DNA from: Nonomuraea sp. SYSU D8015
Lineage (GTDB): Bacteria; Actinomycetota; Actinomycetes; Streptosporangiales; Streptosporangiaceae
Direction of reading: 5' to 3'
Assembly: GCF_008065375.1 (NCBI RefSeq)
Contig: NZ_VJYI01000037.1
Location: forward strand, 1 to 64,000
Length of the DNA stretch: 64,000 nt
In this document: piece after piece, positions 1 through 64,000 of the stretch
Layout of the letters: each line of letters starts with the position of its first letter
Position numbering within the stretch: the stretch's first letter is position 1
Notes under the pieces: generated by a model
Seen by the model: only the letters and a program-made list of their open reading frames with translations
What the model was told of the DNA's origin: nothing
Databases searched by the model: none
Program-made: the position numbers and the translations under genes

Positions 1-360
1 GAGCGCTGACGGGGCGATCAGAGCCGCCCCGGCGCCCTGGATGAGGCGACCGGCCAGCTCGACCCACACCTCGGGGGCGATGCCGGCCGCGAACGAGCCG
101 ATGAGCAGGATCAGCCAGCCGGCGCCGAAGAGGCGGCGGGCGCCGAACAGGTCGGACAGGCGGCCGCCGAGCAGGAGGAGCCCGCCGAAGGCGACGACGT
201 AGGCGTTGAAGACCCAGGAGAGGTTTTCCTGGGTGAAGCCGAGGTCTTCCTGGATGCGGGGGAGGGCCACGCCGATGATCGACGTGTCCATGATGACGAT
301 GAACTGGGCGGTGGCGATCAGGGCCAGGGCGGTCCAGCGCCGGGGGGATGGTGCGGACAT
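1..360 (-). CDS. MFS drug/metabolite efflux transporter, N-terminal part
   Basis: This is the first 120 codons of a multi-pass transporter that runs off the left edge of the window. The start is the ATG whose complement lies at 358-360. The first helix (residues about 10-33) contains FIVIMDTSIIGVALPRI, a pattern typical of the 14-helix DHA2 drug:H+ antiporters, followed by the loop motif GGRLSDLFGARR (motif A) near residues 60-75. It is divergent from copZ and shares a 176 bp control region containing C/G-tract sites, so it may be a metal- or stress-responsive exporter. Its substrate cannot be read from this fragment. Confidence 0.85.
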   Translation of the reverse strand, partial: MSAPSPRRWTALALIATAQFIVIMDTSIIGVALPRIQEDLGFTQENLSWVFNAYVVAFGGLLLLGGRLSDLFGARRLFGAGWLILLIGSFAAGIAPEVWVELAGRLIQGAGAALIAPSAL

Positions 361-383
361 GAGTCTCTCCAGTCAGTAAGCCT

Positions 384-400
384 TACCCCCGTAGGGTATA
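384..400. promoter_or_regulatory. Candidate CsoR-type copper operator, MFS side
   Basis: TACCCCCGTAGGGTATA has a C-tract and a G-tract flanked by TA, the style of CsoR copper-repressor sites in actinobacteria. It lies 24 bp upstream of the MFS start. No csoR gene is in the window; assignment to CsoR is inference from the site and the neighbouring copper genes. Confidence 0.5.
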
Positions 401-422
401 GGCGGGTATGCCTGGAGAGATT

Positions 423-441
423 TATACGGCCAGGGGGTATA
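423..441. promoter_or_regulatory. Candidate CsoR-type operator, middle of the divergent region
   Basis: TATACGGCCAGGGGGTATA has TATAC/GTATA inverted arms around a G-tract. It resembles the sites at 384-400, 468-489 and 3585-3601 and lies between the two divergent genes. Confidence 0.45.
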
Positions 442-467
442 TGTCAAGCGGCTGTGAGCTGTCTTGA

Positions 468-489
468 GTACGGTAGGGGGGTATAGTAC
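468..489. promoter_or_regulatory. Candidate CsoR-type operator at the copZ promoter
   Basis: The 22 bp site begins and ends with GTAC and contains TAGGGGGGTATA in its centre. TATAGT at 482-487 could be the -10 box of copZ, so a bound repressor would block transcription. It is 48 bp upstream of the copZ ATG. Confidence 0.5.
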
Positions 490-536
490 GTTGAGGCTTC
501 GTTCCTGACGAACATCACTGGAAAGGGTTGATTGAC

Positions 537-749
537 ATGGCTACCGCTACCTACACCGTCAAGGGCATGACCTGCGGCCACTGCGTGAGCTCGGTGAAGG
601 AGGAGGTCGGTGAGGTCGCGGGGGTCACCTCGGTGGAGGTGGACCTGGCCAGCGGCCTGCTGACGGTCGGCAGCGACGGGCCGGTCGACGCGGCGGAGAT
701 CGTGGCCGCGGTCGAGGAGGCCGGCTATGAGGTGGCGTCTTCGGCATGA
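537..749 (+). CDS. copZ: Copper chaperone CopZ, HMA domain
   Basis: This 70-residue cytoplasmic protein is a single heavy-metal-associated domain. The metal loop GMTCGHC spans residues 10-16, with Cys13 and Cys16 as Cu(I) ligands. CopZ-type proteins carry Cu(I) to a CopA ATPase or to a copper repressor. I chose the ATG at 537 because GAAAGG at 521-526 is well placed; a TTG nine bases upstream would add MID and has no ribosome site. The stop overlaps the next start (ATGA at 746-749), so the downstream gene was translationally coupled. The expected partner CopA is present only as a damaged remnant. Confidence 0.92.
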   Translation: MATATYTVKGMTCGHCVSSVKEEVGEVAGVTSVEVDLASGLLTVGSDGPVDAAEIVAAVEEAGYEVASSA

Positions 750-1499
750 ACACCGTAACCAGGCTGGGCGCCTATGTCGTGGGGCTGACCGCCGTCTTCG
801 GCGGCGCCCTGGGTGTCGGGAACGCGGTGGGCCAGGTCGGTCCCACCGCCCCGGTGAAGAGGGAGCATGGGACGGCCCACGGACTTCCGGTTCACGGTGA
901 CCGGGCCGGACGGCGAGCCGGTGACCGGGTATGAGGTCGAGCACGAGAAGAAGATGCATTTCATCGTGGTCTCGCGGGATCTGGCGAGCTTTCAGCACCT
1001 GCATCCGGAGATGGCCGCCGATGGGGTGTGGTCGGTGAAGCTGACGCTGGGGGCGGATCTGCTGGCCGCCGGTGACTACGCGCCGCGGGCGCCGGCCGGG
1101 GTGAGCCGCACGGCGACGGTGGACGGCCATACGGTGACGCTGAGCGGTGATCTGGTGCCGGGCCGGTCCAGCAAGCTGACGCTTACGGTGAGCAAGGACG
1201 GTAAGCCGGTGACCGACCTGCAGCCGTATCTGGGCGCTTACGGTCATCTGGTCGCGCTGCGGGCGGGTGATCTGGCGTATCTGCATGTGCATCCGGACGA
1301 CGGTGCGCAGGCGGGCCCGGAGATCACCTTCTATGCCGAGGTGCCCAGCAGCGGCGGCTACCGGCTGTTTGTGGACTTCCAGCACGGCGGTAAGGTCCGC
1401 ACCGCGGGCTTCACCGCCCGGGCCGGGACCGGCCGCGCTGAGCCGGCGCGCCCTGAGCCGGCGGCCGAGCCGGTTCGAGTTCACCATCGCCCGCGGTGA
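746..1499 (+). pseudogene. Broken secreted/membrane-anchored metal-resistance protein
   Basis: Two reading frames belong to one gene. Frame one (746 to about 865) encodes an N-terminal hydrophobic segment MNTVTRLGAYVVGLTAVFGG; frame two (from about 867 to the stop at 1499) encodes the beta-rich body with RPTDFRFTVTGPDG, HLHPEM and a His-containing segment [10 protein letters not shown]. Such proteins sit beside copZ/copA in actinomycetes. From memory of intact relatives, a metal-binding spacer is missing at the frame change, and residues are missing at DGVWSVKLTLGADLLAAG. The C-terminus ends in an Arg/Pro-rich tail where it runs into CopA sequence at about 1474. The exact family is not certain. 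Confidence 0.6.
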
Positions 1500-2984
1500 C
1501 GGGTCGGGCAACATCTATCTGGAGGCGGCGGCCGGGGTGACGGCGTTCATCCTGGCGGGCCGTTACTTCGAGTCTCGCTCCAAGCGGCGGGCGGGGGCGG
1601 CGTCGCAGGCGCTGTCGGAGTTGGGCGCCAAGGAGGTGGAACTGGCCGACGGCCGCCGCGTCCCCACCGGCCAGCTCAAAGTCGGGGACACGTTCGTGGT
1701 GCGGCCGGGGGAGAAGATCGCCACCGACGGGGTGGTCGTCGAGGGCTCCTCGGCGGTGGATGCTTCGATGCTGACCGGGGAGTCCGTGCCGGTCGAGGTC
1801 CGGCCCGGCGACGGGGTGACCGGGGCGACGGTCAATGCGGGGGTCGGCTGATCGTCAGGGCGAGCCGGGTGGGCGCCGACACGCAGCTGGCGCAGCTGGC
1901 GCGGCTGGTGGAGGAGGCGCAGACGGGTAAGGCGGCGGTGCAGCGGCTGGCCGACCGCATCTCGGGCATCTTCGTGCCGATCGTGATCGCCCTCGCCGTG
2001 GGCACGCTGGGGTTCTGGCTCGGCACCGGGGAGGGTGCGGCGGCGGCGTTCACCGCCGCGGTGGCGGTGTTGATCATCGCGTGCCCGTGCGCGCTGGGGT
2101 TGGCCACTCCGACCGCGTTGCTGGTGGGCACCGGCCGTGGCGCCCAGCTGGGGATTTTGATCAAGGGGCCGGAGGTGCTGGAGTCCACCCGCACGGTGGA
2201 CACGATCGTGCTGGACAAGACCGGCACGGTCACCGAGGGCCGGATGAGCCTGGTCGCCGTGCACGTGGCCGAGGGGAAGGACCGGGAGGAGGCGTTGCGG
2301 CTGGCGGGTGCGCTGGAGCACGCCTCTGAGCATCCGATCGCGCGGGCGATCGCCCGGGCGGCACAGTCGGAGGCGATGGTGGAGGCGAAGGTGGAGGACT
2401 TCGCCAACGTCGAGGGGCTCGGCGTGCCGGGCGTCGTGGACGGCCACGCGGTGCTGGTGGTGGCCGATGTGGTCAAGCCGACCAGCAGGGAGGCGATCGC
2501 GCAGCTGCGGGCGCCGGTGCTGCTGACCGGTGACAACGAGGCGGTGGCCAAGACGGTGGCGGCGGAGGTGGGCATCGAGGGGGTGATCGCCGAGGTGCTG
2601 CCTGCGGGCAAGGTCGATGTGGTCAAGCGGCTCCAGGGCGAGGGCAAGATCGTGGCGATGGTGGGGGATGGGGTCAACGACGCCGCCGCGCTGGCCCAGG
2701 CGGATCTGGGGCTGGCGATGGGCACGGGCACCGACGCCGCGATCGAGGCTTCCGATCTGACGCTGGTGCGAGGTGATCTGCGGGTGGCGGCTGATGCGTT
2801 GCGGTTGTCGCGCCGGACGCTGTCGACGATCAAGGGGAATCTGTTCTGGGCGTTCGCCTACAACGTGGCCGCCCTGCCGCTGGCGGCGCTGGGCCTGCTG
2901 AACCCGATGATCGCGGGTGCGGCGATGGCGTTCTCCAGCGTGTTCGTGGTGAGCAACAGCCTGCGGCTACGCCGCTTCACGTAG
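1474..2984 (+). pseudogene. copA: CopA-type P1B copper ATPase remnant, truncated, frameshifted and internally deleted
   Basis: The sequence starts abruptly in mid-protein at about [19 protein letters not shown], so the N-terminal HMA domain and the first helices are gone. The actuator TGES motif is present, then a frameshift: five G at 1839-1843 lead to a TGA at 1849-1851, whereas one more G would continue as [16 protein letters not shown]. After it come the CPC motif (IIACPCALG), phosphorylation site DKTGT, the HP of [14 protein letters not shown], and the final helices with [18 protein letters not shown]. Two further in-frame gaps are likely: [12 protein letters not shown] (about 2440-2475) is missing roughly 40 residues of the nucleotide domain, and [12 protein letters not shown] a few more. 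A working pump is unlikely unless these are assembly errors. Confidence 0.8.
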
Positions 2985-2998
2985 GAGATGTCCCCTCT

Positions 2999-3029
2999 GT
3001 GGCCGAAGGCGATCACCGCCTTCGGCCAC
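2999..3029. terminator. Bidirectional hairpin terminator
   Basis: GTGGCCGAAGGCG at 2999-3011 pairs perfectly with CGCCTTCGGCCAC at 3017-3029 around a five-base loop. It sits between the convergent copA remnant and the DUF4396 gene, so it probably serves both strands. There is no long T-tract. Confidence 0.8.
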
Positions 3030-3036
3030 AACTCAC

Positions 3037-3552
3037 TCAATGGCCCTGGTGGTACTGGTGTATCACCGCATGACCCTTCCCCCGGGAGATCAGCCACTTG
3101 TTCACCGGCGTCGTCAGGACGAACGCCACCAGCAAGGCCCCGGCCAGCGACACCCAGAACACCCAACTGGCCAGGCCCGCCTCCATGGCGCCCGGCACGG
3201 TCAGCATCACCGCGTTGTCCAGGATCTCCATCACCGCGATGGAGATGGTGTCCGCGGCCAGCGCGACCTTCAACGCGCTTCGGAAGCCGACTCCGGCACG
3301 CAGCACGCCACGCATGGTCAGCGCGTAGCCGAACACGAAGGCCAACGCCACCGCCAGCGCCACCGTGGCCAGGTCGGACAGTCCGACGGCCGTGCCGATC
3401 ACCATGCCCAGCACCTCGCCGATGGCGCAGCCCGTCAGGCAGTGGAGGGTCGCCTGCGCGGCCATGCCCCACGTGGCCGCGGGTGCGGCGGACGAGTGGT
3501 CGTGATGGCCGGCGGGGTCGGGGGTCGGATGATGGTGACCGTTGTGGTCCAT
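3037..3552 (-). CDS. DUF4396 family membrane protein with His-rich N-terminus
   Basis: This 171-residue protein has a cytosolic or exposed N-terminus rich in His (MDHNGHHHPTPDPAGHHDHSS), then four or five hydrophobic segments. The segment AAQATLHCLTGCAIGEVLGMVIG (two Cys) is characteristic of DUF4396. The function of the family is not established; His-rich tails and the copper neighbours suggest metal handling, which is inference. GGAGGA (complement of 3558-3563) precedes the ATG. Its promoter carries a C/G-tract site like those at copZ, supporting membership in the same regulon. Unlike its neighbours it looks intact. Confidence 0.8.
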   Translation of the reverse strand: MDHNGHHHPTPDPAGHHDHSSAAPAATWGMAAQATLHCLTGCAIGEVLGMVIGTAVGLSDLATVALAVALAFVFGYALTMRGVLRAGVGFRSALKVALAADTISIAVMEILDNAVMLTVPGAMEAGLASWVFWVSLAGALLVAFVLTTPVNKWLISRGKGHAVIHQYHQGH

Positions 3553-3584
3553 GATGATCCTCCATAGTAGTGGGGATCACAGTG

Positions 3585-3601
3585 TACCGGTATGGGGTAT
3601 A
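3585..3601. promoter_or_regulatory. Candidate CsoR-type operator upstream of the DUF4396 gene
   Basis: TACCGGTATGGGGTATA shares the GGGGTATA half with the sites at 423-441 and 468-489. It is 33 bp upstream of the DUF4396 start. Confidence 0.45.
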
Positions 3602-3717
3602 AAGGAAAAAGGGCGCACCGCGAGAGAGAAGGAGCTGCGGGAGCGATGGGCAGCGCTTCGAATGGAGGCGCTGTCACTATAGGGAATAGTAGTCCCGGTG
3701 GCAGGCGCGGATGGTGA

Positions 3718-5439
3718 TCAGTCCTGTCGGGAGGGCTCGCAGGTGAGGCGGGGCTCGGCGTCGTACACGGTGTGGAAGCGCTGCTTGCGCACCACCTTCC
3801 CGTCCTTCTTGAAGATCCGCCACACGTCGATGGCGAAACCCTCCGCGCCCTCCATGGGGATGCACTCGGGATCCGAGTCGGTGAGGTTCTCGATGGGCTT
3901 GATGTTGTAGCGCCCGGAGCTCTCTGACTCGATGTCGTAGCGCTTGGTGCTCCAGAACTGCACGGTGATGGAGGTCCCGGTGTACGACGTCTTGATGAGC
4001 ACCCCGTACGGCGAGTCGTTGCGCCAACGGAAGTCCGGCTGCGGGTAGGAGACCGTGGATTCGCGGCCGGCCGGGTAGCGGGAGATGTAGAACTGGTGTG
4101 CGCGGTGCTGGACGTCCTGGAAGCCGCCGAAGAAGACGGCGTTGAACATGGTGGTCGCGAACTGGGAGACACCGCCGCCCACGTCGTTCACGAACCGGTT
4201 GTTGAGGATCATCGGCGCCTCGACGAAACCGCGCGCCCTGTCCCGCTTGCCGACCACGCCGTTGAGCGAGAAGGTCTCGCCGGGCTTGACCACGTACCCG
4301 TCGACGATGTCGGCGATGCGGTGGATGTTGGTCACGCGGGGCGCGCAGCACGGGTGGTGGGTGGTGTAGGAGCTGACCCTCTCCTTGACGCCCAGCTTTT
4401 TCGCCTGCGCCGTGGTGACGCGGGGTTGCCGCTGCGTGGCGGGCAGCTCGACGCGGCGGCTGCCGGTCGCCACGGCCTGTGAGACGGCCGGACCGAGCGC
4501 CTTCATGTCGGCGCCGCGCCCCGCTCGGGAGGGGATGACCTGCGGCTTGCCCTTGACGATCTTGAAGGATGCGTCCTTCGGCGGGGTGATCACCAGCGCC
4601 TTGGCGACGTCCGGTGCGATCTTCCCGGCGTTGAAGGACGGGCGCAGGCCGCCCTTGCCGTCGGCGACGAAGCGCAGGCCGGCGGCCAACTGCTCCTTGG
4701 ACACGGTGGCTTCCTTGCCGCCGCTGGTGAGCGTGAGAGGGGACGCGATCGCCGTACGCGCGGTCGTCGCGGCGGCGCGCCGGACCACGGCGGCGGTGAG
4801 CGTGGGAGGCGTCTCCCGGACGTCCAGCTCGACGGACGTCCGGGCGGCCGCGAAGGCCGCCCGCACGGCGCTCGCCGCTGAGTCGACGTCCAGCGTGCGG
4901 CCGGGCTTCGGGAGCACGGGCCGCGGCTCCAGCCCCCGGTAGCGGATGCCGCCCTCCACCGGCTTGGTGTCCACGCCCTTGGCCAGGCTCGTGAGCCCGG
5001 CGGTGAGCCGCTGCTCGTCCACGGTGACGGCGGGCGGGATCTGGCGGCTGCCGAAGAGGGAGCGGGCGATGCCCGCGGGGGTGACGGCGCCGGCCATCGC
5101 GGCCTCGACCGTGGCCCGCGCGTCGAAGCCGAGCCCGAGCTCGGCGGGGGTGACGCGCTTGCGCTCGCCGGCCGCGACCAACGTCAACCGCTGCGCCGAC
5201 CGCTTGCCCAGTTCGCCTTCGAGCCGGGTGCGGGCGGCCTCGGGGGAGAGGCCGCTGATGTCCACGCCGTCCACGCGGGTGCCCGGGGGGACCTTGCCCG
5301 CGAGCGCGATGGCGGGCACGCCGTACGCGAGCACCGCGACGAGGACGACGACGGCGGCCGGAATGAGCACGCGTCGCGAGCGCAGGACGCTCATCACGCC
5401 CTGGGAAGGCAGGCGACGGCGAAGCGGGCCGGTACTCAT
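3718..5439 (-). CDS. VanW family protein with peptidoglycan-binding-like domain
   Basis: A 573-residue membrane-anchored exported protein. One transmembrane helix lies at about residues 24-47 (LIPAAVVVLVAVLAYGVPAIAL). Repeated PG_binding_4-like segments follow (VPPGTRVDGVDISGLSPEAART), then a C-terminal VanW domain containing HHPCCAPRVTNIHRI, VKPGETFSLNGVVG and NDVGGGVSQFATTMFNA. VanW-domain proteins are widespread cell-wall-associated proteins of unknown biochemical role; the name comes from vancomycin clusters but there are no vanHAX genes here. I start at the ATG at 5439, preceded by GAGGGG, just before the basic region and helix; an upstream in-frame extension to 5586 lacks these signals. 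A -10-like TATACC lies near 5527 on the opposite strand. Confidence 0.85.
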   Translation of the reverse strand: MSTGPLRRRLPSQGVMSVLRSRRVLIPAAVVVLVAVLAYGVPAIALAGKVPPGTRVDGVDISGLSPEAARTRLEGELGKRSAQRLTLVAAGERKRVTPAELGLGFDARATVEAAMAGAVTPAGIARSLFGSRQIPPAVTVDEQRLTAGLTSLAKGVDTKPVEGGIRYRGLEPRPVLPKPGRTLDVDSAASAVRAAFAAARTSVELDVRETPPTLTAAVVRRAAATTARTAIASPLTLTSGGKEATVSKEQLAAGLRFVADGKGGLRPSFNAGKIAPDVAKALVITPPKDASFKIVKGKPQVIPSRAGRGADMKALGPAVSQAVATGSRRVELPATQRQPRVTTAQAKKLGVKERVSSYTTHHPCCAPRVTNIHRIADIVDGYVVKPGETFSLNGVVGKRDRARGFVEAPMILNNRFVNDVGGGVSQFATTMFNAVFFGGFQDVQHRAHQFYISRYPAGRESTVSYPQPDFRWRNDSPYGVLIKTSYTGTSITVQFWSTKRYDIESESSGRYNIKPIENLTDSDPECIPMEGAEGFAIDVWRIFKKDGKVVRKQRFHTVYDAEPRLTCEPSRQD

Positions 5440-5579
5440 GATCCCCTCGGGTGCGGGGCGGGGCTGCTCGCAGCCACGTCGATGACGTCCTCCTCGGCGT
5501 CGATGTCCAGGTCCTGCCCCCGGGGCTATACCATACCCGCCCCATCCTGCTGTCGTCGGCGTAGGGCTTCCCTCATGGG

Positions 5580-5599
5580 CCGGCAAGGGCGGTTGCCGG
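5580..5599 (-). terminator. Hairpin after the inositol-dehydrogenase-like gene
   Basis: CCGGCAA (5580-5586) pairs with TTGCCGG (5593-5599) around a six-base loop, two bases past the TGA of the minus-strand gene at 5602. The stem is only 7 bp but its position fits a transcription end. Confidence 0.5.
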
Positions 5600-5601
5600 T
5601 C

Positions 5602-6627
5602 TCATAGGCGTTCCAGGTCGCCGGTGCGGACGGGGGCGCCGGTGGTGATCGACTCGATGGCGGCGAGGGCGATGGAGAGGGCGGCGCGGGCGTCCTCTCC
5701 GGTGACCGCGGGCGGCCGCCCGGTGCGGACCCGGTCGGCGAAGTCGGCGAGCTCGGCCACGTACGCGTCGTGGAAGAGGTCCTGGTCGTAGGTGACGCAC
5801 TCGGCGGTGGCGCCGCCCGGGCCGTAGGCGGTGAGGTGGGTGCTGCGGATGTCGCCCATGGTGAGCATGCCTGCCGAACCGAAGACCTCGCCGCGCACGT
5901 CGTAGCCGTAGACGGCCTGGAAGCTGGCCTCGGCCGTGGCGATGGCGCCGTTGTCGAAGCGGACGGTGACCAGGGCGGTGTCGAGCAGGCCCTGCTCCTT
6001 GAAGTCGGGGCGGACCAGGGCGTCGGCCATGGCGAAGATCTCGACGGCTTCGGCGCCCGGGTTGAGGAAGCGCAGGGTGTCGAAGTCGTGGATGAGGGTC
6101 TCGAGGAAGATCGTCCACGGCGGCACACGGGCCGGGTCGGCGAGCTTCGGGTCGCGGGTCAGGGAGCGCAGCAGCTGAGGGGTGCCGATGTCGCCGGCTG
6201 CGATCTTGTCGTGGGCGGCGCGGAAGCCGGTGTCGTACCGCCGGTTGAAGCCCACCTGGAGCGGCACGCCCGCCTTGCCGGCGGCCGCGATGGCGCGGTC
6301 GGCCTCGGCGAGGGTGACGGCCATGGGCTTCTCGCAGTACACGGCCTTGCCCGCCCGGGCCGCCGCCTCGACGAGACCGGCGTGGGTGCGCGCGGGGGTG
6401 ACGATCACCACGGCGTCGATGTCCGGGTCGTCGAGCACCTCGCCGACGTCGGTCGTCGCCTTGGAGCAGCCGAGCCGGTCGCCGAGGCGCCGCGCGGCGC
6501 CCGGTACGGGGTCGGCGAGGGCGGCGAGCCGGACGCCGGGAAGGCGGTGGGCGAGGGTCTCGGCGTGGAAGGAGCCCATCCGTCCGGTGCCGAGGAGGCC
6601 GACGGCGAGGGGGTGCCGGGTGGTCAT
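5602..6627 (-). CDS. Inositol 2-dehydrogenase-like oxidoreductase (Gfo/Idh/MocA)
   Basis: A 341-residue cytosolic NAD(P)-dependent dehydrogenase. The Rossmann motif GLLGTGRMGSFHAETL is at residues 9-24, the family EKP motif (VYCEKPMAVTL) near 95-105, and the substrate-side segment GFNRRYDTGFRAAH near 125, followed by HDFDTLRFLNP. These match myo-/scyllo-inositol dehydrogenases (IolG/IolW type). It is downstream of the isomerase-like gene at 6649 with a 21 bp gap, so the two form an operon under the LacI regulator at 7581. It is the second IolG-like enzyme in the window; the other (19225) is in the main inositol operon, so this one may use another inositol isomer or a related polyol. Confidence 0.85.
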   Translation of the reverse strand: MTTRHPLAVGLLGTGRMGSFHAETLAHRLPGVRLAALADPVPGAARRLGDRLGCSKATTDVGEVLDDPDIDAVVIVTPARTHAGLVEAAARAGKAVYCEKPMAVTLAEADRAIAAAGKAGVPLQVGFNRRYDTGFRAAHDKIAAGDIGTPQLLRSLTRDPKLADPARVPPWTIFLETLIHDFDTLRFLNPGAEAVEIFAMADALVRPDFKEQGLLDTALVTVRFDNGAIATAEASFQAVYGYDVRGEVFGSAGMLTMGDIRSTHLTAYGPGGATAECVTYDQDLFHDAYVAELADFADRVRTGRPPAVTGEDARAALSIALAAIESITTGAPVRTGDLERL

Positions 6628-6648
6628 GTGCGTCTCCGTAGCTGAGGT

Positions 6649-7431
6649 TCAGAGGGTGAAGGCGGAGCGGAAACGTTCCAGGGCGAGGTCGCCGTCGCGG
6701 GAGGCCCACGCCTCCATCGCGACGGTGCCGTCGTAGCCGAGGCCGGCGAGGGCGCGGGCGACGGCCGGGTAGTTGATCTCCCCGGTGCCGGGCTCGCGGC
6801 GGCCGGGCACGTCGGCCACCTGGATCTCGCCGATCAGTCCGAGGGTGTGGGCGCGGCGGACCAGCTCGATGAGGTTTCCCTCGCCGATCTGCGCGTGATA
6901 CAGGTCGAGGTTCATCCGCAGCCCCGGCCGGTTCACGGCCGCGACCAGGGCGAGGGTGTCGGCGGCCGTCGCGAACGGCACTCCCGGGTGGTCGACGGCG
7001 GTGTTGAGGTTCTCCAAGGTGAAGACCACGCCGGCCCGCTCGCCGAGCTCGGCGAGGCTCGTGAGCGTGCGGTACGCGGCGATCCACATCGGGCCGGTGG
7101 CCGCGGTGGTCACCGGCGTCACCGGCAGCCCCTGGGCGTCGAGGCCCGTGCCGTGCAGGTTGAGCCTGGGGCAGCCCAGCCGCTCGGCGGCCCTGATCGA
7201 CTCCTCGGCGGTGCGGAGCAGCTCCGCCGCCCCGTCCAGGTCCGTCAGGCTGCCGCGGAGGTAGCCCGTCATCGAGGAGAACGCGGCCCCGGTGCGCTCC
7301 AGGGCGGCCAGGTCGTGCCGGCTCCAGTCCCAGATCTCGACCTGGAACCCGGCGTCGTGGATGCGCCGCGCCCGCTCCTCGACCGGCAGATCCGTGAAGA
7401 CCATCTCGGCACAGACCGCCAACGTGTACAT
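6649..7431 (-). CDS. Hydroxypyruvate isomerase-like TIM-barrel protein
   Basis: A 260-residue soluble (beta/alpha)8 sugar isomerase/epimerase. Metal-binding residues are visible in FTLENLNT (Glu), MNLDLYHAQI (Asp/His), QVADVPGRREPGTGEINY (the Hyi signature around Asp and Glu) and VAMEAW (Glu). Length and motifs fit hydroxypyruvate isomerase and its close 3-keto-sugar isomerase relatives. It is the first gene of the operon, with a 150 bp divergent gap to the LacI gene holding two AACGTT-centred sites. Pairing with a Gfo/Idh dehydrogenase suggests oxidation followed by isomerisation of a cyclitol or sugar; the substrate is unknown. Confidence 0.8.
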   Translation of the reverse strand: MYTLAVCAEMVFTDLPVEERARRIHDAGFQVEIWDWSRHDLAALERTGAAFSSMTGYLRGSLTDLDGAAELLRTAEESIRAAERLGCPRLNLHGTGLDAQGLPVTPVTTAATGPMWIAAYRTLTSLAELGERAGVVFTLENLNTAVDHPGVPFATAADTLALVAAVNRPGLRMNLDLYHAQIGEGNLIELVRRAHTLGLIGEIQVADVPGRREPGTGEINYPAVARALAGLGYDGTVAMEAWASRDGDLALERFRSAFTL

Positions 7432-7446
7432 CCGTCACCTGCTCTT

Positions 7447-7460
7447 CTATAACGTTCTAG
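7447..7460. promoter_or_regulatory. LacI-type operator 1, isomerase side
   Basis: CTATAACGTTCTAG is a near-palindrome centred on CG, the usual central dinucleotide for LacI-family operators. It lies 16 bp upstream of the isomerase start. Confidence 0.6.
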
Positions 7461-7517
7461 TTCTCCAGTAGTAGGCCAGCAGGTGAGTGGCCTTGTCAAG
7501 GCTTCGTGGCTCACCGG

Positions 7518-7533
7518 ACTAGAACGTTGCAGT
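7518..7533. promoter_or_regulatory. LacI-type operator 2, lacI side
   Basis: ACTAGAACGTTGCAGT repeats the TAGAACGTT core of the first site (in opposite orientation) 71 bp away, consistent with a repressor looping between two sites or autoregulation. Confidence 0.6.
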
Positions 7534-7580
7534 ATGGTGGAGCAGCGCGTTCGCGCCCGGACGGGGAGGTGGGTGAAGCG

Positions 7581-8627
7581 GTGGCACCGACCGCCGGTGG
7601 CTCGGAGGGAAAGCGGCCCACCCTCGCCGACGTCGCGGCGCGGGCGGGCGTGTCCACGGCGCTGGTCTCCATCGTCATGCGCGGCGCCAAGGGCGCCAGC
7701 GACCGCACCCGCGAGCACGTGCTGCGCGCGGCCAAGGAGATCGGCTACCGGCCCGACGCCCGGGCGCGGCTGCTGCGCAGCAGCCGGACGCGGCTGCTCG
7801 GCGTGCAGTTCGGGCTTCAGCACCCGTTCCACGCCGATCTGGTGGAGGGCATCTACGCGGCGGCCGAGCCCGCCGGTTACCAGATCGCGCTCAGCGCCGT
7901 CGCGCCCAGCCGCGGGGAGCGGCATGCCGTGGAGACGTTGCTCGCCGACCGCTGCGAGGCGCTGATCCTGCTCGGCCCGCAGGCCCCCGCCGCACGGCTC
8001 GCCGAGCTCGCGGCCCAGCTGCCGGTCGTCTCCGTGGCCCGGCGGCTGCGCCGGACGGCGGGCGTGGACGTCGTACGGACCGCCGACGACGAAGGCGCCC
8101 GCCAGGCCGTCGACCACCTGGTCGCCCTCGGCCACCGCGACATCGCCCACATCGACGGTGGCACGGCGCCCGGTGCCGCGGATCGGCGCCGGGGGTATCG
8201 CACCGCGATGGGCCGCCATGGGCTGTCCCGCCATGTCCGGATCCTCCCGGGCGGGCTGACCGAGGAGGACGGCGCGGCGGCCGCGCGCACGCTGCTCGGC
8301 GCCGGTGCCGCGCCGACCGCGGTTCTGGCCTTCAACGACCGGTGCGCCACGGGCGTGCTCGACACGTTCCTGCGTGCGGGCGTGGCGGTTCCAGGGGAGG
8401 TCTCCGTCGTCGGCTTCGACGACAGCCACCTGGCCCGGCTCGCGCACATCGACCTCACCACCGTCGGGCAGGACATCCCACGCCTGACGAGCCTGGCCGT
8501 CGGACGGGCCATCGAGCGGCTGGAGGGGGAGCCGGCCGCCGAGACGGAGATCGTCGTCGCGCCGCACCTCGTGCCGCGCAGCACCACAGCTGCACCCGCG
8601 GCGGGCCGTGGCCCCGCACCCGGCTGA
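7581..8627 (+). CDS. LacI-family transcriptional repressor
   Basis: The protein (about 348 residues) has an N-terminal helix-turn-helix TLADVAARAGVSTALVSIVMRGAKGASDRTRE with the hinge helix, then a periplasmic-binding-protein-like sensor domain with VSVVGFDDSHLARL and PRLTSLAVGRAIERL. I chose the GTG at 7581, giving an N-terminus 15 residues before the helix-turn-helix; GGGAGG at 7564-7568 lies slightly far upstream. A GTG at 7506 is in frame but would overlap the operator. It is divergent from the isomerase/dehydrogenase operon and most likely represses it, released by a sugar or cyclitol. Confidence 0.9.
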   Translation: MAPTAGGSEGKRPTLADVAARAGVSTALVSIVMRGAKGASDRTREHVLRAAKEIGYRPDARARLLRSSRTRLLGVQFGLQHPFHADLVEGIYAAAEPAGYQIALSAVAPSRGERHAVETLLADRCEALILLGPQAPAARLAELAAQLPVVSVARRLRRTAGVDVVRTADDEGARQAVDHLVALGHRDIAHIDGGTAPGAADRRRGYRTAMGRHGLSRHVRILPGGLTEEDGAAAARTLLGAGAAPTAVLAFNDRCATGVLDTFLRAGVAVPGEVSVVGFDDSHLARLAHIDLTTVGQDIPRLTSLAVGRAIERLEGEPAAETEIVVAPHLVPRSTTAAPAAGRGPAPG

Positions 8628-9005
8628 CCGTTGCTTTGGCGCCCGGCTGGTGCCGGGTCTCCTGCGTCCTGCGGGCCCTCCCTGAGCCTGGTGGGGGTGC
8701 GCCGCTGGTGTGGGTGACCTGCGTTCGCCGTGGTCGCAGCGTGGCGCTACGGAATGCACGGGGCGGGAGCGGACGGACGTCGCCCGCCCGTCGTGCGCCT
8801 CGGGCCTCCGGCCAGGCCGCTGACGTGACGGCGTGGGCCGGGCCGCGGTTCCGGGCGTGAGGCATCGTGGGGGAGAGGGCTCGCGGCCCCGGGGCGCGGC
8901 GGGATGGTCGCCTACCCCGGGGGCGAGCGCCGCCGAGGAGGGCGAGGGGTCTCCTCGGCGGACGTCTTTCTCCGGCCGGCGCGTTCGTCCGGTCCGGGGC
9001 GGGCG
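8628..9005. other. Intergenic spacer, no gene seen
   Basis: This 378 bp stretch lies between the convergent lacI gene and iolA. It is very GC-rich with open frames on several strands but none has a recognisable product, ribosome site or conserved motif. I see no strong terminator. Confidence 0.6.
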
Positions 9006-10499
9006 TCAGTCGTTCTGGGGGAAGCCCAGGTTGAGGCCGCCGTGGCTGGGGTCGAGCCAGCGGGAGGTGACGACCTTGCCGCGGGTGAAGAAGTGCACCC
9101 CCTCGGTCCCGTGCGCGTGCGTGTCGCCGAACAGGCTGTTCTTCCAGCCGCCGAAGGAGTAGTAGGACACCGGCACCGGGATCGGCACGTTGATGCCCAC
9201 CATGCCGACCTCCACCTCGTTCTGGAAGCGCCGCGCCGCCCCGCCGTCGTTGGTGAAGATGGCCGTGCCGTTGCCGTACGGGTTGGCGTTGATCAGGTTC
9301 AGGCCTTCGTCGTAGGACTTCACGCGGACGACGGACAGCACCGGGCCGAAGATCTCGTCACGGTAGATGGACATGTCCGGCGTGACGTTGTCGAACAGGG
9401 TCGGGCCGAGCCAGAAGCCGTCCTCGCCGCCGTCGAAGTCGCCCTCCCGGCCGTCCACGACGAGGGTCGCGCCCGCGGCGACGCCCTCCTCGACGTAGCC
9501 GGCCACCTTGTCGCGGTGCTGGCGGGTGACGAGCGGCCCCATGTCGCAGCCGCGGGTGCCGTCGCCGGTGCGCAGCTTGCTCATGCGGTCCTTGATCTTC
9601 TCGACGAGCTCGTCGGCGATGGTGTCGACGGCGACGAGCGCCGAGATCGCCATGCAGCGCTCGCCGGCCGAGCCGAAGCCGGCGTTGACGGCGGCGTCGG
9701 CGGTGAGGTCGAGGTCGGCGTCGGGCAGGACGAGCATGTGGTTCTTGGCGCCGCCGAGCGCCTGGACGCGCTTGCCGTGCGCGGTGCCGGTCTCGTAGAC
9801 GTACCGGGCGATCGGGGTGGAGCCGACGAACGAGACGGCCTTCACGTCGGGGTGGGTGAGCAGCGCGTCCACGGCCTCCTTGTCGCCGTGCACGACGTTC
9901 ATGACCCCGTCGGGCAGGCCGGCCTCGGACCACAGGCGCGCCACGGCGACGGCCGCCGAGGGGTCCTTCTCGCTGGGCTTGAGGATCACCGCGTTGCCGC
10001 AGGCGATGGCGACCGGGACGAACCACAGCGGCACCATGGCGGGGAAGTTGAACGGCGAGATCACGGCCACGACGCCGAGCGGCTGGCGGATCGAGTACAC
10101 GTCGACCCGGGTGGAGACGTTCTCGCTGAACCCTCCCTTGAGCAGGTGCGGGATCCCGCAGGCGAACTCGGCGACCTCGAGCCCCCGCGTGACCTCCCCG
10201 AGCGCGTCGTCGAGGACCTTGCCGTGCTCGGCCGTGATGAGCGCGGCGATCTCGTGCTTGCGGGCGTTGAGCAGCTCGCGGAAGGCGAACAGCACCTGGG
10301 CGCGCTTGGCCAGCGACGCGCCGGCCCAGCCCGGCCAGGCCGCCTGGGCCGTCGCGACGGCGTCGCCGACGAGCTCGGCGGAGGCGAAGTCCACGCGACC
10401 GGTGACGGCGCCGGACGCCGGGTTGTGGACCTCGCCGGTGCGCTCGGAGACGCCCTCCCAGGAGCGGCCCCCGATGAGGTGGGTGATGCGGGTGGTCAA
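9006..10499 (-). CDS. iolA: Methylmalonate-semialdehyde dehydrogenase (CoA-acylating)
   Basis: A 497-residue ALDH-superfamily enzyme that converts malonate or methylmalonate semialdehyde plus CoA and NAD+ to acetyl- or propionyl-CoA; it is the last step of inositol catabolism. The catalytic Cys282 is in FGSAGERCMAIS, the cofactor motif FVGSTPIARYVY near 225, and PFNFPAMVPLWF near 150 marks the MMSDH subfamily. The start appears to be TTG at 10499 (MTTRITHLIGG), with GGAAGGA eight bases upstream. It is the last gene of the minus-strand inositol operon, after the ABC transporter genes. Confidence 0.93.
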   Translation of the reverse strand: MTTRITHLIGGRSWEGVSERTGEVHNPASGAVTGRVDFASAELVGDAVATAQAAWPGWAGASLAKRAQVLFAFRELLNARKHEIAALITAEHGKVLDDALGEVTRGLEVAEFACGIPHLLKGGFSENVSTRVDVYSIRQPLGVVAVISPFNFPAMVPLWFVPVAIACGNAVILKPSEKDPSAAVAVARLWSEAGLPDGVMNVVHGDKEAVDALLTHPDVKAVSFVGSTPIARYVYETGTAHGKRVQALGGAKNHMLVLPDADLDLTADAAVNAGFGSAGERCMAISALVAVDTIADELVEKIKDRMSKLRTGDGTRGCDMGPLVTRQHRDKVAGYVEEGVAAGATLVVDGREGDFDGGEDGFWLGPTLFDNVTPDMSIYRDEIFGPVLSVVRVKSYDEGLNLINANPYGNGTAIFTNDGGAARRFQNEVEVGMVGINVPIPVPVSYYSFGGWKNSLFGDTHAHGTEGVHFFTRGKVVTSRWLDPSHGGLNLGFPQND

Positions 10500-10533
10500 C
10501 GTAGTCGTCCTTCCGGGTCGCGGGGCGATGGGC

Positions 10534-11412
10534 TCACGCCGTCCGTTCTTCCTCTGCTTCCATGACGGGCGGGAGGTCGGGCGCCTCGACCTGCCCGTGC
10601 TCGACCGCGGCGGGCGCGGCGACCTTGCCCGGGTCCGCCCCGCTCAGCTCGTGGCTGAGCTCCTGAAGCTCCTGCCCGCCGGCCATCTCGGCGGTCAGCT
10701 GCTCCAGCGACAGCTCGTCGCGGTGCGCGTCGAGCACGACCCGGCCCAGCTTGAGCACCACGAAGTGGTTGCCGACGAGGTAGGCGTGGTGGGGGTTGTG
10801 GGTGATGAAGATGACGCCGAGGCCGGCGTCGCGGGCCTTGACGATGTACTTGAGCACGACGCCGGACTGCTTGACGCCGAGCGCGGCGGTCGGCTCGTCG
10901 AGGATGATCACCCTGGCCCCGAAGTAGATGGCCCGGGCGATGGCGATGCACTGGCGCTGGCCGCCGGACAGCCCGCCCACCGGCCGGTCCAGATCGGGGA
11001 TGACGATCCCCATCTTGGCCAGCTCGTCGTGGCAGATCTGCTTCATGCGGTCGATGTCCAGCACGCGCAGGGGCCCTCGGCGGATCTCGTTGCCGAGGAA
11101 GAAGTTCCGCCACACCGACATCAGGGGCGCGAGCGCGAGGTCCTGGTAGACCGTGGCGATCCCGGTGGCCTGCGCCTCGCGCGGCGAGCCGAAGCGGCAG
11201 GGCTCGCCGTCGACCTTCATGACGCCGTCGGTGTGGTCGTGCAGGCCGGAGACGATCTTGATCAGGGTGGACTTGCCGGCGCCGTTGTCACCGAGCACGC
11301 AGGTGACCTCGCCCTGGCGGACGCGCAGGCTGCAGCCGCGCAGCGCGTGGACGTTGCCGTAGCTCTTGCCGATGTCCTCGAGCTCGAGGATGGGAGTGGC
11401 CGCCACGCTCAT
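10534..11412 (-). CDS. Sugar/inositol ABC transporter ATP-binding protein
   Basis: A 292-residue ATPase with one nucleotide-binding domain: Walker [10 protein letters not shown] at 41-49, signature [14 protein letters not shown], Walker [13 protein letters not shown], and switch His in FITHNPHHA. It belongs to the CUT2 class, but like FrcA it has one domain rather than the two of RbsA. A poorly conserved acidic tail of about 45 residues follows. Its ATG overlaps the permease stop (ATGA at 11409-11412). It energises uptake by the permease and binding protein encoded upstream, most likely of an inositol given the operon. Confidence 0.9.
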
Positions 11413-12464
11413 CGCAGGTCCGCCTTCCTCTTGACGTACACGTTCACGATGGTCGCCAGCAGCAGCATCACGCCGAGGAAGGCCTTGAACCAGTCGGGGT
11501 TCCACCCGGCGTAGTTGATGCCGAGCTGGGTCATGCCGAAGATCAGTGCGCCGACCGAGGCGCCGACCACCGAGCCGTACCCGCCGGTGAGCAGGCAGCC
11601 GCCGATCACCGCGGCGATGATGAAGATGAACTCCTTGCCGACGCCCTCACCCGACTGGACCGTGTTGAACTGGAACAGCAGGTGCATGCCGGACAGCCAG
11701 GCGCAGAACCCCACGGCCATGAAGAGGCCGATCTTCGTGGCCCGCACCGGCACGCCGATCGCGCGGGCCGCGGAGGCGTCCCCGCCGACGGCGAAGATCC
11801 AGTTGCCCACCTGCCTGCGCAGCAGGATGTGGGCGGCGACGACGGTCAGCACGACCCAGTAGAGCACCGTGATCTTCAGGTTGATCGGGCCGAGCGAGAT
11901 CTCGGAGCCGAACACCTGCTGCGCGCTGGCGAAGCCATCCATGTCGGAGATGTCCGCCGTGGCGACGTTGCCGGTGAGCAGCCGCGTGACGCCGAGGTTG
12001 ATGCCTTGGAGGACGAAGAAGGTGCCCAGCGTGACGAGGAAGCTGGGCAACCCTGTTTTGAACAGCAGCCAGCCGTTGAACGCGCCGACGGCCAGGGAGA
12101 GGGCGAGCGCCAGGAAGACGCCCACCCAGACGTTGAGGCCGAAGTTCCAGGCGAGCAGGGACGCGGCGAGGCCGGAGGTGGTCACCGCGACGCCCGCGGA
12201 CAGGTCGAACTCGCCGCCGATCATGAGCAGCGCCACCGGGACGGCCATGATGCCGATCGTCGAGGCGCCGTAGAGGATCGTGCCGATGTTGGCGACGTTG
12301 CGGAAGGGCACCGCCACCAGCATGAAGAGCGCGAAGATCACGATCGCGCCGACGAGTGAGCCGACCTCGGGCCGGCTCAGCATCCGCGCCGCGAGCGAAC
12401 GGGTGGCGACCCGGTCGTCCCGGATCGCCTCCGCCCTGCTCGGCTCGGTAGCCGCAGCAGTCAT
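11409..12464 (-). CDS. Sugar/inositol ABC transporter permease (RbsC/FrcC type)
   Basis: A 351-residue integral membrane protein with about 8-10 helices. The BPD_transp_2 family segments are [41 protein letters not shown] and the EAA-like loop [17 protein letters not shown] at 12464 follows GAGGTGAG. It forms the channel with the ATPase at 10534 and the lipoprotein at 12471, to which it is separated by only 6 bp. Confidence 0.92.
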
Positions 12465-12470
12465 GTCATC

Positions 12471-13460
12471 TCACCTCGTGCCCTTGGCGGCGAACTGCTC
12501 GACGGCGGCGACGTTGGTCTTGTCGATGAACGCCGGGCCGGTCAGGGTCGCCTGGCCGCCGCCGATGGTGTTGCCGTTGTTCTTGTAGAGCCACAGGCTG
12601 TCGACCGCCAGGTAGCCCTGGAGGTAGGGCTGCTGGTCGACCGCCCACTCCACCTGGCCGTTCTTGATGGCGCCCACCAGCTCCTCGTTGGTGTCGAAGG
12701 TGACGACCTTGGCGGAGCTGTTGGCGTCCTTGACCGACTTGACCGCGGTCAGCGCGAACGGCGCGCCGAGGGTCAGCACCCGGTCGATGCTGGAGTCCTG
12801 CTGGAGCTTGGAGGTGATGGCCGACTGCACGCTCGGCATGTCGGTGCCGGTGACGTAGATCTTCTCGGTGTCGGGGAAGGCCGACTTGGTGCCGTCGCAC
12901 CGGGCCTCGAGGCCGACGTGGCCCTGCTCCTGGATGACGCACAGCGCCTTCTTCGCGCCGTCGGCCTTCAGCCGCTCGCCGGCCGCCTCGCCGGCGATCT
13001 TCTCGTCCTGGCCGAAGTAGCTGAGGACGCCCATGCTCTTCCAGCTGTCGATGCCGCCGTTGAGCGCGGTGACCGGGATGCTGGCCTTCACGGCCTTCTC
13101 CACGTTGGCCTTCATGGCGTCGGGCTTGGCCAGGGTGACCGCGATGCCGTCGACCTTCTTGTCGATGGCCGACTGCACGAGGTTGGCCTGGTTCGCGCCG
13201 TCCGGGTCCGACTGGTACTGCAGCTCGATGTTGCTCTTCGCGGCCGCCGCCTCGGCGCCCTTGCGCACCAGGTCCCAGAAAGTGTCGCCGGGGGCCGCGT
13301 GCGTGATGAACGCGACCGTCATCGTGGGCGTGCCGCTCGCGGACGCGGGCGCGGCCGACTCGCTGGTGCTCTGCTTGCCTCCGCTGGAGCTGCACGCGGC
13401 CAAGGAGAGCGCCGCCACGGTGCTGGTCACCAGCACGGCGAATTTGGATGTGCGGGCCAC
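12471..13460 (-). CDS. Sugar/inositol ABC transporter substrate-binding lipoprotein
   Basis: A 329-residue exported lipoprotein with a signal peptide ending in LSLAAC (lipid-bearing Cys23) and a Ser/Ala linker. The mature part is a type I periplasmic binding fold (DUF/Peripla_BP_4): MTVAFITHAAPGDTFWDLVRKGAEAAA, VDGIAVTLAKPDAM, FDTNEELVGAIKNGQVEWAVDQQPYLQGYLAV. The start is a GTG at 13460, directly before the basic n-region. It shows ribose/inositol-binding-protein character; its place between iolD and iolA argues for an inositol ligand. Confidence 0.9.
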   Translation of the reverse strand: MARTSKFAVLVTSTVAALSLAACSSSGGKQSTSESAAPASASGTPTMTVAFITHAAPGDTFWDLVRKGAEAAAAKSNIELQYQSDPDGANQANLVQSAIDKKVDGIAVTLAKPDAMKANVEKAVKASIPVTALNGGIDSWKSMGVLSYFGQDEKIAGEAAGERLKADGAKKALCVIQEQGHVGLEARCDGTKSAFPDTEKIYVTGTDMPSVQSAITSKLQQDSSIDRVLTLGAPFALTAVKSVKDANSSAKVVTFDTNEELVGAIKNGQVEWAVDQQPYLQGYLAVDSLWLYKNNGNTIGGGQATLTGPAFIDKTNVAAVEQFAAKGTR

Positions 13461-13534
13461 TGTTCTCTGCCTTTCGTCATCCGCCGCCTGGAAGGGACGG
13501 ATCGGGGGTGGTTTGGTGCTGTTTCGGTGTGATG

Positions 13535-13563
13535 TGCCGCCGGCGCCGTAAGCACCGGCGGCA
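13535..13563 (-). promoter_or_regulatory. Intercistronic hairpin between iolD and the transporter genes
   Basis: TGCCGCCGG (13535-13543) pairs with CCGGCGGCA (13555-13563). It lies in the 150 bp gap after the iolD stop, the largest gap inside the operon. It could attenuate transcription or stabilise an mRNA end so that enzymes and transporter are made in different amounts. Confidence 0.45.
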
Positions 13564-13610
13564 TGTCCCCGCACCCCCCTGTGCGGGAAGGTCAGTGGGA
13601 CCGGACCCCG

Positions 13611-15578
13611 TCACGGTCCCGTCCGGTCGGGCGGCGCCACGTGCGGGCGCTGCGCGGCCTTGCTCGCCGTGTACGCGTCATAGGCACGGCGGGTGCTGTC
13701 GAGCTCGCTGACCTGGCTGACCGGGACGTCCCACCAGGACCCGCTGTCCGGGGCGTGCACCATCGGGTCGGTCTCGACGTGGATGACGACGGGGCCGCCG
13801 TCCGCCGGAGCCGCCTTGGCGTCCTTGATCGCCTGCTCGAGCTCCTTGCGGTCGCGTACCTCGATCACGGTGGCGCCGAAGCTGCGGGCGCTGGCCGCGA
13901 GATCGACCGGCAGCCGGTCCCCGTCGAGGCGGCCGGTGGTCTCGTTGCGGTAGCGGTAGCTGGTGCCGAACCGCTGCGAGCCGAGCGACTCCGAAAGCGA
14001 GCCGATGGAGTGGAAGCCGTGGTTCTGCACCAGGACGACGATGATCTTCACGCGTTCCTGGACGGCGGTGACCAGCTCGGTCGGCATCATCAGGTAGGAG
14101 CCGTCGCCTACCATGACGAAGACGTCCCGGCCCGGGTCCGCCAGCCGCACGCCGATGCCGCCGGGGATCTCGTAGCCCATGCAGGAGTAGCCGTACTCGA
14201 CGTGGTAGCCCTTGCGGTCGCGGACCCGCCACAGCTTGTGCAGATCGCCCGGCATGGAGCCGGCCGCGCACACCACCACGTCCTCGGGGTCGGACAGCTC
14301 GTTGACGCAGCCGAGCACCGTGCCCTGGGTGAGCACGCCGTCGGCGAGCGCGTCGGTGACCTCGGCCGGCGGGTTGTGGGCAGCCTCCACCGCCGCGTCC
14401 CACTCGCGCCACAGCGCGGCCTGGCGGTCGCGGTAGGCCGCGTCCACCTGATGGCCGTCCAGCGCCGCGGTGAGCGCCGTCAGGGCCTCCCGGGCGTCGG
14501 CCACCACCGACAGGCCGGCGAGCTTGCCGGCGTCGAAACGGGCGACGTTGATGTTGACGAAGCGCACGCCCGGGTCCTGGAACGCGGTGCGCGAGGCGGT
14601 GGTGAAGTCGCTGTAGCGGGTGCCGATCCCGATGACCAGGTCGGCCTCCGCGGCCAGCGCGTTGGCGGCGGTGGTGCCGGTCGAGCCGACCGCGCCCATC
14701 GCCTGCGGGTGGCCGTGCGGCAGGGAGCCCTTGCCGGCCTGGCTCTCGCCGACCGGGATCCCGGTCGCCTCGCAGAACGCGCGCAGGGCCTCCTCGGCGC
14801 CGGAGTAGTGCACGCCGCCGCCCGCCACGACGAACGGCCGCCGGGCCGCGCGGATGAGCGCGGCGGCGTCGGCGAGGTCGGCGGCCTCCGGCAGCGGCCG
14901 GCCGATCCGCCACACCCGCGGGGCGAACAGCTCCACCGGCCAGTCGAACGCCTCGGCCTGCACGTCCTGCGGCAGCGCGATCGTCACCGCCCCGGTCTCC
15001 ACCGGGTCGGTCAGCACCCGCATGGCGCCGAGCAGCGCCGAGGGCAGCTGGTCCGGCCGGTTGACCCGGTCGAAGAAGCGCGACAGCGGGCGGAAGGCGT
15101 CGTTGACGGTGACGTCGGCCGCGTACGGGACCTCCAGCTCCTGCAGCACCGGCGTCGCCACCCTCGTCGCGAACGTGCCCGAGGGCAGCAGCAGCACCGG
15201 CAGCCGGTTGACGGTGGCCAGCGCGGCCCCGGTGAGCATGTTCGTCGAGCCGGGGCCGACGGACGCGGTGCACGCCCAGGTCTGGAGCCGGTCCTTCTGC
15301 CGCGCGTACGCCACGGCGGTGTGCACCATCGCCTGCTCGTTGCGGGCCAGCACGTACGGCAGCCGGTCCTCCTGCCCGGCGAGCTCGTCCTGCAGCAGGG
15401 CCTGGCCGAGACCGGCGACGTTGCCGTGGCCGAAGATCCCGAAGCACCCGGCGAACAGCTTCTGGCGGCGGCCGTCGCGCTCGCTCCATTGGGCGGCCAG
15501 GAAACGCACGACGGCCTGGCTCACGGTGAGCCGCACGGTACCTGATGTCGCCGAGTCCGCGACCCTGGTGGCGGTCAT
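13611..15578 (-). CDS. iolD: 3D-(3,5/4)-trihydroxycyclohexane-1,2-dione hydrolase
   Basis: A 655-residue thiamine-diphosphate enzyme that opens the inosose-derived dione ring to 5-deoxy-glucuronate. N-terminal segment GIFGHGNVAGLGQALL is diagnostic for IolD; the TPP-binding domain has YSCMGYEIPGGIGVRL and MVGDGSYLMMPTELVTA with the GDG...N-type motif. The ATG at 15578 overlaps the iolB stop. Many other open frames on this stretch are shadows. Confidence 0.95.
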   Translation of the reverse strand: MTATRVADSATSGTVRLTVSQAVVRFLAAQWSERDGRRQKLFAGCFGIFGHGNVAGLGQALLQDELAGQEDRLPYVLARNEQAMVHTAVAYARQKDRLQTWACTASVGPGSTNMLTGAALATVNRLPVLLLPSGTFATRVATPVLQELEVPYAADVTVNDAFRPLSRFFDRVNRPDQLPSALLGAMRVLTDPVETGAVTIALPQDVQAEAFDWPVELFAPRVWRIGRPLPEAADLADAAALIRAARRPFVVAGGGVHYSGAEEALRAFCEATGIPVGESQAGKGSLPHGHPQAMGAVGSTGTTAANALAAEADLVIGIGTRYSDFTTASRTAFQDPGVRFVNINVARFDAGKLAGLSVVADAREALTALTAALDGHQVDAAYRDRQAALWREWDAAVEAAHNPPAEVTDALADGVLTQGTVLGCVNELSDPEDVVVCAAGSMPGDLHKLWRVRDRKGYHVEYGYSCMGYEIPGGIGVRLADPGRDVFVMVGDGSYLMMPTELVTAVQERVKIIVVLVQNHGFHSIGSLSESLGSQRFGTSYRYRNETTGRLDGDRLPVDLAASARSFGATVIEVRDRKELEQAIKDAKAAPADGGPVVIHVETDPMVHAPDSGSWWDVPVSQVSELDSTRRAYDAYTASKAAQRPHVAPPDRTGP

Positions 15579-16492
15579 CGGGGTCCTCCCATCGGCAGTC
15601 GGGGATCGGTGTCCTGCTGCGCCCACGTCCTGCGCACCCAGCCGTGGGCGGGGTCGTCGCAGATCAGCCAGGCCCGGCTCGCGCCGGGGCCGGCCATCAC
15701 GTTGAGGTAGTAGAGGTCGTAGCCGGGCGGGGCCATCGCGGGACCGTGCCAACCGTGCGGCACGAGCACGACGTCGCCGGTGCGCACCTCGGCGAGCACG
15801 TCGATGGGGCGCTCGGCGGTGCCGTACACGCGCTGGTAGCCGATCGGGTCCGCGCCGTCGGGCGCGCCCGGCTCGGCCCGCACCTCGAAGTAGTAGATCT
15901 CCTCGAGCTCGGTCTCCACGCCGTCGCGCTCCTCGTCGTGCTTGTGCGGCGGGTAGGAGCTCCAGTTGCCGGCGGGTGTGATGACCTCGCACGCGATGAT
16001 CGAGTCGGCGTCGAGCACCTGCGGCACCCCGAAGTTGCGCACCTCGCGCGAGGCCGTGCCGGCGCCGCGCAGCTCGACGGGCACGTCGCCCGCAGGCAGG
16101 TGCCGGAACGGCAGCGGCTCGGCCCGCTTGGCCGCCTTCGCGCCGCAGAGGGCCACCTTCGCCGGGCCCTCCCCGGTGGTGACCGTCAGGTTCGCACCCC
16201 GCGGGACGTAGGCGACGTCGGAGGGTCCGGCGAACACGCTCTCCCGCCCGGCGAGCCGGGCCTTGTGGTGCTGCCCGGCGTGGTCGGCCGCCGTGACGTC
16301 CACCCCGCCGCTCAGGGGCACCACGATGATCTCGTTGTCCCCGGTGGCCAGCTCCACCTGGGCGAACGGCTCCAGCGTGGCCACGCGCAGGCTCGTGTGG
16401 GCCCACCCGGGCACGGCATCGGTGATCGACACCTGGAAGGCGCCCTCGGCGGCCGTGCCGTACGGCCGGACCCAGCGCCCGTTGTCGTTCAT
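15575..16492 (-). CDS. iolB: 5-deoxy-glucuronate isomerase
   Basis: A 305-residue bicupin that isomerises 5-deoxy-D-glucuronate to 2-deoxy-5-keto-D-gluconate. Typical segments are CEVITPAGNWSSYPPHKHDEE (metal-binding His/Glu), EIYYFEV, and VLVPHGWHGPAMAPPGYDLYYLNVMAGP. Starts and stops overlap with both neighbours (ATGA), so it is translationally coupled to the aldolase gene before it and iolD after it. Confidence 0.95.
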   Translation of the reverse strand: MNDNGRWVRPYGTAAEGAFQVSITDAVPGWAHTSLRVATLEPFAQVELATGDNEIIVVPLSGGVDVTAADHAGQHHKARLAGRESVFAGPSDVAYVPRGANLTVTTGEGPAKVALCGAKAAKRAEPLPFRHLPAGDVPVELRGAGTASREVRNFGVPQVLDADSIIACEVITPAGNWSSYPPHKHDEERDGVETELEEIYYFEVRAEPGAPDGADPIGYQRVYGTAERPIDVLAEVRTGDVVLVPHGWHGPAMAPPGYDLYYLNVMAGPGASRAWLICDDPAHGWVRRTWAQQDTDPRLPMGGPR

Positions 16493-17388
16493 GATCCACT
16501 CCCGTGCACCAGGGCAGAGGCGATGTCCACGGCCGCGGCCACGTCGCCGTCCGGCGGGAACAGCAGCGCCCGACCCACGACCAGCCCCCGCACGGCGGGC
16601 AGGTCCAGGGCCCGCTGCCAGGAGGCGTACGTCTCGTCGGGATGGCCGGTGGGGTCGCCGCCCAGCAGCAGGGTCGGCAGCGTCGTGGCGTCCATGACGC
16701 GCTCCAGCTCCTCGACCACGGGGAGCTTCAGCCAGGTGTGCTGGCTGGTGGCGCCCAGCCCGGCGGCGATGTGGATGGAGGTGATGGTCGAGTCGGGATC
16801 GAGCAGGTTGTGCACCCGCCCTTCATGGCGCACCGACAGGAACGGCTCCACCATCGCCATGACGCCGTGCGCCGCCAGCTCGCTGACCGCCCGGCCGCTG
16901 GCCTCCAGCGTGGCCGCCGTTCCGGGGTCGTCCAGGCAGATGCGGGTGAGCATCTTGCCGCCCTCCAGACCGCGGGCGACGATCTCCTGCGGGGTGTAGG
17001 CGGTGAAGCGGTCGTCCAGCTCGAAGACCGCGCCCTGCAGGCCGCCCCGGTTCATCGACCCGATCGCGACCTTGTCCTCCAACGCCCCCATCAGCAGCAG
17101 GTCGTCCAGGATGTCGGGCGTGCCGAGCACGCCGTCCACGCCCGGCCGGGACAGCGCCGTGGCCAGCCGCTCCAGCAGGTTGCTGCGCGAGGCCATCGCC
17201 TGCCGGTCCGACCGCACGCCGAGCGCGCCGCGGGCCGGGTGGTCGGCGGCCACGATGAGCAGCCTGCCGTCCACGCCCACCAGGTCGCGCCGCTTGCGGG
17301 CGGACCAGCCTTCGGCGATGCGGCGGGGCTCGCGTACCCGGATCTCCGTCAGATCCGCGATGCTCGGACGGCTCGACGTCTGGGTCAT
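16489..17388 (-). CDS. Cgl0158-type (beta/alpha)8 aldolase of inositol operon
   Basis: A 299-residue TIM-barrel protein of the DeoC/LacD-like class I aldolases, of the kind found next to iolC in Corynebacterium and relatives. AADHPARG near residue 45, FLSVRHEGRV, THTW-type segment QHTWLKLPVVEE (candidate Schiff-base Lys) and LLLGGDPTGHPDETY are visible. The pathway needs a 2-deoxy-5-keto-gluconate-6-phosphate aldolase (the IolJ step) and no other candidate is present, so this enzyme probably fills it. That function is inferred from context. ATG 17388 overlaps the iolC stop. Confidence 0.8.
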   Translation of the reverse strand: MTQTSSRPSIADLTEIRVREPRRIAEGWSARKRRDLVGVDGRLLIVAADHPARGALGVRSDRQAMASRSNLLERLATALSRPGVDGVLGTPDILDDLLLMGALEDKVAIGSMNRGGLQGAVFELDDRFTAYTPQEIVARGLEGGKMLTRICLDDPGTAATLEASGRAVSELAAHGVMAMVEPFLSVRHEGRVHNLLDPDSTITSIHIAAGLGATSQHTWLKLPVVEELERVMDATTLPTLLLGGDPTGHPDETYASWQRALDLPAVRGLVVGRALLFPPDGDVAAAVDIASALVHGSGS

Positions 17389-18329
17389 CGTCCTCCCTCC
17401 AGCATGGCCTCGACCTCGTCTTCTGTAGGCATGGCGCTGGAGCATTCCAGCTTGCCGGCGACGATGGCGCCGGCCACGTTCGCGAACCGCAGGATGCGGG
17501 TCAGGTCCCAGCCGTTGAGCAGGCCGTGGACCAGGGCGCCGCCGAAGGCGTCGCCGGCGCCGAGGCCGTTGACGACCTCGACGGGGAAGGGTGGCACCTC
17601 GACGCGCTCGCCGGCGGTCGCGGCGAGCACCCCCTTGGGGCCCTGCTTCACGATCGCGAGCTCCACGCCCCGCTCCAGCAGGGCGTCCGCGGCCCGCCGC
17701 GGGTCGGTCTCGCCGACGGCGACCTCGCACTCCTCGCGGTTGCCGACCGCGACCGTGACGTGCTCCAGCGCCTTGCCGACCTGCGCGCCGGCCTCGCCGG
17801 GGTCGGGCCAGAACATGGGCCGGTAGTCGAGGTCGAGCACGGTGTGCGCGCGGCGGCCGCGGGCCTCCCAGGCGGCGAAGTGCGCCGAGCGAGACGGCTC
17901 CTGCGACAGCCCCGTGACGGTGGCCCAGAAGACCCCGGCCTCGCGGACGGCGTCGAACGGGATCTCGTCCGGCTCGATCATCAGATCGGGGGCGATCGGA
18001 TAGCGGTAGAAGTACAGCGGAAAGTTGTCCGGAGGGAAGATCTCGCAGAACGTCACCGGTGTCGGCGGGCCGTCGACCTCGCCGGCGAAGGCGTCGTCCA
18101 CGCCGAAGCCGCGCAGCTCCCGGCGGACGTAGCGGCCGAACGGGTCGCGGCCGGTCCGCGTGATGATCGCCGAGCGGCGGCCGTACCGGGCCGCGGCCAC
18201 CGCCACGTTGGTCGCGCTGCCGCCCAGGAACTTGGCGAACCGCTCCACGTCCTCCAGGCCGACGCCGTGGTCGAGCGGGTAGATGTCCACCCCGCACCGG
18301 CCGATGGCCACCAGGTCGTACGCCGCCAT
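17385..18329 (-). CDS. iolC: 5-dehydro-2-deoxygluconokinase
   Basis: A 314-residue PfkB/ribokinase-family kinase that phosphorylates 2-deoxy-5-keto-gluconate. GRCGVDIYPLDHGVGLEDVERF and KFLGGSATNVAVAAARYG mark IolC; the anion-hole and catalytic base are in VVNGLGAGDAFGGALVHGLL (GAGD). Unlike some homologues it has no fused C-terminal aldolase domain; a separate aldolase gene follows. The ATG at 18329 overlaps the iolE stop by one base (TGATG). Confidence 0.95.
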   Translation of the reverse strand: MAAYDLVAIGRCGVDIYPLDHGVGLEDVERFAKFLGGSATNVAVAAARYGRRSAIITRTGRDPFGRYVRRELRGFGVDDAFAGEVDGPPTPVTFCEIFPPDNFPLYFYRYPIAPDLMIEPDEIPFDAVREAGVFWATVTGLSQEPSRSAHFAAWEARGRRAHTVLDLDYRPMFWPDPGEAGAQVGKALEHVTVAVGNREECEVAVGETDPRRAADALLERGVELAIVKQGPKGVLAATAGERVEVPPFPVEVVNGLGAGDAFGGALVHGLLNGWDLTRILRFANVAGAIVAGKLECSSAMPTEDEVEAMLEGGR

Positions 18330-19228
18330 CAGGTCCCCGCCTTGGCCACGGTGAGCAGGTGCTCGACGCTCGCCCGGACGTCCGCGGCCGGATCCGGCCC
18401 GTCGCCGCCCGCAGCGGGCGCGCCGGTGAGGATGGTGTCCTGCTCCAGCACGTACCAGCCGGTGTAGCCGTGGCTCTCCAGGGCGGAGACGATGGCCGCG
18501 ATGTCGACGTCGCCCGCGCCGAGCGGGACGTACATCCCGCCGGCCACGGCCCCGGTGTAGGTCTCCTCGCCGGCCTGGACGCGCCGCGCCCAGTCGAGCC
18601 GGACGTCCTTGAGGTGGACGTGGGCGATGCGGCCGGGGTGCTCGCGGGCGACCGCGACCGGGTCGCCGCCGCCGATCAGCAGGTGCCCGGTGTCGAGGCA
18701 CAGGCCCACGCGGCTGCCCTCCAGCACGCGGGCGGTCTCCTCGCCGCTCTCGATCATGGTGCCGACGTGCGGGTGGAGCGTGGCGACGAGGCCTCGGGCG
18801 GAGGCGGCGCCGGTGATGCGGTCGAGGTTGCCCAGCAGGGTGGCCCAGCCGGACTCGTCGAGGGCCGGGCGGTCGTCGTAGCCCTCCCGGCCGGTGGCGG
18901 CGGCCAGGACGACGGTGGAGGCGCCGGCCGCGACCAGGCCCTCCATGGCCCGTTCGACCTCGGGGAGCGGGTCGTGGCCGGGGTCGTGCAGGACGACCGG
19001 GACGAACTGGCCGACCGCCTTCAGCCCGTACCCGGCCAGGGTCGCGGCCTTGGCCTGCGGGTCGTCGGGGAGGAAGCCGTCGGGGCCGAACTCGGTGGCG
19101 GACAGGCCCAGCTCGCGCATCTGGCGCAGCACGGTGTCGGGGTCGAGCTGATGGCCCCAGCCGGGGACCTCGCAGACCCCCCACGAGATGGGGGCACCGG
19201 CGATGCGGTCGGCCACGGGAGTGCTCAC
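18329..19228 (-). CDS. iolE: Myo-inosose-2 dehydratase-like TIM barrel
   Basis: A 299-residue xylose-isomerase-like barrel. The N-terminal RIAGAPISWGVCEVPGWG is the typical IolE opening; metal-binding residues are in TLHPHVGTMIES, LCLDTGHLLIGGGDP, HVHLKDVRLDW and WYVLEQDTIL. It would dehydrate 2-keto-myo-inositol to the dione. The GTG start at 19228 overlaps the iolG stop (GTGA). Confidence 0.88.
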   Translation of the reverse strand: MSTPVADRIAGAPISWGVCEVPGWGHQLDPDTVLRQMRELGLSATEFGPDGFLPDDPQAKAATLAGYGLKAVGQFVPVVLHDPGHDPLPEVERAMEGLVAAGASTVVLAAATGREGYDDRPALDESGWATLLGNLDRITGAASARGLVATLHPHVGTMIESGEETARVLEGSRVGLCLDTGHLLIGGGDPVAVAREHPGRIAHVHLKDVRLDWARRVQAGEETYTGAVAGGMYVPLGAGDVDIAAIVSALESHGYTGWYVLEQDTILTGAPAAGGDGPDPAADVRASVEHLLTVAKAGT

Positions 19229-20235
19229 TTGTCGATCCCTTCGATCTCGGAGAGTGCGACGGGCCTGCGCTCGGCCCGGGACAGCTCACACGCCTCCGCG
19301 ATGCGGAAGGCCTCGAGCGCGTCGCGGACCGTGCAGGGGGAGGGGAGCTCGCCGCGGACGACGTCCGCGAACGCGGTGAGCTCGGCCTGGTACGCGGGCA
19401 GGAACCGCTCCATGAACGACCACTTCTGCGGCCCGCGCGGGAAGTCGACGCCCTCCTCCGCCGAGCGCATCGCCAGCGAGTGGTCCAGTCCGACGGCGAT
19501 GGCGCCCTTCTCGCCGTGGATCTCCATCCGGACGTCGTGGCCGCCGCCGTGGTAGCGGGTCGAGGAGACCAGGACCATCGTGCCGTCGTCCAGGGTCAGC
19601 AGGGCGGCGCCGGTGTCGACGTCTCCCGCCTCGGCGAAGAAGGGCGCGCCCTTGTTGGCGCCCGTGGCGTAGACGGTGGCCACCTCGCGCCCCGTGACGA
19701 AGCGGAGGATGTCGAAGTCGTGCACGTTGCAGTCGCGGAAGATGCCGCCGGAGGTCGGGATGTAGGCGGCGTGCGGCGGGGCCTGGTCGTGGGTGTTGGC
19801 CCGGATGGTGTGGACGAATCCGAGCTCGCCGGAGGCGACCGCCGCCTGCGCGCGCCGGTATCCGGCGTCGAAGCGGCGCTGGAAGCCGACGTGCACCGGC
19901 ACGCCGGCGGCCGCGACGAGGTCGGCCAGGTCGATGGTCTCCTTCAGGGTGGCCGCCACGGGCTTCTCGCAGAAGGCCGGCACCCCGGCGGCGACGGCCT
20001 GGCGCAGCAGCGGCGCGTGCCCCGGCGTGGCAGTGGCGATCACGAAGCCGTCGACGCCCGAGGCCAGCAGCGCCTCGGCGTCCGGAGCCACCTCGAGGCC
20101 GAGCTCGGTGGCGACGCGCTTGGCGGCCTCGATGTCGGAGTCCGTCACGACCAGCTCGTCGACGTAGTCGAGAGCGGCCAGAGTCTTGGCGTGGAAGGCG
20201 CCTATCCTTCCGACGCCCGCGAGCCCGATGCGCAT
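19225..20235 (-). CDS. iolG: Myo-inositol 2-dehydrogenase
   Basis: A 336-residue Gfo/Idh/MocA dehydrogenase: MRIGLAGVGRIGAFHAKTLA (Rossmann), AFCEKPVAATLKETIDLA (EKP), VGFQRRFDAGYRRAQAAV, and DCNVHDFDILRFVTGRE, the IolG substrate region. First gene of the operon, divergent from the GntR regulator. The ATG at 20235 begins right at the Rossmann strand; the upstream in-frame extension to 20346 would cover the promoter. Confidence 0.93.
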   Translation of the reverse strand: MRIGLAGVGRIGAFHAKTLAALDYVDELVVTDSDIEAAKRVATELGLEVAPDAEALLASGVDGFVIATATPGHAPLLRQAVAAGVPAFCEKPVAATLKETIDLADLVAAAGVPVHVGFQRRFDAGYRRAQAAVASGELGFVHTIRANTHDQAPPHAAYIPTSGGIFRDCNVHDFDILRFVTGREVATVYATGANKGAPFFAEAGDVDTGAALLTLDDGTMVLVSSTRYHGGGHDVRMEIHGEKGAIAVGLDHSLAMRSAEEGVDFPRGPQKWSFMERFLPAYQAELTAFADVVRGELPSPCTVRDALEAFRIAEACELSRAERRPVALSEIEGIDK

Positions 20236-20351
20236 TCGCGTCCTGTCCAATTCACGTCGTTGGGTCGTCTCACGCCGTGCCTCATCCCTGGTCAAGGGCC
20301 ACCCGGCGATGATTTGAAGCCTGCCTTGTGAACACGCCGTCGTCAAGACTT

Positions 20352-20361
20352 TGTCCTGACA
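20352..20361. promoter_or_regulatory. Candidate GntR operator in the iolG-gntR gap
   Basis: TGTCCTGACA is a TGTC-N2-GACA inverted repeat, the type of short palindrome bound by HutC-subfamily GntR proteins. It is just upstream of a TTGACG -35 candidate for iolG (complement of 20341-20346). Confidence 0.45.
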
Positions 20362-20393
20362 TCATTGCGTAACGTCATATTCACGAGCAGAGG

Positions 20394-20399
20394 TACACT
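20394..20399 (+). promoter_or_regulatory. -10 box for a probably leaderless gntR mRNA
   Basis: TACACT fits an actinobacterial -10 box and lies six bases before the GTG start at 20406. There is no ribosome-binding site before that GTG, which fits a transcript starting at or within a base of the start codon. Confidence 0.55.
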
Positions 20400-20405
20400 C
20401 GCGCT

Positions 20406-21143
20406 GTGGCAGTCCAAGTGGGCGTGACGATCGATCGCTCTTCCCCCGTGCCTCTCTACCATCAGCTCGCCGAGCAGCTGCGGGAGGCGATCGCCAGCGG
20501 GCGGCTGCGGCCCGGCGACCAGCTCGAGAACGAGATGGCCCTCGCCGGGCGGCTCAACCTGGCGCGCCCGACGGTGCGCCAGGCCATTCAGGAGCTGGTC
20601 GATCGCGGGCTGGTGCTGCGCCGGCGAGGGGTCGGCACCATGGTCGCGAACCCGAAGGTGCACCGGCGCGCGGAGCTCACCAGCCTCTACGACGACCTCT
20701 GCCGGGCAGGCGGCCGGCCCTCGACCAGCGTCCTGCGGCACGAGCTGGTGCGGGACGAGCGGGTGGCCGCCGCGCTCGACCTGTCCCCGGACGCCGACCT
20801 GCTGCTGATCGTCCGGTTGCGTTACTCCGGCGACCGGCCGCTGGCCCTCATGAGCAACTGGCTGCCGCCGGCATACCACGGCATCACCCGCGAGGACCTC
20901 GAGGGATCGGGGCTCTACGCCCTGCTGCGCACCCGCGGGGCGCGGCCCGTGGTCGCCGCCCAGTCGATCGGGGCCCGCCCCCCGAGCGCGCCCGAGCGGC
21001 GCCACCTGCTGCTGAAGGCGGCCGAACCCGTTCTCACGATGACCCGCACCGCCTTCGACTCCGAGGGCAACGCGGTGGAGCACGGCGACCACTGCTATCG
21101 CGCCCAGGACTACAGCATCGAGGTCCTGATCGACCAGCGGTGA
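20406..21143 (+). CDS. GntR-family (HutC subfamily) regulator with UTRA domain
   Basis: A 245-residue regulator. Winged helix: PLYHQLAEQLREAIASGRLRPGDQLENEMALAGRLNLARPTVRQAIQEL (about 18-65). UTRA ligand-sensing domain from about 85 onward: TSVLRHELVRDERVAAALDLSPDADLLLIVRLR and VEHGDHCYRAQDYSIEVLI. It is divergent from the inositol operon with 170 bp between starts, and is the only regulator at that locus, so it is most likely the inositol-responsive repressor. The GTG start is probably leaderless. Confidence 0.9.
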   Translation: MAVQVGVTIDRSSPVPLYHQLAEQLREAIASGRLRPGDQLENEMALAGRLNLARPTVRQAIQELVDRGLVLRRRGVGTMVANPKVHRRAELTSLYDDLCRAGGRPSTSVLRHELVRDERVAAALDLSPDADLLLIVRLRYSGDRPLALMSNWLPPAYHGITREDLEGSGLYALLRTRGARPVVAAQSIGARPPSAPERRHLLLKAAEPVLTMTRTAFDSEGNAVEHGDHCYRAQDYSIEVLIDQR

Positions 21144-21161
21144 CACCTGGGCGCGAGACCG

Positions 21162-22268
21162 TCAGACCAGGTCGCCCATGCCCTCGGCGGGGAGCAGTGC
21201 CACGGGCCTGGGGCGTTCACATGTGCCGGCGATGGCCACCGCCGCTCCGGAGTGCGCCGAGGCGAGCAGCGACTCCATGACGTCGAGCACGTGGTAGGCC
21301 AGCGATCCGCCGGCTCGGGGCTCCACGCCGGCCGGGGTCGAGGCGAAGTCCGCCAGGCCCACGCCGCGCCCGGCGTCCACGTAGCCGGCCGACACGGGCA
21401 GCTCCCGCCACCCCTCCTCTCCCACTCCCGACACCTGGACGGCGCCGTCGAAACGGTTGGGGTCGGGGACGACGAGCGAGCCCTTCTCACCGTGCACCTC
21501 GATGTGGGGCGCCCTGGTCGCCGCCGCGTCGAAGCTCATCACCAGCGTGGACAGCGCGCCGGAGGCGTGCACGAGCACGCCGGTCACGTGGGTGTCCACG
21601 CTGACCGGGATCTCCTCGCCCCGCCGTGGGCCCGAGCCGATCGTGCGCTTGGCTCGCGACCGGCTCGCGGCCCCGACGACCCTCGCCACGGGGCCGAGCA
21701 GCGTCACCAGGCTGGTGATGTAGTACGGGCCCATGTCCAGGAGCGGGCCGCCCCCGGGCAGGTAGTAGAAGTCGGGGTTGGGATGCCAGCGCTCGTGGCC
21801 CGGCGTCACCATCGTGGCGGTCGCCGCCACCGGCCGGCCGATCAGTCCGTCGTCGATCGCCTTGCGCGCCGTCTGCGTGCCCGTGCCTAACACCGTGTCG
21901 GGCGCGCAGCCCACGCGCACCCCCGCGGCGGACGCCGCCCGCAACATCCGCGTGGCCTCCACCGCGGTCGCGGCGAGGGGCTTCTCGCAGTAGACGTCCT
22001 TGCCCGCGTCGATCGCGGCGAGCGCGATCTCGGCGTGGGCGGCCGGGACGGTCAGGTTGAGCACGACGTCCACGCGCGGATCGGCCATCAGCTCCGCCAC
22101 CGTCAGCACCTCGACCCCCGGGTAGGGCCGCACCGCCTCCCGTGCCCGGTCGGGGTCCAGGTCGGCCACCGCCACCAGCCGCAGCCGCGGCAGACGGTCG
22201 ATGGTGCGGAAATACTGGGCCGAGATGGCGCCGCACCCGACGACGCCGACGTTCACCGGCTGGCCCAC
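21162..22268 (-). CDS. Gfo/Idh/MocA oxidoreductase (ThuB-like partner of ThuA)
   Basis: A 368-residue NAD(P)-dependent sugar dehydrogenase: VGVVGCGAISAQYFRTI (Rossmann), VYCEKPLAATAVEATRML (EKP), DFYYLPGGGPLLDMGPYYITSLVTLLGPV (substrate side), EVHGEKGSLVVPDPNRF. I start at GTG 22268 because AAGGGGG is five bases upstream; a GTG at 22256 is the alternative. It overlaps the end of the ThuA gene by 16 bp. A ThuA-type protein plus a Gfo/Idh protein is the arrangement of thuAB in rhizobia, which make 3-keto derivatives of disaccharides. Substrate here is unknown and there is no linked transporter. Confidence 0.85.
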   Translation of the reverse strand: MGQPVNVGVVGCGAISAQYFRTIDRLPRLRLVAVADLDPDRAREAVRPYPGVEVLTVAELMADPRVDVVLNLTVPAAHAEIALAAIDAGKDVYCEKPLAATAVEATRMLRAASAAGVRVGCAPDTVLGTGTQTARKAIDDGLIGRPVAATATMVTPGHERWHPNPDFYYLPGGGPLLDMGPYYITSLVTLLGPVARVVGAASRSRAKRTIGSGPRRGEEIPVSVDTHVTGVLVHASGALSTLVMSFDAAATRAPHIEVHGEKGSLVVPDPNRFDGAVQVSGVGEEGWRELPVSAGYVDAGRGVGLADFASTPAGVEPRAGGSLAYHVLDVMESLLASAHSGAAVAIAGTCERPRPVALLPAEGMGDLV

Positions 22269-22957
22269 GACATCCCCCTTTCGATGATGGTCCGCACGCT
22301 GTCGTGGTGCAGGACGTCGAGACTGTGGCCCGGAGTGGTGACGAAGATCCGCCCGTCGCCCCACCTGCGGGTCCAGATCGCCGGCGAGGTGACCTCCCGG
22401 TGCCAGGGGTCCCACGGGCGGACCTTCTGGGTGGTCGTGGCCAGCACGTCGACGTAGTCGTCGGTCAGCACCCAGTACTGCTCGGTGACCAGGTCGAAGT
22501 CCGCGATCCCCGCGGTGATCGGGTGGGCGGCGGCCTCGGGCAGCATGTTCACGGTGTACGGCACGAAGTTGTCGGCCTGCGAGCCGTCCCGCTCGGCCGG
22601 GTCCTTGCCCGGGTGGCAGGCGAACTGCCCGCCGATGAGGTGCAGGTAGTCGGAGGAGTTGCGGAAGGAGTCGGCGATGCCGCCGTGCCAGCCGGCCATC
22701 CCGGTGCCCGCCCGGATCGCGGCCTCCAGCCCGCGCAGCTCCTCCGGCTCGATGGTGCCCATCGTGTAGCACTGCACGATGAGATCGACGCCGGACATGA
22801 ACGCGGAGTCCGCGTACGGGGCCGGGGAGTCCGCCCGATGCACCTCGAACCCCTGCTTCTCGAGGTAGGGGATGAAGAGCTCGGTGGCCTCCACCGGGGC
22901 ATGCCCCTCCCAGCCGCCCCGCACCACGAGAGCCCTTCGGCCATGGTCGTCTGTCAT
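22253..22957 (-). CDS. ThuA-like domain protein (trehalose utilisation family)
   Basis: A 234-residue glutamine-amidotransferase-like fold: ALVVRGGWEGHAPVEATELF, VDLIVQCYTMGTIEPEELRGLEAAIRAGTGMAGWHGGIADSFRN (nucleophile-elbow region), then HPITAGIADFDLVTEQYWVLTDDYVDVLATT and RIFVTTPGHSLDVL. These are the full set of ThuA domain signatures. AGGTGA precedes the ATG. It is the first gene of a two-gene unit with the dehydrogenase at 21162. Confidence 0.88.
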   Translation of the reverse strand: MTDDHGRRALVVRGGWEGHAPVEATELFIPYLEKQGFEVHRADSPAPYADSAFMSGVDLIVQCYTMGTIEPEELRGLEAAIRAGTGMAGWHGGIADSFRNSSDYLHLIGGQFACHPGKDPAERDGSQADNFVPYTVNMLPEAAAHPITAGIADFDLVTEQYWVLTDDYVDVLATTTQKVRPWDPWHREVTSPAIWTRRWGDGRIFVTTPGHSLDVLHHDSVRTIIERGMSWASR

Positions 22958-23320
22958 GCATTCACCTATCGCTCAACGGTCAACGGTCCGATCGTCGCAT
23001 CTCATGTCAAAAGTGGACAGACGGGGCTCCGCCTTGCCTCTTCCGCGCGATGGACGTCGCCGCCGACCTGGAGGCGCACGCCGCTCACCTCGCCCGCCAG
23101 AGCCCGGCCGTGGACGGTATGTCCACGCCGCGGTGATCGGGTCGAGGCCCGTGCGGCAAAGCGTGCCGCAGGGTGGAACGGCGCGTCGGCAGGCACGCAC
23201 CGCGCTCCTATCTTCCCTGTGAAGGCGGTCACACGGAGATCCGCCCGCCTCCGCCCTCCCCCTGAGGCGGGGTGCCCCCCGTGCCGGTCCCCACCGGCCC
23301 CGCAGAAAGAGTCGACGACC
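22958..23320. other. Divergent intergenic region between thuA-like gene and MHS transporter
   Basis: These 363 bp separate two divergent genes. No protein is supported. A tandem TCAACGG repeat occupies 22973-22986, close to the ThuA start, and could be a regulator site. I could not assign clear promoter boxes for the transporter. Confidence 0.5.
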
Positions 23321-24652
23321 ATGCCTCTGGAATCATCCCCACCGGACACCCGCCCGCAGGCCGACGCGGCGAGGGCACGCGGACGGGAGGCGCGTCGCGT
23401 CGCCTTCGCCACGTTCGTCGGCACCGCGATCGAGTGGTATGACTTCTTCCTCTACGGCGCCATGGCGGCGCTGGTCTTCGGCACCCTCTTCTTCCCCGCC
23501 GGCGACCCGCAGGTCAGCCAGCTCGCCGCGCTGGGCACCTTCACCGTCGGGTTCATCGCCCGGCCGCTCGGCGGCATCGTCGCCGGCCACTTCGGCGACC
23601 GCGTCGGGCGCAAGCGCATGCTGGTCCTGTCGCTGCTGCTCATGGGCGTGGCGACGGTCGGCGTCGGCCTGCTGCCGACGTACGCGGCGGCGGGCGTCGC
23701 CGCGCCCGCGCTGCTTGTCGTCCTGCGCATCATGCAAGGACTCGCCGTGGGCGCGGAATGGGGCGGCGCCGCGCTCATGGCCGTCGAACACGCCCCGCCG
23801 AACCGCCGGGCGCTGTACGGCGCCGCGCCCCAGCTCGGCGTCCCGGTCGGCGCGATCCTGGCGAACCTGATCCTGCTGCTCACCTCCGCGCTGACCGGCG
23901 ACGCCTTCGCGACCTGGGGATGGCGCGTGCCGTTCCTGATCAGCGTGGTCCTCGTCCTGGTCGGGCTCGTCGTCCGCCGCCAGGTGTCGGAGAGCCCGCT
24001 GTTCGCCGAGGCGGTGGAGAAGGCCGGCGCGCCCCGGTACAACCCGCTGATCCGGGTGCTCACCAAGCACCCGCGGAGCCTGCTGCGCGCCGTCTTCGCC
24101 TCGATCGCCTCGGCGTCGTGGGGATACGTGATCCTGGTCTTCATCCTCTCCTACGGCGCCACCGCCAAGATCTACTCGCGCCCCGCCCTGCTCACGATGA
24201 TCATCCTGGCCAGCGTCCTGCAGGCGGGTGCCATGCTGTACGCCGGTTTGCTCGCCGACCGCGCCGGCCGCAAGCGCGTCGCGCTCTACGGCGCGCTCGG
24301 TCAGGTCGCCATGGGGCTGGCGTTCTTCCCGCTGTTCGACAGCGGCGTCTTCTGGCTGGCCCTGCTGGCCTGCCTGCTCGCCTCGATCGCGTTGTCGGCC
24401 CAGTACGGGCCCCTGCCCGCGCTGCTGGCCGAGCAGTTCCCGACCGAGGTGCGCTACACGGGCGTGTCCGTCGGCTACATGTTCGGCAACATCCTCGGCG
24501 GCGGCCTGGTGCCGCTGGTCGGGGCCGCCCTGGTGGCCGCCACCGGCACGTCGTTCTCCGTGGGCCTCTACATGCTCTTCCTCAGCGTCGTCACCGCGGT
24601 TGCGGTGCTCCTCACGCCGGAGACCGCGAACGTCCGCCTCGACGAGGCGTGA
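23321..24652 (+). CDS. MHS-family (MFS) organic acid transporter
   Basis: A 443-residue, 12-helix proton symporter. RVAFATFVGTAIEWYDFFLYG near residue 30-50 is the signature of the metabolite:H+ symporter family (ShiA/PcaT/KgtP type). GHFGDRVGRKRMLVLSLLLMG is MFS motif A; RIMQGLAVGAEWGGAALMAVEHAP follows; QFPTEVRYTGVSVGYMFGNILGGGL lies in the C-terminal half. It is convergent with the mhp-like lower-pathway operon and separated from it by a terminator; it may import the aromatic acid used there, which is inference from proximity. Confidence 0.9.
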   Translation: MPLESSPPDTRPQADAARARGREARRVAFATFVGTAIEWYDFFLYGAMAALVFGTLFFPAGDPQVSQLAALGTFTVGFIARPLGGIVAGHFGDRVGRKRMLVLSLLLMGVATVGVGLLPTYAAAGVAAPALLVVLRIMQGLAVGAEWGGAALMAVEHAPPNRRALYGAAPQLGVPVGAILANLILLLTSALTGDAFATWGWRVPFLISVVLVLVGLVVRRQVSESPLFAEAVEKAGAPRYNPLIRVLTKHPRSLLRAVFASIASASWGYVILVFILSYGATAKIYSRPALLTMIILASVLQAGAMLYAGLLADRAGRKRVALYGALGQVAMGLAFFPLFDSGVFWLALLACLLASIALSAQYGPLPALLAEQFPTEVRYTGVSVGYMFGNILGGGLVPLVGAALVAATGTSFSVGLYMLFLSVVTAVAVLLTPETANVRLDEA

Positions 24653-24671
24653 ACCGTCCCGGGAAACACCT

Positions 24672-24709
24672 CCGCCCGGCCGCCGAGATCGTCCTCGGCG
24701 GCCGGGCGG
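24672..24709. terminator. Strong bidirectional hairpin terminator
   Basis: CCGCCCGGCCGCCGAG (24672-24687) pairs perfectly over 16 bp with CTCGGCGGCCGGGCGG (24694-24709) with a six-base loop, followed by CTTT on the plus strand. It lies between the convergent MHS transporter and mhpE. Confidence 0.9.
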
Positions 24710-24721
24710 CTTTCGTGTCTC

Positions 24722-25726
24722 CTACGCCTTTCGCAGCAGGTCGAGGGCGATGTCGACGATCATGTCCTCCTGGCCGCCGACGAGGCGGCGCCTGCCGACC
24801 TCCAGCAGGATGGTCCGGACGTCGATCCCGTACCGGCGGGAGGCGGCCTCGGCGTGGCGGAGGAAGCTGGAGTACGCGCCGGCGTAGCCGAGGGTGAGCG
24901 TCTCCCGGTCCACCTGCACCGGGCGGTCCTGGAGCGGGCGGACGAGGTCGTCGGCGGCGTCCTGCAGGGCGAACAGGTCGCAGCCGTGCTTCCATTCGTT
25001 GAGGTCGGCGACGGCGATGAACGGTTCGATGGGGCAGTTGCCCGCCCCCGCGCCGTGTCCGGCCAGGGAGGCGTCCACGCGGGTGACGCCTTCTTCGACG
25101 GCGACGACGGAGTTGGCCACCGCCAGGGAGAGGTTCTGGTGGGCGTGGATCCCGATCTGGGTCTCCGGGTCGAGCACGTCGCGGTAGGCGCGAACACGCT
25201 CGCGGACGCCGTCCATGGTGAGCCGGCCGCCCGAGTCGGTGACGTAGACGCAGTGCGCGCCGTACGACTCCATGAGCTTGGCCTGCCTGGCCAGTTCGGC
25301 GGGGGGCGCCATGTGGCTGAGCATGAGGAAGCCGGCGACGTCCATGCCGATGTCGCGGGCCTTGGCGATGTGCTGGGCGGCGACGTCGGCCTCGGTGCAG
25401 TGGGTGGCGATGCGGATCGAGCGGACCCCGAGCTCGTAGGCGTGCTCGAGTTCGGCGATGGTGCCGATGCCGGGCAGGAGGAGGGTGGTGAGCGTTGCCC
25501 GGTCGACCGCCTCGGCGGCGGCTTCGAGCCATTCCCAGTCGGTGTTACTGCCGGGCCCGTAGTTGACCGAGGCACCCGCCAGGCCGTCGCCGTGGGCCAC
25601 CTCGATGGCGTCGACGCCGGCGGCGTCGAGGGCGGCGACGATGCGGCCCACGTCGCGCGGGGTGATGCGGTGGCGGACCGCGTGCATGCCGTCCCGGAGG
25701 GTGACGTCCTGGATGTAGAGGGTCAT
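24722..25726 (-). CDS. mhpE: 4-hydroxy-2-oxovalerate aldolase
   Basis: A 334-residue DRE-TIM metallolyase that splits 4-hydroxy-2-oxovalerate into pyruvate and acetaldehyde. The metal/catalytic motif [14 protein letters not shown] is at residues 7-20; [23 protein letters not shown] and [15 protein letters not shown] (His ligands) and [17 protein letters not shown] are the family blocks. It is last in the operon and overlaps mhpF by ATGA, matching the known physical aldolase-dehydrogenase complex in which acetaldehyde is channelled. Confidence 0.95.
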
Positions 25727-26637
25727 GCGATGGCTCCTGCGATGCGCTCGGCGACGCGCAGGGCGGCCGAGGTCATGATGTCGAGATTGCCGGCGTACGC
25801 GGGCAGGTAGTGGGCGGCGCCCTCCACCTCGAGGAACACCGACACGCGGGTGGTCACCGGCTCGGAGGTGAGCGTGGTCACCGGCTCCTCGATGGGGGTG
25901 AACTGCACGTCCTGCTTGAGCCGGTAGCCGGGCACGTACTTGGCGACCTCGGCCACCATCTCCTCGACGGACGCCCTGATGGCGTCATGGTCGGCGGCGC
26001 CGATCAGGCAGTAGACGGTGTCGCGCATGATGAGCGGCGGGTCGGCGGGGTTGAGGATGATGATCGCCTTGCCGCGGGCGGCGCCGCCGACCGATTCGAT
26101 GGCGGCCGCCGTGGTCTCGGTGAACTCATCGATGTTGGCCCGGGTGCCGGGGCCGGCCGACTTCGAGGCGATGGAGGCGACGATCTCGGCGTACGCGACG
26201 GGGGTGACGCGGGAGACGGCGTGCACGATCGGGATGGTGGCCTGGCCGCCGCACGTCACCATGTTGACGTTGCGCGCGCCGAGGTGGCGGTCCAGGTTGA
26301 CCGGAGGCACGACGAACGGGCCGATCGCCGCAGGGGTCAGGTCGATGATCGTCTTGCCGTACGGGGCCAGCTTGGCGGCGTTGGCCACGTGCGCCTTGGC
26401 GGAGGTGGCGTCGAAGACGATGTCGATGCCGGCGAACCCGTCCATCGCGATCAGGCCGTCCACCCCCTCGTGGGTGGTGGCGACCTTCAGCCGGCGAGCG
26501 CGGGCGAGGCCGTCCGAGGAGGGGTCGATGCCGGCCATCGCACCCATCTCCAGCGTCGCGGAGAGGCGGATCACCTTGATCATCAGGTCGGTGCCGATGT
26601 TGCCGGAGCCGATCACGGCCACCTTGGTCTTGTTCAT
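25723..26637 (-). CDS. mhpF: Acetaldehyde dehydrogenase (acylating)
   Basis: A 304-residue NAD+/CoA-dependent enzyme making acetyl-CoA from the aldolase product. [17 protein letters not shown] (Rossmann, 7-23), [24 protein letters not shown], and the catalytic Cys in [20 protein letters not shown] are all visible. The start overlaps the hydratase stop and its stop overlaps mhpE. Confidence 0.95.
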
Positions 26638-27395
26638 GTCGGGTCCTTGAAGGTCACGGCCACCGTGCCGAGCGTGGAGATCTCGGCGCGGACGGTGAGG
26701 CCGGGGGAGACGGGGACCATCGGCCCCAGCGCGCCGGACAGGATGACCTGGCCGGCGCGGAGCGGGTCGCCGAAGTCCCGGGCCGTGCGGGCCAGCCACA
26801 GCAGCGCGTTGAGCGGGTCGCCGAGGCAGGCGGCGCCGTCGCCCTGGGAGACGGGCTCGTCGCCGGCGTACATGCGCATCGTGGCCGCGACCGGCTCGAA
26901 CGCGCTGAGCGGCAGCCGCTGGGAGCCGAGGGCGTACAGGCCGCTGGAGGCGTTGTCGGCGACGGTGTCGACGATCGTGATGTCCCAGTCCGCGATGCGG
27001 CTGTCCACGATCTCCAGGGCGGGGGTCGCGTAGGCGACCGCCGCCCGCACGGTGGCCGGGTCGAGGTCTCCGGACAGATCGGAGTCGAGCACGAACGCGA
27101 TCTCGGCCTCGACCTTGGGCTGCAGGAGCCGCCCGGTCGAGACGTCGCCGGACACCTCCATGTCGGCGAACAGCACGCCGAAGTCCGGCTGGTCCACGCC
27201 GAGCTGCCGCTGCACGGCGGGGGAGGTGAGACCGATCTTCCGGCCCGTCACCGGGGACGTCCGGGCGGCGTTCAGGCGGCGCTGCACCTCGTAGGCGGCG
27301 GCGACGTCGGTGACGAGATCGCGGACGGGTGCGCACGGCAGCCGCTTGGCCGCCGCGGTCTCCAGCCGCTGGACGGCCTGGTCTATGGCGGTCAT
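26634..27395 (-). CDS. mhpD: 2-keto-4-pentenoate hydratase
   Basis: A 253-residue member of the fumarylacetoacetase-like hydratase family that hydrates 2-hydroxypenta-2,4-dienoate to 4-hydroxy-2-oxovalerate. [29 protein letters not shown], the metal ligands in [12 protein letters not shown] and [12 protein letters not shown], and [41 protein letters not shown](shown here as separate blocks of the family) are present. Coupled by ATGA to mhpB upstream and mhpF downstream. Confidence 0.93.
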
Positions 27396-28345
27396 CGCGC
27401 GGCCTCCTTGAGGGGCTCCGCAGTCGCGACCGCGAAACCGGCGATCCATTCGGGGATCGCGCGGTAGAAGCGGGAGGTCATCCGGTACTCGCCGGTCGCG
27501 GCGAGCGAGGCGAACGCGGCGATCCACGTACGGACCTCGTGCGCGGAGCCGCCGCCCTCGGCCGCCATCCACTCGACGCTCCAGCCGTCCACCTCGGGGA
27601 GGCGGCCGTCCGCGAGCGTGTCCAGGACCAGGTTGTCCCAGGTCGGGTTGATGGGGATCATCGTGGCGGAGCCGGCCGCGTAGTCGCGCCCGGCCTGGAT
27701 CACCCGCTGCTCGCCTCTGGCCCGCTGCTCGGGCGTGGGCGGGTGGCCCTCGATGAGCGCGTCGGCCACTCGTGGCGGCGCGCCGTCGAGCACCGGGACG
27801 GGCGGATCGTGGGAGAGCCCGCCGGAGCCGAGGAACAGCACCCGCCGGTCCAGCCCTGCCGCGGCCTCGCCGATCGCGGTCCCGAGAGCGCGGATGCGGC
27901 TGACCGGCCCGAGCGGGGTCGCGACGCCGTTGACGAAGACGGGCACGACGGGAACGCGGTCGATGCCGCCGAACAGCACCTCCAGGGGCTGCACGAACCC
28001 GTGGTCCACGGTCATCCGCGCCGAGATGGTCAGATCGACGCCGCGGTCGAGCACGCCGCGGGCGATCACGCGGGCGGCCTCGGCGTCCACCGACAGCGGC
28101 CCGGCGGCCGAGCCGAAGTCCCCGACCGCGGTGGCCTCGGTGGCCAGGCAGAACGGCGGCATCTCCTTGTAGAAGAAGCCGTTGTAGTGATCGGGGGCGT
28201 ACAGCACGACCAGCTCGGGGTCGAAGGCGCGGACGAACGCGCGCGCCCGCTCCACGGCGGCGTCCACGGCCTCGATGACCTCGGGGGCCGGGTCGTTCTT
28301 GCCGATGAGGGGGGAATGGGACAAGCCGACAGCGGCGGCGGTCAT
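27392..28345 (-). CDS. mhpB: 3-carboxyethylcatechol 2,3-dioxygenase (type III extradiol, LigB family)
   Basis: A 317-residue Fe(II) ring-cleavage dioxygenase acting on 2,3-dihydroxyphenylpropionate or dihydroxycinnamate. Active-site blocks are GLSHSPLIG (His), [16 protein letters not shown] (His), [17 protein letters not shown] (acid/base His) and [15 protein letters not shown]; near the end [13 protein letters not shown] matches Escherichia coli MhpB, which is 314 residues. This is the best evidence for the identity of the pathway. The ATG overlaps the MDR gene stop and its stop overlaps mhpD. Confidence 0.95.
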
Positions 28346-29319
28346 GAGGCGATCTCCTTGATGACGAGTTTGCCGGTGAGCCGCCCGTCGATCATGAGCT
28401 GGAAGCCCTTGTGGATCTCGTCGAGCGGCAGCGTGCGGTCGATCACCGGGCGCAGGCCGGTGGCGTCCATCAACCTGAGCAGCGCCACCAGCTCGGCCCG
28501 GGTGCACCCGGTGGAGCCGAGGATGCGCTGCTGGAGGTAGAAGATCCGGCCGAGGTCGGCAGGCGGGTTCACCCCGCTGGTCGCGCCGGCGATCACGATC
28601 GTGCCGCCGGGGCGCAGCGACTTCATCGAATGCGACCAGGTGGCCTCGCCGACCGTCTCGATGACGACGTCCACGCGCTCGGGCAGCCGCTCGCCGGTCG
28701 GCACGGCGGCGCGGGCGCCCCAGGAGACGGCCTGGGCGCGTTTCTCCTCGCTGCGGCTGGTGGCGTAGACGACGGCGCCCGCGGCGACGGCCAGCTTGAT
28801 CGCGGCCGAGGCGACGCCGCCGCCGACCCCCTGAACCAGCACCCGGTCACCGGCTGTGATCCGCGCCTGGGTGAACAGCATCCGATACGCGGTCGTCCAC
28901 GCGACCGGCAGGCAGGCCGCCTCGTCGAACGACAGCCACGACGGCTTCGGTACCAGGTTGCGGGTCGGCACGGTCAGGTATTCGGCGAAGGCGCCGTTGT
29001 GGCGTTCGGACAGCAGCGCCCGGTCGGGGTCGAGCGTCTCGTCACCCCGGCCGGCGTCCGGGTCGCCGATGACGGGGTGCACGATGACCTCGTTGCCGTC
29101 CTCGTCGTACCCGGCGGCGTCGCAGCCGAGGATGATCGGCAGCCGGTCGCGCGGGTGGCCGACGCCGCGCAGCGTCCACAGGTCGTGCATGTTCAGGGAG
29201 GACGAGACCACCCGGACGACCGACCAGCCGGGCCGGCGCTCGGGCTCGGGAGCGTCGCCCAGGACGAGCCCGGCCAGCGGGTCGGTCGCACTCTGGGAGA
29301 CGGCGGTGGCGGCAAGCAT
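28342..29319 (-). CDS. Zinc-less MDR oxidoreductase (quinone/enoyl reductase-like)
   Basis: A 325-residue medium-chain dehydrogenase/reductase and the first gene of the lower-pathway operon. The cofactor motif VLVQGVGGGVASAAIKLA and ATSRSEEKRAQAVSWGA suggest NADPH use. At the positions of the usual catalytic zinc ligands it has Asn43 (SLNMHDLWTL) and Cys66 (ILGCDAAG) in place of Cys and His, and it lacks the structural four-Cys loop, so alcohol oxidation through a standard zinc site is unlikely. Quinone reductases and enoyl-thioester or enone reductases are alternatives. Such a gene is not part of the Escherichia coli hca or mhp sets. Its role here is unknown. Confidence 0.8.
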   Translation of the reverse strand: MLAATAVSQSATDPLAGLVLGDAPEPERRPGWSVVRVVSSSLNMHDLWTLRGVGHPRDRLPIILGCDAAGYDEDGNEVIVHPVIGDPDAGRGDETLDPDRALLSERHNGAFAEYLTVPTRNLVPKPSWLSFDEAACLPVAWTTAYRMLFTQARITAGDRVLVQGVGGGVASAAIKLAVAAGAVVYATSRSEEKRAQAVSWGARAAVPTGERLPERVDVVIETVGEATWSHSMKSLRPGGTIVIAGATSGVNPPADLGRIFYLQQRILGSTGCTRAELVALLRLMDATGLRPVIDRTLPLDEIHKGFQLMIDGRLTGKLVIKEIAS

Positions 29320-29328
29320 GCCCCACAC

Positions 29329-29358
29329 GCTGTCCGACGACCGCCGTCGTCCGACAGC
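29329..29358. promoter_or_regulatory. Palindromic operator between the divergent aromatic operons
   Basis: GCTGTCCGACGAC and its near-complement GTCGTCCGACAGC form a 13-bp-arm inverted repeat around CGCC with one C-C mismatch. It lies in the 102 bp between the MDR and hcaE starts, so one bound protein could control both operons. The IclR regulator at 36711 is the obvious candidate. Confidence 0.6.
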
Positions 29359-29421
29359 AGGTGTGCCGCCGTGCGGAACGAGCGTTGGAACCTCACCGGC
29401 CCCCTGCTGTTGTGTTGGCGC

Positions 29422-30750
29422 ATGACCTCGACGATCGAACCCCCGCGCGGGGCCCTGCGGCGCCCCGCCGAGCTGGCGCGGAACCTCGACGTCTCCGGGC
29501 TGGTCGACACCGAGGGCGGGCTGGTGGATCGTGCCATCTTCACCGACCAGCGGCTCTACCGCCAGGAGCTTCGCCGCGTCTTCGCGCCGAGCTGGCTCTT
29601 CCTCGCGCACGCCGACCAGTTCCACCGGCCCGGCGACTTCTTCACCACCTACATGGGCGAGGACCCGGTCATCGTCACCCTCGACCGCAACCGGCGCGTC
29701 CGGGCGTTCCTCAACTCCTGCCGGCACCGCGGCGCCCGCGTGTGCCGCGCCGACAACGGGACGACCCGCAACTTCACCTGCACCTACCACGGCTGGTCGT
29801 ACGACCTGGAGGGCAAGCTGGTGAGCGTGCCCAACAAGGCGGGCTACCCCGGGTCCTTCGACACGGGGGAGTGGGGCCTGATCGAGGTGCCCCACGTCGA
29901 GACCTACCGCGGCCTGATCTTCGGCACCTGGAACCCGGACCCCGTCCCGCTGCGCGAGTCGCTCGGCGACATGGCCTGGTACATGGACGCGATGCTCGAC
30001 CACGACGACGAGGGCACGGTGGTCGTCGGCGGCGTGCACAAATGGGTGCTCGAAGGCAACTGGAAGCTGGCGGCCGAGCAGTTCGCGACCGACTGGTACC
30101 ACGTCAACATGAGCCACGCCTCGGCACTCATGGTGCTCTCGCCCACCGGCAAGGGCCCGAAGGACGAGATCGTCCACCGCACCGGCCGCCAGTACGCGAG
30201 CCCGGGCGGCCACGGCGCCGGCTTCCCCGTCCACCCGAAGAACCGCTTCGACGCCAGGACCGTGCACCAGTGGACGGACTACGACGCGCTGCGGGAACGG
30301 CTCGGCGACGCCCGCGTCGAGGGCCCGCTGACCAACGGGCACGCCACCGTCTTCCCCAACTTCTCCTACCTGCCCGTCAACGGCTCCATCCGCGTGTGGC
30401 ACCCCAAGGGGCCCGACCGGATGGAGGTGTGGGCCTGGACGATCGTGGACAAATCCATGCCGCCCGACGTCCGCGAGGCGCAGCGCCTGTACAACCTGCG
30501 CACCTTCGGCCCCAGCGGCATCTTCGAGCAGGACGACGGCGAGAACTGGAGCGAGGTGCAGGCCGTCGCGCACGGCTTCATCACCAACGGCGTGCCGCTC
30601 AACTACCAGATGGGCCTCGGCTCCGAACGCGAGGACGGCCGCCACCCGGGCGCGACCAGCGAGCTCTACAGCGACGCCGCCGGCCGCGCCTTCTACGCGC
30701 GCTGGCGCGAGCTGATGAACACCCCCGCCTGGCACGAGGAGAACCCATGA
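29422..30750 (+). CDS. hcaE: Rieske aromatic ring-hydroxylating dioxygenase, alpha subunit
   Basis: The 442-residue catalytic subunit of a phenylpropionate/cinnamate-type dioxygenase. Rieske [2Fe-2S] ligands are Cys100-His102 and Cys120-His123 (SCRHRGARVC and CTYHGWSYDLEG). The mononuclear iron site is Asp224, His227 and His232 in FATDWYHVNMSH. It adds O2 to the aromatic ring to give a cis-dihydrodiol. No clear ribosome site precedes the ATG. It overlaps the ferredoxin gene by ATGA. The specific substrate is inferred from the downstream MhpB-type enzyme. Confidence 0.92.
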   Translation: MTSTIEPPRGALRRPAELARNLDVSGLVDTEGGLVDRAIFTDQRLYRQELRRVFAPSWLFLAHADQFHRPGDFFTTYMGEDPVIVTLDRNRRVRAFLNSCRHRGARVCRADNGTTRNFTCTYHGWSYDLEGKLVSVPNKAGYPGSFDTGEWGLIEVPHVETYRGLIFGTWNPDPVPLRESLGDMAWYMDAMLDHDDEGTVVVGGVHKWVLEGNWKLAAEQFATDWYHVNMSHASALMVLSPTGKGPKDEIVHRTGRQYASPGGHGAGFPVHPKNRFDARTVHQWTDYDALRERLGDARVEGPLTNGHATVFPNFSYLPVNGSIRVWHPKGPDRMEVWAWTIVDKSMPPDVREAQRLYNLRTFGPSGIFEQDDGENWSEVQAVAHGFITNGVPLNYQMGLGSEREDGRHPGATSELYSDAAGRAFYARWRELMNTPAWHEENP

Positions 30751-31082
30751 GCAACGGCATCCGCGTCGCGGCGCTGGACGACATCCCCGAAGGGGAGGGC
30801 ATCGCCATCGACAAGGCGATCACCGGCACCGCCGACGACATCGCGCTGCTGCGCGACACCGACGGCAGCGTGTGGGCGCTCGACGACACCTGCACCCACG
30901 AGGACGCCTCACTGGCCGACGGCTGGGTCGAGGACGGCTACGTCGAGTGCCCGCTGCACTCCAGCAGGTTCTGCCTGAAGAACGGCGAGGTCCAGGGCCT
31001 GCCCGCCACCAGGGACACCTGCCCCCACCGGGTCGAGGTGCGCGACGGCCAGGTCTACCTCTTCCCGAACCAGGCGCCATGA
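30747..31082 (+). CDS. hcaC: Rieske-type ferredoxin of the dioxygenase
   Basis: A 111-residue electron carrier between reductase and oxygenase. The Rieske ligands are Cys49-His51 (TCTHEDASL) and Cys68-His71 (CPLHSSRFC). Start and stop both overlap the neighbours by ATGA, giving tight coupling in the hcaE-hcaC-hcaD block. Confidence 0.95.
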   Translation: MSNGIRVAALDDIPEGEGIAIDKAITGTADDIALLRDTDGSVWALDDTCTHEDASLADGWVEDGYVECPLHSSRFCLKNGEVQGLPATRDTCPHRVEVRDGQVYLFPNQAP

Positions 31083-32266
31083 ACGTGGTCGTCGTCGGCG
31101 GCGGCATCGCCGGCCTCAGCACGGCCGCGGCGCTGCGCGCGGGTGGTTTCGACGGCGACCTCACCCTGGTCGACGCCGGCGAGTTCCCCTACGACCGCCC
31201 GCCCCTGTCGAAGGAGTTCCTGGCCGGGACCAAGGATCTCAAGCAGATCGCCCTGCAGCCGCAGCAGTGGTACGACGAGCAGCGGGTCCGGCTGATCAAC
31301 CAGAGCACGGTCACCGCGTTGCGCGGGGGTTCCGTCGAGCTGGCGGACGGCCTGCGGCTGCGTGCCGATCGCGTGGTGCTGGCCACCGGCGGCGGCGCCG
31401 CACGCCCGCCCATCCCCGGCGCCGACAGCCCGCGCGTGCACGTGCTGCGCACGGTGGACGACGCCGACCGGCTGCGGGCCGCGCTGACGCCCGGCGCCCG
31501 CGTCCTGGTCGTCGGCGCCGGGCTGATCGGCGCCGAGGTCGCCTCCACGGCCGCCGGGCTCGGCTGCGAGGTCGTCCTGGCCGATCCGGTGGCCCGGCCG
31601 CTGGCCGCCGCGCTCGGCGACGAGCTGGCCGCCTGGCTGCACGGGCTGCATGCCAGGCGCGGCATCGTGACGGTGCCGGCCGGAGCGGCGGCGTTCGCGG
31701 AGGCCGGCGGCGGCATCGAGGCCCGCTTCTCCAGCGGGTTCGAGCCGCCGCGGGTGTTCGACGTCGTCGTCCTGGGCGTCGGGATGGTGCCCGAGACCGC
31801 GCTCGCCGCCGCGTCCGGGCTGAAGGTCGCGCGCGGCGTCCTCGTGGACGACCGCCAGGTCACCTCGAACCCGGCGGTGCTGGCGGTGGGCGACGCCGCC
31901 CGCACCCGGCGGGGGTCGGAGCACTGGGAGGCGGCGCGGCACGACGGCGCGCGGGCGGCCGCGACCATCCTCGGCACGCGCCCGCCGGCGCCGACCGCCC
32001 CGTGGTTCTGGACGGACCGGCACGGGCGGCACGTCGAGGTCGTGGGCCACATGGAGGCGGCCGCCCGGGTCGTCGTCCGCGGCTCGTTCGACGCCCCGGC
32101 CTTCTCCGTCTTCGGCCTGCGCGACGGGCTGGTGGTCGCGGCGGTGGCGGTCGACGACCCGAACGCGGTCCGCGCCGCCCGCCGCATGATCGACCGCCGC
32201 GTGCCGGCCGACCCCGGGCTGCTGGCCGACCCCTCCGTGAACCTGCGTGCGCTGCTGCGCGGATGA
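31079..32266 (+). CDS. hcaD: Ferredoxin-NAD(P)+ reductase of the dioxygenase
   Basis: A 395-residue FAD enzyme: NVVVVGGGIAGLSTAAALRAGGF (FAD, residue 2-24), DRPPLSKEFLAG, ATGGGAARPPIPG, the NAD-binding VLVVGAGLIGAEVASTAAGLG, and VLAVGDAARTRRGS closing the FAD site. It passes electrons from NADH to the Rieske ferredoxin. A 60 bp gap separates it from the beta subunit gene, so the operon order alpha-ferredoxin-reductase-beta differs from the hcaEFCBD order of Escherichia coli. Confidence 0.93.
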   Translation: MNVVVVGGGIAGLSTAAALRAGGFDGDLTLVDAGEFPYDRPPLSKEFLAGTKDLKQIALQPQQWYDEQRVRLINQSTVTALRGGSVELADGLRLRADRVVLATGGGAARPPIPGADSPRVHVLRTVDDADRLRAALTPGARVLVVGAGLIGAEVASTAAGLGCEVVLADPVARPLAAALGDELAAWLHGLHARRGIVTVPAGAAAFAEAGGGIEARFSSGFEPPRVFDVVVLGVGMVPETALAAASGLKVARGVLVDDRQVTSNPAVLAVGDAARTRRGSEHWEAARHDGARAAATILGTRPPAPTAPWFWTDRHGRHVEVVGHMEAAARVVVRGSFDAPAFSVFGLRDGLVVAAVAVDDPNAVRAARRMIDRRVPADPGLLADPSVNLRALLRG

Positions 32267-32326
32267 CGTGCCGTCCAGCGGCACAGCCCGTACCACCCCG
32301 CCCTCCAGAAGGGATCGAATGACACC

Positions 32327-32890
32327 GTGAGCACCGCCACCGAGTCGCGGGCCGGGACGCGTGCCGACCGCGACCTCCACTTCGAGGTCGAGCAGTTCTA
32401 CTACGAGGAGGCCGACCTCCTCGACGCCGGCCGCTACGCCGACTGGCTCGACCTGCTCGCCGACGACCTCGACTACTGGATGCCCACCCGCACCAACCGG
32501 CTGCGCCGCCAGCAGGCCCTGTCCGTCGCCGCGCGCGGCGAGGCCGCCTACTACGACGAGAGCAAGGAGAGCCTGGCCTGGCGCATCCGCCGCTTCGACT
32601 CCGGCATGGCCTGGGCCGAGGACCCGCCCTCACGCACCCGCCACCTGGTGACGAACGTGATGGTCCGGCACGCCGACCCCGCCGAGCACCCCGGCTTCAC
32701 CGCGGACGACCTGCACGTGCGCTCGGCGTTCCTGGTCTACCGCAACCGGCTGGAGCGGGAGGAGAACGTCTTCGCAGGCAGCCGCACCGACCTCCTGCGC
32801 CGCACCGGCGCCGGCCTCCGCGTCGCCCGCCGGACCATCCTGCTCGATCAGAACATCCTGCTGGCGAAGAACATCTCGACCTTCTTCTGA
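32327..32890 (+). CDS. hcaF: Aromatic ring-hydroxylating dioxygenase, beta subunit
   Basis: A 187-residue small structural subunit with the NTF2-like fold: FEVEQFYYEEADLLDAGRYADWLDLLADDLDYWMP, SRTRHLVTNVMV and VRSAFLVYRNR are typical. GTG start at 32327 with AGAAGGGAT upstream. Its TGA overlaps the next ATG by one base. Confidence 0.92.
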   Translation: MSTATESRAGTRADRDLHFEVEQFYYEEADLLDAGRYADWLDLLADDLDYWMPTRTNRLRRQQALSVAARGEAAYYDESKESLAWRIRRFDSGMAWAEDPPSRTRHLVTNVMVRHADPAEHPGFTADDLHVRSAFLVYRNRLEREENVFAGSRTDLLRRTGAGLRVARRTILLDQNILLAKNISTFF

Positions 32891-33735
32891 TGGGAACTCC
32901 CGTGAAACACCACAGTGTGACCACCACGCTCGGCGAGATCGCCGTCGCCGAGACCGGCGAGGGCCCGGTGCTGGTGATGCTGCACGGCGGCGGCCCCGGC
33001 GCCTCCGGCGTCGCCAACTACCACCAGAACCTGCCCGCGCTGGCCCGCCGCTTCCGCGTCGTGCTGCCCGACCAGCCCGGCTTCGGCGGCAGCTACCGCC
33101 CCACCGAGGAGGACCTGGAGAAGCGGTCGATCACCGAGATCACCGTGGACGCCCTCTTCCAGGCGCTCGACACCCTCGGCATCGAACGGTTCCACCTGCT
33201 GGGCAACAGCCTCGGCGGCGCCGCCGCGATCGCCATGGCCCAGGAGCGCCCCGACCGCGTGGACCGCCTCGTGCTGATGGCCCCCGGCGGCGGCTGGCTG
33301 CCCTTCGGGCCCACCCCGACCGAGGGGCAGAAGGAGATGTTCCGCTACTACAACGGCGGCGGGCCCAGCGAGAAGAAGATGGCCGCGTTCATCCGCACCA
33401 TGGTCTTCGACCATCGGCAGTTCGGCGAGGACGTCGTGCGCGCCCGCTACGAGGCCTCGCTCGACGAGAGCCACATCGCCTTCTACCACCGCTACAACGC
33501 CGCCTTCGCCAAGCGCGGCGGCATGGACCCGCTGTGGAAGGACCTGCACAAGATCAAGGCGCCCACGCTGCTGCTGTGGGGCCGCGACGACCGCACGATC
33601 ACGCTCGACGGCGCCCAGCTCATGCTCAAGCAGATCCGCGACGTGCGGCTGCACGTGTTCGGCCGGTGCGGCCACTGGGTGCAGGTGGAGCGGCAGCGCG
33701 AGTTCGACGAGCTCGTCACGGGGTTCCTGGCGTGA
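32890..33735 (+). CDS. mhpC: Meta-cleavage product hydrolase (C-C bond hydrolase)
   Basis: A 281-residue alpha/beta hydrolase that splits the ring-opened product of MhpB into 2-hydroxypentadienoate and succinate or fumarate. LHGGGPGASGVANY (oxyanion region), nucleophile Ser107 in LLGNSLGGAAA, Asp in LLLWGRDDRTI, and His in GRCGHWVQVERQ complete the triad. A lower-pathway enzyme in the upper-pathway operon means both operons are needed for growth. Confidence 0.93.
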   Translation: MGTPVKHHSVTTTLGEIAVAETGEGPVLVMLHGGGPGASGVANYHQNLPALARRFRVVLPDQPGFGGSYRPTEEDLEKRSITEITVDALFQALDTLGIERFHLLGNSLGGAAAIAMAQERPDRVDRLVLMAPGGGWLPFGPTPTEGQKEMFRYYNGGGPSEKKMAAFIRTMVFDHRQFGEDVVRARYEASLDESHIAFYHRYNAAFAKRGGMDPLWKDLHKIKAPTLLLWGRDDRTITLDGAQLMLKQIRDVRLHVFGRCGHWVQVERQREFDELVTGFLA

Positions 33736-34565
33736 GCGGCTGGCTCGACGGGTACGCCACGCTGATCACCGGTGGCGGCTCGGGCATCGGCCGCGCCGTG
33801 GCCGAGCGCTTCCTCGCCGAGGGCGCCTCGGTCACCGTCGTCGGCCGCGACCCCGGCCAGCTCGGCGACCTCGCGCGGTCGGTGTCCGACCCGTCCCGGC
33901 TGCACACGTACGTCAGCGACGTACGCGACCCGGACGGCCTGCACGCCGCCGTCGCCGGGACCGTCGAGCGCTTCGGCAAGCTCGACACCCTCGTGGCCAA
34001 CGCCGGTGTCTGGGACTACCAGCGCCAGCTCACCCGGCTCACCGCCAAGGAGATCGACGCCGCCTTCGACGAGATCTTCTCCATCAACGTCAAGGGCTAC
34101 CTCCTCGCGGCCGAGGCGGCCTGGCCCGAGCTGGTCAAGACCCGCGGCAGCATCGTCATGACGCTGTCCAACGCCTCCTTCCACGTGGGCGGCGGCGGCC
34201 CGCTCTACACCGCCAGCAAGCACGCCTGCCTCGGCCTCATGCGTGAGCTCGCCTATGAGCTTGCCCCCAAGGTCCGGGTGAACGGCGTCGCCTGCGGCGG
34301 CATGAACACCGACCTGCGCGGCCCCGAGGCGCTGGCGATGGGCGGCCGCTCGATCGCGGCCTCCTTCGCCAGGAAGGGTCAGGACGCTCCGCCGCCGCCC
34401 ATACCATTGCACGACTCCAGCACCGACCCGCGCGACTTCACCGCCCCCTACGTTCTCCTCGCGGCCCGCGAGCAGAGCGGCCCGATCACCGGACACGCGA
34501 TCTCCGCCGACGGCGGCATCGGCGTACGCGGCTTCGCCCGCGCCGCCGGCGGCGACCACCTCTGA
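33732..34565 (+). CDS. hcaB: cis-Dihydrodiol dehydrogenase (SDR)
   Basis: A 277-residue short-chain dehydrogenase that re-aromatises the cis-dihydrodiol to the catechol. TGGGSGIGRAV is at 13-23, NAG at 90-92, catalytic Ser near 146 and Tyr159/Lys163 (YTASK). SADGGIGVRG near the end resembles the BphB/HcaB group. The GTG at 33732 overlaps the mhpC stop (GTGA). Confidence 0.9.
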   Translation: MSGWLDGYATLITGGGSGIGRAVAERFLAEGASVTVVGRDPGQLGDLARSVSDPSRLHTYVSDVRDPDGLHAAVAGTVERFGKLDTLVANAGVWDYQRQLTRLTAKEIDAAFDEIFSINVKGYLLAAEAAWPELVKTRGSIVMTLSNASFHVGGGGPLYTASKHACLGLMRELAYELAPKVRVNGVACGGMNTDLRGPEALAMGGRSIAASFARKGQDAPPPPIPLHDSSTDPRDFTAPYVLLAAREQSGPITGHAISADGGIGVRGFARAAGGDHL

Positions 34566-34575
34566 GGAGCCGACC

Positions 34576-36147
34576 GTGACTCACCTGCACCCCCCAGCCG
34601 ACATCAACCTCGCCTCGGCGGTCGCCCGCAACGCCCGCTACCACGGCGAGGTCACGGTCGTCCGCTACGCGGGCGGGGATCTCACCTACGCCCGGCTCGA
34701 CGACAAGGCGGCCAGGCTGGCCACCGTCCTCGCCGCGGGCGGTGCCCGCGACGGCGACCGGGTCGCCTACCTCGGGCTCAACAGCGCCGCGTTCCTGGTG
34801 ACGATGCTCGCCGCGTTCCGGCTCGGCGCCGTCTTCGTCCCGGTCAACTTCCGGCTCGCCGAACCCGAGCTGGAGTCCGTGCTGGAGAAGAGCGGCGCCG
34901 TCACGATCGTCTGCGAGGAGGGGCACCGCGCGAGCCTGGAGAAGGTGCGCGGCGGAACCCGGCTTACCCGGTTCCTGCTGGTGGACGACGACTCCGAGGT
35001 GCCCGCCGCGCCGGACGCCGAAGGCTGGGAGCCGTGGTCCGCGCTGATCGCCGCGGCGGAGCCGGCCTCCACCCCGGCCCCGAAGGGCTTCGACGACCCG
35101 GCGATCCTGATGTTCACCTCCGGCACCACGGGCCTGCCCAAGGGGGTGGTCCTCACCTACGGCAACGTCTGGTGGAACTCCGTCAACGTGGACACCATGA
35201 TCGACACGCGGCGGGGCGACGTCACCCACGCCGCCGCCCCGCTCTTCCACATCGGGGCGCTCAACAGCTTCGTGCTGCGGACGATCGTGCGCGGCGGCAC
35301 CGTGGTCGTGCGGCGCTCGTTCGACCCCGCAGGGCTCCTCGACGACCTGGTCACCCACCGGGTCAACACGATGTTCGCCGTGCCCGCCATGCTGGCCGCG
35401 CTCAGCCGCGTCCCCGGCGTCTTCGACGCCGACCTCAGCCAGTTGCGCTCGGTCGTCGTCGCCGGCGCCCCCGTGCCGCCGTCCCTGATCGAGTTGTACG
35501 CCGCGCACGGCATCCTGCTGCAACAGGCGTGGGGGCTCACCGAGACCGCGCCGTTCGCCACGCACCTGCCGATCGAGCGCACCCTCGACAAGATCGGATC
35601 GGCGGGCATCCCGATGCCGTACACGCAGGTCCGCGTCGTCGACTCCCTCACCAACCGGCCGCTGAAGCCGGGTGAGGCCGGGGAGATCGTGGTCCGCGGG
35701 CCCAACGTCACCCCGGGCTACTGGGAGAACCCCGACGCCACCGCCGCCGCCTTCGACGACGAGGGCTGGTTCCACTCCGGCGACATCGGCCACCTCGACG
35801 AGGACGGCTACCTGTACATCGTCGACCGGCTCAAAGACATGATCATCAGCGGCGGTGAGAACGTCTACCCCGCCGAGGTCGAGCGGGCCCTGGCCGCGAT
35901 GCCGGGCGTCGTCGACGTCGCGGTCGTCGGCGCGCCCGACGCGCAGTGGGGGGAGACCGTCGTCGCGGTGGTGTCCCTGGCCGAGGGCACGACCGTGACC
36001 CTGGACGACGTGCGCGAGTACGCCGCCGCCCAGCTGGCCAGGTACAAGCTGCCCAGAAAATTGAAGGTCGTCCAGAGCATGCCGAGGAACGCATCTGGCA
36101 AACTGGACAAAACGGTCATACGACGCCTGGTGGGCGAGGAGGACTGA
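34576..36147 (+). CDS. Acyl-CoA ligase (AMP-forming)
   Basis: A 523-residue ANL-superfamily enzyme: the P-loop LMFTSGTTGLPKGVVLTYGN, QQAWGLTETAPFATHLP (A5), GWFHSGDIGHLDEDGYLYIVDRLKDMIISGGENVYPAEVE (A7-A8 region, read as separate blocks) and the catalytic Lys in RNASGKLDKTVIRR. GAGGAG lies six bases before the GTG start. It is in the upper-pathway operon, but the classical hca/mhp route needs no CoA ligase. It may activate cinnamate or phenylpropanoid acids, or a downstream acid such as succinate-side fragments. Substrate not determinable from sequence. Confidence 0.88.
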   Translation: MTHLHPPADINLASAVARNARYHGEVTVVRYAGGDLTYARLDDKAARLATVLAAGGARDGDRVAYLGLNSAAFLVTMLAAFRLGAVFVPVNFRLAEPELESVLEKSGAVTIVCEEGHRASLEKVRGGTRLTRFLLVDDDSEVPAAPDAEGWEPWSALIAAAEPASTPAPKGFDDPAILMFTSGTTGLPKGVVLTYGNVWWNSVNVDTMIDTRRGDVTHAAAPLFHIGALNSFVLRTIVRGGTVVVRRSFDPAGLLDDLVTHRVNTMFAVPAMLAALSRVPGVFDADLSQLRSVVVAGAPVPPSLIELYAAHGILLQQAWGLTETAPFATHLPIERTLDKIGSAGIPMPYTQVRVVDSLTNRPLKPGEAGEIVVRGPNVTPGYWENPDATAAAFDDEGWFHSGDIGHLDEDGYLYIVDRLKDMIISGGENVYPAEVERALAAMPGVVDVAVVGAPDAQWGETVVAVVSLAEGTTVTLDDVREYAAAQLARYKLPRKLKVVQSMPRNASGKLDKTVIRRLVGEED

Positions 36148-36148
36148 C

Positions 36149-36595
36149 ATGACCGCCGTTCCGTCTCTTCCCGTGCTCGACGTCGGCGGTGGGTGGGAGG
36201 CCACGGTGGAGGCGTGGACCCGCGCCGCCGCCCGCCTCCACCTGCACCGGGAGGGGGCGGACGCCCGCGTCCGGGTGGAACGCTGCGCCGCCGGACGCCT
36301 GCGCGAGACGTATCCGGTGGGCGCGCACGACCTGGAGCTACAGGTCAGCGGAGGGCCGTTGACGGAGGTCCTCCAGACGCTCGTCGACGCCGTGGCGAAG
36401 GCGGACCCCGCGTGCCGGCGGGTGGTCTACGCCGCTCCGGAGGGCGACGACGAGCAGGTGGCGGCGGCGGAGTCGGCCGGGTTCCGTCACGTCGTGGACG
36501 TGGACGTGGCCGACGAGCACCTCAGCCTGCTGGTGGCCGAGCCCGAGTGGGTGACGGGGACCGACATGGACCTCGGCCACGTGCCCGGGACGTGA
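36149..36595 (+). CDS. Unknown protein with GNAT-like C-terminal half
   Basis: A 148-residue protein placed directly after the ligase (GAGGAGG upstream of ATG 36149). The stretch CRRVVYAAPEGDDEQVAAAESAGFRHVVDVDVADEHLSLLVAEP resembles the end of a GNAT acetyltransferase (beta4-beta5 to C-terminus; only described, not proven), but the acetyl-CoA-binding R/Q-x-x-G-x-G/A motif is not visible. Its last codons and stop lie in a 35-bp duplicated element. Conservation in the operon suggests a supporting role for the ligase, for example lysine acylation control; this is speculation. Confidence 0.6.
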   Translation: MTAVPSLPVLDVGGGWEATVEAWTRAAARLHLHREGADARVRVERCAAGRLRETYPVGAHDLELQVSGGPLTEVLQTLVDAVAKADPACRRVVYAAPEGDDEQVAAAESAGFRHVVDVDVADEHLSLLVAEPEWVTGTDMDLGHVPGT

Positions 36596-36642
36596 CGACG
36601 CCGGGCATCGGCCACGTGCCCGGGGTCTGACGACGCCCGGTC
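36573..36642. repeat. 35-bp tandem duplication with hairpin potential
   Basis: Two adjacent 35-bp units (36573-36607 and 36608-36642) start with TCGGCCACGTGCCCGGG and both include TGACGACGCC. The first carries the final codons and the TGA of the 148-residue gene. CCGGGCA/TGCCCGG and GCCCG/CGGGC can fold, so the region may act as the terminator between the convergent operon and the IclR gene. Confidence 0.75.
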
Positions 36643-36710
36643 TCGGGCGCACGCCTGGGCGTAGGCCGTGAGGTCGGGCCCGTTCCGTCTCCAGGGCCGG
36701 CGACCAGACC

Positions 36711-37526
36711 TCAGGCGATGGCGCGCGCCTGGGCGGGCCGGTGGCGCCGGAGGCGCATGAGGTGCTGGGCCGCGGCCGCGCTCACCCGGCGCAGGGTCGC
36801 GGCCTGGGCCCGGGTGTCGAGGCGGCCGGTGACCGCCGACACCGACAGGGCGGCGACGGCCCGGCCGCCGTGCCCGATGACCGGGACGGCCACGCAGCTC
36901 AGGCCCAGCGTCGCCTCCTCGTCGTCGAACGCCACGCCCTCGCCGCGCACCTTGGCGATCTCCGCGGCGAGTGCGGCCGGATCGGTGATCGTGTTGGGCG
37001 TGAGGGGCCGCAGCTCGCTGCGGAGCACCTCGTCCAGGGCGGCGTGGTCGTAGGCGAGCAGCACCTTCCCGACGGCCGTGCAGTACGCCGGCACCCGGCC
37101 GCCGATGCGCGAGGGCGAGCGCACCTGCCGGTGGCCGTAGAGCTTCGACAGGTAGACCACGTCCGTGCCGTGCAGGGCCGCCAGGTGGACGGTCTCGCGC
37201 GTCAGCTCGTACAGGTCGGTCAGGAACGGGATGAGGGCGTCGCGGATCTGGTCGTGGTCGGGGACGTACACGTGCCGCCCCAGCTCGTGCAGCCGCTGGC
37301 CCAGCCGGTATTTCTGGCCGACCTTCTCGACCACGCCGTGCCGTTCCAGCATCCCCAGCAGCCGGAACGCCGTGGACTTGCTGAGCTCCGCCCGTCTGGC
37401 GAGCTCGCTCACGCCGATCCCGGTGCCGGCGTGGCTGCCGAAAGACGCGAGCAGGCTGACCGCCTTCTCTACGGCGGCGCGCTCGTCCCTGCTCGATGGG
37501 GCGTTCTCGACTGCGGTGCTGCTCAT
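36711..37526 (-). CDS. IclR-family regulator, probable regulator of the aromatic cluster
   Basis: A 271-residue regulator: winged helix AVEKAVSLLASFGSHAGTGIGVSELARRAELSKSTAFRLLGMLERHGVV (about 18-66), then the IclR effector domain with ETVHLAALHGTDVVYLSKLYG, PAYCTAVGKVLLAY and GLSCVAVPVIGHGGRAVAALSVSA. I start at ATG 37526 with GGAG seven bases before; a GTG at 37544 is possible. MhpR and HppR, which control phenylpropionate pathways, are IclR-type, which supports the link to the palindrome at 29329-29358. Confidence 0.88.
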   Translation of the reverse strand: MSSTAVENAPSSRDERAAVEKAVSLLASFGSHAGTGIGVSELARRAELSKSTAFRLLGMLERHGVVEKVGQKYRLGQRLHELGRHVYVPDHDQIRDALIPFLTDLYELTRETVHLAALHGTDVVYLSKLYGHRQVRSPSRIGGRVPAYCTAVGKVLLAYDHAALDEVLRSELRPLTPNTITDPAALAAEIAKVRGEGVAFDDEEATLGLSCVAVPVIGHGGRAVAALSVSAVTGRLDTRAQAATLRRVSAAAAQHLMRLRRHRPAQARAIA

Positions 37527-37651
37527 GTGGGGCTCCGACGACACCTGTCTCTCAAGGGGTTATTTATATGTGACAGCATGTCCGATAAAATGGCCGTAAG
37601 TCAATCTGGACCAAGGTGTCAATTAAAAGTGACGAGGCTGGTGGAGGTGCC
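37527..37651. promoter_or_regulatory. Divergent AT-rich promoter region with two short palindromes
   Basis: This is one of the few AT-rich stretches in the window. GACAGCATGTC (37572-37582) is a perfect inverted repeat; GTCA-N8-TGAC occupies 37618-37633. GATAAAAT at 37584-37591 could be a -10 box for the XRE gene. The sites may serve IclR and/or the XRE-cupin protein. Confidence 0.45.
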
Positions 37652-38221
37652 ATGGATCACAACGAGCTGGTGGCGCGGAACATCCGCAGGCTACGGCGCG
37701 AGCGCGGTTTCTCCATCGGCGAGCTGTCGCGCCGGTCCGGGGTGTCGAAGCAGACGCTGTCCAAGGTCGAGCAGGGCGACGGCAATCCCACGGTGGACAC
37801 GCTGTCGGCGCTCGGCAAGGCGCTCGACGTCGCACCCCGGCAGCTGCTGACCGAGTGGGGGAGCGCCGTCTACGTCCAGCGCCAGGACGACGGGTTGTGG
37901 CAGGACCACGAGGGCTGGTCCGAGCGCATGCTCGACCAGACCTACGGCTCCGGCTACGTGCACACGCTGGTGATGAGGCTGGAGCGGGGTAACCCCGCCG
38001 CGGTGGTGCCCGGCCACTCGCTGGGCACGCTGCACCACATTTACGTGTTCAGCGGCACGTTGCGCACCGGGCCGATCGAGGACCAGGTGGAGCTGTCCGC
38101 CGGGGATTTCGCCCGCTTCCCCGGCGACGTGCCGCACCAGCACACCTGTCTCTCCGAGCGCGTCGTCGCCCACGTCGTCACGACGATCCCGCAGGCCCAC
38201 CAGTTCGGCGCCGCGCGGTGA
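37652..38221 (+). CDS. XRE-family regulator with cupin sensor domain
   Basis: A 189-residue regulator. HTH: NIRRLRRERGFSIGELSRRSGVSKQTLSKVEQGDGNPTVDTLSALGKAL (about 10-60). C-terminal cupin from about 105: HSLGTLHHIYVFSGTLRTGPIEDQVELSAGDFARFPGDVPHQHTCL, with the His-rich metal/ligand pocket. GGTGGAGG precedes ATG 37652. Proteins of this build often control amino acid or organic acid use. It is divergent from the IclR gene and only 6 bp from the convergent PEP-mutase-family gene. Confidence 0.88.
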   Translation: MDHNELVARNIRRLRRERGFSIGELSRRSGVSKQTLSKVEQGDGNPTVDTLSALGKALDVAPRQLLTEWGSAVYVQRQDDGLWQDHEGWSERMLDQTYGSGYVHTLVMRLERGNPAAVVPGHSLGTLHHIYVFSGTLRTGPIEDQVELSAGDFARFPGDVPHQHTCLSERVVAHVVTTIPQAHQFGAAR

Positions 38222-38227
38222 CCTCGC

Positions 38228-39043
38228 TCAAAGGCGGGCGAACGCCTGGTGGAGCTCCGAGATCGACGCCATCTCGGTGACGAACCCGAACCGGCCCTCC
38301 CGCATCTGCCGCGCGCCGTCCAGGAACGACCGCAGCGCGAGGCGGTTGAGCGCGCCTCCGATGCTCACCCGGCGCACCCCGATCTCGGCGAGCTGCTCCA
38401 GCGTGATCGCCGGATCGGCGAAGCCCATCACGACGTTGACCGGCTTGCCCACGGAGGAGACGACCGCGCGCATCTCGTCGAGCGTGCGCAGCCCCGGCGC
38501 GTACAGGACGTCCGCCCCGGCCGCCTCGAACGCCTGGAGCCGCCTGATCGTGTCGTCGAGGCCGGCGACGCCGTACAGCAGGTTCTCGGCCCTCGCGGTC
38601 AGCACCGGCGGGACGGGCAGCCCGCGGGCGACCTCGACGGCCGCCTGCACCCGCTCGACGGCGAGGCCGAAGTCGTAGATCGGCGATCGCGGGTCTCCTG
38701 TGGCGTCCTCGATGGAGGCCCCCACCGCGCCGCACGCGCACGCGTCCTCGATCATCTTGGCCGCCTCGCCGGGTTCGTCGGCGAAGCCGTTCTCGAGGTC
38801 GGCGTTCACGGGGAGGGATGTCGCCTCGCAGATGACGCGGCAGTTGTCGAGGACGTCCTGCCGACCGGCCCGGGTGCGGCCGAGCACGTTGGCCACCGCG
38901 AGACTGGTGGTGGCGACGGCTTCGAAGCCGAGGCCCGCCAGCAGCCGCGCCGTCCCCGCGTCCCAGGGGTTGGGCAGCAACAAGGGCTCCGGCCGCTCGT
39001 GGAGGGCGCGGAAACGAGCCGCCCTGGCCATCTGATTGATCAT
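38228..39043 (-). CDS. Isocitrate lyase/PEP mutase superfamily protein
   Basis: A 271-residue (beta/alpha)8 enzyme: LLLPNPWDAGTARLLAGLGFEAVATTS, the Mg-binding stretch NADLENGFADEPGEAAKMI, AVGASIEDATGD, and VLTARAENLLYGVAGLDDTIRRLQAFEAAGADVLYAPGL. Family members cleave or form C-C or P-C bonds in small keto acids (methylisocitrate lyase, oxaloacetate decarboxylase, phosphonomutase). The catalytic KKCG-type loop of isocitrate lyases is absent, so a lyase of that kind is less likely. GGGAG is six bases before ATG 39043. Divergent from a LysR gene that probably controls it. Confidence 0.82.
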   Translation of the reverse strand: MINQMARAARFRALHERPEPLLLPNPWDAGTARLLAGLGFEAVATTSLAVANVLGRTRAGRQDVLDNCRVICEATSLPVNADLENGFADEPGEAAKMIEDACACGAVGASIEDATGDPRSPIYDFGLAVERVQAAVEVARGLPVPPVLTARAENLLYGVAGLDDTIRRLQAFEAAGADVLYAPGLRTLDEMRAVVSSVGKPVNVVMGFADPAITLEQLAEIGVRRVSIGGALNRLALRSFLDGARQMREGRFGFVTEMASISELHQAFARL

Positions 39044-39119
39044 GATGCACTCCCGGCGTGGGCTGATGTCTGTAAGCCCACCCTCGCGGTCGTCGTGCAG
39101 ATCAGTCAAATGCATAGAT

Positions 39120-39137
39120 CTGATGTACACGTATCAG
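39120..39137. promoter_or_regulatory. Candidate LysR operator
   Basis: CTGATGTACACGTATCAG has CTGAT/ATCAG arms with an 8-bp centre, a T-N11-A-type LysR site, in the 109 bp between the divergent PEP-mutase-family and LysR starts. A nearby ATCAG at 39100 and GATCTGAT at 39116-39123 add further half-sites. Confidence 0.55.
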
Positions 39138-39152
39138 GAATACTTATGGATT

Positions 39153-40067
39153 GTGACGGTCGAGGAGATGGAGGCCTTCGTGAGCATCGCCCGGCTGGGC
39201 GGGTTCACGGAGGCGTCCCGGAGGCTCAACCGCTCCCAGCCGGCGATCAGCCGCCGGATCCGCGAGCTGGAGCGGTCGCTGGGCGTGGCGCTGTTCGAGC
39301 GGGCCGGGCGCGGGGTGTCGCTCACCGAGGCGGGCAGGGCGCTGCTGCCGTACGCGGAGGCCGCGCTCGCGACCATCCGTGACGGCGAGCGGGCCGTACG
39401 GGACCTGGCGACGGGGCCGGGCGGCGCGCAGACCCTCAGCCTCGCCATCGTCGGCACCCTCGCCGACTCGCACATCGTCGACGCGTTGCGGACGTTCGAG
39501 GCGGAGTTCCGGGAGGCGACGGTCGAGTTGCGGACCGCGACCAGCCGTGAGGTGAGCGCACTGGTCCGCAGCGGCGAGGCGGCCCTCGGCCTCCGCTACT
39601 TCCCCGACGCCGACCCCAAGCTGGAGTCGATCCCGCTGGGGACGGAACGGCTCCTGGTCGTGGTGCCCGCGTCCCACCCGGTCACCGCCCGCCGCCTGCC
39701 GGACCTGCGAGCCTTCCAGGGGGAGCGGTGGCTCGGCTTCCCGCCAGAGCGGGGCCAGTCCGACTCCTTCGGCCACGTGCTCGAACGCCTGGTGTCGGCC
39801 TCCGGGCTGGTGAATGCGTCCATCACCCGGATCGACAGCCTGACCGCGCAGAGGCGCCTGGTCGAGGCCGGTCTCGGCGTCGCCCTCATGCCCATCAGCA
39901 GCGTCCGGGAGGAGCTGCGCATCGGGAGCCTGCGGGCGGTCGAGGTCGAGGGCATGGACGCGGTCCTGCCGGTGGTCGTCGTCCGGAGGAGACGCGGCTA
40001 CCAGAGCCGCCTGGCCACGGCCTTCCTGAAGGTCCTGCAGGACCACACCCCCGACCTGCTCCTCTGA
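39153..40067 (+). CDS. LysR-family transcriptional regulator
   Basis: A 304-residue regulator. HTH: MEAFVSIARLGGFTEASRRLNRSQPAISRRIRELERSLGVALFERAGRGVSLTEAG (about 6-61, described in pieces). The effector domain starts near 90 (LSLAIVGTLADSHIVDALRTFEAEFREATVELRTATS). I start at the GTG at 39153 (MTVEEMEAF), the usual distance before the helix-turn-helix; no good ribosome site is seen, and ATG 39123 or 39168 are alternatives. Divergent from the PEP-mutase-family gene. Confidence 0.87.
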   Translation: MTVEEMEAFVSIARLGGFTEASRRLNRSQPAISRRIRELERSLGVALFERAGRGVSLTEAGRALLPYAEAALATIRDGERAVRDLATGPGGAQTLSLAIVGTLADSHIVDALRTFEAEFREATVELRTATSREVSALVRSGEAALGLRYFPDADPKLESIPLGTERLLVVVPASHPVTARRLPDLRAFQGERWLGFPPERGQSDSFGHVLERLVSASGLVNASITRIDSLTAQRRLVEAGLGVALMPISSVREELRIGSLRAVEVEGMDAVLPVVVVRRRRGYQSRLATAFLKVLQDHTPDLLL

Positions 40068-40275
40068 CCACACCGCCCCCGTCTGGCGCCCCGGCCGCCC
40101 CGCCGGGTCTGCCACCTCGCGTGCGCTCCGGGGACCGGCCGGGCGCACGGCCTTCAGCGAGGCACCGGCTCGCCCGGACCCAATGTCCGCGCTCGGGCCC
40201 GTCGGGCGGGGCTCGTCGTCCGGTGCTCCGACCCGCCGCCTGATTCCCTGCCTGGGGCAAGGCATGCGGGCCCCG

Positions 40276-41613
40276 CTAGGCGTCGAACAAGCTTGTCGGC
40301 TTGGTGTGGAGGATGCGGTCGACTGCGGAGAGTGCGAAGCGGACGGCTCCCGTGAGGATCGCCTCGTCGCCGAGGACCGACAGCCGCCACTCCGGAGGAT
40401 CGACGAGCAGACCGGCCGCCCGCCGCTCGGCCGCGCCGCGAAGCAGCTCCGCCGCCGGAGCCAGGCGGGGCTCGGGGAAGAGGCTGGTGCCCAGGACGAC
40501 GACGGCGGGGTCGAGCGCGAGCAGGATCGGCGCGATGCCCTCGGCCAGCCGCCGCCCGGCCGATTCCAGCACGCCGACGGCATCGGCGTCCCCGTCCGCG
40601 GCGGCAGCGATGACCGCGGCGCTGGTGGCGGACCGCTGAGCCCGGCCAGGCCCGTCCGAGCCCTCGCGGTCGCCGGCCTGCGGCCTGGCGCGGCCAGGCC
40701 CCGCCGCGCCCCCGCGGTCGCCGGCCAGCGGCCCCAGCCCCGGCCCCTCCGCCGTGCTGCGGCCGGGGAACCCGATCTCGCCGGCCGCCCCGTGGTGCCC
40801 GCGCAGCAGCCGCCCACCCGTGATGATGCCGGCGCCGAGCCGCTCGCCGAGCAGGATGAACAGCATCTCGGTGGTCGCCGTGCCGACGCCGCGCCAGTGC
40901 TCGCCCAGCGCGGCGAGGTTGGCGTCGTTCTCGACCGCGACCGGGCAGCCGAGCGACTCCGACACCACGCCCACGATGTCGACCTCGGCCCAGGTCTTCA
41001 TGTGATCGACGTACCGGATGCGGGCGTTGCCGCGTTCCACCAGGCCGGGGGTGCCGATGGTGGCCGCGCAGACCCGGCCGGCGGCGACTCCGGCCTGCTC
41101 CATGGCATCGCGGACGGTCGCGGTCACCGCGCCGGCGCGGGTGCGTCCCGTGAGGCCGGCCCGCACCGCCCGCCGTTTGACGGTCAGCAGCCGGCCGTCG
41201 AGGTCGGCCAGGCAGGCGGTGATCGAATGAGCGCGTACGTCCACCCCGACCACGAAGCCCGCCCGGGGCTGGAACCGGAACCGCCGCGCGGGACGGCCCG
41301 GCGAGCGCAGGCCCTGCGCCGGGGCCGCCGCGACCTCCTCGATCAGGCCGCACCCGACGAGGTCCTCGACCAGCACCTCGACGGTCGGCCGGGACAGCTT
41401 GGTGGCCTCCGCCAGCGCGGCGAGGCGCGGCGGACGGTCGGCGGACCTGACCGCGGCGAGCACGGCCGCCGCGTTGGCGGCCCGCAGATCCCCGACCCCC
41501 ACGGCCGACGGGGACGTGACCCGCGCCCCCGCGTGGGCGACCGGGTCGTCGCCGAGCGGCCAGACCACCGCACGGCGGGCGCCGGCGAGCTGGGGATCGC
41601 TGGTGGTTGCCAC
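40276..41613 (-). CDS. ROK-family repressor lacking the canonical zinc motif
   Basis: A 445-residue protein. N-terminal winged helix: LAALAEATKLSRPTVEVLVEDLVGCGLIEE. ROK body: GFVVGVDVRAHSITACLADLDGRLL, CAATIGTPGLVE, VENDANLAALGEHWRG, ERLGAGIITGGRLLRGHHGAAGEIG. After GEIG, ROK proteins normally have a C-x-C-G-x-x-G-C zinc motif; here that region is a Gly/Pro/Arg/Asp-rich stretch with a 16-residue tandem repeat and no Cys. Zinc loss usually impairs ROK repressors, so function is uncertain. AGGAGGA is eight bases before the GTG. Divergent from the Gfo/Idh-ABC operon. Confidence 0.85.
   Translation of the reverse strand: MATTSDPQLAGARRAVVWPLGDDPVAHAGARVTSPSAVGVGDLRAANAAAVLAAVRSADRPPRLAALAEATKLSRPTVEVLVEDLVGCGLIEEVAAAPAQGLRSPGRPARRFRFQPRAGFVVGVDVRAHSITACLADLDGRLLTVKRRAVRAGLTGRTRAGAVTATVRDAMEQAGVAAGRVCAATIGTPGLVERGNARIRYVDHMKTWAEVDIVGVVSESLGCPVAVENDANLAALGEHWRGVGTATTEMLFILLGERLGAGIITGGRLLRGHHGAAGEIGFPGRSTAEGPGLGPLAGDRGGAAGPGRARPQAGDREGSDGPGRAQRSATSAAVIAAAADGDADAVGVLESAGRRLAEGIAPILLALDPAVVVLGTSLFPEPRLAPAAELLRGAAERRAAGLLVDPPEWRLSVLGDEAILTGAVRFALSAVDRILHTKPTSLFDA
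40643..40738. repeat. 48-bp in-frame tandem duplication inside the ROK gene
   Basis: Two 48-bp units (40643-40690, 40691-40738) both start CGGCCAGGCCC and share CGCGGTCGCCGGCC. They encode the 16-residue units AGDRGGAAGPGRARPQ and AGDREGSDGPGRAQRS. Confidence 0.8.
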
Positions 41614-41726
41614 AGACCTGTCTCCTCCTGAACCGCGACGGACGTAACCGCGGGGACGGGTGATAACGGTTGAGTCACGCATCCTTGCCCCGGCGCTGCG
41701 CCACAGCCTATCGTCACCGGCAATTA

Positions 41727-41746
41727 GATAACGCAATTGCATTATC
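41727..41746. promoter_or_regulatory. Palindromic operator in the ROK-Gfo/Idh gap
   Basis: GATAACGCAATTGCATTATC is a 20-bp inverted repeat centred on AATT with one mismatched pair, striking in such GC-rich DNA. It lies 45 bp before the Gfo/Idh start and about 110 bp from the ROK start, so the ROK protein is the likely ligand. Confidence 0.7.
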
Positions 41747-41771
41747 AAAATAGTGGCTCGGGAGGATGCCC

Positions 41772-43253
41772 ATGCGGCCGGGTCAGACGAGGCAGGAAGA
41801 CGCGCCGACAGCGGAGGGACACGGCGCCGCCGCGCCCGGCTCCGTGCCGCGGCAGCCGGCGGACCCCGTGGGCCCCGCGGCGGCGGCCCGCCGTCCGCAG
41901 GGCCCGCCCGAGGCGGTCGCGCCGGGTCGGTCGCGGGACCTGCCGGGCACCGGCGTGGGCGTTCGGCCGCAGGACCTGCTCGACGCCGACGCGGCTGATC
42001 GAGAGCCGGTGCGGGTGGCTCTGGTGGGGGCCGGGATCCGCGGCGAGATCTACGGACACTGGATCGCCGAGCACCCGGACCGGGCTCAGGTGGTCGCGGT
42101 GGCCGAGCCCCATCCCGACCGGCAGCGGATCGCCGCCGACCGGCACGGCCTGCCCGCCTCCGCGCTCTTCGCGGACTGGCGTGAGCTCGCCGACCGGCCC
42201 CGGCTCGCCGACGCCGTCATCATCACCACCCAGGACGCCCAGCACGTCGAGCCGGCCGTCGCCTTCGCCGAGGCGGGGTACGCCGTCCTGCTGGAGAAGC
42301 CGATCGCCCCGACCGAGGAGGAGTGCCGCCGGGTCGTGGACGCGGTGTCCCGCAACAAGGTCCCCTTCGGGGTCTGCCACGTCCTGCGGTACACGCCGTA
42401 CACCCGGATGCTCAGGGACCTGCTGGCCGGGGGCCGGATCGGCGAGATCGTCAACGTCGACCACGTCGAGCCCGTGGGCTTCGCCCACCACGCCCACTCG
42501 TACGTGCGCGGCAACTGGCGCCGAGAGGAGACGAGCGCGCCGATGCTGCTCGCCAAGTCCTGCCACGACCTGGACTGGCTCCGCCACATCGTCGGACGCC
42601 CGGTGCGGGCGGTCTCCTCCTTCGGCAGCCTGAGCTACTTCGTCCCCGGAAACCGCCCGGCGGTGGCCGCCGACCGGTGCCCGGACTGCGTGCTGCAGGA
42701 CTCGTGCGCCTACTCCGCGGTGCGCATCTACGGCGAGCACCTGGCGGCCGGCGACCTGGCCTGGCCGCTCAGCGTGCTCACCCCGCATCCGACCGAGGAG
42801 TCGGTGGCCGCGGCGTTGTGCACCGGGCCCTACGGCCGCTGCGTCTGGGCCTGCGACAACGACGTCGTCGACCACCAGGTGGTCGCGCTGGAGTTCGACG
42901 GCGGGGCGACCGCGACGTTCACCATGACGGCGTTCTCCACCAGCCGGCCGCGGATGACCCACGTCTTCGGGACGATGGGCGAGATCTTCTGCGACGGCTC
43001 GATCATCCGGGTCACCGATTTCCGCACCCGCGCGACGGAGACCATCGACGTCACGGCCCCCGACACGGACGACCCGCTGCTGTCCGGCCACAGCGGCGGC
43101 GACGCGGGGCTCATGAACGACTTCATCACGGCCGTGGCCACCTGGGACGACCACTGGATCGCGGACACGGCCGCCGAGGCGCTGGCCGCGCACGAGCTCG
43201 TCTTCGCGGCCGAACGCGCCCGGCACGAGCGTCGCGTCGTCCATCTCGACTGA
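41772..43253 (+). CDS. Gfo/Idh/MocA oxidoreductase with long disordered N-terminus
   Basis: A 493-residue protein whose first 80 residues are Ala/Pro/Gly/Arg-rich and probably disordered. The enzyme follows: VRVALVGAGIRGEIYGHWIAEHPD (Rossmann), AVLLEKPIAPTEEECRRVV (EKP), GVCHVLRYTPYTRMLRDLLAGGRIG, LLAKSCHDLDWLRHIVGRP and the four-Cys-type segment DRCPDCVLQDSCAYSA, which may bind metal. I use ATG 41772, six bases after GGAGG, rather than the ATG at 41766. Translation from a start near the Rossmann strand cannot be excluded. First gene of an operon with an ABC sugar importer; probably oxidises the imported sugar or glycoside. Confidence 0.83.
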   Translation: MRPGQTRQEDAPTAEGHGAAAPGSVPRQPADPVGPAAAARRPQGPPEAVAPGRSRDLPGTGVGVRPQDLLDADAADREPVRVALVGAGIRGEIYGHWIAEHPDRAQVVAVAEPHPDRQRIAADRHGLPASALFADWRELADRPRLADAVIITTQDAQHVEPAVAFAEAGYAVLLEKPIAPTEEECRRVVDAVSRNKVPFGVCHVLRYTPYTRMLRDLLAGGRIGEIVNVDHVEPVGFAHHAHSYVRGNWRREETSAPMLLAKSCHDLDWLRHIVGRPVRAVSSFGSLSYFVPGNRPAVAADRCPDCVLQDSCAYSAVRIYGEHLAAGDLAWPLSVLTPHPTEESVAAALCTGPYGRCVWACDNDVVDHQVVALEFDGGATATFTMTAFSTSRPRMTHVFGTMGEIFCDGSIIRVTDFRTRATETIDVTAPDTDDPLLSGHSGGDAGLMNDFITAVATWDDHWIADTAAEALAAHELVFAAERARHERRVVHLD

Positions 43254-43298
43254 TCCAGCCCCCTACCCGGATCCACACCCCCCACCGAGGAGAACCTT

Positions 43299-44654
43299 GT
43301 GAGCCAGCATCCGTACCCCTGGACAGGCCGTGACCTCTCACGGCGCACCCTGCTGTCCGGCTTCGCCGTCACGGGCGTCGCGGCGCTCGCCGGCTGCGCC
43401 GCGCTGACCCCGGGAGCGTCGTCCACACCGGCCGCGGCCACCGGTCCCGTGACGACGGCGCTGCCCGCGGACAAGAAGATCATGCTCAAGGTCGCCGACG
43501 CCGACGACACGAGCATGACCCCGGCTCTGCTGGAGGCGTTCCAGAAGAAACACCCGAACGTCACGTTCGAGCGGCAGTACACCGGCTGGGACGACTACCT
43601 CAAGAGCATCAACCTGACGATGTCCGCGACCACCGCCCCCGACATCGCCCAGTTCACCCCCGGGATGCAGAACCTCATCCCCGGCGGCCTGCTGCTCGAC
43701 GTCTCCGCGTACGGCAAGGCCTACGGCTGGCCGGACAAGTTTCCCGGCCTCGACCAGATCACGTTCGAGCCCGACGGCAAGACCGTCGGCACCGGAGCGC
43801 TGTACGGGGTCCCGGGCGGGCTGTCGTTCGAAGGCGTCTACTACAACAAGGCGAAGGCGGCCGAGCTCGGCCTGACCGTCCCCGTCAAGACTGTCGAGGA
43901 GCTGGAGGCCCTGTTCGTCAAGGCGAAGGCCGCAGGAGAGCTGGCTCTGGTGGTCGGCAACCTCGACGGCGGCCTGAACCACCCCTTCAACCAGCTGCTC
44001 TCGGTGTATCTGAAGCCCGAGGACCGCACGGCCTGGGCCTTCGGGCACAAGGGCGCGACCATCGTGCTGCCGGAGGCGAAGACGGCGGCTGCGACGCTCA
44101 AGCGCTGGGTGGACGAGGGATACATCTCTCCCGACGTCAACGGCATCAGCGACGAGGACGCCACCGCCGGCTTCGCCAAGGGCAAGGGCGTGTTCCGGAT
44201 CAGCGGGAACTGGGCCGCCGCGGCCGTCGCCAAGGGCCTGGGCGACGACGCCGGCTACTTCTCCATGCCCCAGGCCACGGCCGACTCCAAGATCCGCACC
44301 ACCGGCGCCGGCGTGTACTACTGCGTCTCCAGCAAGTCGGCCAACGCCGCCGCCGCGGCCGCCTTCCTCGACTTCGTAGGCAGCGAGGAGGCCGCGAAGA
44401 TCACCGCCGACGCGGGGTTCATGGCGCCCAAGGCCGACGCGATGCCCGCCAAGACCGGCCTGCTGGGAGCGCTGCAGGAAGGCTGGCAGGCGACCGTGCG
44501 CGACAAGGGTCTGCAGCCGTTCATCCAGAACGCGTCCACCCCGACCATGGGGGACACCCTCAAGACGCAGCTGCAGCTGCTCGCGGGCGGCAAGGCCACG
44601 GTCGACGAGTTCCTCGCCGGCATCCAGGCAGACTTCGACAACTACCACAAGTGA
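43299..44654 (+). CDS. Sugar ABC transporter substrate-binding lipoprotein (Tat type)
   Basis: A 451-residue CUT1-type binding protein. The signal has a twin-arginine SRRTLLSGF (Arg15-Arg16) and lipobox ALAGC (Cys33), so it is probably exported folded by Tat and lipidated. The mature part is SBP_bac_1: LLEAFQKKHPNVTFERQYTGWDDYLKSIN, GALYGVPGGLSFEGVYYNKAKAAELGL, FRISGNWAAAAV. GAGGAG precedes GTG 43299. Followed directly by two permeases; no ATPase gene, so a shared MsiK-type ATPase is expected. Confidence 0.9.
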   Translation: MSQHPYPWTGRDLSRRTLLSGFAVTGVAALAGCAALTPGASSTPAAATGPVTTALPADKKIMLKVADADDTSMTPALLEAFQKKHPNVTFERQYTGWDDYLKSINLTMSATTAPDIAQFTPGMQNLIPGGLLLDVSAYGKAYGWPDKFPGLDQITFEPDGKTVGTGALYGVPGGLSFEGVYYNKAKAAELGLTVPVKTVEELEALFVKAKAAGELALVVGNLDGGLNHPFNQLLSVYLKPEDRTAWAFGHKGATIVLPEAKTAAATLKRWVDEGYISPDVNGISDEDATAGFAKGKGVFRISGNWAAAAVAKGLGDDAGYFSMPQATADSKIRTTGAGVYYCVSSKSANAAAAAAFLDFVGSEEAAKITADAGFMAPKADAMPAKTGLLGALQEGWQATVRDKGLQPFIQNASTPTMGDTLKTQLQLLAGGKATVDEFLAGIQADFDNYHK

Positions 44655-45610
44655 TGGCGGCGAACAGGCTGAGCGGTCCGGTCGCGGCAGGCCGGCGGGA
44701 GGCGCCCCCGATCCAGCGGCGCCTCCCGGCCGCGCGCCGGCGGCCAAGGCGCAGGCCCGCCAGCGCCGCCCTGCTCTACTTGGCGCCCGCGGTGCTCCTG
44801 TACACCCTCTTCACCGTCCTGCCGGCGCTGCACACCGGGTACCTGTCGCTGTTCGACTGGGACGGGGTGACCTTGCCGTCCTTCGCCGGCCTCGGAAACT
44901 ACCGGCTGGTGTTCGCCGACCCGCAGCTGCGTGCCGCCGCGGTGCACGCCGGCACCCTGATCATCTTCTTCTCCGCCCTCCCCATCCTGTTCGGCCTGGT
45001 GGGCGCCGCCCTCGTGGCCCGCCACCGGCGCCGGGGCATGGGCTTCGTGCGGACGGTGCTGTTCCTGCCGCAGGTCGTGCCCCTCGTCGCGGTCGGCATC
45101 ATGTGGCGATGGGTGTACGCCGAGGACGGCGTGGTCAACCAGGTGCTGCGGCAGGCCGGCCTGGGGGAGGCGGCGCAGGCCTGGCTGGGCAGCTTCGACT
45201 GGGCCCTGCTCGCCGTGGGGCTGATCGGCACCTGGGTGGTCTCCGGGCTGTGCCTGGTGCTGTTCCTCTCCGGTACGCAGCGCATCGACCGGGAGATCTA
45301 CGAGGCGTCGCGGATGGACGGCGCGGGACCCGTGCGCGAGTTCGTCTCCATCACCGTGCCGCTGCTCCGGCCGGAGATCGCGGTCGCGCTGTCCATCACG
45401 GTCATCGCCGCGCTGGCGAGCTTCGACCTCATCTACACCACCACCGGCGGCGGCCCCGGCAACAGCACTGTCGTGCCCGGCATCCTCATCTACCGCCTGG
45501 CCTTCGGCGGCGGCGCCGTCGGTCTTGCCAGTGCGCTCGCGGTGGTCCTGACGGCCGTCATCTTCGCGATCGTCCTGACACTGAACCGCCTGATCAGGGA
45601 GGTGCCGTGA
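44654..45610 (+). CDS. Sugar ABC transporter permease, MalF-like
   Basis: A 318-residue membrane protein with a basic N-terminal tail and six helices. FDWDGVTLPSFAGLGNYRLVFADPQ is the usual CUT1 permease opening, and the EAA loop is EIYEASRMDGAGPVREFVSITVPLLRPEI. ATG 44654 overlaps the stop of the binding protein by one base. Confidence 0.92.
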   Translation: MAANRLSGPVAAGRREAPPIQRRLPAARRRPRRRPASAALLYLAPAVLLYTLFTVLPALHTGYLSLFDWDGVTLPSFAGLGNYRLVFADPQLRAAAVHAGTLIIFFSALPILFGLVGAALVARHRRRGMGFVRTVLFLPQVVPLVAVGIMWRWVYAEDGVVNQVLRQAGLGEAAQAWLGSFDWALLAVGLIGTWVVSGLCLVLFLSGTQRIDREIYEASRMDGAGPVREFVSITVPLLRPEIAVALSITVIAALASFDLIYTTTGGGPGNSTVVPGILIYRLAFGGGAVGLASALAVVLTAVIFAIVLTLNRLIREVP

Positions 45611-46485
45611 GCGCCACGAAAACGGGTCCCGGCCAGCACAGAGGTCACGGCCGGCGGCCCGGGCCCGGCGAGGTGGCGGGACGCATCGGCGCCCCCGTGG
45701 TGCTCGCGTTGTTCATGGCGGCGGTGATCGTCCCCTTCCTGCCGCTGCTGTCCGCCGCCGTGCAGCCGGCCGGCACCCCGCTGACCGGCCTGGAGCTGCC
45801 ACGCGGTCTGCATCTGGAGAACTTCGCCGGCGCGTGGGTCACCGCCGGGTTCGGATCGCTGCTGTGGTCGAGCGTGCTGATCGCGCTGGCCGTGGTGCCC
45901 GCCTCGGTGTTCTTCGCCAGCCTGGCGGGCTACGCGCTGGCGACCATGAACTTCCGCGGGAGGGAGAAGATCTTCGCCTATCTCCTGCTCGGGCTCGCGA
46001 TTCCCACCGAGGTCACGGTCATCCCCCTCTACTACGACCTGCGGGCCATCGGCCTGACGAACACGCGGTGGGGGCTGGTGCTGGTGGAGATCGCCGCCTT
46101 CATGCCGTTTGGGGCGTTCTGGATGCGCTCCCACTTCTCCACCATGCCGCGTGCCCTCATCGAGGCGGCCAAGCTGGACGGCGCGTCGTCCTGGCGGATC
46201 CTGTGGGGCGTGCTGATGCCCAACTCCCGGCCGGCCGTCACCACGCTCGGCGTGCTCTACTTCGTGTGGTGCTGGAACCAGTTCATGCTGCCGCTCATCC
46301 TCATCCAGGACCCGGCCCAGCGCACGGCCCCCGCCGGGCTGGGGTTCTTCACCGGGCAGTACAACGTGGACGTGCCGCTGCTCGCGGCGGCCACCGTCAT
46401 CGTGATCGCGCCGGTCGTGCTCGTGTACCTGTTCTTCCAGCGGCACTTCATCCGCGGCGTCCTCGACGGCGCACTCAAGGGCTGA
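45607..46485 (+). CDS. Sugar ABC transporter permease, MalG-like
   Basis: A 292-residue permease: SLAGYALATMNFRGREKIFAYLLLGLAIPTEVTVIPLYY and the EAA loop ALIEAAKLDGASSWRILWGVLMPNSRPA. It ends with HFIRGVLDGALKG, the typical CUT1 end. GTG 45607 overlaps the previous stop (GTGA). Confidence 0.92.
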   Translation: MSATKTGPGQHRGHGRRPGPGEVAGRIGAPVVLALFMAAVIVPFLPLLSAAVQPAGTPLTGLELPRGLHLENFAGAWVTAGFGSLLWSSVLIALAVVPASVFFASLAGYALATMNFRGREKIFAYLLLGLAIPTEVTVIPLYYDLRAIGLTNTRWGLVLVEIAAFMPFGAFWMRSHFSTMPRALIEAAKLDGASSWRILWGVLMPNSRPAVTTLGVLYFVWCWNQFMLPLILIQDPAQRTAPAGLGFFTGQYNVDVPLLAAATVIVIAPVVLVYLFFQRHFIRGVLDGALKG

Positions 46486-46486
46486 C

Positions 46487-46518
46487 CCCTGCCCGCGACG
46501 TGCTCGGCGCGGGCAGGG
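46487..46518. terminator. Hairpin terminator after the first CUT1 operon
   Basis: CCCTGCCCGCG (46487-46497) pairs perfectly with CGCGGGCAGGG (46508-46518) around a 10-base loop. It sits between convergent genes and may end both transcripts. Confidence 0.8.
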
Positions 46519-46530
46519 AATAGCCTCAGG

Positions 46531-47532
46531 TCAGGCCCAGGGCGCCATCGGGTACCAGGGGATGATCTCGCGGCGGGCGAGCACGCGGACGTCCCAGTAC
46601 AGCACCATGAACACACCGGCCACGATGAACGCCGCCGCGATGAGGACCGCCGCCCGGCTCGGCTTGGCGCTGATCCACCGCTGCACCCGGCCGCCCATCA
46701 TGAGGCCGAAGACGACGAACAGGATCGTGATGACCGCGATGTTGCCGATGGACTGCAGCATGAAGGCCGCGGCCCCGTAGAGGACGTTGCCGCTCTCCGC
46801 CGCGTCCCGGAACATCTGCCGGAACAGCGGGAAGGGCCGCCCGATCAGGAACGCGCCGATGAGCGCTCCCATGAGGACCATCGGGGCGTTCGGGTGGCGG
46901 GCCGAGATCCGCGCCAGCGGGTCCTTGACGACGCCTGCCGCGGCCAGCCCCAGGTAGATCATGACCAGCCCGATCAGCCCATAGATGATCATGGTCTGCA
47001 CGGTGCGGGCGGACAGCTCGCCGGGCACGCTCGGCGCCGTGGAGAACTGCGGCATGCCGGTGCCGACCAGCGCGACGACCACCCCGTACGCGGCCGAGAC
47101 CACGAGCATCCCGGCCGACATCCAGCCCAGCGGCTTGAGCATGTGCGCGATCCTGGCCCGCACCGTGTGCGAGCCGCCGACCAGGGGCGCCAGCGCGCCG
47201 AACGCGGCGATGTTGCAGGCGGTGAACGTCCCGGCCACCCCGGAGACCAGGGCGAACGCGATGCCCGCCGCCATCCCGGCGATCGGCGTCTCCTTGGCGT
47301 CGTGGCCGAGGAGCGTGTTGGCCACGTTGTCGCCGATGACGCTGTCGACGAACTCCGCCGACCAGATGACCGTCAGCAGGAACCCGGCCAGGGCGCTCAG
47401 GCCGACGACCAGCGCACGGCGCCTGGGGAAGTGACCGTTCACGAACAGGGACGTGGCCCTGGGGGCGTCGTCGATCTCGATTCGATCGGGGGCCTTGGGG
47501 GGCAGCTTCGCGTTCTTCGAGGTCTCTACCAT
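46531..47532 (-). CDS. Multi-pass membrane protein, CcdA/LysE-like, unknown role
   Basis: A 333-residue protein with about seven to eight helices. The segment GVAGTFTACNIAAFGALAPLVGG contains a single Cys in a loop/helix break like CcdA/DsbD-type transporters, and a large helical set follows. Sequence alone does not show a substrate. ATG 47532 (MVETSKNAK) follows GGAG. It is on the same strand as the LacI gene upstream but separated by 286 bp with its own inverted repeat, so it may be regulated separately. Rated as a real gene from helix pattern and codon bias. Confidence 0.7.
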   Translation of the reverse strand: MVETSKNAKLPPKAPDRIEIDDAPRATSLFVNGHFPRRRALVVGLSALAGFLLTVIWSAEFVDSVIGDNVANTLLGHDAKETPIAGMAAGIAFALVSGVAGTFTACNIAAFGALAPLVGGSHTVRARIAHMLKPLGWMSAGMLVVSAAYGVVVALVGTGMPQFSTAPSVPGELSARTVQTMIIYGLIGLVMIYLGLAAAGVVKDPLARISARHPNAPMVLMGALIGAFLIGRPFPLFRQMFRDAAESGNVLYGAAAFMLQSIGNIAVITILFVVFGLMMGGRVQRWISAKPSRAAVLIAAAFIVAGVFMVLYWDVRVLARREIIPWYPMAPWA

Positions 47533-47796
47533 GCGGAGGTCTCCAGTCGTGGGCAGGGCCGTCGAACTCGGCGCTTTCATAGTGATCCACCCCATTGGAG
47601 CTGAACAGAGCAGGCACCGGAATCCGCCGCGAGGGGGATGCGATCGCCGGGTCCGTCCGTTCCACGGCTGACCGCCGCTCCTCCCGGACACCTCCGTGTC
47701 AGCGCTACCGTTAACGTTCGACCGGACCTTCGAGACAGGCGTCCTGTGGCAGTGGTCACCGGGGTGCTCAGGCGCTCCGCCGCTCCGATACGTACG

Positions 47797-47816
47797 GAAA
47801 CTGTTCAGAAAGTTTC
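47797..47816. promoter_or_regulatory. Inverted repeat at the 3' end of lacI
   Basis: GAAACT (47797-47802) and AGTTTC (47811-47816) flank eight bases. The right half AGAAAGTTTCGG resembles the operator-like GGAAGGTTTCGG at 48878-48889, so this may be another LacI site, placed 280 bp before the membrane-protein gene; alternatively a weak terminator. Confidence 0.35.
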
Positions 47817-47818
47817 GG

Positions 47819-48862
47819 TCAGCGAGCGGGTGGCGCGGTACTGCCGCGGATGATGAGTTCGGTGCCCAGCTCGACCCGGTACTGCTGCAGCGGCTCACCC
47901 TGCGCGAGCTTCACGAGCATGGCGGCGGCCGCGGCGGCCATCTCGGTGAGCGGCTGCCGGATCGTGGTCAGCGGCGGGACGGCCCACTGCGTCGGCGGCA
48001 GGTCGTCGAAGCCGACCACGCTCAGGTCGTCCGGGATGCGCAGGCCCAGCTCATAGGCGGCGCGATAGACGCCGATGGCCTGCCCGTCGTTGCAGGCGAA
48101 GATTGCGGTCGGCGGGTCGGGCAGGCGCAGCAGCCGGTGGGCCTGGGCCAGGCCGCCCTCGATGAGGAAGTCGCCCCGACAGATCAGCTCGGGGTCGGCG
48201 GGCACGCCGGCCAGGTCGAGCGCGGCGCGGTAGCCGTCGAGACGGGCCCGGCTGGACAGGGCCCAGCCGGGGCCGGTGATGATCGCGATGCGGCGGTGGC
48301 CGAGGTCGAGCAGGTGGCGGGTGGCCGACAGGCCGCCGCTCCAGTTGCCCGCCCCGATCGACGGGACGCCGGGTCCTGGATCGCCTGACGGGTCGAGCAT
48401 GACGATGGGGATCTCGCGGGTGACGAGCTGATCGCGCTGGGCCTCGGTCAGGCCGGAGAACACCGCGATCACGCCGGTGGGACGGCGGCTCAGCACGTCC
48501 TCGATCCATCCCATGCCCGGGTTGTCGCGCCGCCGCATGTCGGAGATCACCACGGCCATGTGGTGTTCGCGCGCCACCCTGTCGACCCCTCTGATGATCT
48601 CGACCGGATAGTCGCCCTCCAGCGCGTGGAACACCACCTCCACCAGGGCGGCCGGGCCGACGCGCCGCCGCTGCCTGCGGTAGCCGTGGCGGCGGATGAG
48701 GCCCTCGACCAGGGCGCGGGTCTCGGGGGCGACCTCGGTGCGGCCGTTGACCACCTTGGAGACGGTCGCGGTGGACACTCCGGCCAGCTCGGCGAGCTGC
48801 GTGATGGTCAGCGGGCCGGCGTGCGCGGATCCGGCGGGGGAGGGCTCCTCGGTCGAGGTCAT
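47819..48862 (-). CDS. LacI-family repressor of the second CUT1 sugar importer
   Basis: A 347-residue repressor: LTITQLAELAGVSTATVSKVVNGRTEVAPETRALVEGLI (HTH and hinge), VVISDMRRRDNPG, RIAIITGPGWALSSRARLDGYRAAL, and DDLSVVGFDDLPPTQWAVPPLTTIRQP. The sensor domain is that of sugar-binding LacI proteins of the CebR/xylan group. Divergent from the ABC operon at 49061 with a promoter whose spacer carries an operator-like palindrome. Confidence 0.9.
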   Translation of the reverse strand: MTSTEEPSPAGSAHAGPLTITQLAELAGVSTATVSKVVNGRTEVAPETRALVEGLIRRHGYRRQRRRVGPAALVEVVFHALEGDYPVEIIRGVDRVAREHHMAVVISDMRRRDNPGMGWIEDVLSRRPTGVIAVFSGLTEAQRDQLVTREIPIVMLDPSGDPGPGVPSIGAGNWSGGLSATRHLLDLGHRRIAIITGPGWALSSRARLDGYRAALDLAGVPADPELICRGDFLIEGGLAQAHRLLRLPDPPTAIFACNDGQAIGVYRAAYELGLRIPDDLSVVGFDDLPPTQWAVPPLTTIRQPLTEMAAAAAAMLVKLAQGEPLQQYRVELGTELIIRGSTAPPAR

Positions 48863-48875
48863 GAGCGCAGTCTAA

Positions 48876-48938
48876 CCGGAAGGTTTCGGCGATCTTACGG
48901 CCGTGTTCTTGACGGGTTTCGGAAAGCTTGCCTAGAGT
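48876..48938 (+). promoter_or_regulatory. Promoter and LacI-type operators for the second CUT1 importer
   Basis: TTGACG (48909-48914) and TAGAGT (48933-48938) form a promoter with an 18-bp spacer. GGAAAGCTTGCC at 48921-48932 lies entirely in the spacer, and CCGGAAGGTTTCGG at 48876-48889 is a second near-palindrome upstream. TTGCC-N11-GGCAA at 48961-48981 lies in the leader. Confidence 0.6.
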
Positions 48939-49060
48939 CCCGCATTAACGATCGGACCAATTGCCGAAAATTATCAGGCAACTTGCGGACCCATCCGCCT
49001 GCCACGCCACTTGAGGCCGCGCCCCCGCGGCTCCCATCACCCCTAGCAGAAGAGATCGCC

Positions 49061-50341
49061 GTGAAGTTCCGTATCGCAACATCTGCCCTGCTCGCCACAG
49101 CCCTCGCCCTCTCCGCCGCCGCCTGCGGAGGGGGCGGCGGCACCGCGGCCCAGCCGTCCGGCGACGGCAAGTCCTTCGAGTTCTGGTCGTTCACCGGGAT
49201 CAACCAGAAGGAGTCGGTCGACAAGTACCAGAAGCAGAACCCGGGAGTGCAGGTCAAGCTGACCGAGGTGGGGGGCTCCACGGAGACCGCACAGGCCCTG
49301 ACCACGGCGCTGGCCGGCGGCAAGGTGCCGGACCTCGTCCTCATCCAGGGTGACGACCTGCCCAAGTTCGTGCAGCAGCCGCAGAACTTCCACGACCTGC
49401 GGCAGTTCGGCGCGGACAAGATCAAGGGCGACTACCTGGACTGGGTGATCAGCCAGAGCACCACCAAGGGCGGCGAGATCATCGGCATTCCGACGGACGT
49501 GGGCGGCATGGCGGTGGCCTACCGCACGGACCTGTTCAAGGAGGCCGGGCTGCCGACGGACCGGGAGGAGGTCGGCAAGCTCTGGCCGACCTGGGACGCC
49601 TTCATCGAGACCGGCAAGAAGTACACCGCGGCCACCGGCAAGGCGTTCGTCGACAACGCCGCCACCAGTGTGTTCTACCAGGCGGTCAACCAGGGGCCGA
49701 TGAAGTACTACGACCCCTCGGGCAACGTCGTCTACAGCACGAGCCCTCAGGTCAAGACCGCCTTCGACCTGGCGATCAAGACGGTGCAGGCCGGGATCAC
49801 GGCCAAGCAGAGCTCGTTCTCCGACGGCTGGAGCGCGGGCATGGGCAAGGGCCAGTACGCGGTGATCTCCGCGCCGGCGTGGCTGCTGTCACAGATGGAG
49901 CGGAACGCCCCCGACACCAAGGGCAAGTGGGACATCGCCGCCATTCCCGGTGGGGCCGGCAACTGGGGCGGCAGCTACTTGGCCATCCCCAAGCGCGCCA
50001 AGAACCCGAAGGCCGCCTGGGACTACATCACCAAGACCCAGTCCCCGCAGGCCCAGCTGCAGCACTTCGTCGACACGGGGAGCACGATGCCCACCACTCC
50101 ATCGGTCTACAAGGACCCGAAGCTCACCGGGCTGAAGAACGAGTTCTTCTCCGGAGCGCCGACCGGGGTGATCTACACCAACTCGCTGACCGGACTCAAG
50201 CCGTTCCTCGTCGGCCCGGACAGCGCCGTCATCGGCCAGGAGTTCCTGAACGCGATCACGAACGTGGAGCAGGGCAAGGGCGACGCCGCCAAGGCGTGGG
50301 ACGCGGCGCTGGCCAACATCAAGACCGCCATCGGCAAGTAG
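49061..50341 (+). CDS. Sugar ABC transporter substrate-binding lipoprotein
   Basis: A 426-residue CUT1 binding protein with a Sec signal and lipobox LSAAAC (Cys22). Mature part: SFEFWSFTGINQKESVDKYQKQNPGVQVKL, PDLVLIQGDDLPKFV, VGGMAVAYRTDLFKEAGLP, KWDIAAIPGGAGNWGGSYLAIPKRAKNPKAAWDYI. GTG start at 49061 with AGAAGAGAT upstream. Cellobiose/oligosaccharide-binding type by style; ligand not proven. No ATPase in the operon. Confidence 0.9.
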   Translation: MKFRIATSALLATALALSAAACGGGGGTAAQPSGDGKSFEFWSFTGINQKESVDKYQKQNPGVQVKLTEVGGSTETAQALTTALAGGKVPDLVLIQGDDLPKFVQQPQNFHDLRQFGADKIKGDYLDWVISQSTTKGGEIIGIPTDVGGMAVAYRTDLFKEAGLPTDREEVGKLWPTWDAFIETGKKYTAATGKAFVDNAATSVFYQAVNQGPMKYYDPSGNVVYSTSPQVKTAFDLAIKTVQAGITAKQSSFSDGWSAGMGKGQYAVISAPAWLLSQMERNAPDTKGKWDIAAIPGGAGNWGGSYLAIPKRAKNPKAAWDYITKTQSPQAQLQHFVDTGSTMPTTPSVYKDPKLTGLKNEFFSGAPTGVIYTNSLTGLKPFLVGPDSAVIGQEFLNAITNVEQGKGDAAKAWDAALANIKTAIGK

Positions 50342-50348
50342 GACCGGC

Positions 50349-51302
50349 GTGACGACCACTCTCAGCACGCCGCGGGCGGCCGGTGCGCCGCCCGCGGCCA
50401 CGACCCGGGTGCGGCAGGGCATCGGCGAGCGCCTCGCCCCGTACGCCTACATCGCGCCGTTCTTCCTGATCTTCGCGGTGTTCGGCCTGGTGCCGCTGCT
50501 GTTCACGTTCTACGTGGCGCTGTTCGACTGGAACCCGATCGGCGAGCACATCTTCATCGGCCTGGACAACTTCACCCGCCTGCTCGACGACGCCCGGTTC
50601 TGGAACGCCGCCTGGAACACCATCAGCATCTGGCTCCTGTCGACCGTGCCGCAGCTGCTGCTGGCGCTGGGCCTGGCGCACCTGCTCAACCACGCCCGGC
50701 TGCGGTTCGCGGTGTTCTTCCGGATGTCGATGCTGGTGCCGTACATCACCTCGGTCGCGGCCACCGCCATCGTCTTCGCCCAGATGTTCGACCGCGACTA
50801 CGGTCTGCTCAACTGGTTGCTCGGGCTGGTGGGTGTGGAGCCGATCGACTTCAAGCAGTCGGTGTGGGGCAGCCACCTGCTCATCGCCGTGATGGTCACC
50901 TGGCGCTGGTTCGGCTACACGACCCTGCTGTATCTGGCCTCGCTGCAGGCCATCCCGCGCTCGCTGTACGAGGCCGCGGCGGTGGACGGCGCGGGCGGCT
51001 GGAAGCAGTTCCGCCACATCTCCATCCCGTCCCTGCGGCCGGTCATCGTGTTCACGATCGTGACCTCCACGATCGGCGGGCTGCAGATCTTCACCGAGCC
51101 GCTGCTCATCTCCCGGGTCGCGGCGCAGACCTGCGGGGCGGTCCGCCAGTGCCAGACGCTCACGCTCTTCCTGTACGAGCAGGGCTTCGGCCAGTTCCAG
51201 TTCGGCTACGGCGCCGCCATCGGCGTGGCGCTGTTCGTCCTGATCATCGCCTTCGCCGCGCTCAACTACGTCCTGTCCACCCGCGTCCGCCCGGAGCGCT
51301 GA
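50349..51302 (+). CDS. Sugar ABC transporter permease, MalF-like
   Basis: A 317-residue permease: PYAYIAPFFLIFAVFGLVPLLFTFYVALFDWNPIGEHIFIGLDNFTRLL and the EAA loop SLYEAAAVDGAGGWKQFRHISIPSLRPV. A Cys pair in AAQTCGAVRQCQTLTLFLYEQGF is typical of the cellobiose-type CebF relatives. GTG start 7 bp after the binding protein stop. Confidence 0.92.
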   Translation: MTTTLSTPRAAGAPPAATTRVRQGIGERLAPYAYIAPFFLIFAVFGLVPLLFTFYVALFDWNPIGEHIFIGLDNFTRLLDDARFWNAAWNTISIWLLSTVPQLLLALGLAHLLNHARLRFAVFFRMSMLVPYITSVAATAIVFAQMFDRDYGLLNWLLGLVGVEPIDFKQSVWGSHLLIAVMVTWRWFGYTTLLYLASLQAIPRSLYEAAAVDGAGGWKQFRHISIPSLRPVIVFTIVTSTIGGLQIFTEPLLISRVAAQTCGAVRQCQTLTLFLYEQGFGQFQFGYGAAIGVALFVLIIAFAALNYVLSTRVRPER

Positions 51303-52129
51303 TGAACAAGGCCAACCGTGTCCGCTGGTGGACCTATCTCCTCCTCGGCCTGGCCGTTTTCGCCTGCCTGTTCCCGCTGTACTGGATGTTCGTGGTCGCC
51401 AGCACCGACAGCGCGACCGCCACCCAGATGCCGCCCGAGATCGTGCCCGGCGGCAACTTCTTCCACCTGGCCGGGCTGGTCCTCGAGACGGTGCCGTTCG
51501 TCAGCTCGATGGTCAACAGCCTCATCGTGGCCGGAGCCATCGGGGTCGGGCACGCGGTGCTCTGCTCGCTGGCCGGCTTCGCCTTCGCCAAGCTGCGCTT
51601 CCGCGGGCGCAACGCGTTGTTCCTGATCGTGGTGCTGACCATGACCGTGCCGACCCAGCTCGGGGTGATCCCGCAGTACATGATCATCTCTGCGCTGGAC
51701 TGGGTGGACACCCTGCAGGCGCTCATCGTGCCCGGCCTGGCGAGCGCGTTCGGCATCTTCTGGATGCGTCAGCACATCGGGGCCACGATCAGCGACGAGC
51801 TCCTCCAGGCGGCCCGCATCGACGGGGCGACCACCTGGCAGATCTTCTGGCGCATCGCGTTCCCGCTGGTCCGGCCGGCCGCGTTCGTGATCGGCCTGCT
51901 CGGCTTCGTCACCGCGTGGAACGACTTCCTGTGGCCGTTCATCGTGCTGAAGTCGCCCGAGATGTACACCGCGCAGATCGCGATCAAGGCGCTGCAGAAC
52001 AGCTTGGACATCGATCTCGGGCTCGCCATGTCCGGCTCGTTCCTGGCCACTCTGCCGCTGCTCTTGCTGTTCGTGTTCGTCGGCAGGCGGATGGTCGCCG
52101 GGATCATGGACGGCGCCTTCAAGGGCTGA
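51302..52129 (+). CDS. Sugar ABC transporter permease, MalG-like
   Basis: A 275-residue permease: FPLYWMFVVASTDSATATQMPPEIVPGGNFF, SLAGFAFAKLRFRGRNALFLIVVLTMTVPTQLGVIPQYMII, EAA loop ELLQAARIDGATTWQIFWRIAFPLVRPA, ending RRMVAGIMDGAFKG. ATG overlaps the previous stop by one base. A short AGGGCT/AGCCCT hairpin just after the stop may help end the transcript. Confidence 0.92.
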   Translation: MNKANRVRWWTYLLLGLAVFACLFPLYWMFVVASTDSATATQMPPEIVPGGNFFHLAGLVLETVPFVSSMVNSLIVAGAIGVGHAVLCSLAGFAFAKLRFRGRNALFLIVVLTMTVPTQLGVIPQYMIISALDWVDTLQALIVPGLASAFGIFWMRQHIGATISDELLQAARIDGATTWQIFWRIAFPLVRPAAFVIGLLGFVTAWNDFLWPFIVLKSPEMYTAQIAIKALQNSLDIDLGLAMSGSFLATLPLLLLFVFVGRRMVAGIMDGAFKG

Positions 52130-52149
52130 CCAGCCCTCAGTCCAGGCCC

Positions 52150-53007
52150 TCAGTACAGGATGGAGGGGAGGTACGCGCCCGCGGGCTCGTTGTACAGGCC
52201 GATGGTCATCAGGCTCATGAGCAGGACGACCCGCAGGCCGTTGCCCAGGCACCACTGGAGCAGCGCGCTGTTGCGCGCGGGGACCAGGATGCCGAGCCCG
52301 CCGAACGAGAGGGCCGAGCCGATGAGGGCCTTGACGTCCTCGGTGGTCTCGCCCACCGCGTGCGCGAAGAGCGCCAGGTCCGTGGCGTAGCCGGTCAGCC
52401 GGCCGTCGTGCTCGACGACGCGGGCCGTGCCCAGCTTGAGCGCGTCGGCGACCTCCCCGCCGCGATCGACACCGTGGACGCGGCGGCACAGGTCGTTGCA
52501 GGCCGGCAGGTCCGCGTCCGTCGCCGGGCGCACCGCGTGGCCGTCGATGCCCTGGTGCGGCGGAGTGCCCTGCAGGCAGGCCAAGGTTTCCCTGAACTCG
52601 AAGCCGAGGCCCGCGTACAAGGCGAAGGACCTGCAGTGATAACCGCTTTGCAGGAGCCGGATGCCGGGCGCCTGACGGTCGGCGGCGCGGTGCATGACGT
52701 TCTGCATGAGCGTGCGGCCGATGCCCTGGTTCTGGACCGCCGGATCGACGGTGATGGGGCCCACGCCGACCACCGGCGAACGTTCGTCCAGGAAATTGCT
52801 GCCGGCGATGCGTCCGTCGAGCTCGGCGACGACGCTGTAGAAGCCCGGGTGGGCCAGCAGTGTCGAGATCGTCTCGATCGCGACTCCCACGCTGGGGAAG
52901 TCGTGCGGGAAGCCATGGGCGTCGGCGAGAGCGGCGAAGCTCTCGTAGCAGATCCTGCCGCATTCACGCGCGTCGTCCGCGGTTCCGGCGCGCAGTACGA
53001 GATCCAT
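52150..53007 (-). CDS. GNAT-family N-acetyltransferase
   Basis: A 285-residue protein. The acetyl-CoA motif is VDPAVQNQGIGRTLMQNVMHRA (Q-N-Q-G-I-G), with GSNFLDERSPVVGVGPI before it and SFALYAGLGFEFRETLACLQG after it. The C-terminal half (from about residue 160) resembles a second, degenerate GNAT unit. I use ATG 53007 (MDLVLRAG). Acetyl acceptor unknown. Convergent with the ABC operon. Confidence 0.85.
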   Translation of the reverse strand: MDLVLRAGTADDARECGRICYESFAALADAHGFPHDFPSVGVAIETISTLLAHPGFYSVVAELDGRIAGSNFLDERSPVVGVGPITVDPAVQNQGIGRTLMQNVMHRAADRQAPGIRLLQSGYHCRSFALYAGLGFEFRETLACLQGTPPHQGIDGHAVRPATDADLPACNDLCRRVHGVDRGGEVADALKLGTARVVEHDGRLTGYATDLALFAHAVGETTEDVKALIGSALSFGGLGILVPARNSALLQWCLGNGLRVVLLMSLMTIGLYNEPAGAYLPSILY

Positions 53008-53310
53008 GGAAATCACCCCCGTGCCCGGCCGCTTCCTCCATCAAATCACCAGGTCGGGGGAGAGGTTGTGCCGGGGCTGGACCCGCTCCTTTCACGTGAC
53101 GGCCGGGGAGGGGAGGATGGGGCGCCCGGGCGTCTGCCTCCCACGCGAGCGCGGCTGACGGGCGCGGGGGGCGAGTGCGGGGGAGCGCGGCGAGCGGGCG
53201 CGTTCGCCGGTGCGCCGGATGACGGGGGTGCGGCACCGGTCGCCCCCAGACGACGGCTGGGGCGCCAGGGGTCAGCACGCACCCCCGCCCGCTCCGGGCG
53301 GCGCTACGTC

Positions 53311-53415
53311 CGGCTCCGTCACGTCCGGCTCCGTCACGTCCGGCTCCGTCACGTCCGGCTCCGTCACGTCCGGCTCCGTCACGTCCGGCTCCGTCACGTC
53401 CGGCTCCGTCACGTC
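53311..53415. repeat. 15-bp minisatellite, seven perfect copies
   Basis: CGGCTCCGTCACGTC is repeated seven times without change (105 bp), preceded by a partial copy and followed by degenerate copies such as CGGCCCGGCCATGCC and CGGCTCCGTCACGCC to about 53490. As the period is a multiple of three, it would encode pentapeptides (RLRHV, TSGSV, APSRP or, on the other strand, TEPDV, GRDGA). Confidence 0.95.
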
Positions 53416-53586
53416 CGGCCCGGCCATGCCCGGCCATGCCCGGCCCGCCACGCCCGGCCCCGCCATGCCCGGCTCCGTCACGCCCGCGCCGCTCCCCGCC
53501 ACGCCCGGCGCGGCGTGCCACGTTCGGCGAGGGGTCGTCCGGCCGACCGTGTCTACCCTGGCCCACCGCCTGTCATGCCGTGCCGC

Positions 53587-53640
53587 GTCGGCCTGCTGTG
53601 GGGCGTCGGCCTGCTGTGGGGCGTCGGCCTGCGGTGCGGC
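53587..53640. repeat. 18-bp tandem repeat, three copies
   Basis: GTCGGCCTGCTGTGGGGC occurs twice exactly (53587-53604, 53605-53622), then once as GTCGGCCTGCGGTGCGGC. It lies 68 bp beyond the GH29-like gene stop. Confidence 0.9.
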
Positions 53641-53708
53641 GTCGGGCCTGTCGTGCCAGCCCACGGCGGGCGGTGCGTTGCGTCGAGCCGGGGCACGAGG
53701 TGGAGGCG

Positions 53709-56700
53709 TCAGCCGAGTGAGATGCGGTCCAGGTCTGGGGCCGGGGCCGTGTCGTTGTGGAGTTTGATGGTGTTGGGGCCGGAGCGCAGGGTGACGGGGA
53801 CGGATGTGGTGTAGGGCCGGTTGTTGCCGACGCCGGTCACCTTCACCTCCACCGGTGTCCCGCCGTTGACGGTCAGGAAGTACGAGCGGTCGCCGTTCAC
53901 CGTGAAGTCGATGAACAGCGTGTACTGCCGTGCCTCGCCCACCGTGACGTCCTCGAACAGCACGTACGCGTCCGGCCCGCCGCCGAGGTTGCGCACCTTC
54001 TGCCCGCCTGAGCAGGCGGAGCAGTTCGTGATGCCGGCGCTGCCGATCTGGTTCCCGGAGTCCTCCGCCTCCCGCACGAACACGCGGTCGACCGGGCGCG
54101 GCCGGATCCGCAGCTGCCGCGTGACCGTGTTCGCCCGCCCCAGCACCTGGAACGACGCCGTGATCGGGACGTCGGTCGCCGTCACGTCCTGGCCGGGCGG
54201 CGAGGTCAGCGTCCACGTGCCCGTCAAGGTCTGCCCGAGGCGCAGCGCGTCCGCGGTGGCCGGGCCGCCATCCACCGACCATCCCGCGGGCGCGTCCGGG
54301 GCCAGTGAGACGCGGTCGAGCACGTCGTCGGCGTCGAGCCGCAGCGTCGCCGACACCTTCAGCGACTGCTGTCCGGGGCCCACCCACTGCAGGCCGGAGG
54401 GGTCGACCGTCATGGTCGTCTTGGGCACGGACGAGGCCGGCGGCATCGGCGCGACCGCGACCCGGTCGACCCCCGGCCCCTTGGCGGCCGTGCTGAACAG
54501 CGTGATCGTGTTCGCCCCCGCGCGGAGCGGGACCGGCAGCGCGGTTGAGGCGGGCACGCCCGCGTTGTCCCCGGCGACCCGCACTTCGACCGGGGCGGCA
54601 CCGTTGACGGAGACCGACAGGGACGCCGCCGTCGGGGTGGCCTCTGACGCGCCCGGGCTCGCGGCGGCCTCCGATGCGCCCGGGCCCGGGGCGGCTTCCG
54701 ATGCCGCCGAGTCCGGGGCAGCCTCCGAGGATGCCCCCGCGTCCGGCGCGACACGCGATGCACCCGAGTCCGGCGCGGTGTGGTCGAGCTGCAGGCGGTA
54801 GTCGCCTGCCGTGGGTACCGTGACCTCCCGGTACATGACCGCGTTACGCGGTCCGCCGCCGAGCCCGGTCACCTTCGCCCCGCCCGAGCAGGCCGGGCAC
54901 GGCTCGGCCCGCGCCGCGCCGGAGCGCTGCTGCCGCTCGGCCTCCAGCGGCACCGGCACTCCGGAGGCGCGCGGGTAACCGTACGCGACCCTGATCTCGT
55001 CGATCTGGAGCTGCCGGTGGAAACGCGGCGCCTGCGGACCGGCCCAGGTGTTCAGCACCTCCAGCTTGATGTAGCGGGCGTGCTGCTCGCCGAGGTCGAT
55101 CATCTGCACGCCCCGGGCGCTGCGCAGCGCCCCGGAACGCACCGGCGTCCCCCACCGCCTGCCGTCGTCGCTCACGTAGACGCGGTAGTCCTTGATCCGC
55201 GCCGAGTCCTCCGGCCGGCCGAACGTCTCCCGCGCGTACGTCGGCGACCACTCGCGCTGGTTGACCGCCAGATAGGCGGCCTTGCGCGGGCGGCCCAGGT
55301 CCAGCGTCACCGAGACCGGCAGCCGGGCTCCGCTGTCCCAGTAGTCCTGGAAGCTGCCGTCCACGAGGGCGGCGGCCGGGTGCTCCGCGTGTGACGAGGA
55401 CGCGGTGGCGCGGATCGTGGACTGGTCGTGGAAGTGCTGCTGCCCGGCCGTCTCGACCTTGAACACGGTGTCGTACGGGTCCCACCGCGTGATGCCCAGG
55501 ATCGTCAGGTGCCCGCCGGACTGGCTGAAGCGCATCCGCTCACCGGTACGCAGGTCGCTCACCCGGGTCACGCGGTAGCCGTTGTCCCGGAGCGTGACCA
55601 GGTCGGTGCTGGGCCTGGTCACCACGTGCACGTACTGCACCTTCGCGCCGCCCCGCCGGACGGTGACGACGCCGTGCGCGCCGTCGTTCCAGAAGCCCGG
55701 CTGCATGCCGCCGTACAGGTAGCCGCCGCCCTCCGTGCCCTGGAGCGACTCCTTGATCGGCGGGACCCACGTGGACATGAAGGCGTTGAAGGCCTCCTGC
55801 TGGGGCGGGAACCTGCCGTTCACCATGGGTGTCTGGGCCATCAGCGACTTCATCGACGAGCCGGCGTTGGCGATGTAGCGGCCGGTGCTGAGGCGGACGT
55901 CGACGGGGTGGTCGCCGCCGTCGTACCACCAGTCGCCGGTGGTGGGCAGCTTGTAGTCGGCCTCGACCAGGCGCGGCATCGGGGTCCATGCGGCCTGCGG
56001 GTAGTCGTACGGCGGCGTCATGCCGGTCTTCTGCTCGTTGCTGACCGTGTCCATGATCGGGGTGTCCTCGTTGTTGTTGCTCAGCAACCAGGACGGCCGC
56101 CGCTCCCGGATCTGCTCGTAGAGCTTGTTCTGCTCCCAGTACTCGTTGTCGTTGTCGATCCAGAACCCCGCCAAGTCCGGATATTTCTCCATGACCTCGA
56201 AGAACAGGTCATAGCTGTACATGCCAAACCCGGCGCGGGTCGTCAGATCGACCTGCCGGCCCTTGTGGGCCGAATATGCGGCCGAGTCGAGCGTCTCGAC
56301 GCCCTGCTCGTCGTGCCACTGCGGGTCGTCGGTCATGTAGAGGATGATCCGGACGTCCTTCGCCTTCCCGGCTTTCACCAGCTCGCCGAGGAAGTCCCGC
56401 CGGGTGGCGCAGCTCCCGGGGATCTCCGACGGCCACGGGCGCGCGTACCCGAGCCTGCTGTGGAAGGTGGCCAGCACGATGTACGAGGCGCCGAGCTTGC
56501 GGGCCTCGTCCACCCAGTAGCCGGCGGTCCAGCCGCCCTCGGTCACGGCGCGTTCCCAGGTCGCGCAGTCCAGGTGGCGCGGCGCGGTGAACATGCCCCA
56601 GTGCAGGAACAGGCCCGCCGTCGAGTCGCGTAACCACTGCTGCCGGGGATGCTCGACCTCCGCGCGGGCGGCCGGAGCCGTGAGCAGGGCCGCGATCACG

Positions 56701-56744
56701 GCGAGGGTCAGGACGACGGAGAAGGTGCGGACTCGAAGTCTCAT
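53709..56744 (-). CDS. Secreted GH29-like (alpha-L-fucosidase) multidomain enzyme
   Basis: A 1,011-residue exported protein. Signal peptide 1-28 ends in ARA. The catalytic barrel (about 35-430) has [59 protein letters not shown] and [11 protein letters not shown] with Asp197 at the place of the GH29 nucleophile, although the usual WFDG wording is altered. Then an F5/8 type C (CBM32) module with [37 protein letters not shown] and [11 protein letters not shown], a CBM35-like module ([16 protein letters not shown]), a NEW3-type module ([15 protein letters not shown]) and a last CBM35-like module ([16 protein letters not shown]). It probably releases fucose or a related sugar from polysaccharide. 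ATG 56744 follows GGGTGG. Confidence 0.8.
54625..54785 (-). repeat. Ala/Ser/Pro/Glu-rich repeat insertion inside a CBM35-like module
   Basis: Between [11 protein letters not shown] and [15 protein letters not shown] the protein has about 45 residues made of repeats like ASEAAP ([21 protein letters not shown]). In the other CBM35-like module of the same protein this position is a short turn ([15 protein letters not shown]). At DNA level it is a degenerate GC-rich array. Confidence 0.7.
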
Positions 56745-56856
56745 GGGACCACCCATCGACGGGACATCCGATGAATATGTCAGGGGTTGCGCGGTGTCAA
56801 GGCCACTTCACGCCGCTCTTGACGCGCCGTTAGGTGAGTGGTCCTATGACTTACAA

Positions 56857-56871
56857 TAGGAAAGTTTCCTA
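56857..56871. promoter_or_regulatory. Perfect palindrome at the secreted-protein promoter
   Basis: TAGGAAAGTTTCCTA has 7-bp perfect arms around one base. It begins on the last base of TACAAT (56852-56857), a good -10 box with TTAGGT (56830-56835) 16 bp upstream, so it covers the transcription start of the gene at 56885. It also lies 113 bp before the divergent GH29-like gene. Confidence 0.75.
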
Positions 56872-56884
56872 ATCAGGAGAAGAG

Positions 56885-57478
56885 ATGCGATTAGTGCTCG
56901 TCGGCGCGGCGGCGATCGGGCTGCTCGCTCCAGCCGTGGCGGCTCTGCCCGCCTCGGCCGATCCTGTGGAGTCAGGCCCGTGGACGTCGTACTCGCCGAC
57001 GTTCACCGTGCAGGAGCGCGGGTGCGGTGACGTCAGCGACCTGACGTTCCGGCTGACCTGCTCCACGTCCAGCGGCGACCAGCGGGCCGAACGGCGCTAC
57101 GCCACCTACTCCGGCGGCACCCGCCAGTTCGAGGGCCACTTCCGGATCACCAGCCTGGAGGGGACCCGGATCAGCCTGAAGCAGACGTTCAAGACGACCG
57201 GGCCGTTCTTCATGCTCGCCGTCGAGCGCGGCGGCCGGTTGTACGCCGTGCACGGCGGCACCACGATCGCCACGGGCGCGACCGTCGGCACCACGGTGCG
57301 CGTCAACACCGTGCACGTGGTCGGCAGCAGCCATCGGACGTACGTCAACGGGTCGCTCAAGCACACCGTGTCCAGCGAGAGCGGCAGCTTCTACGACAAG
57401 TTCGGCGCCTACCGGACCAACAGCGGCCAGGGCCCGGCGACGGTTCAGTGGAGCGGCATCCGGTTCTGGCGGAAGTAG
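56885..57478 (+). CDS. Small secreted beta-sandwich protein, lyase/lectin-like
   Basis: A 197-residue exported protein with signal peptide to about residue 26 (LPASADP). The mature part has GCGDVSDLTFRLTCSTSSGDQRAERRYATYSGGTRQFEGHFRI, two Cys, and RISLKQTFKTTGPFFMLAVERGG, a pattern of long beta strands resembling polysaccharide-lyase or concanavalin-like jelly rolls. No catalytic residues can be named. AGGAGA precedes ATG 56885, and the promoter has a palindromic operator. Divergent from the GH29-like gene, so both may act on the same extracellular polysaccharide. Confidence 0.65.
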   Translation: MRLVLVGAAAIGLLAPAVAALPASADPVESGPWTSYSPTFTVQERGCGDVSDLTFRLTCSTSSGDQRAERRYATYSGGTRQFEGHFRITSLEGTRISLKQTFKTTGPFFMLAVERGGRLYAVHGGTTIATGATVGTTVRVNTVHVVGSSHRTYVNGSLKHTVSSESGSFYDKFGAYRTNSGQGPATVQWSGIRFWRK

Positions 57479-57483
57479 CGCGG

Positions 57484-58224
57484 ATGCGGGCTCTGGTGGC
57501 GCTTCTCCTCCTGCTCCTCGTCGCAGGCTGCGCGGCTGCGCCGGCGGCGCAGCCCTGGCCGCGACCGGTCTCCGGCCCGGCGGCGTCCGAGCAGGGGCGG
57601 CGGTCGGCGGGGGTCCGCCTGTCGGCGGCCCTGGTGTCGCCGGTCGACGTCGTGCTGCGCTGGGACGCGCATGATCCGGACGCGGCCGGGCACGTGCTCG
57701 AGTTCGCCACCGAGCCCGAGGGTCCGTACACGATTCTGGCCTTCCTCCCGCCGGAGGAGACCGCCTACACCCATCCCGACCTCATCCCGAGGACCATGTT
57801 CCACTACCGGCTGCGCCCCTACTACGGTCTGGCCTCGGCACCCGTCGACGTGACCGTCGGGGACGGGCCGTACCCGGAGCCGTCCCCCGGCTGGTCGCAA
57901 CCGCGCACCGTCCCGGGCACGCCGCGGGGCACGCTGCCCACCGGGAGCGGGGACGCGGCGCCGACCGGCCTGCGGGCCACCGTCACGCAGGCCGGCGGTG
58001 TGGCCTTCACCTGGACGGACCGCGCCGGCGACGAGGAGGGATACCTGCTGGAGAACCGCCCGGCGGGCCGGCCGGGCTTCCGGGTGGTGGCCGCGCTCGA
58101 CCCGGACGTCAACGCGTTCGGCCTGATCACACTGCCCGAGGAGCGCCGGGCCGCGTACCGGGTGCGGGCGATCCGCCACGGAGCCCCGTCGAACGTCGTC
58201 CGGCTGACCACGGGCGGCGACTGA
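57484..58224 (+). CDS. Lipoprotein with fibronectin type III-like domains
   Basis: A 246-residue lipoprotein: signal MRALVALLLLLLVAGC with lipobox VAGC (Cys16). Two FN3-like units are visible: VDVVLRWDAHDPDAAGHVLEFATEPEGPYTILAFLPPEETAYTHPDLIPRTMFHYRLRPYYG and GLRATVTQAGGVAFTWTDRAGDEEGYLLENRPAGRPGFRVVAALDPDV (described as blocks). Five bases after the stop of the secreted protein, so in the same transcript. Probably a surface protein that binds carbohydrate or holds partners together; function unknown. Confidence 0.75.
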   Translation: MRALVALLLLLLVAGCAAAPAAQPWPRPVSGPAASEQGRRSAGVRLSAALVSPVDVVLRWDAHDPDAAGHVLEFATEPEGPYTILAFLPPEETAYTHPDLIPRTMFHYRLRPYYGLASAPVDVTVGDGPYPEPSPGWSQPRTVPGTPRGTLPTGSGDAAPTGLRATVTQAGGVAFTWTDRAGDEEGYLLENRPAGRPGFRVVAALDPDVNAFGLITLPEERRAAYRVRAIRHGAPSNVVRLTTGGD

Positions 58225-58251
58225 AGGAGAAGATCATCATCCTATCTCTCG

Positions 58252-58383
58252 TCATGGCTGTCGGCGGGCGGCTCGGAGCAGTGATCGGATGTCCGCCGTG
58301 ACGAGCCGTCCGTCCGGCAGGCCCCACAGGTCATGGGTCCCGGGGGCGTAGACCGAGGCCGGCCGCCTCCGACGTACGCCCAC
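58252..58383 (-). CDS. Possible 43-residue small protein
   Basis: A GTG-started minus-strand frame reads with sensible composition: VYAPGTHDLWGLPDGRLVTADIRSLLRAA. Only a weak GGCGGA precedes the GTG. It lies in the 221 bp gap between the FN3 lipoprotein and the metallo-beta-lactamase-fold gene. No family is recognised; it may be a chance frame or a gene remnant. Confidence 0.25.
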   Translation of the reverse strand: MGVRRRRPASVYAPGTHDLWGLPDGRLVTADIRSLLRAARRQP

Positions 58384-58445
58384 AGCAGATCCGCCGCGGG
58401 CGTACGGCACCGATCACCTGCGAGCCCCCCGGCTACCGTCGTGGC

Positions 58446-59063
58446 ATGGACGTCGTCGAGCTGCAGCCCCGCCTCCACCACCTCCGCTTCCCGATCGGGC
58501 ACGCCTACCTCTGGGCGGGTCCGGAGGGGCTGACCCTGATCGACACCGGTGCGCCCGGCTCGGCGCCGGCGATCGCCGAGGCGATCCGGCAGGTGGGCCG
58601 CCATCCGGAGGAGCTGCGCACCGTGTTGCTGACGCACTTCCACGAAGATCACGTCGGCCCGGCGGCCGAGCTCGCGACCTGGGGTGACGTGCAGGCCGCG
58701 ATGGCGGGCATGCCCCGTCCCGAGCCCGTGAGGGTCGACCGCGAGCTTGACGACGCCGACGTGATCGATCTCGGCGGCGGCGTGCGGGCCGTCGCGGTGG
58801 CGGCGCCAGGACACACGCCGGGCAGCGTGACCTACCACCTCCCCGACCTGGGAGTGCTGTTCACCGGCGACACGGCGGCCCGGGGACCTGAGGGAGGAGA
58901 CGTCATCCTCGGGGTCTTCAACGCCGACCCGGCCGGGGCCGCCGCGTCCTTCCGGCGGCTGGCGGCCCTCGACGTCGAGGTCGCCTGCTTCGGCCACGGC
59001 GACCCGCTCGTCAAGGACGCCGGGGCGTGGCTGCACGCGGCCGCCGAGCGCCTGCCCGGGTGA
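58446..59063 (+). CDS. Metallo-beta-lactamase-fold hydrolase
   Basis: A 205-residue metal-dependent hydrolase: the zinc motif THFHEDHVG is at 63-71 (His64, His66, Asp68, His69), then VAAPGHTPGSVTYHLPDLGVLFTGDTAA with the third ligands, and CFGHGDPL near the end. It is of the glyoxalase-II-like/quorum-quenching-like general type; substrate unknown and antibiotic hydrolysis is not implied. Confidence 0.88.
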   Translation: MDVVELQPRLHHLRFPIGHAYLWAGPEGLTLIDTGAPGSAPAIAEAIRQVGRHPEELRTVLLTHFHEDHVGPAAELATWGDVQAAMAGMPRPEPVRVDRELDDADVIDLGGGVRAVAVAAPGHTPGSVTYHLPDLGVLFTGDTAARGPEGGDVILGVFNADPAGAAASFRRLAALDVEVACFGHGDPLVKDAGAWLHAAAERLPG

Positions 59064-59091
59064 CCTCCTGCGAGCCGCTCAGCGAGGTCCG

Positions 59092-60141
59092 TCACTCCTG
59101 AACGGGCGGCCCGCCGGGGAGGCCGGCGGGGTCGCGCCAGGTGGCCAGGAACTCCTCGGCCAGGGCGCACGCGCCGGCGAACGGGCCGCCGGGGTGGTCG
59201 AGCGATGCGGCGGTGAGGCCGCGGACCCTCTGCTCCACCAGGGCTCGCGCCGAGGCGGCGTCGGAGATCTGACCGGCCACCTCGGCCACGTAGCCGATGG
59301 TGGCCCCGGCGCCGCAGACGAAGTCCGCCAGCGCCACCACGCCCCGCTCCCGCAACGTGCGCAGCCCGGCCGCCGTGTACGGGACGTTGGCCGCCGGGGC
59401 CACCACCCGGGCGCGCACCCGGGCGGCGCGTTCGGCGGTCAGCGTCCCCGTCCGCGCGCCGGGCACCAGCACGTCCGCCGCCACCTCGTACAGCGCCCCG
59501 GCCGGGAGCACGGGCAGCCCGAGGCGGCCGACGCAGGCGTCGCCGTGCTCGGCGCGCAGCTCCATCAGCGCGGCCACGTCCAGTCCCGACGGGTCGGCCA
59601 CGCAGCCGTGCAGCGTCGACAGGGCGACGACGCGCGCGCCCCGCCGCGCCGCCTCCCGCACCACGGCGCCGCCCACCTTCCCGAACCCCTCCACCGCCAC
59701 CGACCGCCCGGACAGCCCGCCGAGCGCGGTCTCGGCCGCGGCCACCACGCCGAGCCCGGTCACCACGGTGTCCACCAGCTCGCCGTCCACCTCCTGATGC
59801 ATCACCGAGTCGGTGCGGTAGCCGGGCAGCGAGGCGAAGTCCTGCGTACGCGTGCCCAGGTCGGAGGCCGTGAGGAAGACGCCCTTCTCGACCAGCGGCG
59901 TGATCTCCCGGCAGTAGCGCGCCACCGTCTCGGCCCGCTCCTGCACCGTGGCGCGCAGCACCGCCTTCGCGCCGCCGATCCGCTCCCCGAGCACGGCCAG
60001 CTTGTACGTCATCGCCCGCGCCAGCAGTCCGGCCTCGTCGCGGGTGACGTCGGGAGCGAGCCGGGTCCCGCCCGCACTCGTCGGGCAATCCAGGTCGAAG
60101 GCGACGAACCCATCCACCGATACCAGTTCCACGAACCTCAT
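59092..60141 (-). CDS. Glu/Leu/Phe/Val dehydrogenase family protein
   Basis: A 349-residue NAD(P)-dependent amino acid dehydrogenase: TSAGGTRLAPDVT, the catalytic Lys region YKLAVLGERIGGAKAVLRA (Lys59), DLGTRTQDFASLPGYRTDS and the Rossmann SVAVEGFGKVGGAVVREAARRGARVVALS. The length fits Leu/Val dehydrogenases. I start at ATG 60141 with GAGGAG before it, not at an upstream in-frame codon. Convergent with the metallo-beta-lactamase-fold gene, divergent from the sulfotransferase. Confidence 0.85.
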   Translation of the reverse strand: MRFVELVSVDGFVAFDLDCPTSAGGTRLAPDVTRDEAGLLARAMTYKLAVLGERIGGAKAVLRATVQERAETVARYCREITPLVEKGVFLTASDLGTRTQDFASLPGYRTDSVMHQEVDGELVDTVVTGLGVVAAAETALGGLSGRSVAVEGFGKVGGAVVREAARRGARVVALSTLHGCVADPSGLDVAALMELRAEHGDACVGRLGLPVLPAGALYEVAADVLVPGARTGTLTAERAARVRARVVAPAANVPYTAAGLRTLRERGVVALADFVCGAGATIGYVAEVAGQISDAASARALVEQRVRGLTAASLDHPGGPFAGACALAEEFLATWRDPAGLPGGPPVQE

Positions 60142-60279
60142 TCCCGCTCCTCGTCTCGTTCGTTCGATGCCCACCGCACCCGCCGACCAGCCTTCCACTC
60201 CCACTGTTCGACGGGCCGGCGGCGCCGGATGAGGGGAGCAGGGACCACCGACCGCTCAAGCCACAAAAATATACAGGTG

Positions 60280-60308
60280 TTGAGGTTTGCCTCCCGGGCT
60301 CCTAGCCT
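60280..60308 (+). promoter_or_regulatory. Promoter of the sulfotransferase gene
   Basis: TTGAGG (60280-60285) and TAGCCT (60303-60308) are spaced by 17 bp, 38 bp before the ATG. Confidence 0.55.
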
Positions 60309-60346
60309 GAGGGGGACCGTCAACGGAGACGACAGGGGATCTCGGC

Positions 60347-61069
60347 ATGATGAAAGTCATCGGCGCGGGGCTTCCGCGCACCGGCACGACCTCGATGAAG
60401 GCCGCGTTAGAGCGGCTGGGCTTCGCCCCCTGCTACCACATGGTCGAGGTCATGACCCATCCCGACCACGTCGACCGGTGGCTGGAGGTGGCCGCCGGGA
60501 ACGTCAAGACCCGCGAGGACTGGAACCGGGTGTTCGCCGGCGGCTACCAGTCCGCGACCGACTGGCCCGCCAGCCACTACTGGCGCGAGCTCGCCGACGC
60601 CTATCCCGAGGCGAAGGTGGTGCTCACCGTACGGGACCCGCGCAAATGGCATCCGAGCATCCGGATGCTGATGTCCGGCGGGATCCGCCCGGAGCCGGGC
60701 GACGAGATGCCCGAGCAGATGCGCCAGATGTTCGAGTCCATGGAGAGGATGCGGCCGGCGCTGGAGAAGATCGGCCGGTCCTACTTCGGGCCCGGCTGGA
60801 GCTTCGGGGACGACCTGGCGGACGAGGACCTGGCCGTGGCGGCGTTCGAGCGGCACACGGCGACGGTGAAGGAGGGCGTTCCGGCGGACCGGCTGCTGGT
60901 GTTCGACGTCCGGGAGGGGTGGGAGCCGCTGTGCGCCTTCCTCGGCGTGGACGTCCCGGCCGATGAGCCGTTCCCGCATCTGAACGACGCCGAGACGATG
61001 CGGCAGTCGTTCGCGCGGATGCAGGCGGGCGACATGTCGGCCTTCCCGTTCGGCCCTCAGGACCGCTGA
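60347..61069 (+). CDS. Sulfotransferase family protein
   Basis: A 240-residue PAPS-type sulfotransferase: GAGLPRTGTTSMKAALERLGF gives the 5'-phosphosulfate loop PRTGTTS at 10-16, and KVVLTVRDPRKWHPSI gives the 3'-phosphate site (RDPRKW). DRLLVFDVREGWEPLCAFLGV is the usual C-terminal block. The acceptor is unknown. AGGGGA precedes ATG 60347; the next codon is also ATG. Confidence 0.88.
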   Translation: MMKVIGAGLPRTGTTSMKAALERLGFAPCYHMVEVMTHPDHVDRWLEVAAGNVKTREDWNRVFAGGYQSATDWPASHYWRELADAYPEAKVVLTVRDPRKWHPSIRMLMSGGIRPEPGDEMPEQMRQMFESMERMRPALEKIGRSYFGPGWSFGDDLADEDLAVAAFERHTATVKEGVPADRLLVFDVREGWEPLCAFLGVDVPADEPFPHLNDAETMRQSFARMQAGDMSAFPFGPQDR

Positions 61070-61121
61070 GCCGCCGATCTCGCACTGCTCGCGCCGCCGG
61101 TGGCGGACAAGGAGCGTTGAT

Positions 61122-61140
61122 TTAGGTTCGCCTCACCTTA
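61122..61140. promoter_or_regulatory. IdeR/DmdR iron box
   Basis: TTAGGTTCGCCTCACCTTA matches the 19-bp IdeR/DmdR consensus TWAGGTTAGSCTWACCTWA at all but two positions. It is 42 bp before the enterochelin-esterase-like gene; TTGATT (61117-61122) and TAGTTC (61139-61144) with a 16-bp spacer may be the promoter, so the box would lie between them. Confidence 0.8.
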
Positions 61141-61182
61141 GTTCGGTGTGATCGAGGGAGGCGGCCATCAGGCGCGAGCAGC

Positions 61183-62343
61183 ATGCCCCGTACGGACCGG
61201 CGAAAACCCCGCTCCTCGCCGCTTCCCGAGCGACCCGCCGCGCGGCACCTCGACGAGCTGATGGACGCCGTCGCGGCCGCCCGCGGCCCCGTCGTCGAGC
61301 GGTCGTCTTCCGGCGAGGCCGAGGTCACGTTCGCCGTCGCCGGAGACCGCGCCCCACTGTCGCTCTGGATCCTGGGCGTACGCCAGGTGCTTCCGCAGCG
61401 GATGCGGCGGCTGGGCGTGGACGGCAGGGGCCGCCAGGTGTGGGCGTACGGCGCCCGGTTCCCGTCCGGCGGCACGCCGAACGTCTTGGGCCTGCTCGGC
61501 CGGCAGGACGTCCCCACCCCGGCGGCCATCGCCGACTGGGTCTCGCCCCTGGCCCGCCCCGGCGCCGCCGATCAGGACTGGCGGCACCGCCCCGTACGGC
61601 ACGGGCGGCTCGTCACCGAGCGCGCGGGAGCCGGCCCGCTGCCGCGCCCGATCACCGTCTACCGGCCTCCGGGTCTCCTGGCCACGCGCCACGACCTGCC
61701 TCTGGTCGTCCTGTTCGACGGCGAGGCGTTCGCCTGGTTCGCCGCCGAGCTCGACGAGGCCATCGCCGCGGGGGGCTGCCCGCCTTCCTGGTCGCCTACG
61801 TCCACAACCTGTCCCGCAGGCGGCGCGACGACGAGCTCTCCTGCGATCCCGCCTTCACCTCGATGGTCGTGACGGAGCTCGTCCCGTGGCTGCGCGCCCG
61901 GCACGGCGCCGCGGCCGACCCCGACCGTGTGATCGTGGCCGGAGCGAGCCTCGGCGGGCTGACCGCCGCCTACCTGGCCCATGAGCGGCCGGACGTGTTC
62001 GGCGCGGCGCTGGCGATGTCAGGGTCCTTCTGGTGGGGGCCGCGCGGCCGGGCCGCCCGCGCCCTCGGCCGGCCCGCCGGGCCCGAGCTGCTCACCCGCC
62101 TGGCCCGTGACCGGCCGACCCTGGCCGGTACGGCTGTGGCTGAGCTGCGGCACTTTGGAGGCGGAGACCGGCAACCGCCGCCTGACCCTCGGGGAGTCCA
62201 TCGACCACTTCGCCGAGGCGGCCCGGCCGCACGCGAAGGAGGTGCCCGTGCGGGAGTTCCCGGGCGGGCATGACACCCCCTGCTGGCGTCCGGCCCTGCG
62301 CGAAGGACTCCGGCATCTCACCGCGTCCTGGAAGTGCGCCTGA
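61183..62343 (+). pseudogene. fes: Enterochelin (siderophore) esterase, frameshifted
   Basis: Three frames make one Fes-like alpha/beta hydrolase that would release iron from siderophores. Frame one (61183 to about 61770): VTFAVAGDRAPLSLWILGVRQ, LPLVVLFDGEAFAWFAAELDEAI. A G-run (six G, 61770-61775) shifts the frame by -1 and gives a stop at 61872. Frame two: LPAFLVAYVHNLSRRRRDDELSCDPAF and nucleophile GASLGGLTAAYLA. A second change near 62128-62133 restores frame one: RLWLSCGTLEAETGNRRLTL and FPGGHDTPCW (catalytic His). With both lesions the protein is truncated after about 230 residues. The upstream iron box is intact. Confidence 0.8.
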
Positions 62344-62404
62344 ACCGGTCACCCGCCTCCGGTGGCTCGGCCGGCGCCCGGTGTCCGTCGGTGATCTCGA
62401 CTGC

Positions 62405-62426
62405 TATCTTCTTAATGGGAAAGATA
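62405..62426. promoter_or_regulatory. Inverted repeat before the aldo/keto reductase gene
   Basis: TATCTT-N10-AAGATA, followed by GTTAAC (62431-62436), in a locally AT-rich stretch 28 bp before the AKR start. A regulator or divergent promoter element is likely; the regulator is not identified. Confidence 0.5.
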
Positions 62427-62453
62427 ACCCGTTAACGATAGATGGGCGGAATC

Positions 62454-63500
62454 ATGGAATATCGGCAGTTGGGGGCGTCCGGGCTGAAGGTTCCCGCGCT
62501 GAGCTTCGGCGCCGGGACGTTCGGCGGCAAGGGCGAGCTGTTCGGCGCATGGGGCGACACCGGCGCGGCGGAGGCCAGGCGGCTCGTGGACATCGCGCTC
62601 GACGCGGGCGTCACCCTGTTCGACACCGCCGACGTCTACTCCGACGGCGCCTCCGAAGAGGTGCTCGGCCAGGCGATCAAGGGCAGGCGGGACCGGGTGC
62701 TCATCTCCACCAAGGCCGGGCTGCCCACGGCCGACGGCGGCGCGGGCACCTCGCGCCCCCGCCTGATCAAGGCCGTGGACGACGCGCTGCGCCGCCTCGG
62801 CACCGACTACATCGACCTGTTCCAACTGCACGCGTTCGACGCGGCCACGCCGATCGAGGAGGTGCTGTCCACGCTCGCCGACCTCGTCCGGGCCGGCAAG
62901 CTCCGCTACGTCGGCGCGTCCAACTTCTCCGGCTGGCACCTCATGAAGTCGCTCGCGGTGGCCGAACGGTACGGCTACCCGCGCTACGCGGCCCACCAGG
63001 TGTACTACTCCCTGATCGGCCGGGACTACGAGTGGGAGCTGATGCCGCTCGGCCTCGACCAGGGCGTCGGCGCGCTGGTGTGGAGCCCGCTCGGCTGGGG
63101 CCGCCTCACCGGCCGCATCCGCCGCGGCAGCCCGCTTCCCGAGCGCAGCAGGCTGCACCGCACCGCCGCCTACGGCCCGCCGGTGGACGACGAGCGCCTG
63201 TACGCGGTGGTCGACGTCCTCGACGAGATCGCCGCCGAGACCGGCAGGACCGTCCCCCAGATCGCGCTGAACTGGCTGCTCCAGCGCCCGACCGTCGCTT
63301 CCGTGATCATCGGGGCGCGTGACGAGCGACAACTGCGCGACAACCTCGGCGCCGTCGGCTGGAGCCTCACCCGCGAACAGGTGGCCAGGCTCGACGCCGC
63401 CAGCACGGCCACGGCCGCCTACCCCTACTACCCGTACCGGAGCCAGGAGGGCTTCGCCCGCCTGAACCCGCCGATCGAATCCCTCATCCACGCCTCCTGA
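62454..63500 (+). CDS. Aldo/keto reductase
   Basis: A 348-residue NADPH-dependent TIM-barrel reductase: MEYRQLGASGLKVPALSFGAGTFGG, LFDTADVYSDGASEEVLGQAIKGRRDRVLISTKAG (Asp, Tyr and Lys of the tetrad), DYIDLFQLHAFDAATPIEEVL (His), YVGASNFSGWHL and SVIIGARDERQLRDNL (NADPH site). AKR of the YhdN/IolS-like group. ATG 62454 with GGGCGG five bases before; ATG 62442 is an alternative. Confidence 0.9.
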   Translation: MEYRQLGASGLKVPALSFGAGTFGGKGELFGAWGDTGAAEARRLVDIALDAGVTLFDTADVYSDGASEEVLGQAIKGRRDRVLISTKAGLPTADGGAGTSRPRLIKAVDDALRRLGTDYIDLFQLHAFDAATPIEEVLSTLADLVRAGKLRYVGASNFSGWHLMKSLAVAERYGYPRYAAHQVYYSLIGRDYEWELMPLGLDQGVGALVWSPLGWGRLTGRIRRGSPLPERSRLHRTAAYGPPVDDERLYAVVDVLDEIAAETGRTVPQIALNWLLQRPTVASVIIGARDERQLRDNLGAVGWSLTREQVARLDAASTATAAYPYYPYRSQEGFARLNPPIESLIHAS

Positions 63501-63563
63501 TCTCCGCGCGCCCCCGCCTGCGGCGCCGTGCGCGGCGGGACACTGGAGGTGAGGAGGTGCGTG

Positions 63564-64000
63564 ATGACCAGGCACATCGTGGTCGGCGTGGACGGGTCCG
63601 CGCCGGCGACGGCGGCCGTGGAGTGGGCCGCCGCCGACGCGCAGCGCAGGGGGCCGGCCATGCGGATCGTGCACGTGTGCGAGCAGTGGTCGTACGCCGG
63701 GGCCGGGACGGAGTACTGCGCCGGCGTGCTGGCCGCGGCCGCCGACCGGGCACGCGCCCTGACCCGGGACGTCGAGGTGACGACGCAGCTGCTGTCCGGG
63801 AACGTGATCGACACCCTGATCGGCGAGTCGGCGGCGGCCGACAGCGTGGTGCTGGGCAGCCGCGGGCTCGGCGGGTTCGCCGGGATGATCCTGGGCTCGA
63901 TCGGCATGGGCGTCGCGGGGCACGCCGCCGGGCCGGTCGTGATCGTGCGCCGGCTCTCGGCGGTGGAGCACGACCGGGTGGTCGTGGGCGACGACGGCTC
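63564..64000 (+). CDS. Universal stress protein, tandem-domain, C-terminally cut by window edge
   Basis: The first 145 codons. HIVVGVDGSAPATAAVEWAA opens the first Usp domain, which ends with the ATP-loop signature VVLGSRGLGGFAGMILGSIGMGVAGHAAGPVVIVR (G-2X-G-9X-G style). The sequence then restarts with EHDRVVVGDDGS, the beginning of a second Usp domain, so a two-domain protein of about 280-300 residues is expected. GGAGG lies six bases before ATG 63564. Confidence 0.9.
   Translation, partial: MTRHIVVGVDGSAPATAAVEWAAADAQRRGPAMRIVHVCEQWSYAGAGTEYCAGVLAAAADRARALTRDVEVTTQLLSGNVIDTLIGESAAADSVVLGSRGLGGFAGMILGSIGMGVAGHAAGPVVIVRRLSAVEHDRVVVGDDG

Follow-up and report, generated by a model that had tools for sequence, protein, structure and literature searches.

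The gap of about 0.7 kb that separates two neighbouring genes of Nonomuraea sp. SYSU D8015 raises the question of what a run of identical 15-bp repeats represents there: a former linker of the enzyme gene beside it, a new coding repeat, or a non-coding minisatellite, the three options left by a first-pass annotation of the locus. Our analysis is anchored on a window of 64,000 nucleotides, the whole stretch of DNA under study, and draws on further sequence from the same genome and from relatives. The features on which the argument turns are the following.

52150 to 53016, minus strand: GNAT-family acetyltransferase gene (Pfam PF00583, E=6.2e-10), starting at GTG 53016 or ATG 53007.
53017 to 53708, no strand: intergenic region without conservation among the relatives examined; no frame scores above 0.11 bits per codon in 120-base windows centred outside the 15-bp array.
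53306 to 53419, no strand: 15-bp array, seven perfect copies of ACGTCCGGCTCCGTC plus 9 bases; an exact period-15 stretch (TRF score 228, 100% match).
53420 to 53486, no strand: decayed continuation of the 15-bp array in variant copies, from 15-mer matches and a TRF period-45 row at 53306–53486.
53585 to 53650 (TRF extent), no strand: 18-bp array of GCGTCGGCCTGCTGTGGG, two perfect and two imperfect copies, found by TRF; exact stretch 53585–53632.
53709 to 56756, minus strand: GH29-like enzyme gene (Pfam PF01120 alpha-L-fucosidase, E=1.2e-11; also F5/8 type C, CBM35 and NEW3 domain matches).

The seven perfect 15-bp repeats reported between the GH29 and GNAT genes are present exactly as described. 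The period-15 stretch amounts to 7.6 copies at 100% match, and thus has the head-to-tail short units (about 10–60 bp) of high identity that characterise a minisatellite. Its TRF score of 228 exceeds chance, the top score over 60 random 64-kb sequences drawn from an order-3 Markov model of the window being 83. Variant 15-bp copies extend to about 53480, and the imperfect 15-mers that start at 53411, 53450 and 53465 (12, 12 and 13 of 15 matches, respectively) are an older portion of the same array. Since perfect copies adjoin decayed ones, the recent expansion proposed in the first-pass annotation is a fair inference. Its 18-bp "triplet" repeat also exists, but three full copies is slightly generous, as the third carries 2 changes; the fourth is decayed, and this array is weaker than the 15-bp one.

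On the sequence comparisons set out below, the 15-bp array is very probably a non-coding intergenic minisatellite, private to the species or lineage, and it is this option among the three that the evidence favours. The array lies between two clear genes, both on the minus strand, with coding signal absent around it and about 290 bp between it and the GNAT start. An Rfam scan of 50000–57000 returned nothing at gathering thresholds, RNA folding of the whole gap was no better than that of shuffled sequences (z +1.8, matched by 20 of 20 shuffles), and promoter and terminator scans of 52900–53900 found none, such scans being of little value in an actinomycete.

It is very unlikely, in our assessment, that the array encodes part of a small or new minus-strand protein built of TEPDV repeats, either as an ORF at 53272–53502 or in a longer form from 54387. 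Five of the six frames are indeed open across the array, as first noted, the closed one being the GH29 frame, which reads RSRT* with a TGA in every unit. Over the array, the TEPDV frame peaks at 0.63 bits per codon (120-base windows; one plus-strand frame reaches 0.30), and at 3.78 bits per unit it is the sole clearly positive minus-strand frame, with gene-like codon usage and a rate comparable to that of the flanking genes. The periods of 15 and 18, both divisible by three, would also fit a coding reading. Because one unit is repeated, however, the score of the array is a single independent observation of five codons. The same best-of-six score is reached by 15% of 7,775 non-coding 15-mers from the same genome and by 8.6% of 20,000 permuted units; when non-coding 15-mers of this genome are tiled, at least five frames stay open in 89% of cases.

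Several observations speak against such a protein. No coding signal continues over the flanks of the array: the TEPDV frame scores at most 0.03 at window centres 53480 and beyond on the GH29 side and falls below zero at 53300, while the 18-bp array is below zero in this frame and reaches just 0.10 in one plus-strand frame. The TEPDV frame coincides with that of the GNAT gene but stops at 53272, before the GNAT start. Our home-made gene caller, which was trained on the window and in which arrays add to the score of their ORF, places a weak 76-aa ORF of 24 bits over the array; among 169 ORFs of at least 50 aa outside called genes in the window, 28 score that high, this one included, although the 28 may include real genes, and two of them lie at the window ends. 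None of the three ORFs covering the array has a Pfam match at E≤0.001, and the gap lacks conservation among the relatives examined. The coding hints are weak, and the option of a new coding repeat is not supported, though it keeps a low probability.

The weight that the period itself can bear was examined in a census of tandem arrays over 729,687 bases of the same genome (TRF score at least 70, combined with the home-made gene caller). The census takes contig C1 as its first 400 kb; contigs C3, C17, C18, C23 and C35 were taken from earlier array matches and contribute the stretches without those matches, and the window and three loci containing matches to the array (L064, L069 and L073) lie outside it. 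It yielded 65 arrays, of which 28 are intergenic, 33 coding and 4 straddling. Periods divisible by three were found in 14 of the 28 intergenic arrays versus 32 of the 33 inside called genes (Fisher p=3.4e-5), so that a period of 15 is hardly informative on coding. As one half exceeds one third, some intergenic arrays of the census may be missed coding sequence, a point that counts on the side of the coding reading. Intergenic periods vary widely (14, 15, 16, 18, 30, 43, 75 and others), and three intergenic arrays score at least 200, which by extrapolation to 12.4 Mb would give about fifty. Genome G009 has 3 intergenic and 7 coding arrays in 200 kb, a count that rests on 10 regions with L085–L094 left out. 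The 15-bp array thus looks like an ordinary minisatellite, one of many arrays, with other units, in this genome.

Three strong intergenic arrays with units differing from the 15-bp one, at L065:11680–11779 (16 bp, 6.2 copies at 100%), L039:16601–16779 (30 bp, 6.0 copies at 96%) and L043:3169–3324 (14 bp, 11.1 copies at 90%), are possible strain-typing markers.

Used as a query, the gap retrieves GC-rich arrays of a similar kind at other loci, and many of the matches listed include a period-15 row. Fourteen such loci were examined in context (3 from the same genome and 11 from others, with periods of 12 to 45; L021, L026, L027, L030 and L034 were left out), and 11 of them lie within called ORFs, the exceptions being L002, L019 and L031. 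This count favours the TEPDV protein, and because of it a coding origin keeps a probability, albeit a low one. A genus-wide family of 15-bp arrays was also considered and rejected as a product of query selection, given the varying periods of the census and the 11 of 14 loci in called ORFs. At one locus of a relative, L022, a 45-bp period array of 6 copies at 95% match (1385–1670) lies inside a called 284-aa ORF, and a 15-bp row with 16 copies overlaps it.

Coding linker repeats of secreted enzymes have a period divisible by three and a Pro/Gly/Ala-rich or acidic translation. The array shares these properties; unlike such linkers, which are in frame and joined to the flanking gene, it lies downstream of the GH29 stop and in a different frame, and a TGA in each unit closes the GH29 frame itself. 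The array is not part of the GH29 product. We regard it as highly improbable that it is the remnant of a coding linker, derived from the GH29 end or from another gene that has been lost from the gap, even though its unit has a gene-like codon pattern. The GH29 protein ends where its counterparts in 7 of 8 relatives end, give or take one residue; this normal ending, together with the difference between the TEPDV and GH29 frames, speaks against the former-linker option, and the lack of Pfam matches in the three ORFs over the array likewise argues against a linker from a lost gene. The unit is, moreover, confined to a single locus of the genome, with no second copy or donor found there: a 20-mer of the array has 7 exact matches, all inside the array, and the closest sites elsewhere differ from it at 2 positions. 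A two-unit 30-mer has 0 exact matches in the GTDB r220 contigs, a set that may omit records close to the window's own genome; when up to 3 mismatches are allowed, it is present in 1 of the 53 other genomes searched from the genus.

The GH29 gene also contains a coding repeat of its own, an in-frame 27-bp array at window positions 54632–54728, within a 46-residue insert that is located where the Pfam CBM35 match ends and is absent in 6 of 6 relatives aligned. By this alignment, the insert is a predicted lineage-specific coding tandem expansion.

What the linker remnant has in its favour is the history of the junction. GNAT orthologues at E≤1e-80 occur in 3 of the 53 other genomes of the genus and align from residue 2 or 3. 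At these 3 GNAT loci and at 8 GH29 loci of relatives, long DNA similarity stops within about 20 bases of the gap-facing gene end. GNAT similarity is absent from the flanking sequence covered in all 8 GH29 loci (1.5 kb, but just 67 bases for L015), and GH29 similarity in the three GNAT loci is limited to a 40-base match. Genome G016 has both genes, among the matches listed, on different contigs, with GNAT on a contig of 10.6 kb. G016 is classed in the same genus as the window's genome, and its contig C237 proved identical, in one orientation, to NZ_VCKY01000313.1 of Nonomuraea turkmeniaca DSM 43926. A tblastn search at 1e-8 placed a GH29 relative near GNAT in 0 of 80 loci of named genomes, several of whose contigs are short. 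Because the pair was nowhere found side by side in the relatives examined (among the matches listed), the junction is best read as rearranged.

By sequence comparison, the gap appears not to be conserved among the relatives examined. The 289 bases from GNAT to the array have just short weak matches, in 21 of the 53 other genomes, and the search for a protein common to relatives at the gap position, proposed earlier as a check, found none at the loci examined. The three orthologous GNAT loci (L006, L008 and L010) have no TRF rows within 1.5 kb on each side. In a scan of 31 of the 80 loci (L117–L147; 30 of the 31 valid, the start of L147 being set wrongly), 4 have arrays scoring at least 80 in the 1.5 kb upstream of the GNAT start (L118, L120, L122 and L139), with periods of 9 to 42, none of them 15. 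Downstream of GH29, arrays with other units were found in 1 of 8 relatives (L009). A 45-base low-complexity match that joins the decayed array (53467–53509) to the interior of the L011 GH29 gene is taken as compositional.

The non-coding minisatellite would have arisen by tandem duplication of a GC-rich segment of the spacer, and would then have been lengthened and homogenised through replication slippage or unequal recombination, so that the seven identical copies may form its fresh end and the mutated copies its older one. Because the unit carries the palindromes ACGT and CCGG, either strand is predicted to fold on itself when single-stranded, and such hairpins may favour slippage; in single-strand DNA folding of the array, the two strands give z values of -2.2 and -3.0, equalled by 5 and 1 of 200 shuffles. 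We infer both slippage as the mechanism and the absence of function; the array can be accounted for without a product or a regulatory role. Copy-number variation between strains, which had been expected from the perfect identity of the copies, is plausible; the genome sets searched hold one genome per species. Gene birth from the minisatellite, in which the expanding array would open a TEPDV-repeat frame with host-like codons and translation would begin, for example on GH29 read-through transcripts, is a far-fetched prospect on present sequence evidence.

A cluster of iteron-like protein-binding sites acting on the GNAT gene, as identical short repeats upstream of its start might suggest, is scarcely credible, given that the three orthologous GNAT loci have no array and their genomes no unit pair, that single sites are not enriched in this genome (with up to 3 mismatches allowed, 20 lie beyond the perfect copies, including one in the decayed part of the array, versus 14 for a reversed control pattern), and that a 15-bp spacing alternates helix faces.

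No published account of this array was found among the titles and abstract openings of the literature, and the closest parallels come from surveys of bacterial repeats. A satellite survey (PMC6749651) lists Streptomyces coelicolor, with 38 satellites, among the richer bacteria, holds that many short-repeat satellites arise locally via duplication errors, and reports that transposition of non-coding satellites is rare. The array resembles the short-unit satellites described there in its unit of the 10–30 nt class, its short total length and its locus-specific sequence. In that survey, periods that are multiples of three go mainly with coding repeats, whereas the array here has a period of 15 without good evidence of coding. 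As in the constant-length tandem repeats described from Bacillus (20–21 or 52 nt; PMC8161180), the sequence of the arrays differs from place to place; unlike those repeats, the intergenic arrays of this genome vary in period and have no constant unit length.

Taken alone, the array matters little, beyond a possible use in strain typing. Where the GC content is this high, a period that is a multiple of three and five open frames carry little weight as evidence of coding: such periods occur in 14 of the 28 intergenic arrays, and at least five frames stay open in 89% of the tiled non-coding 15-mers.
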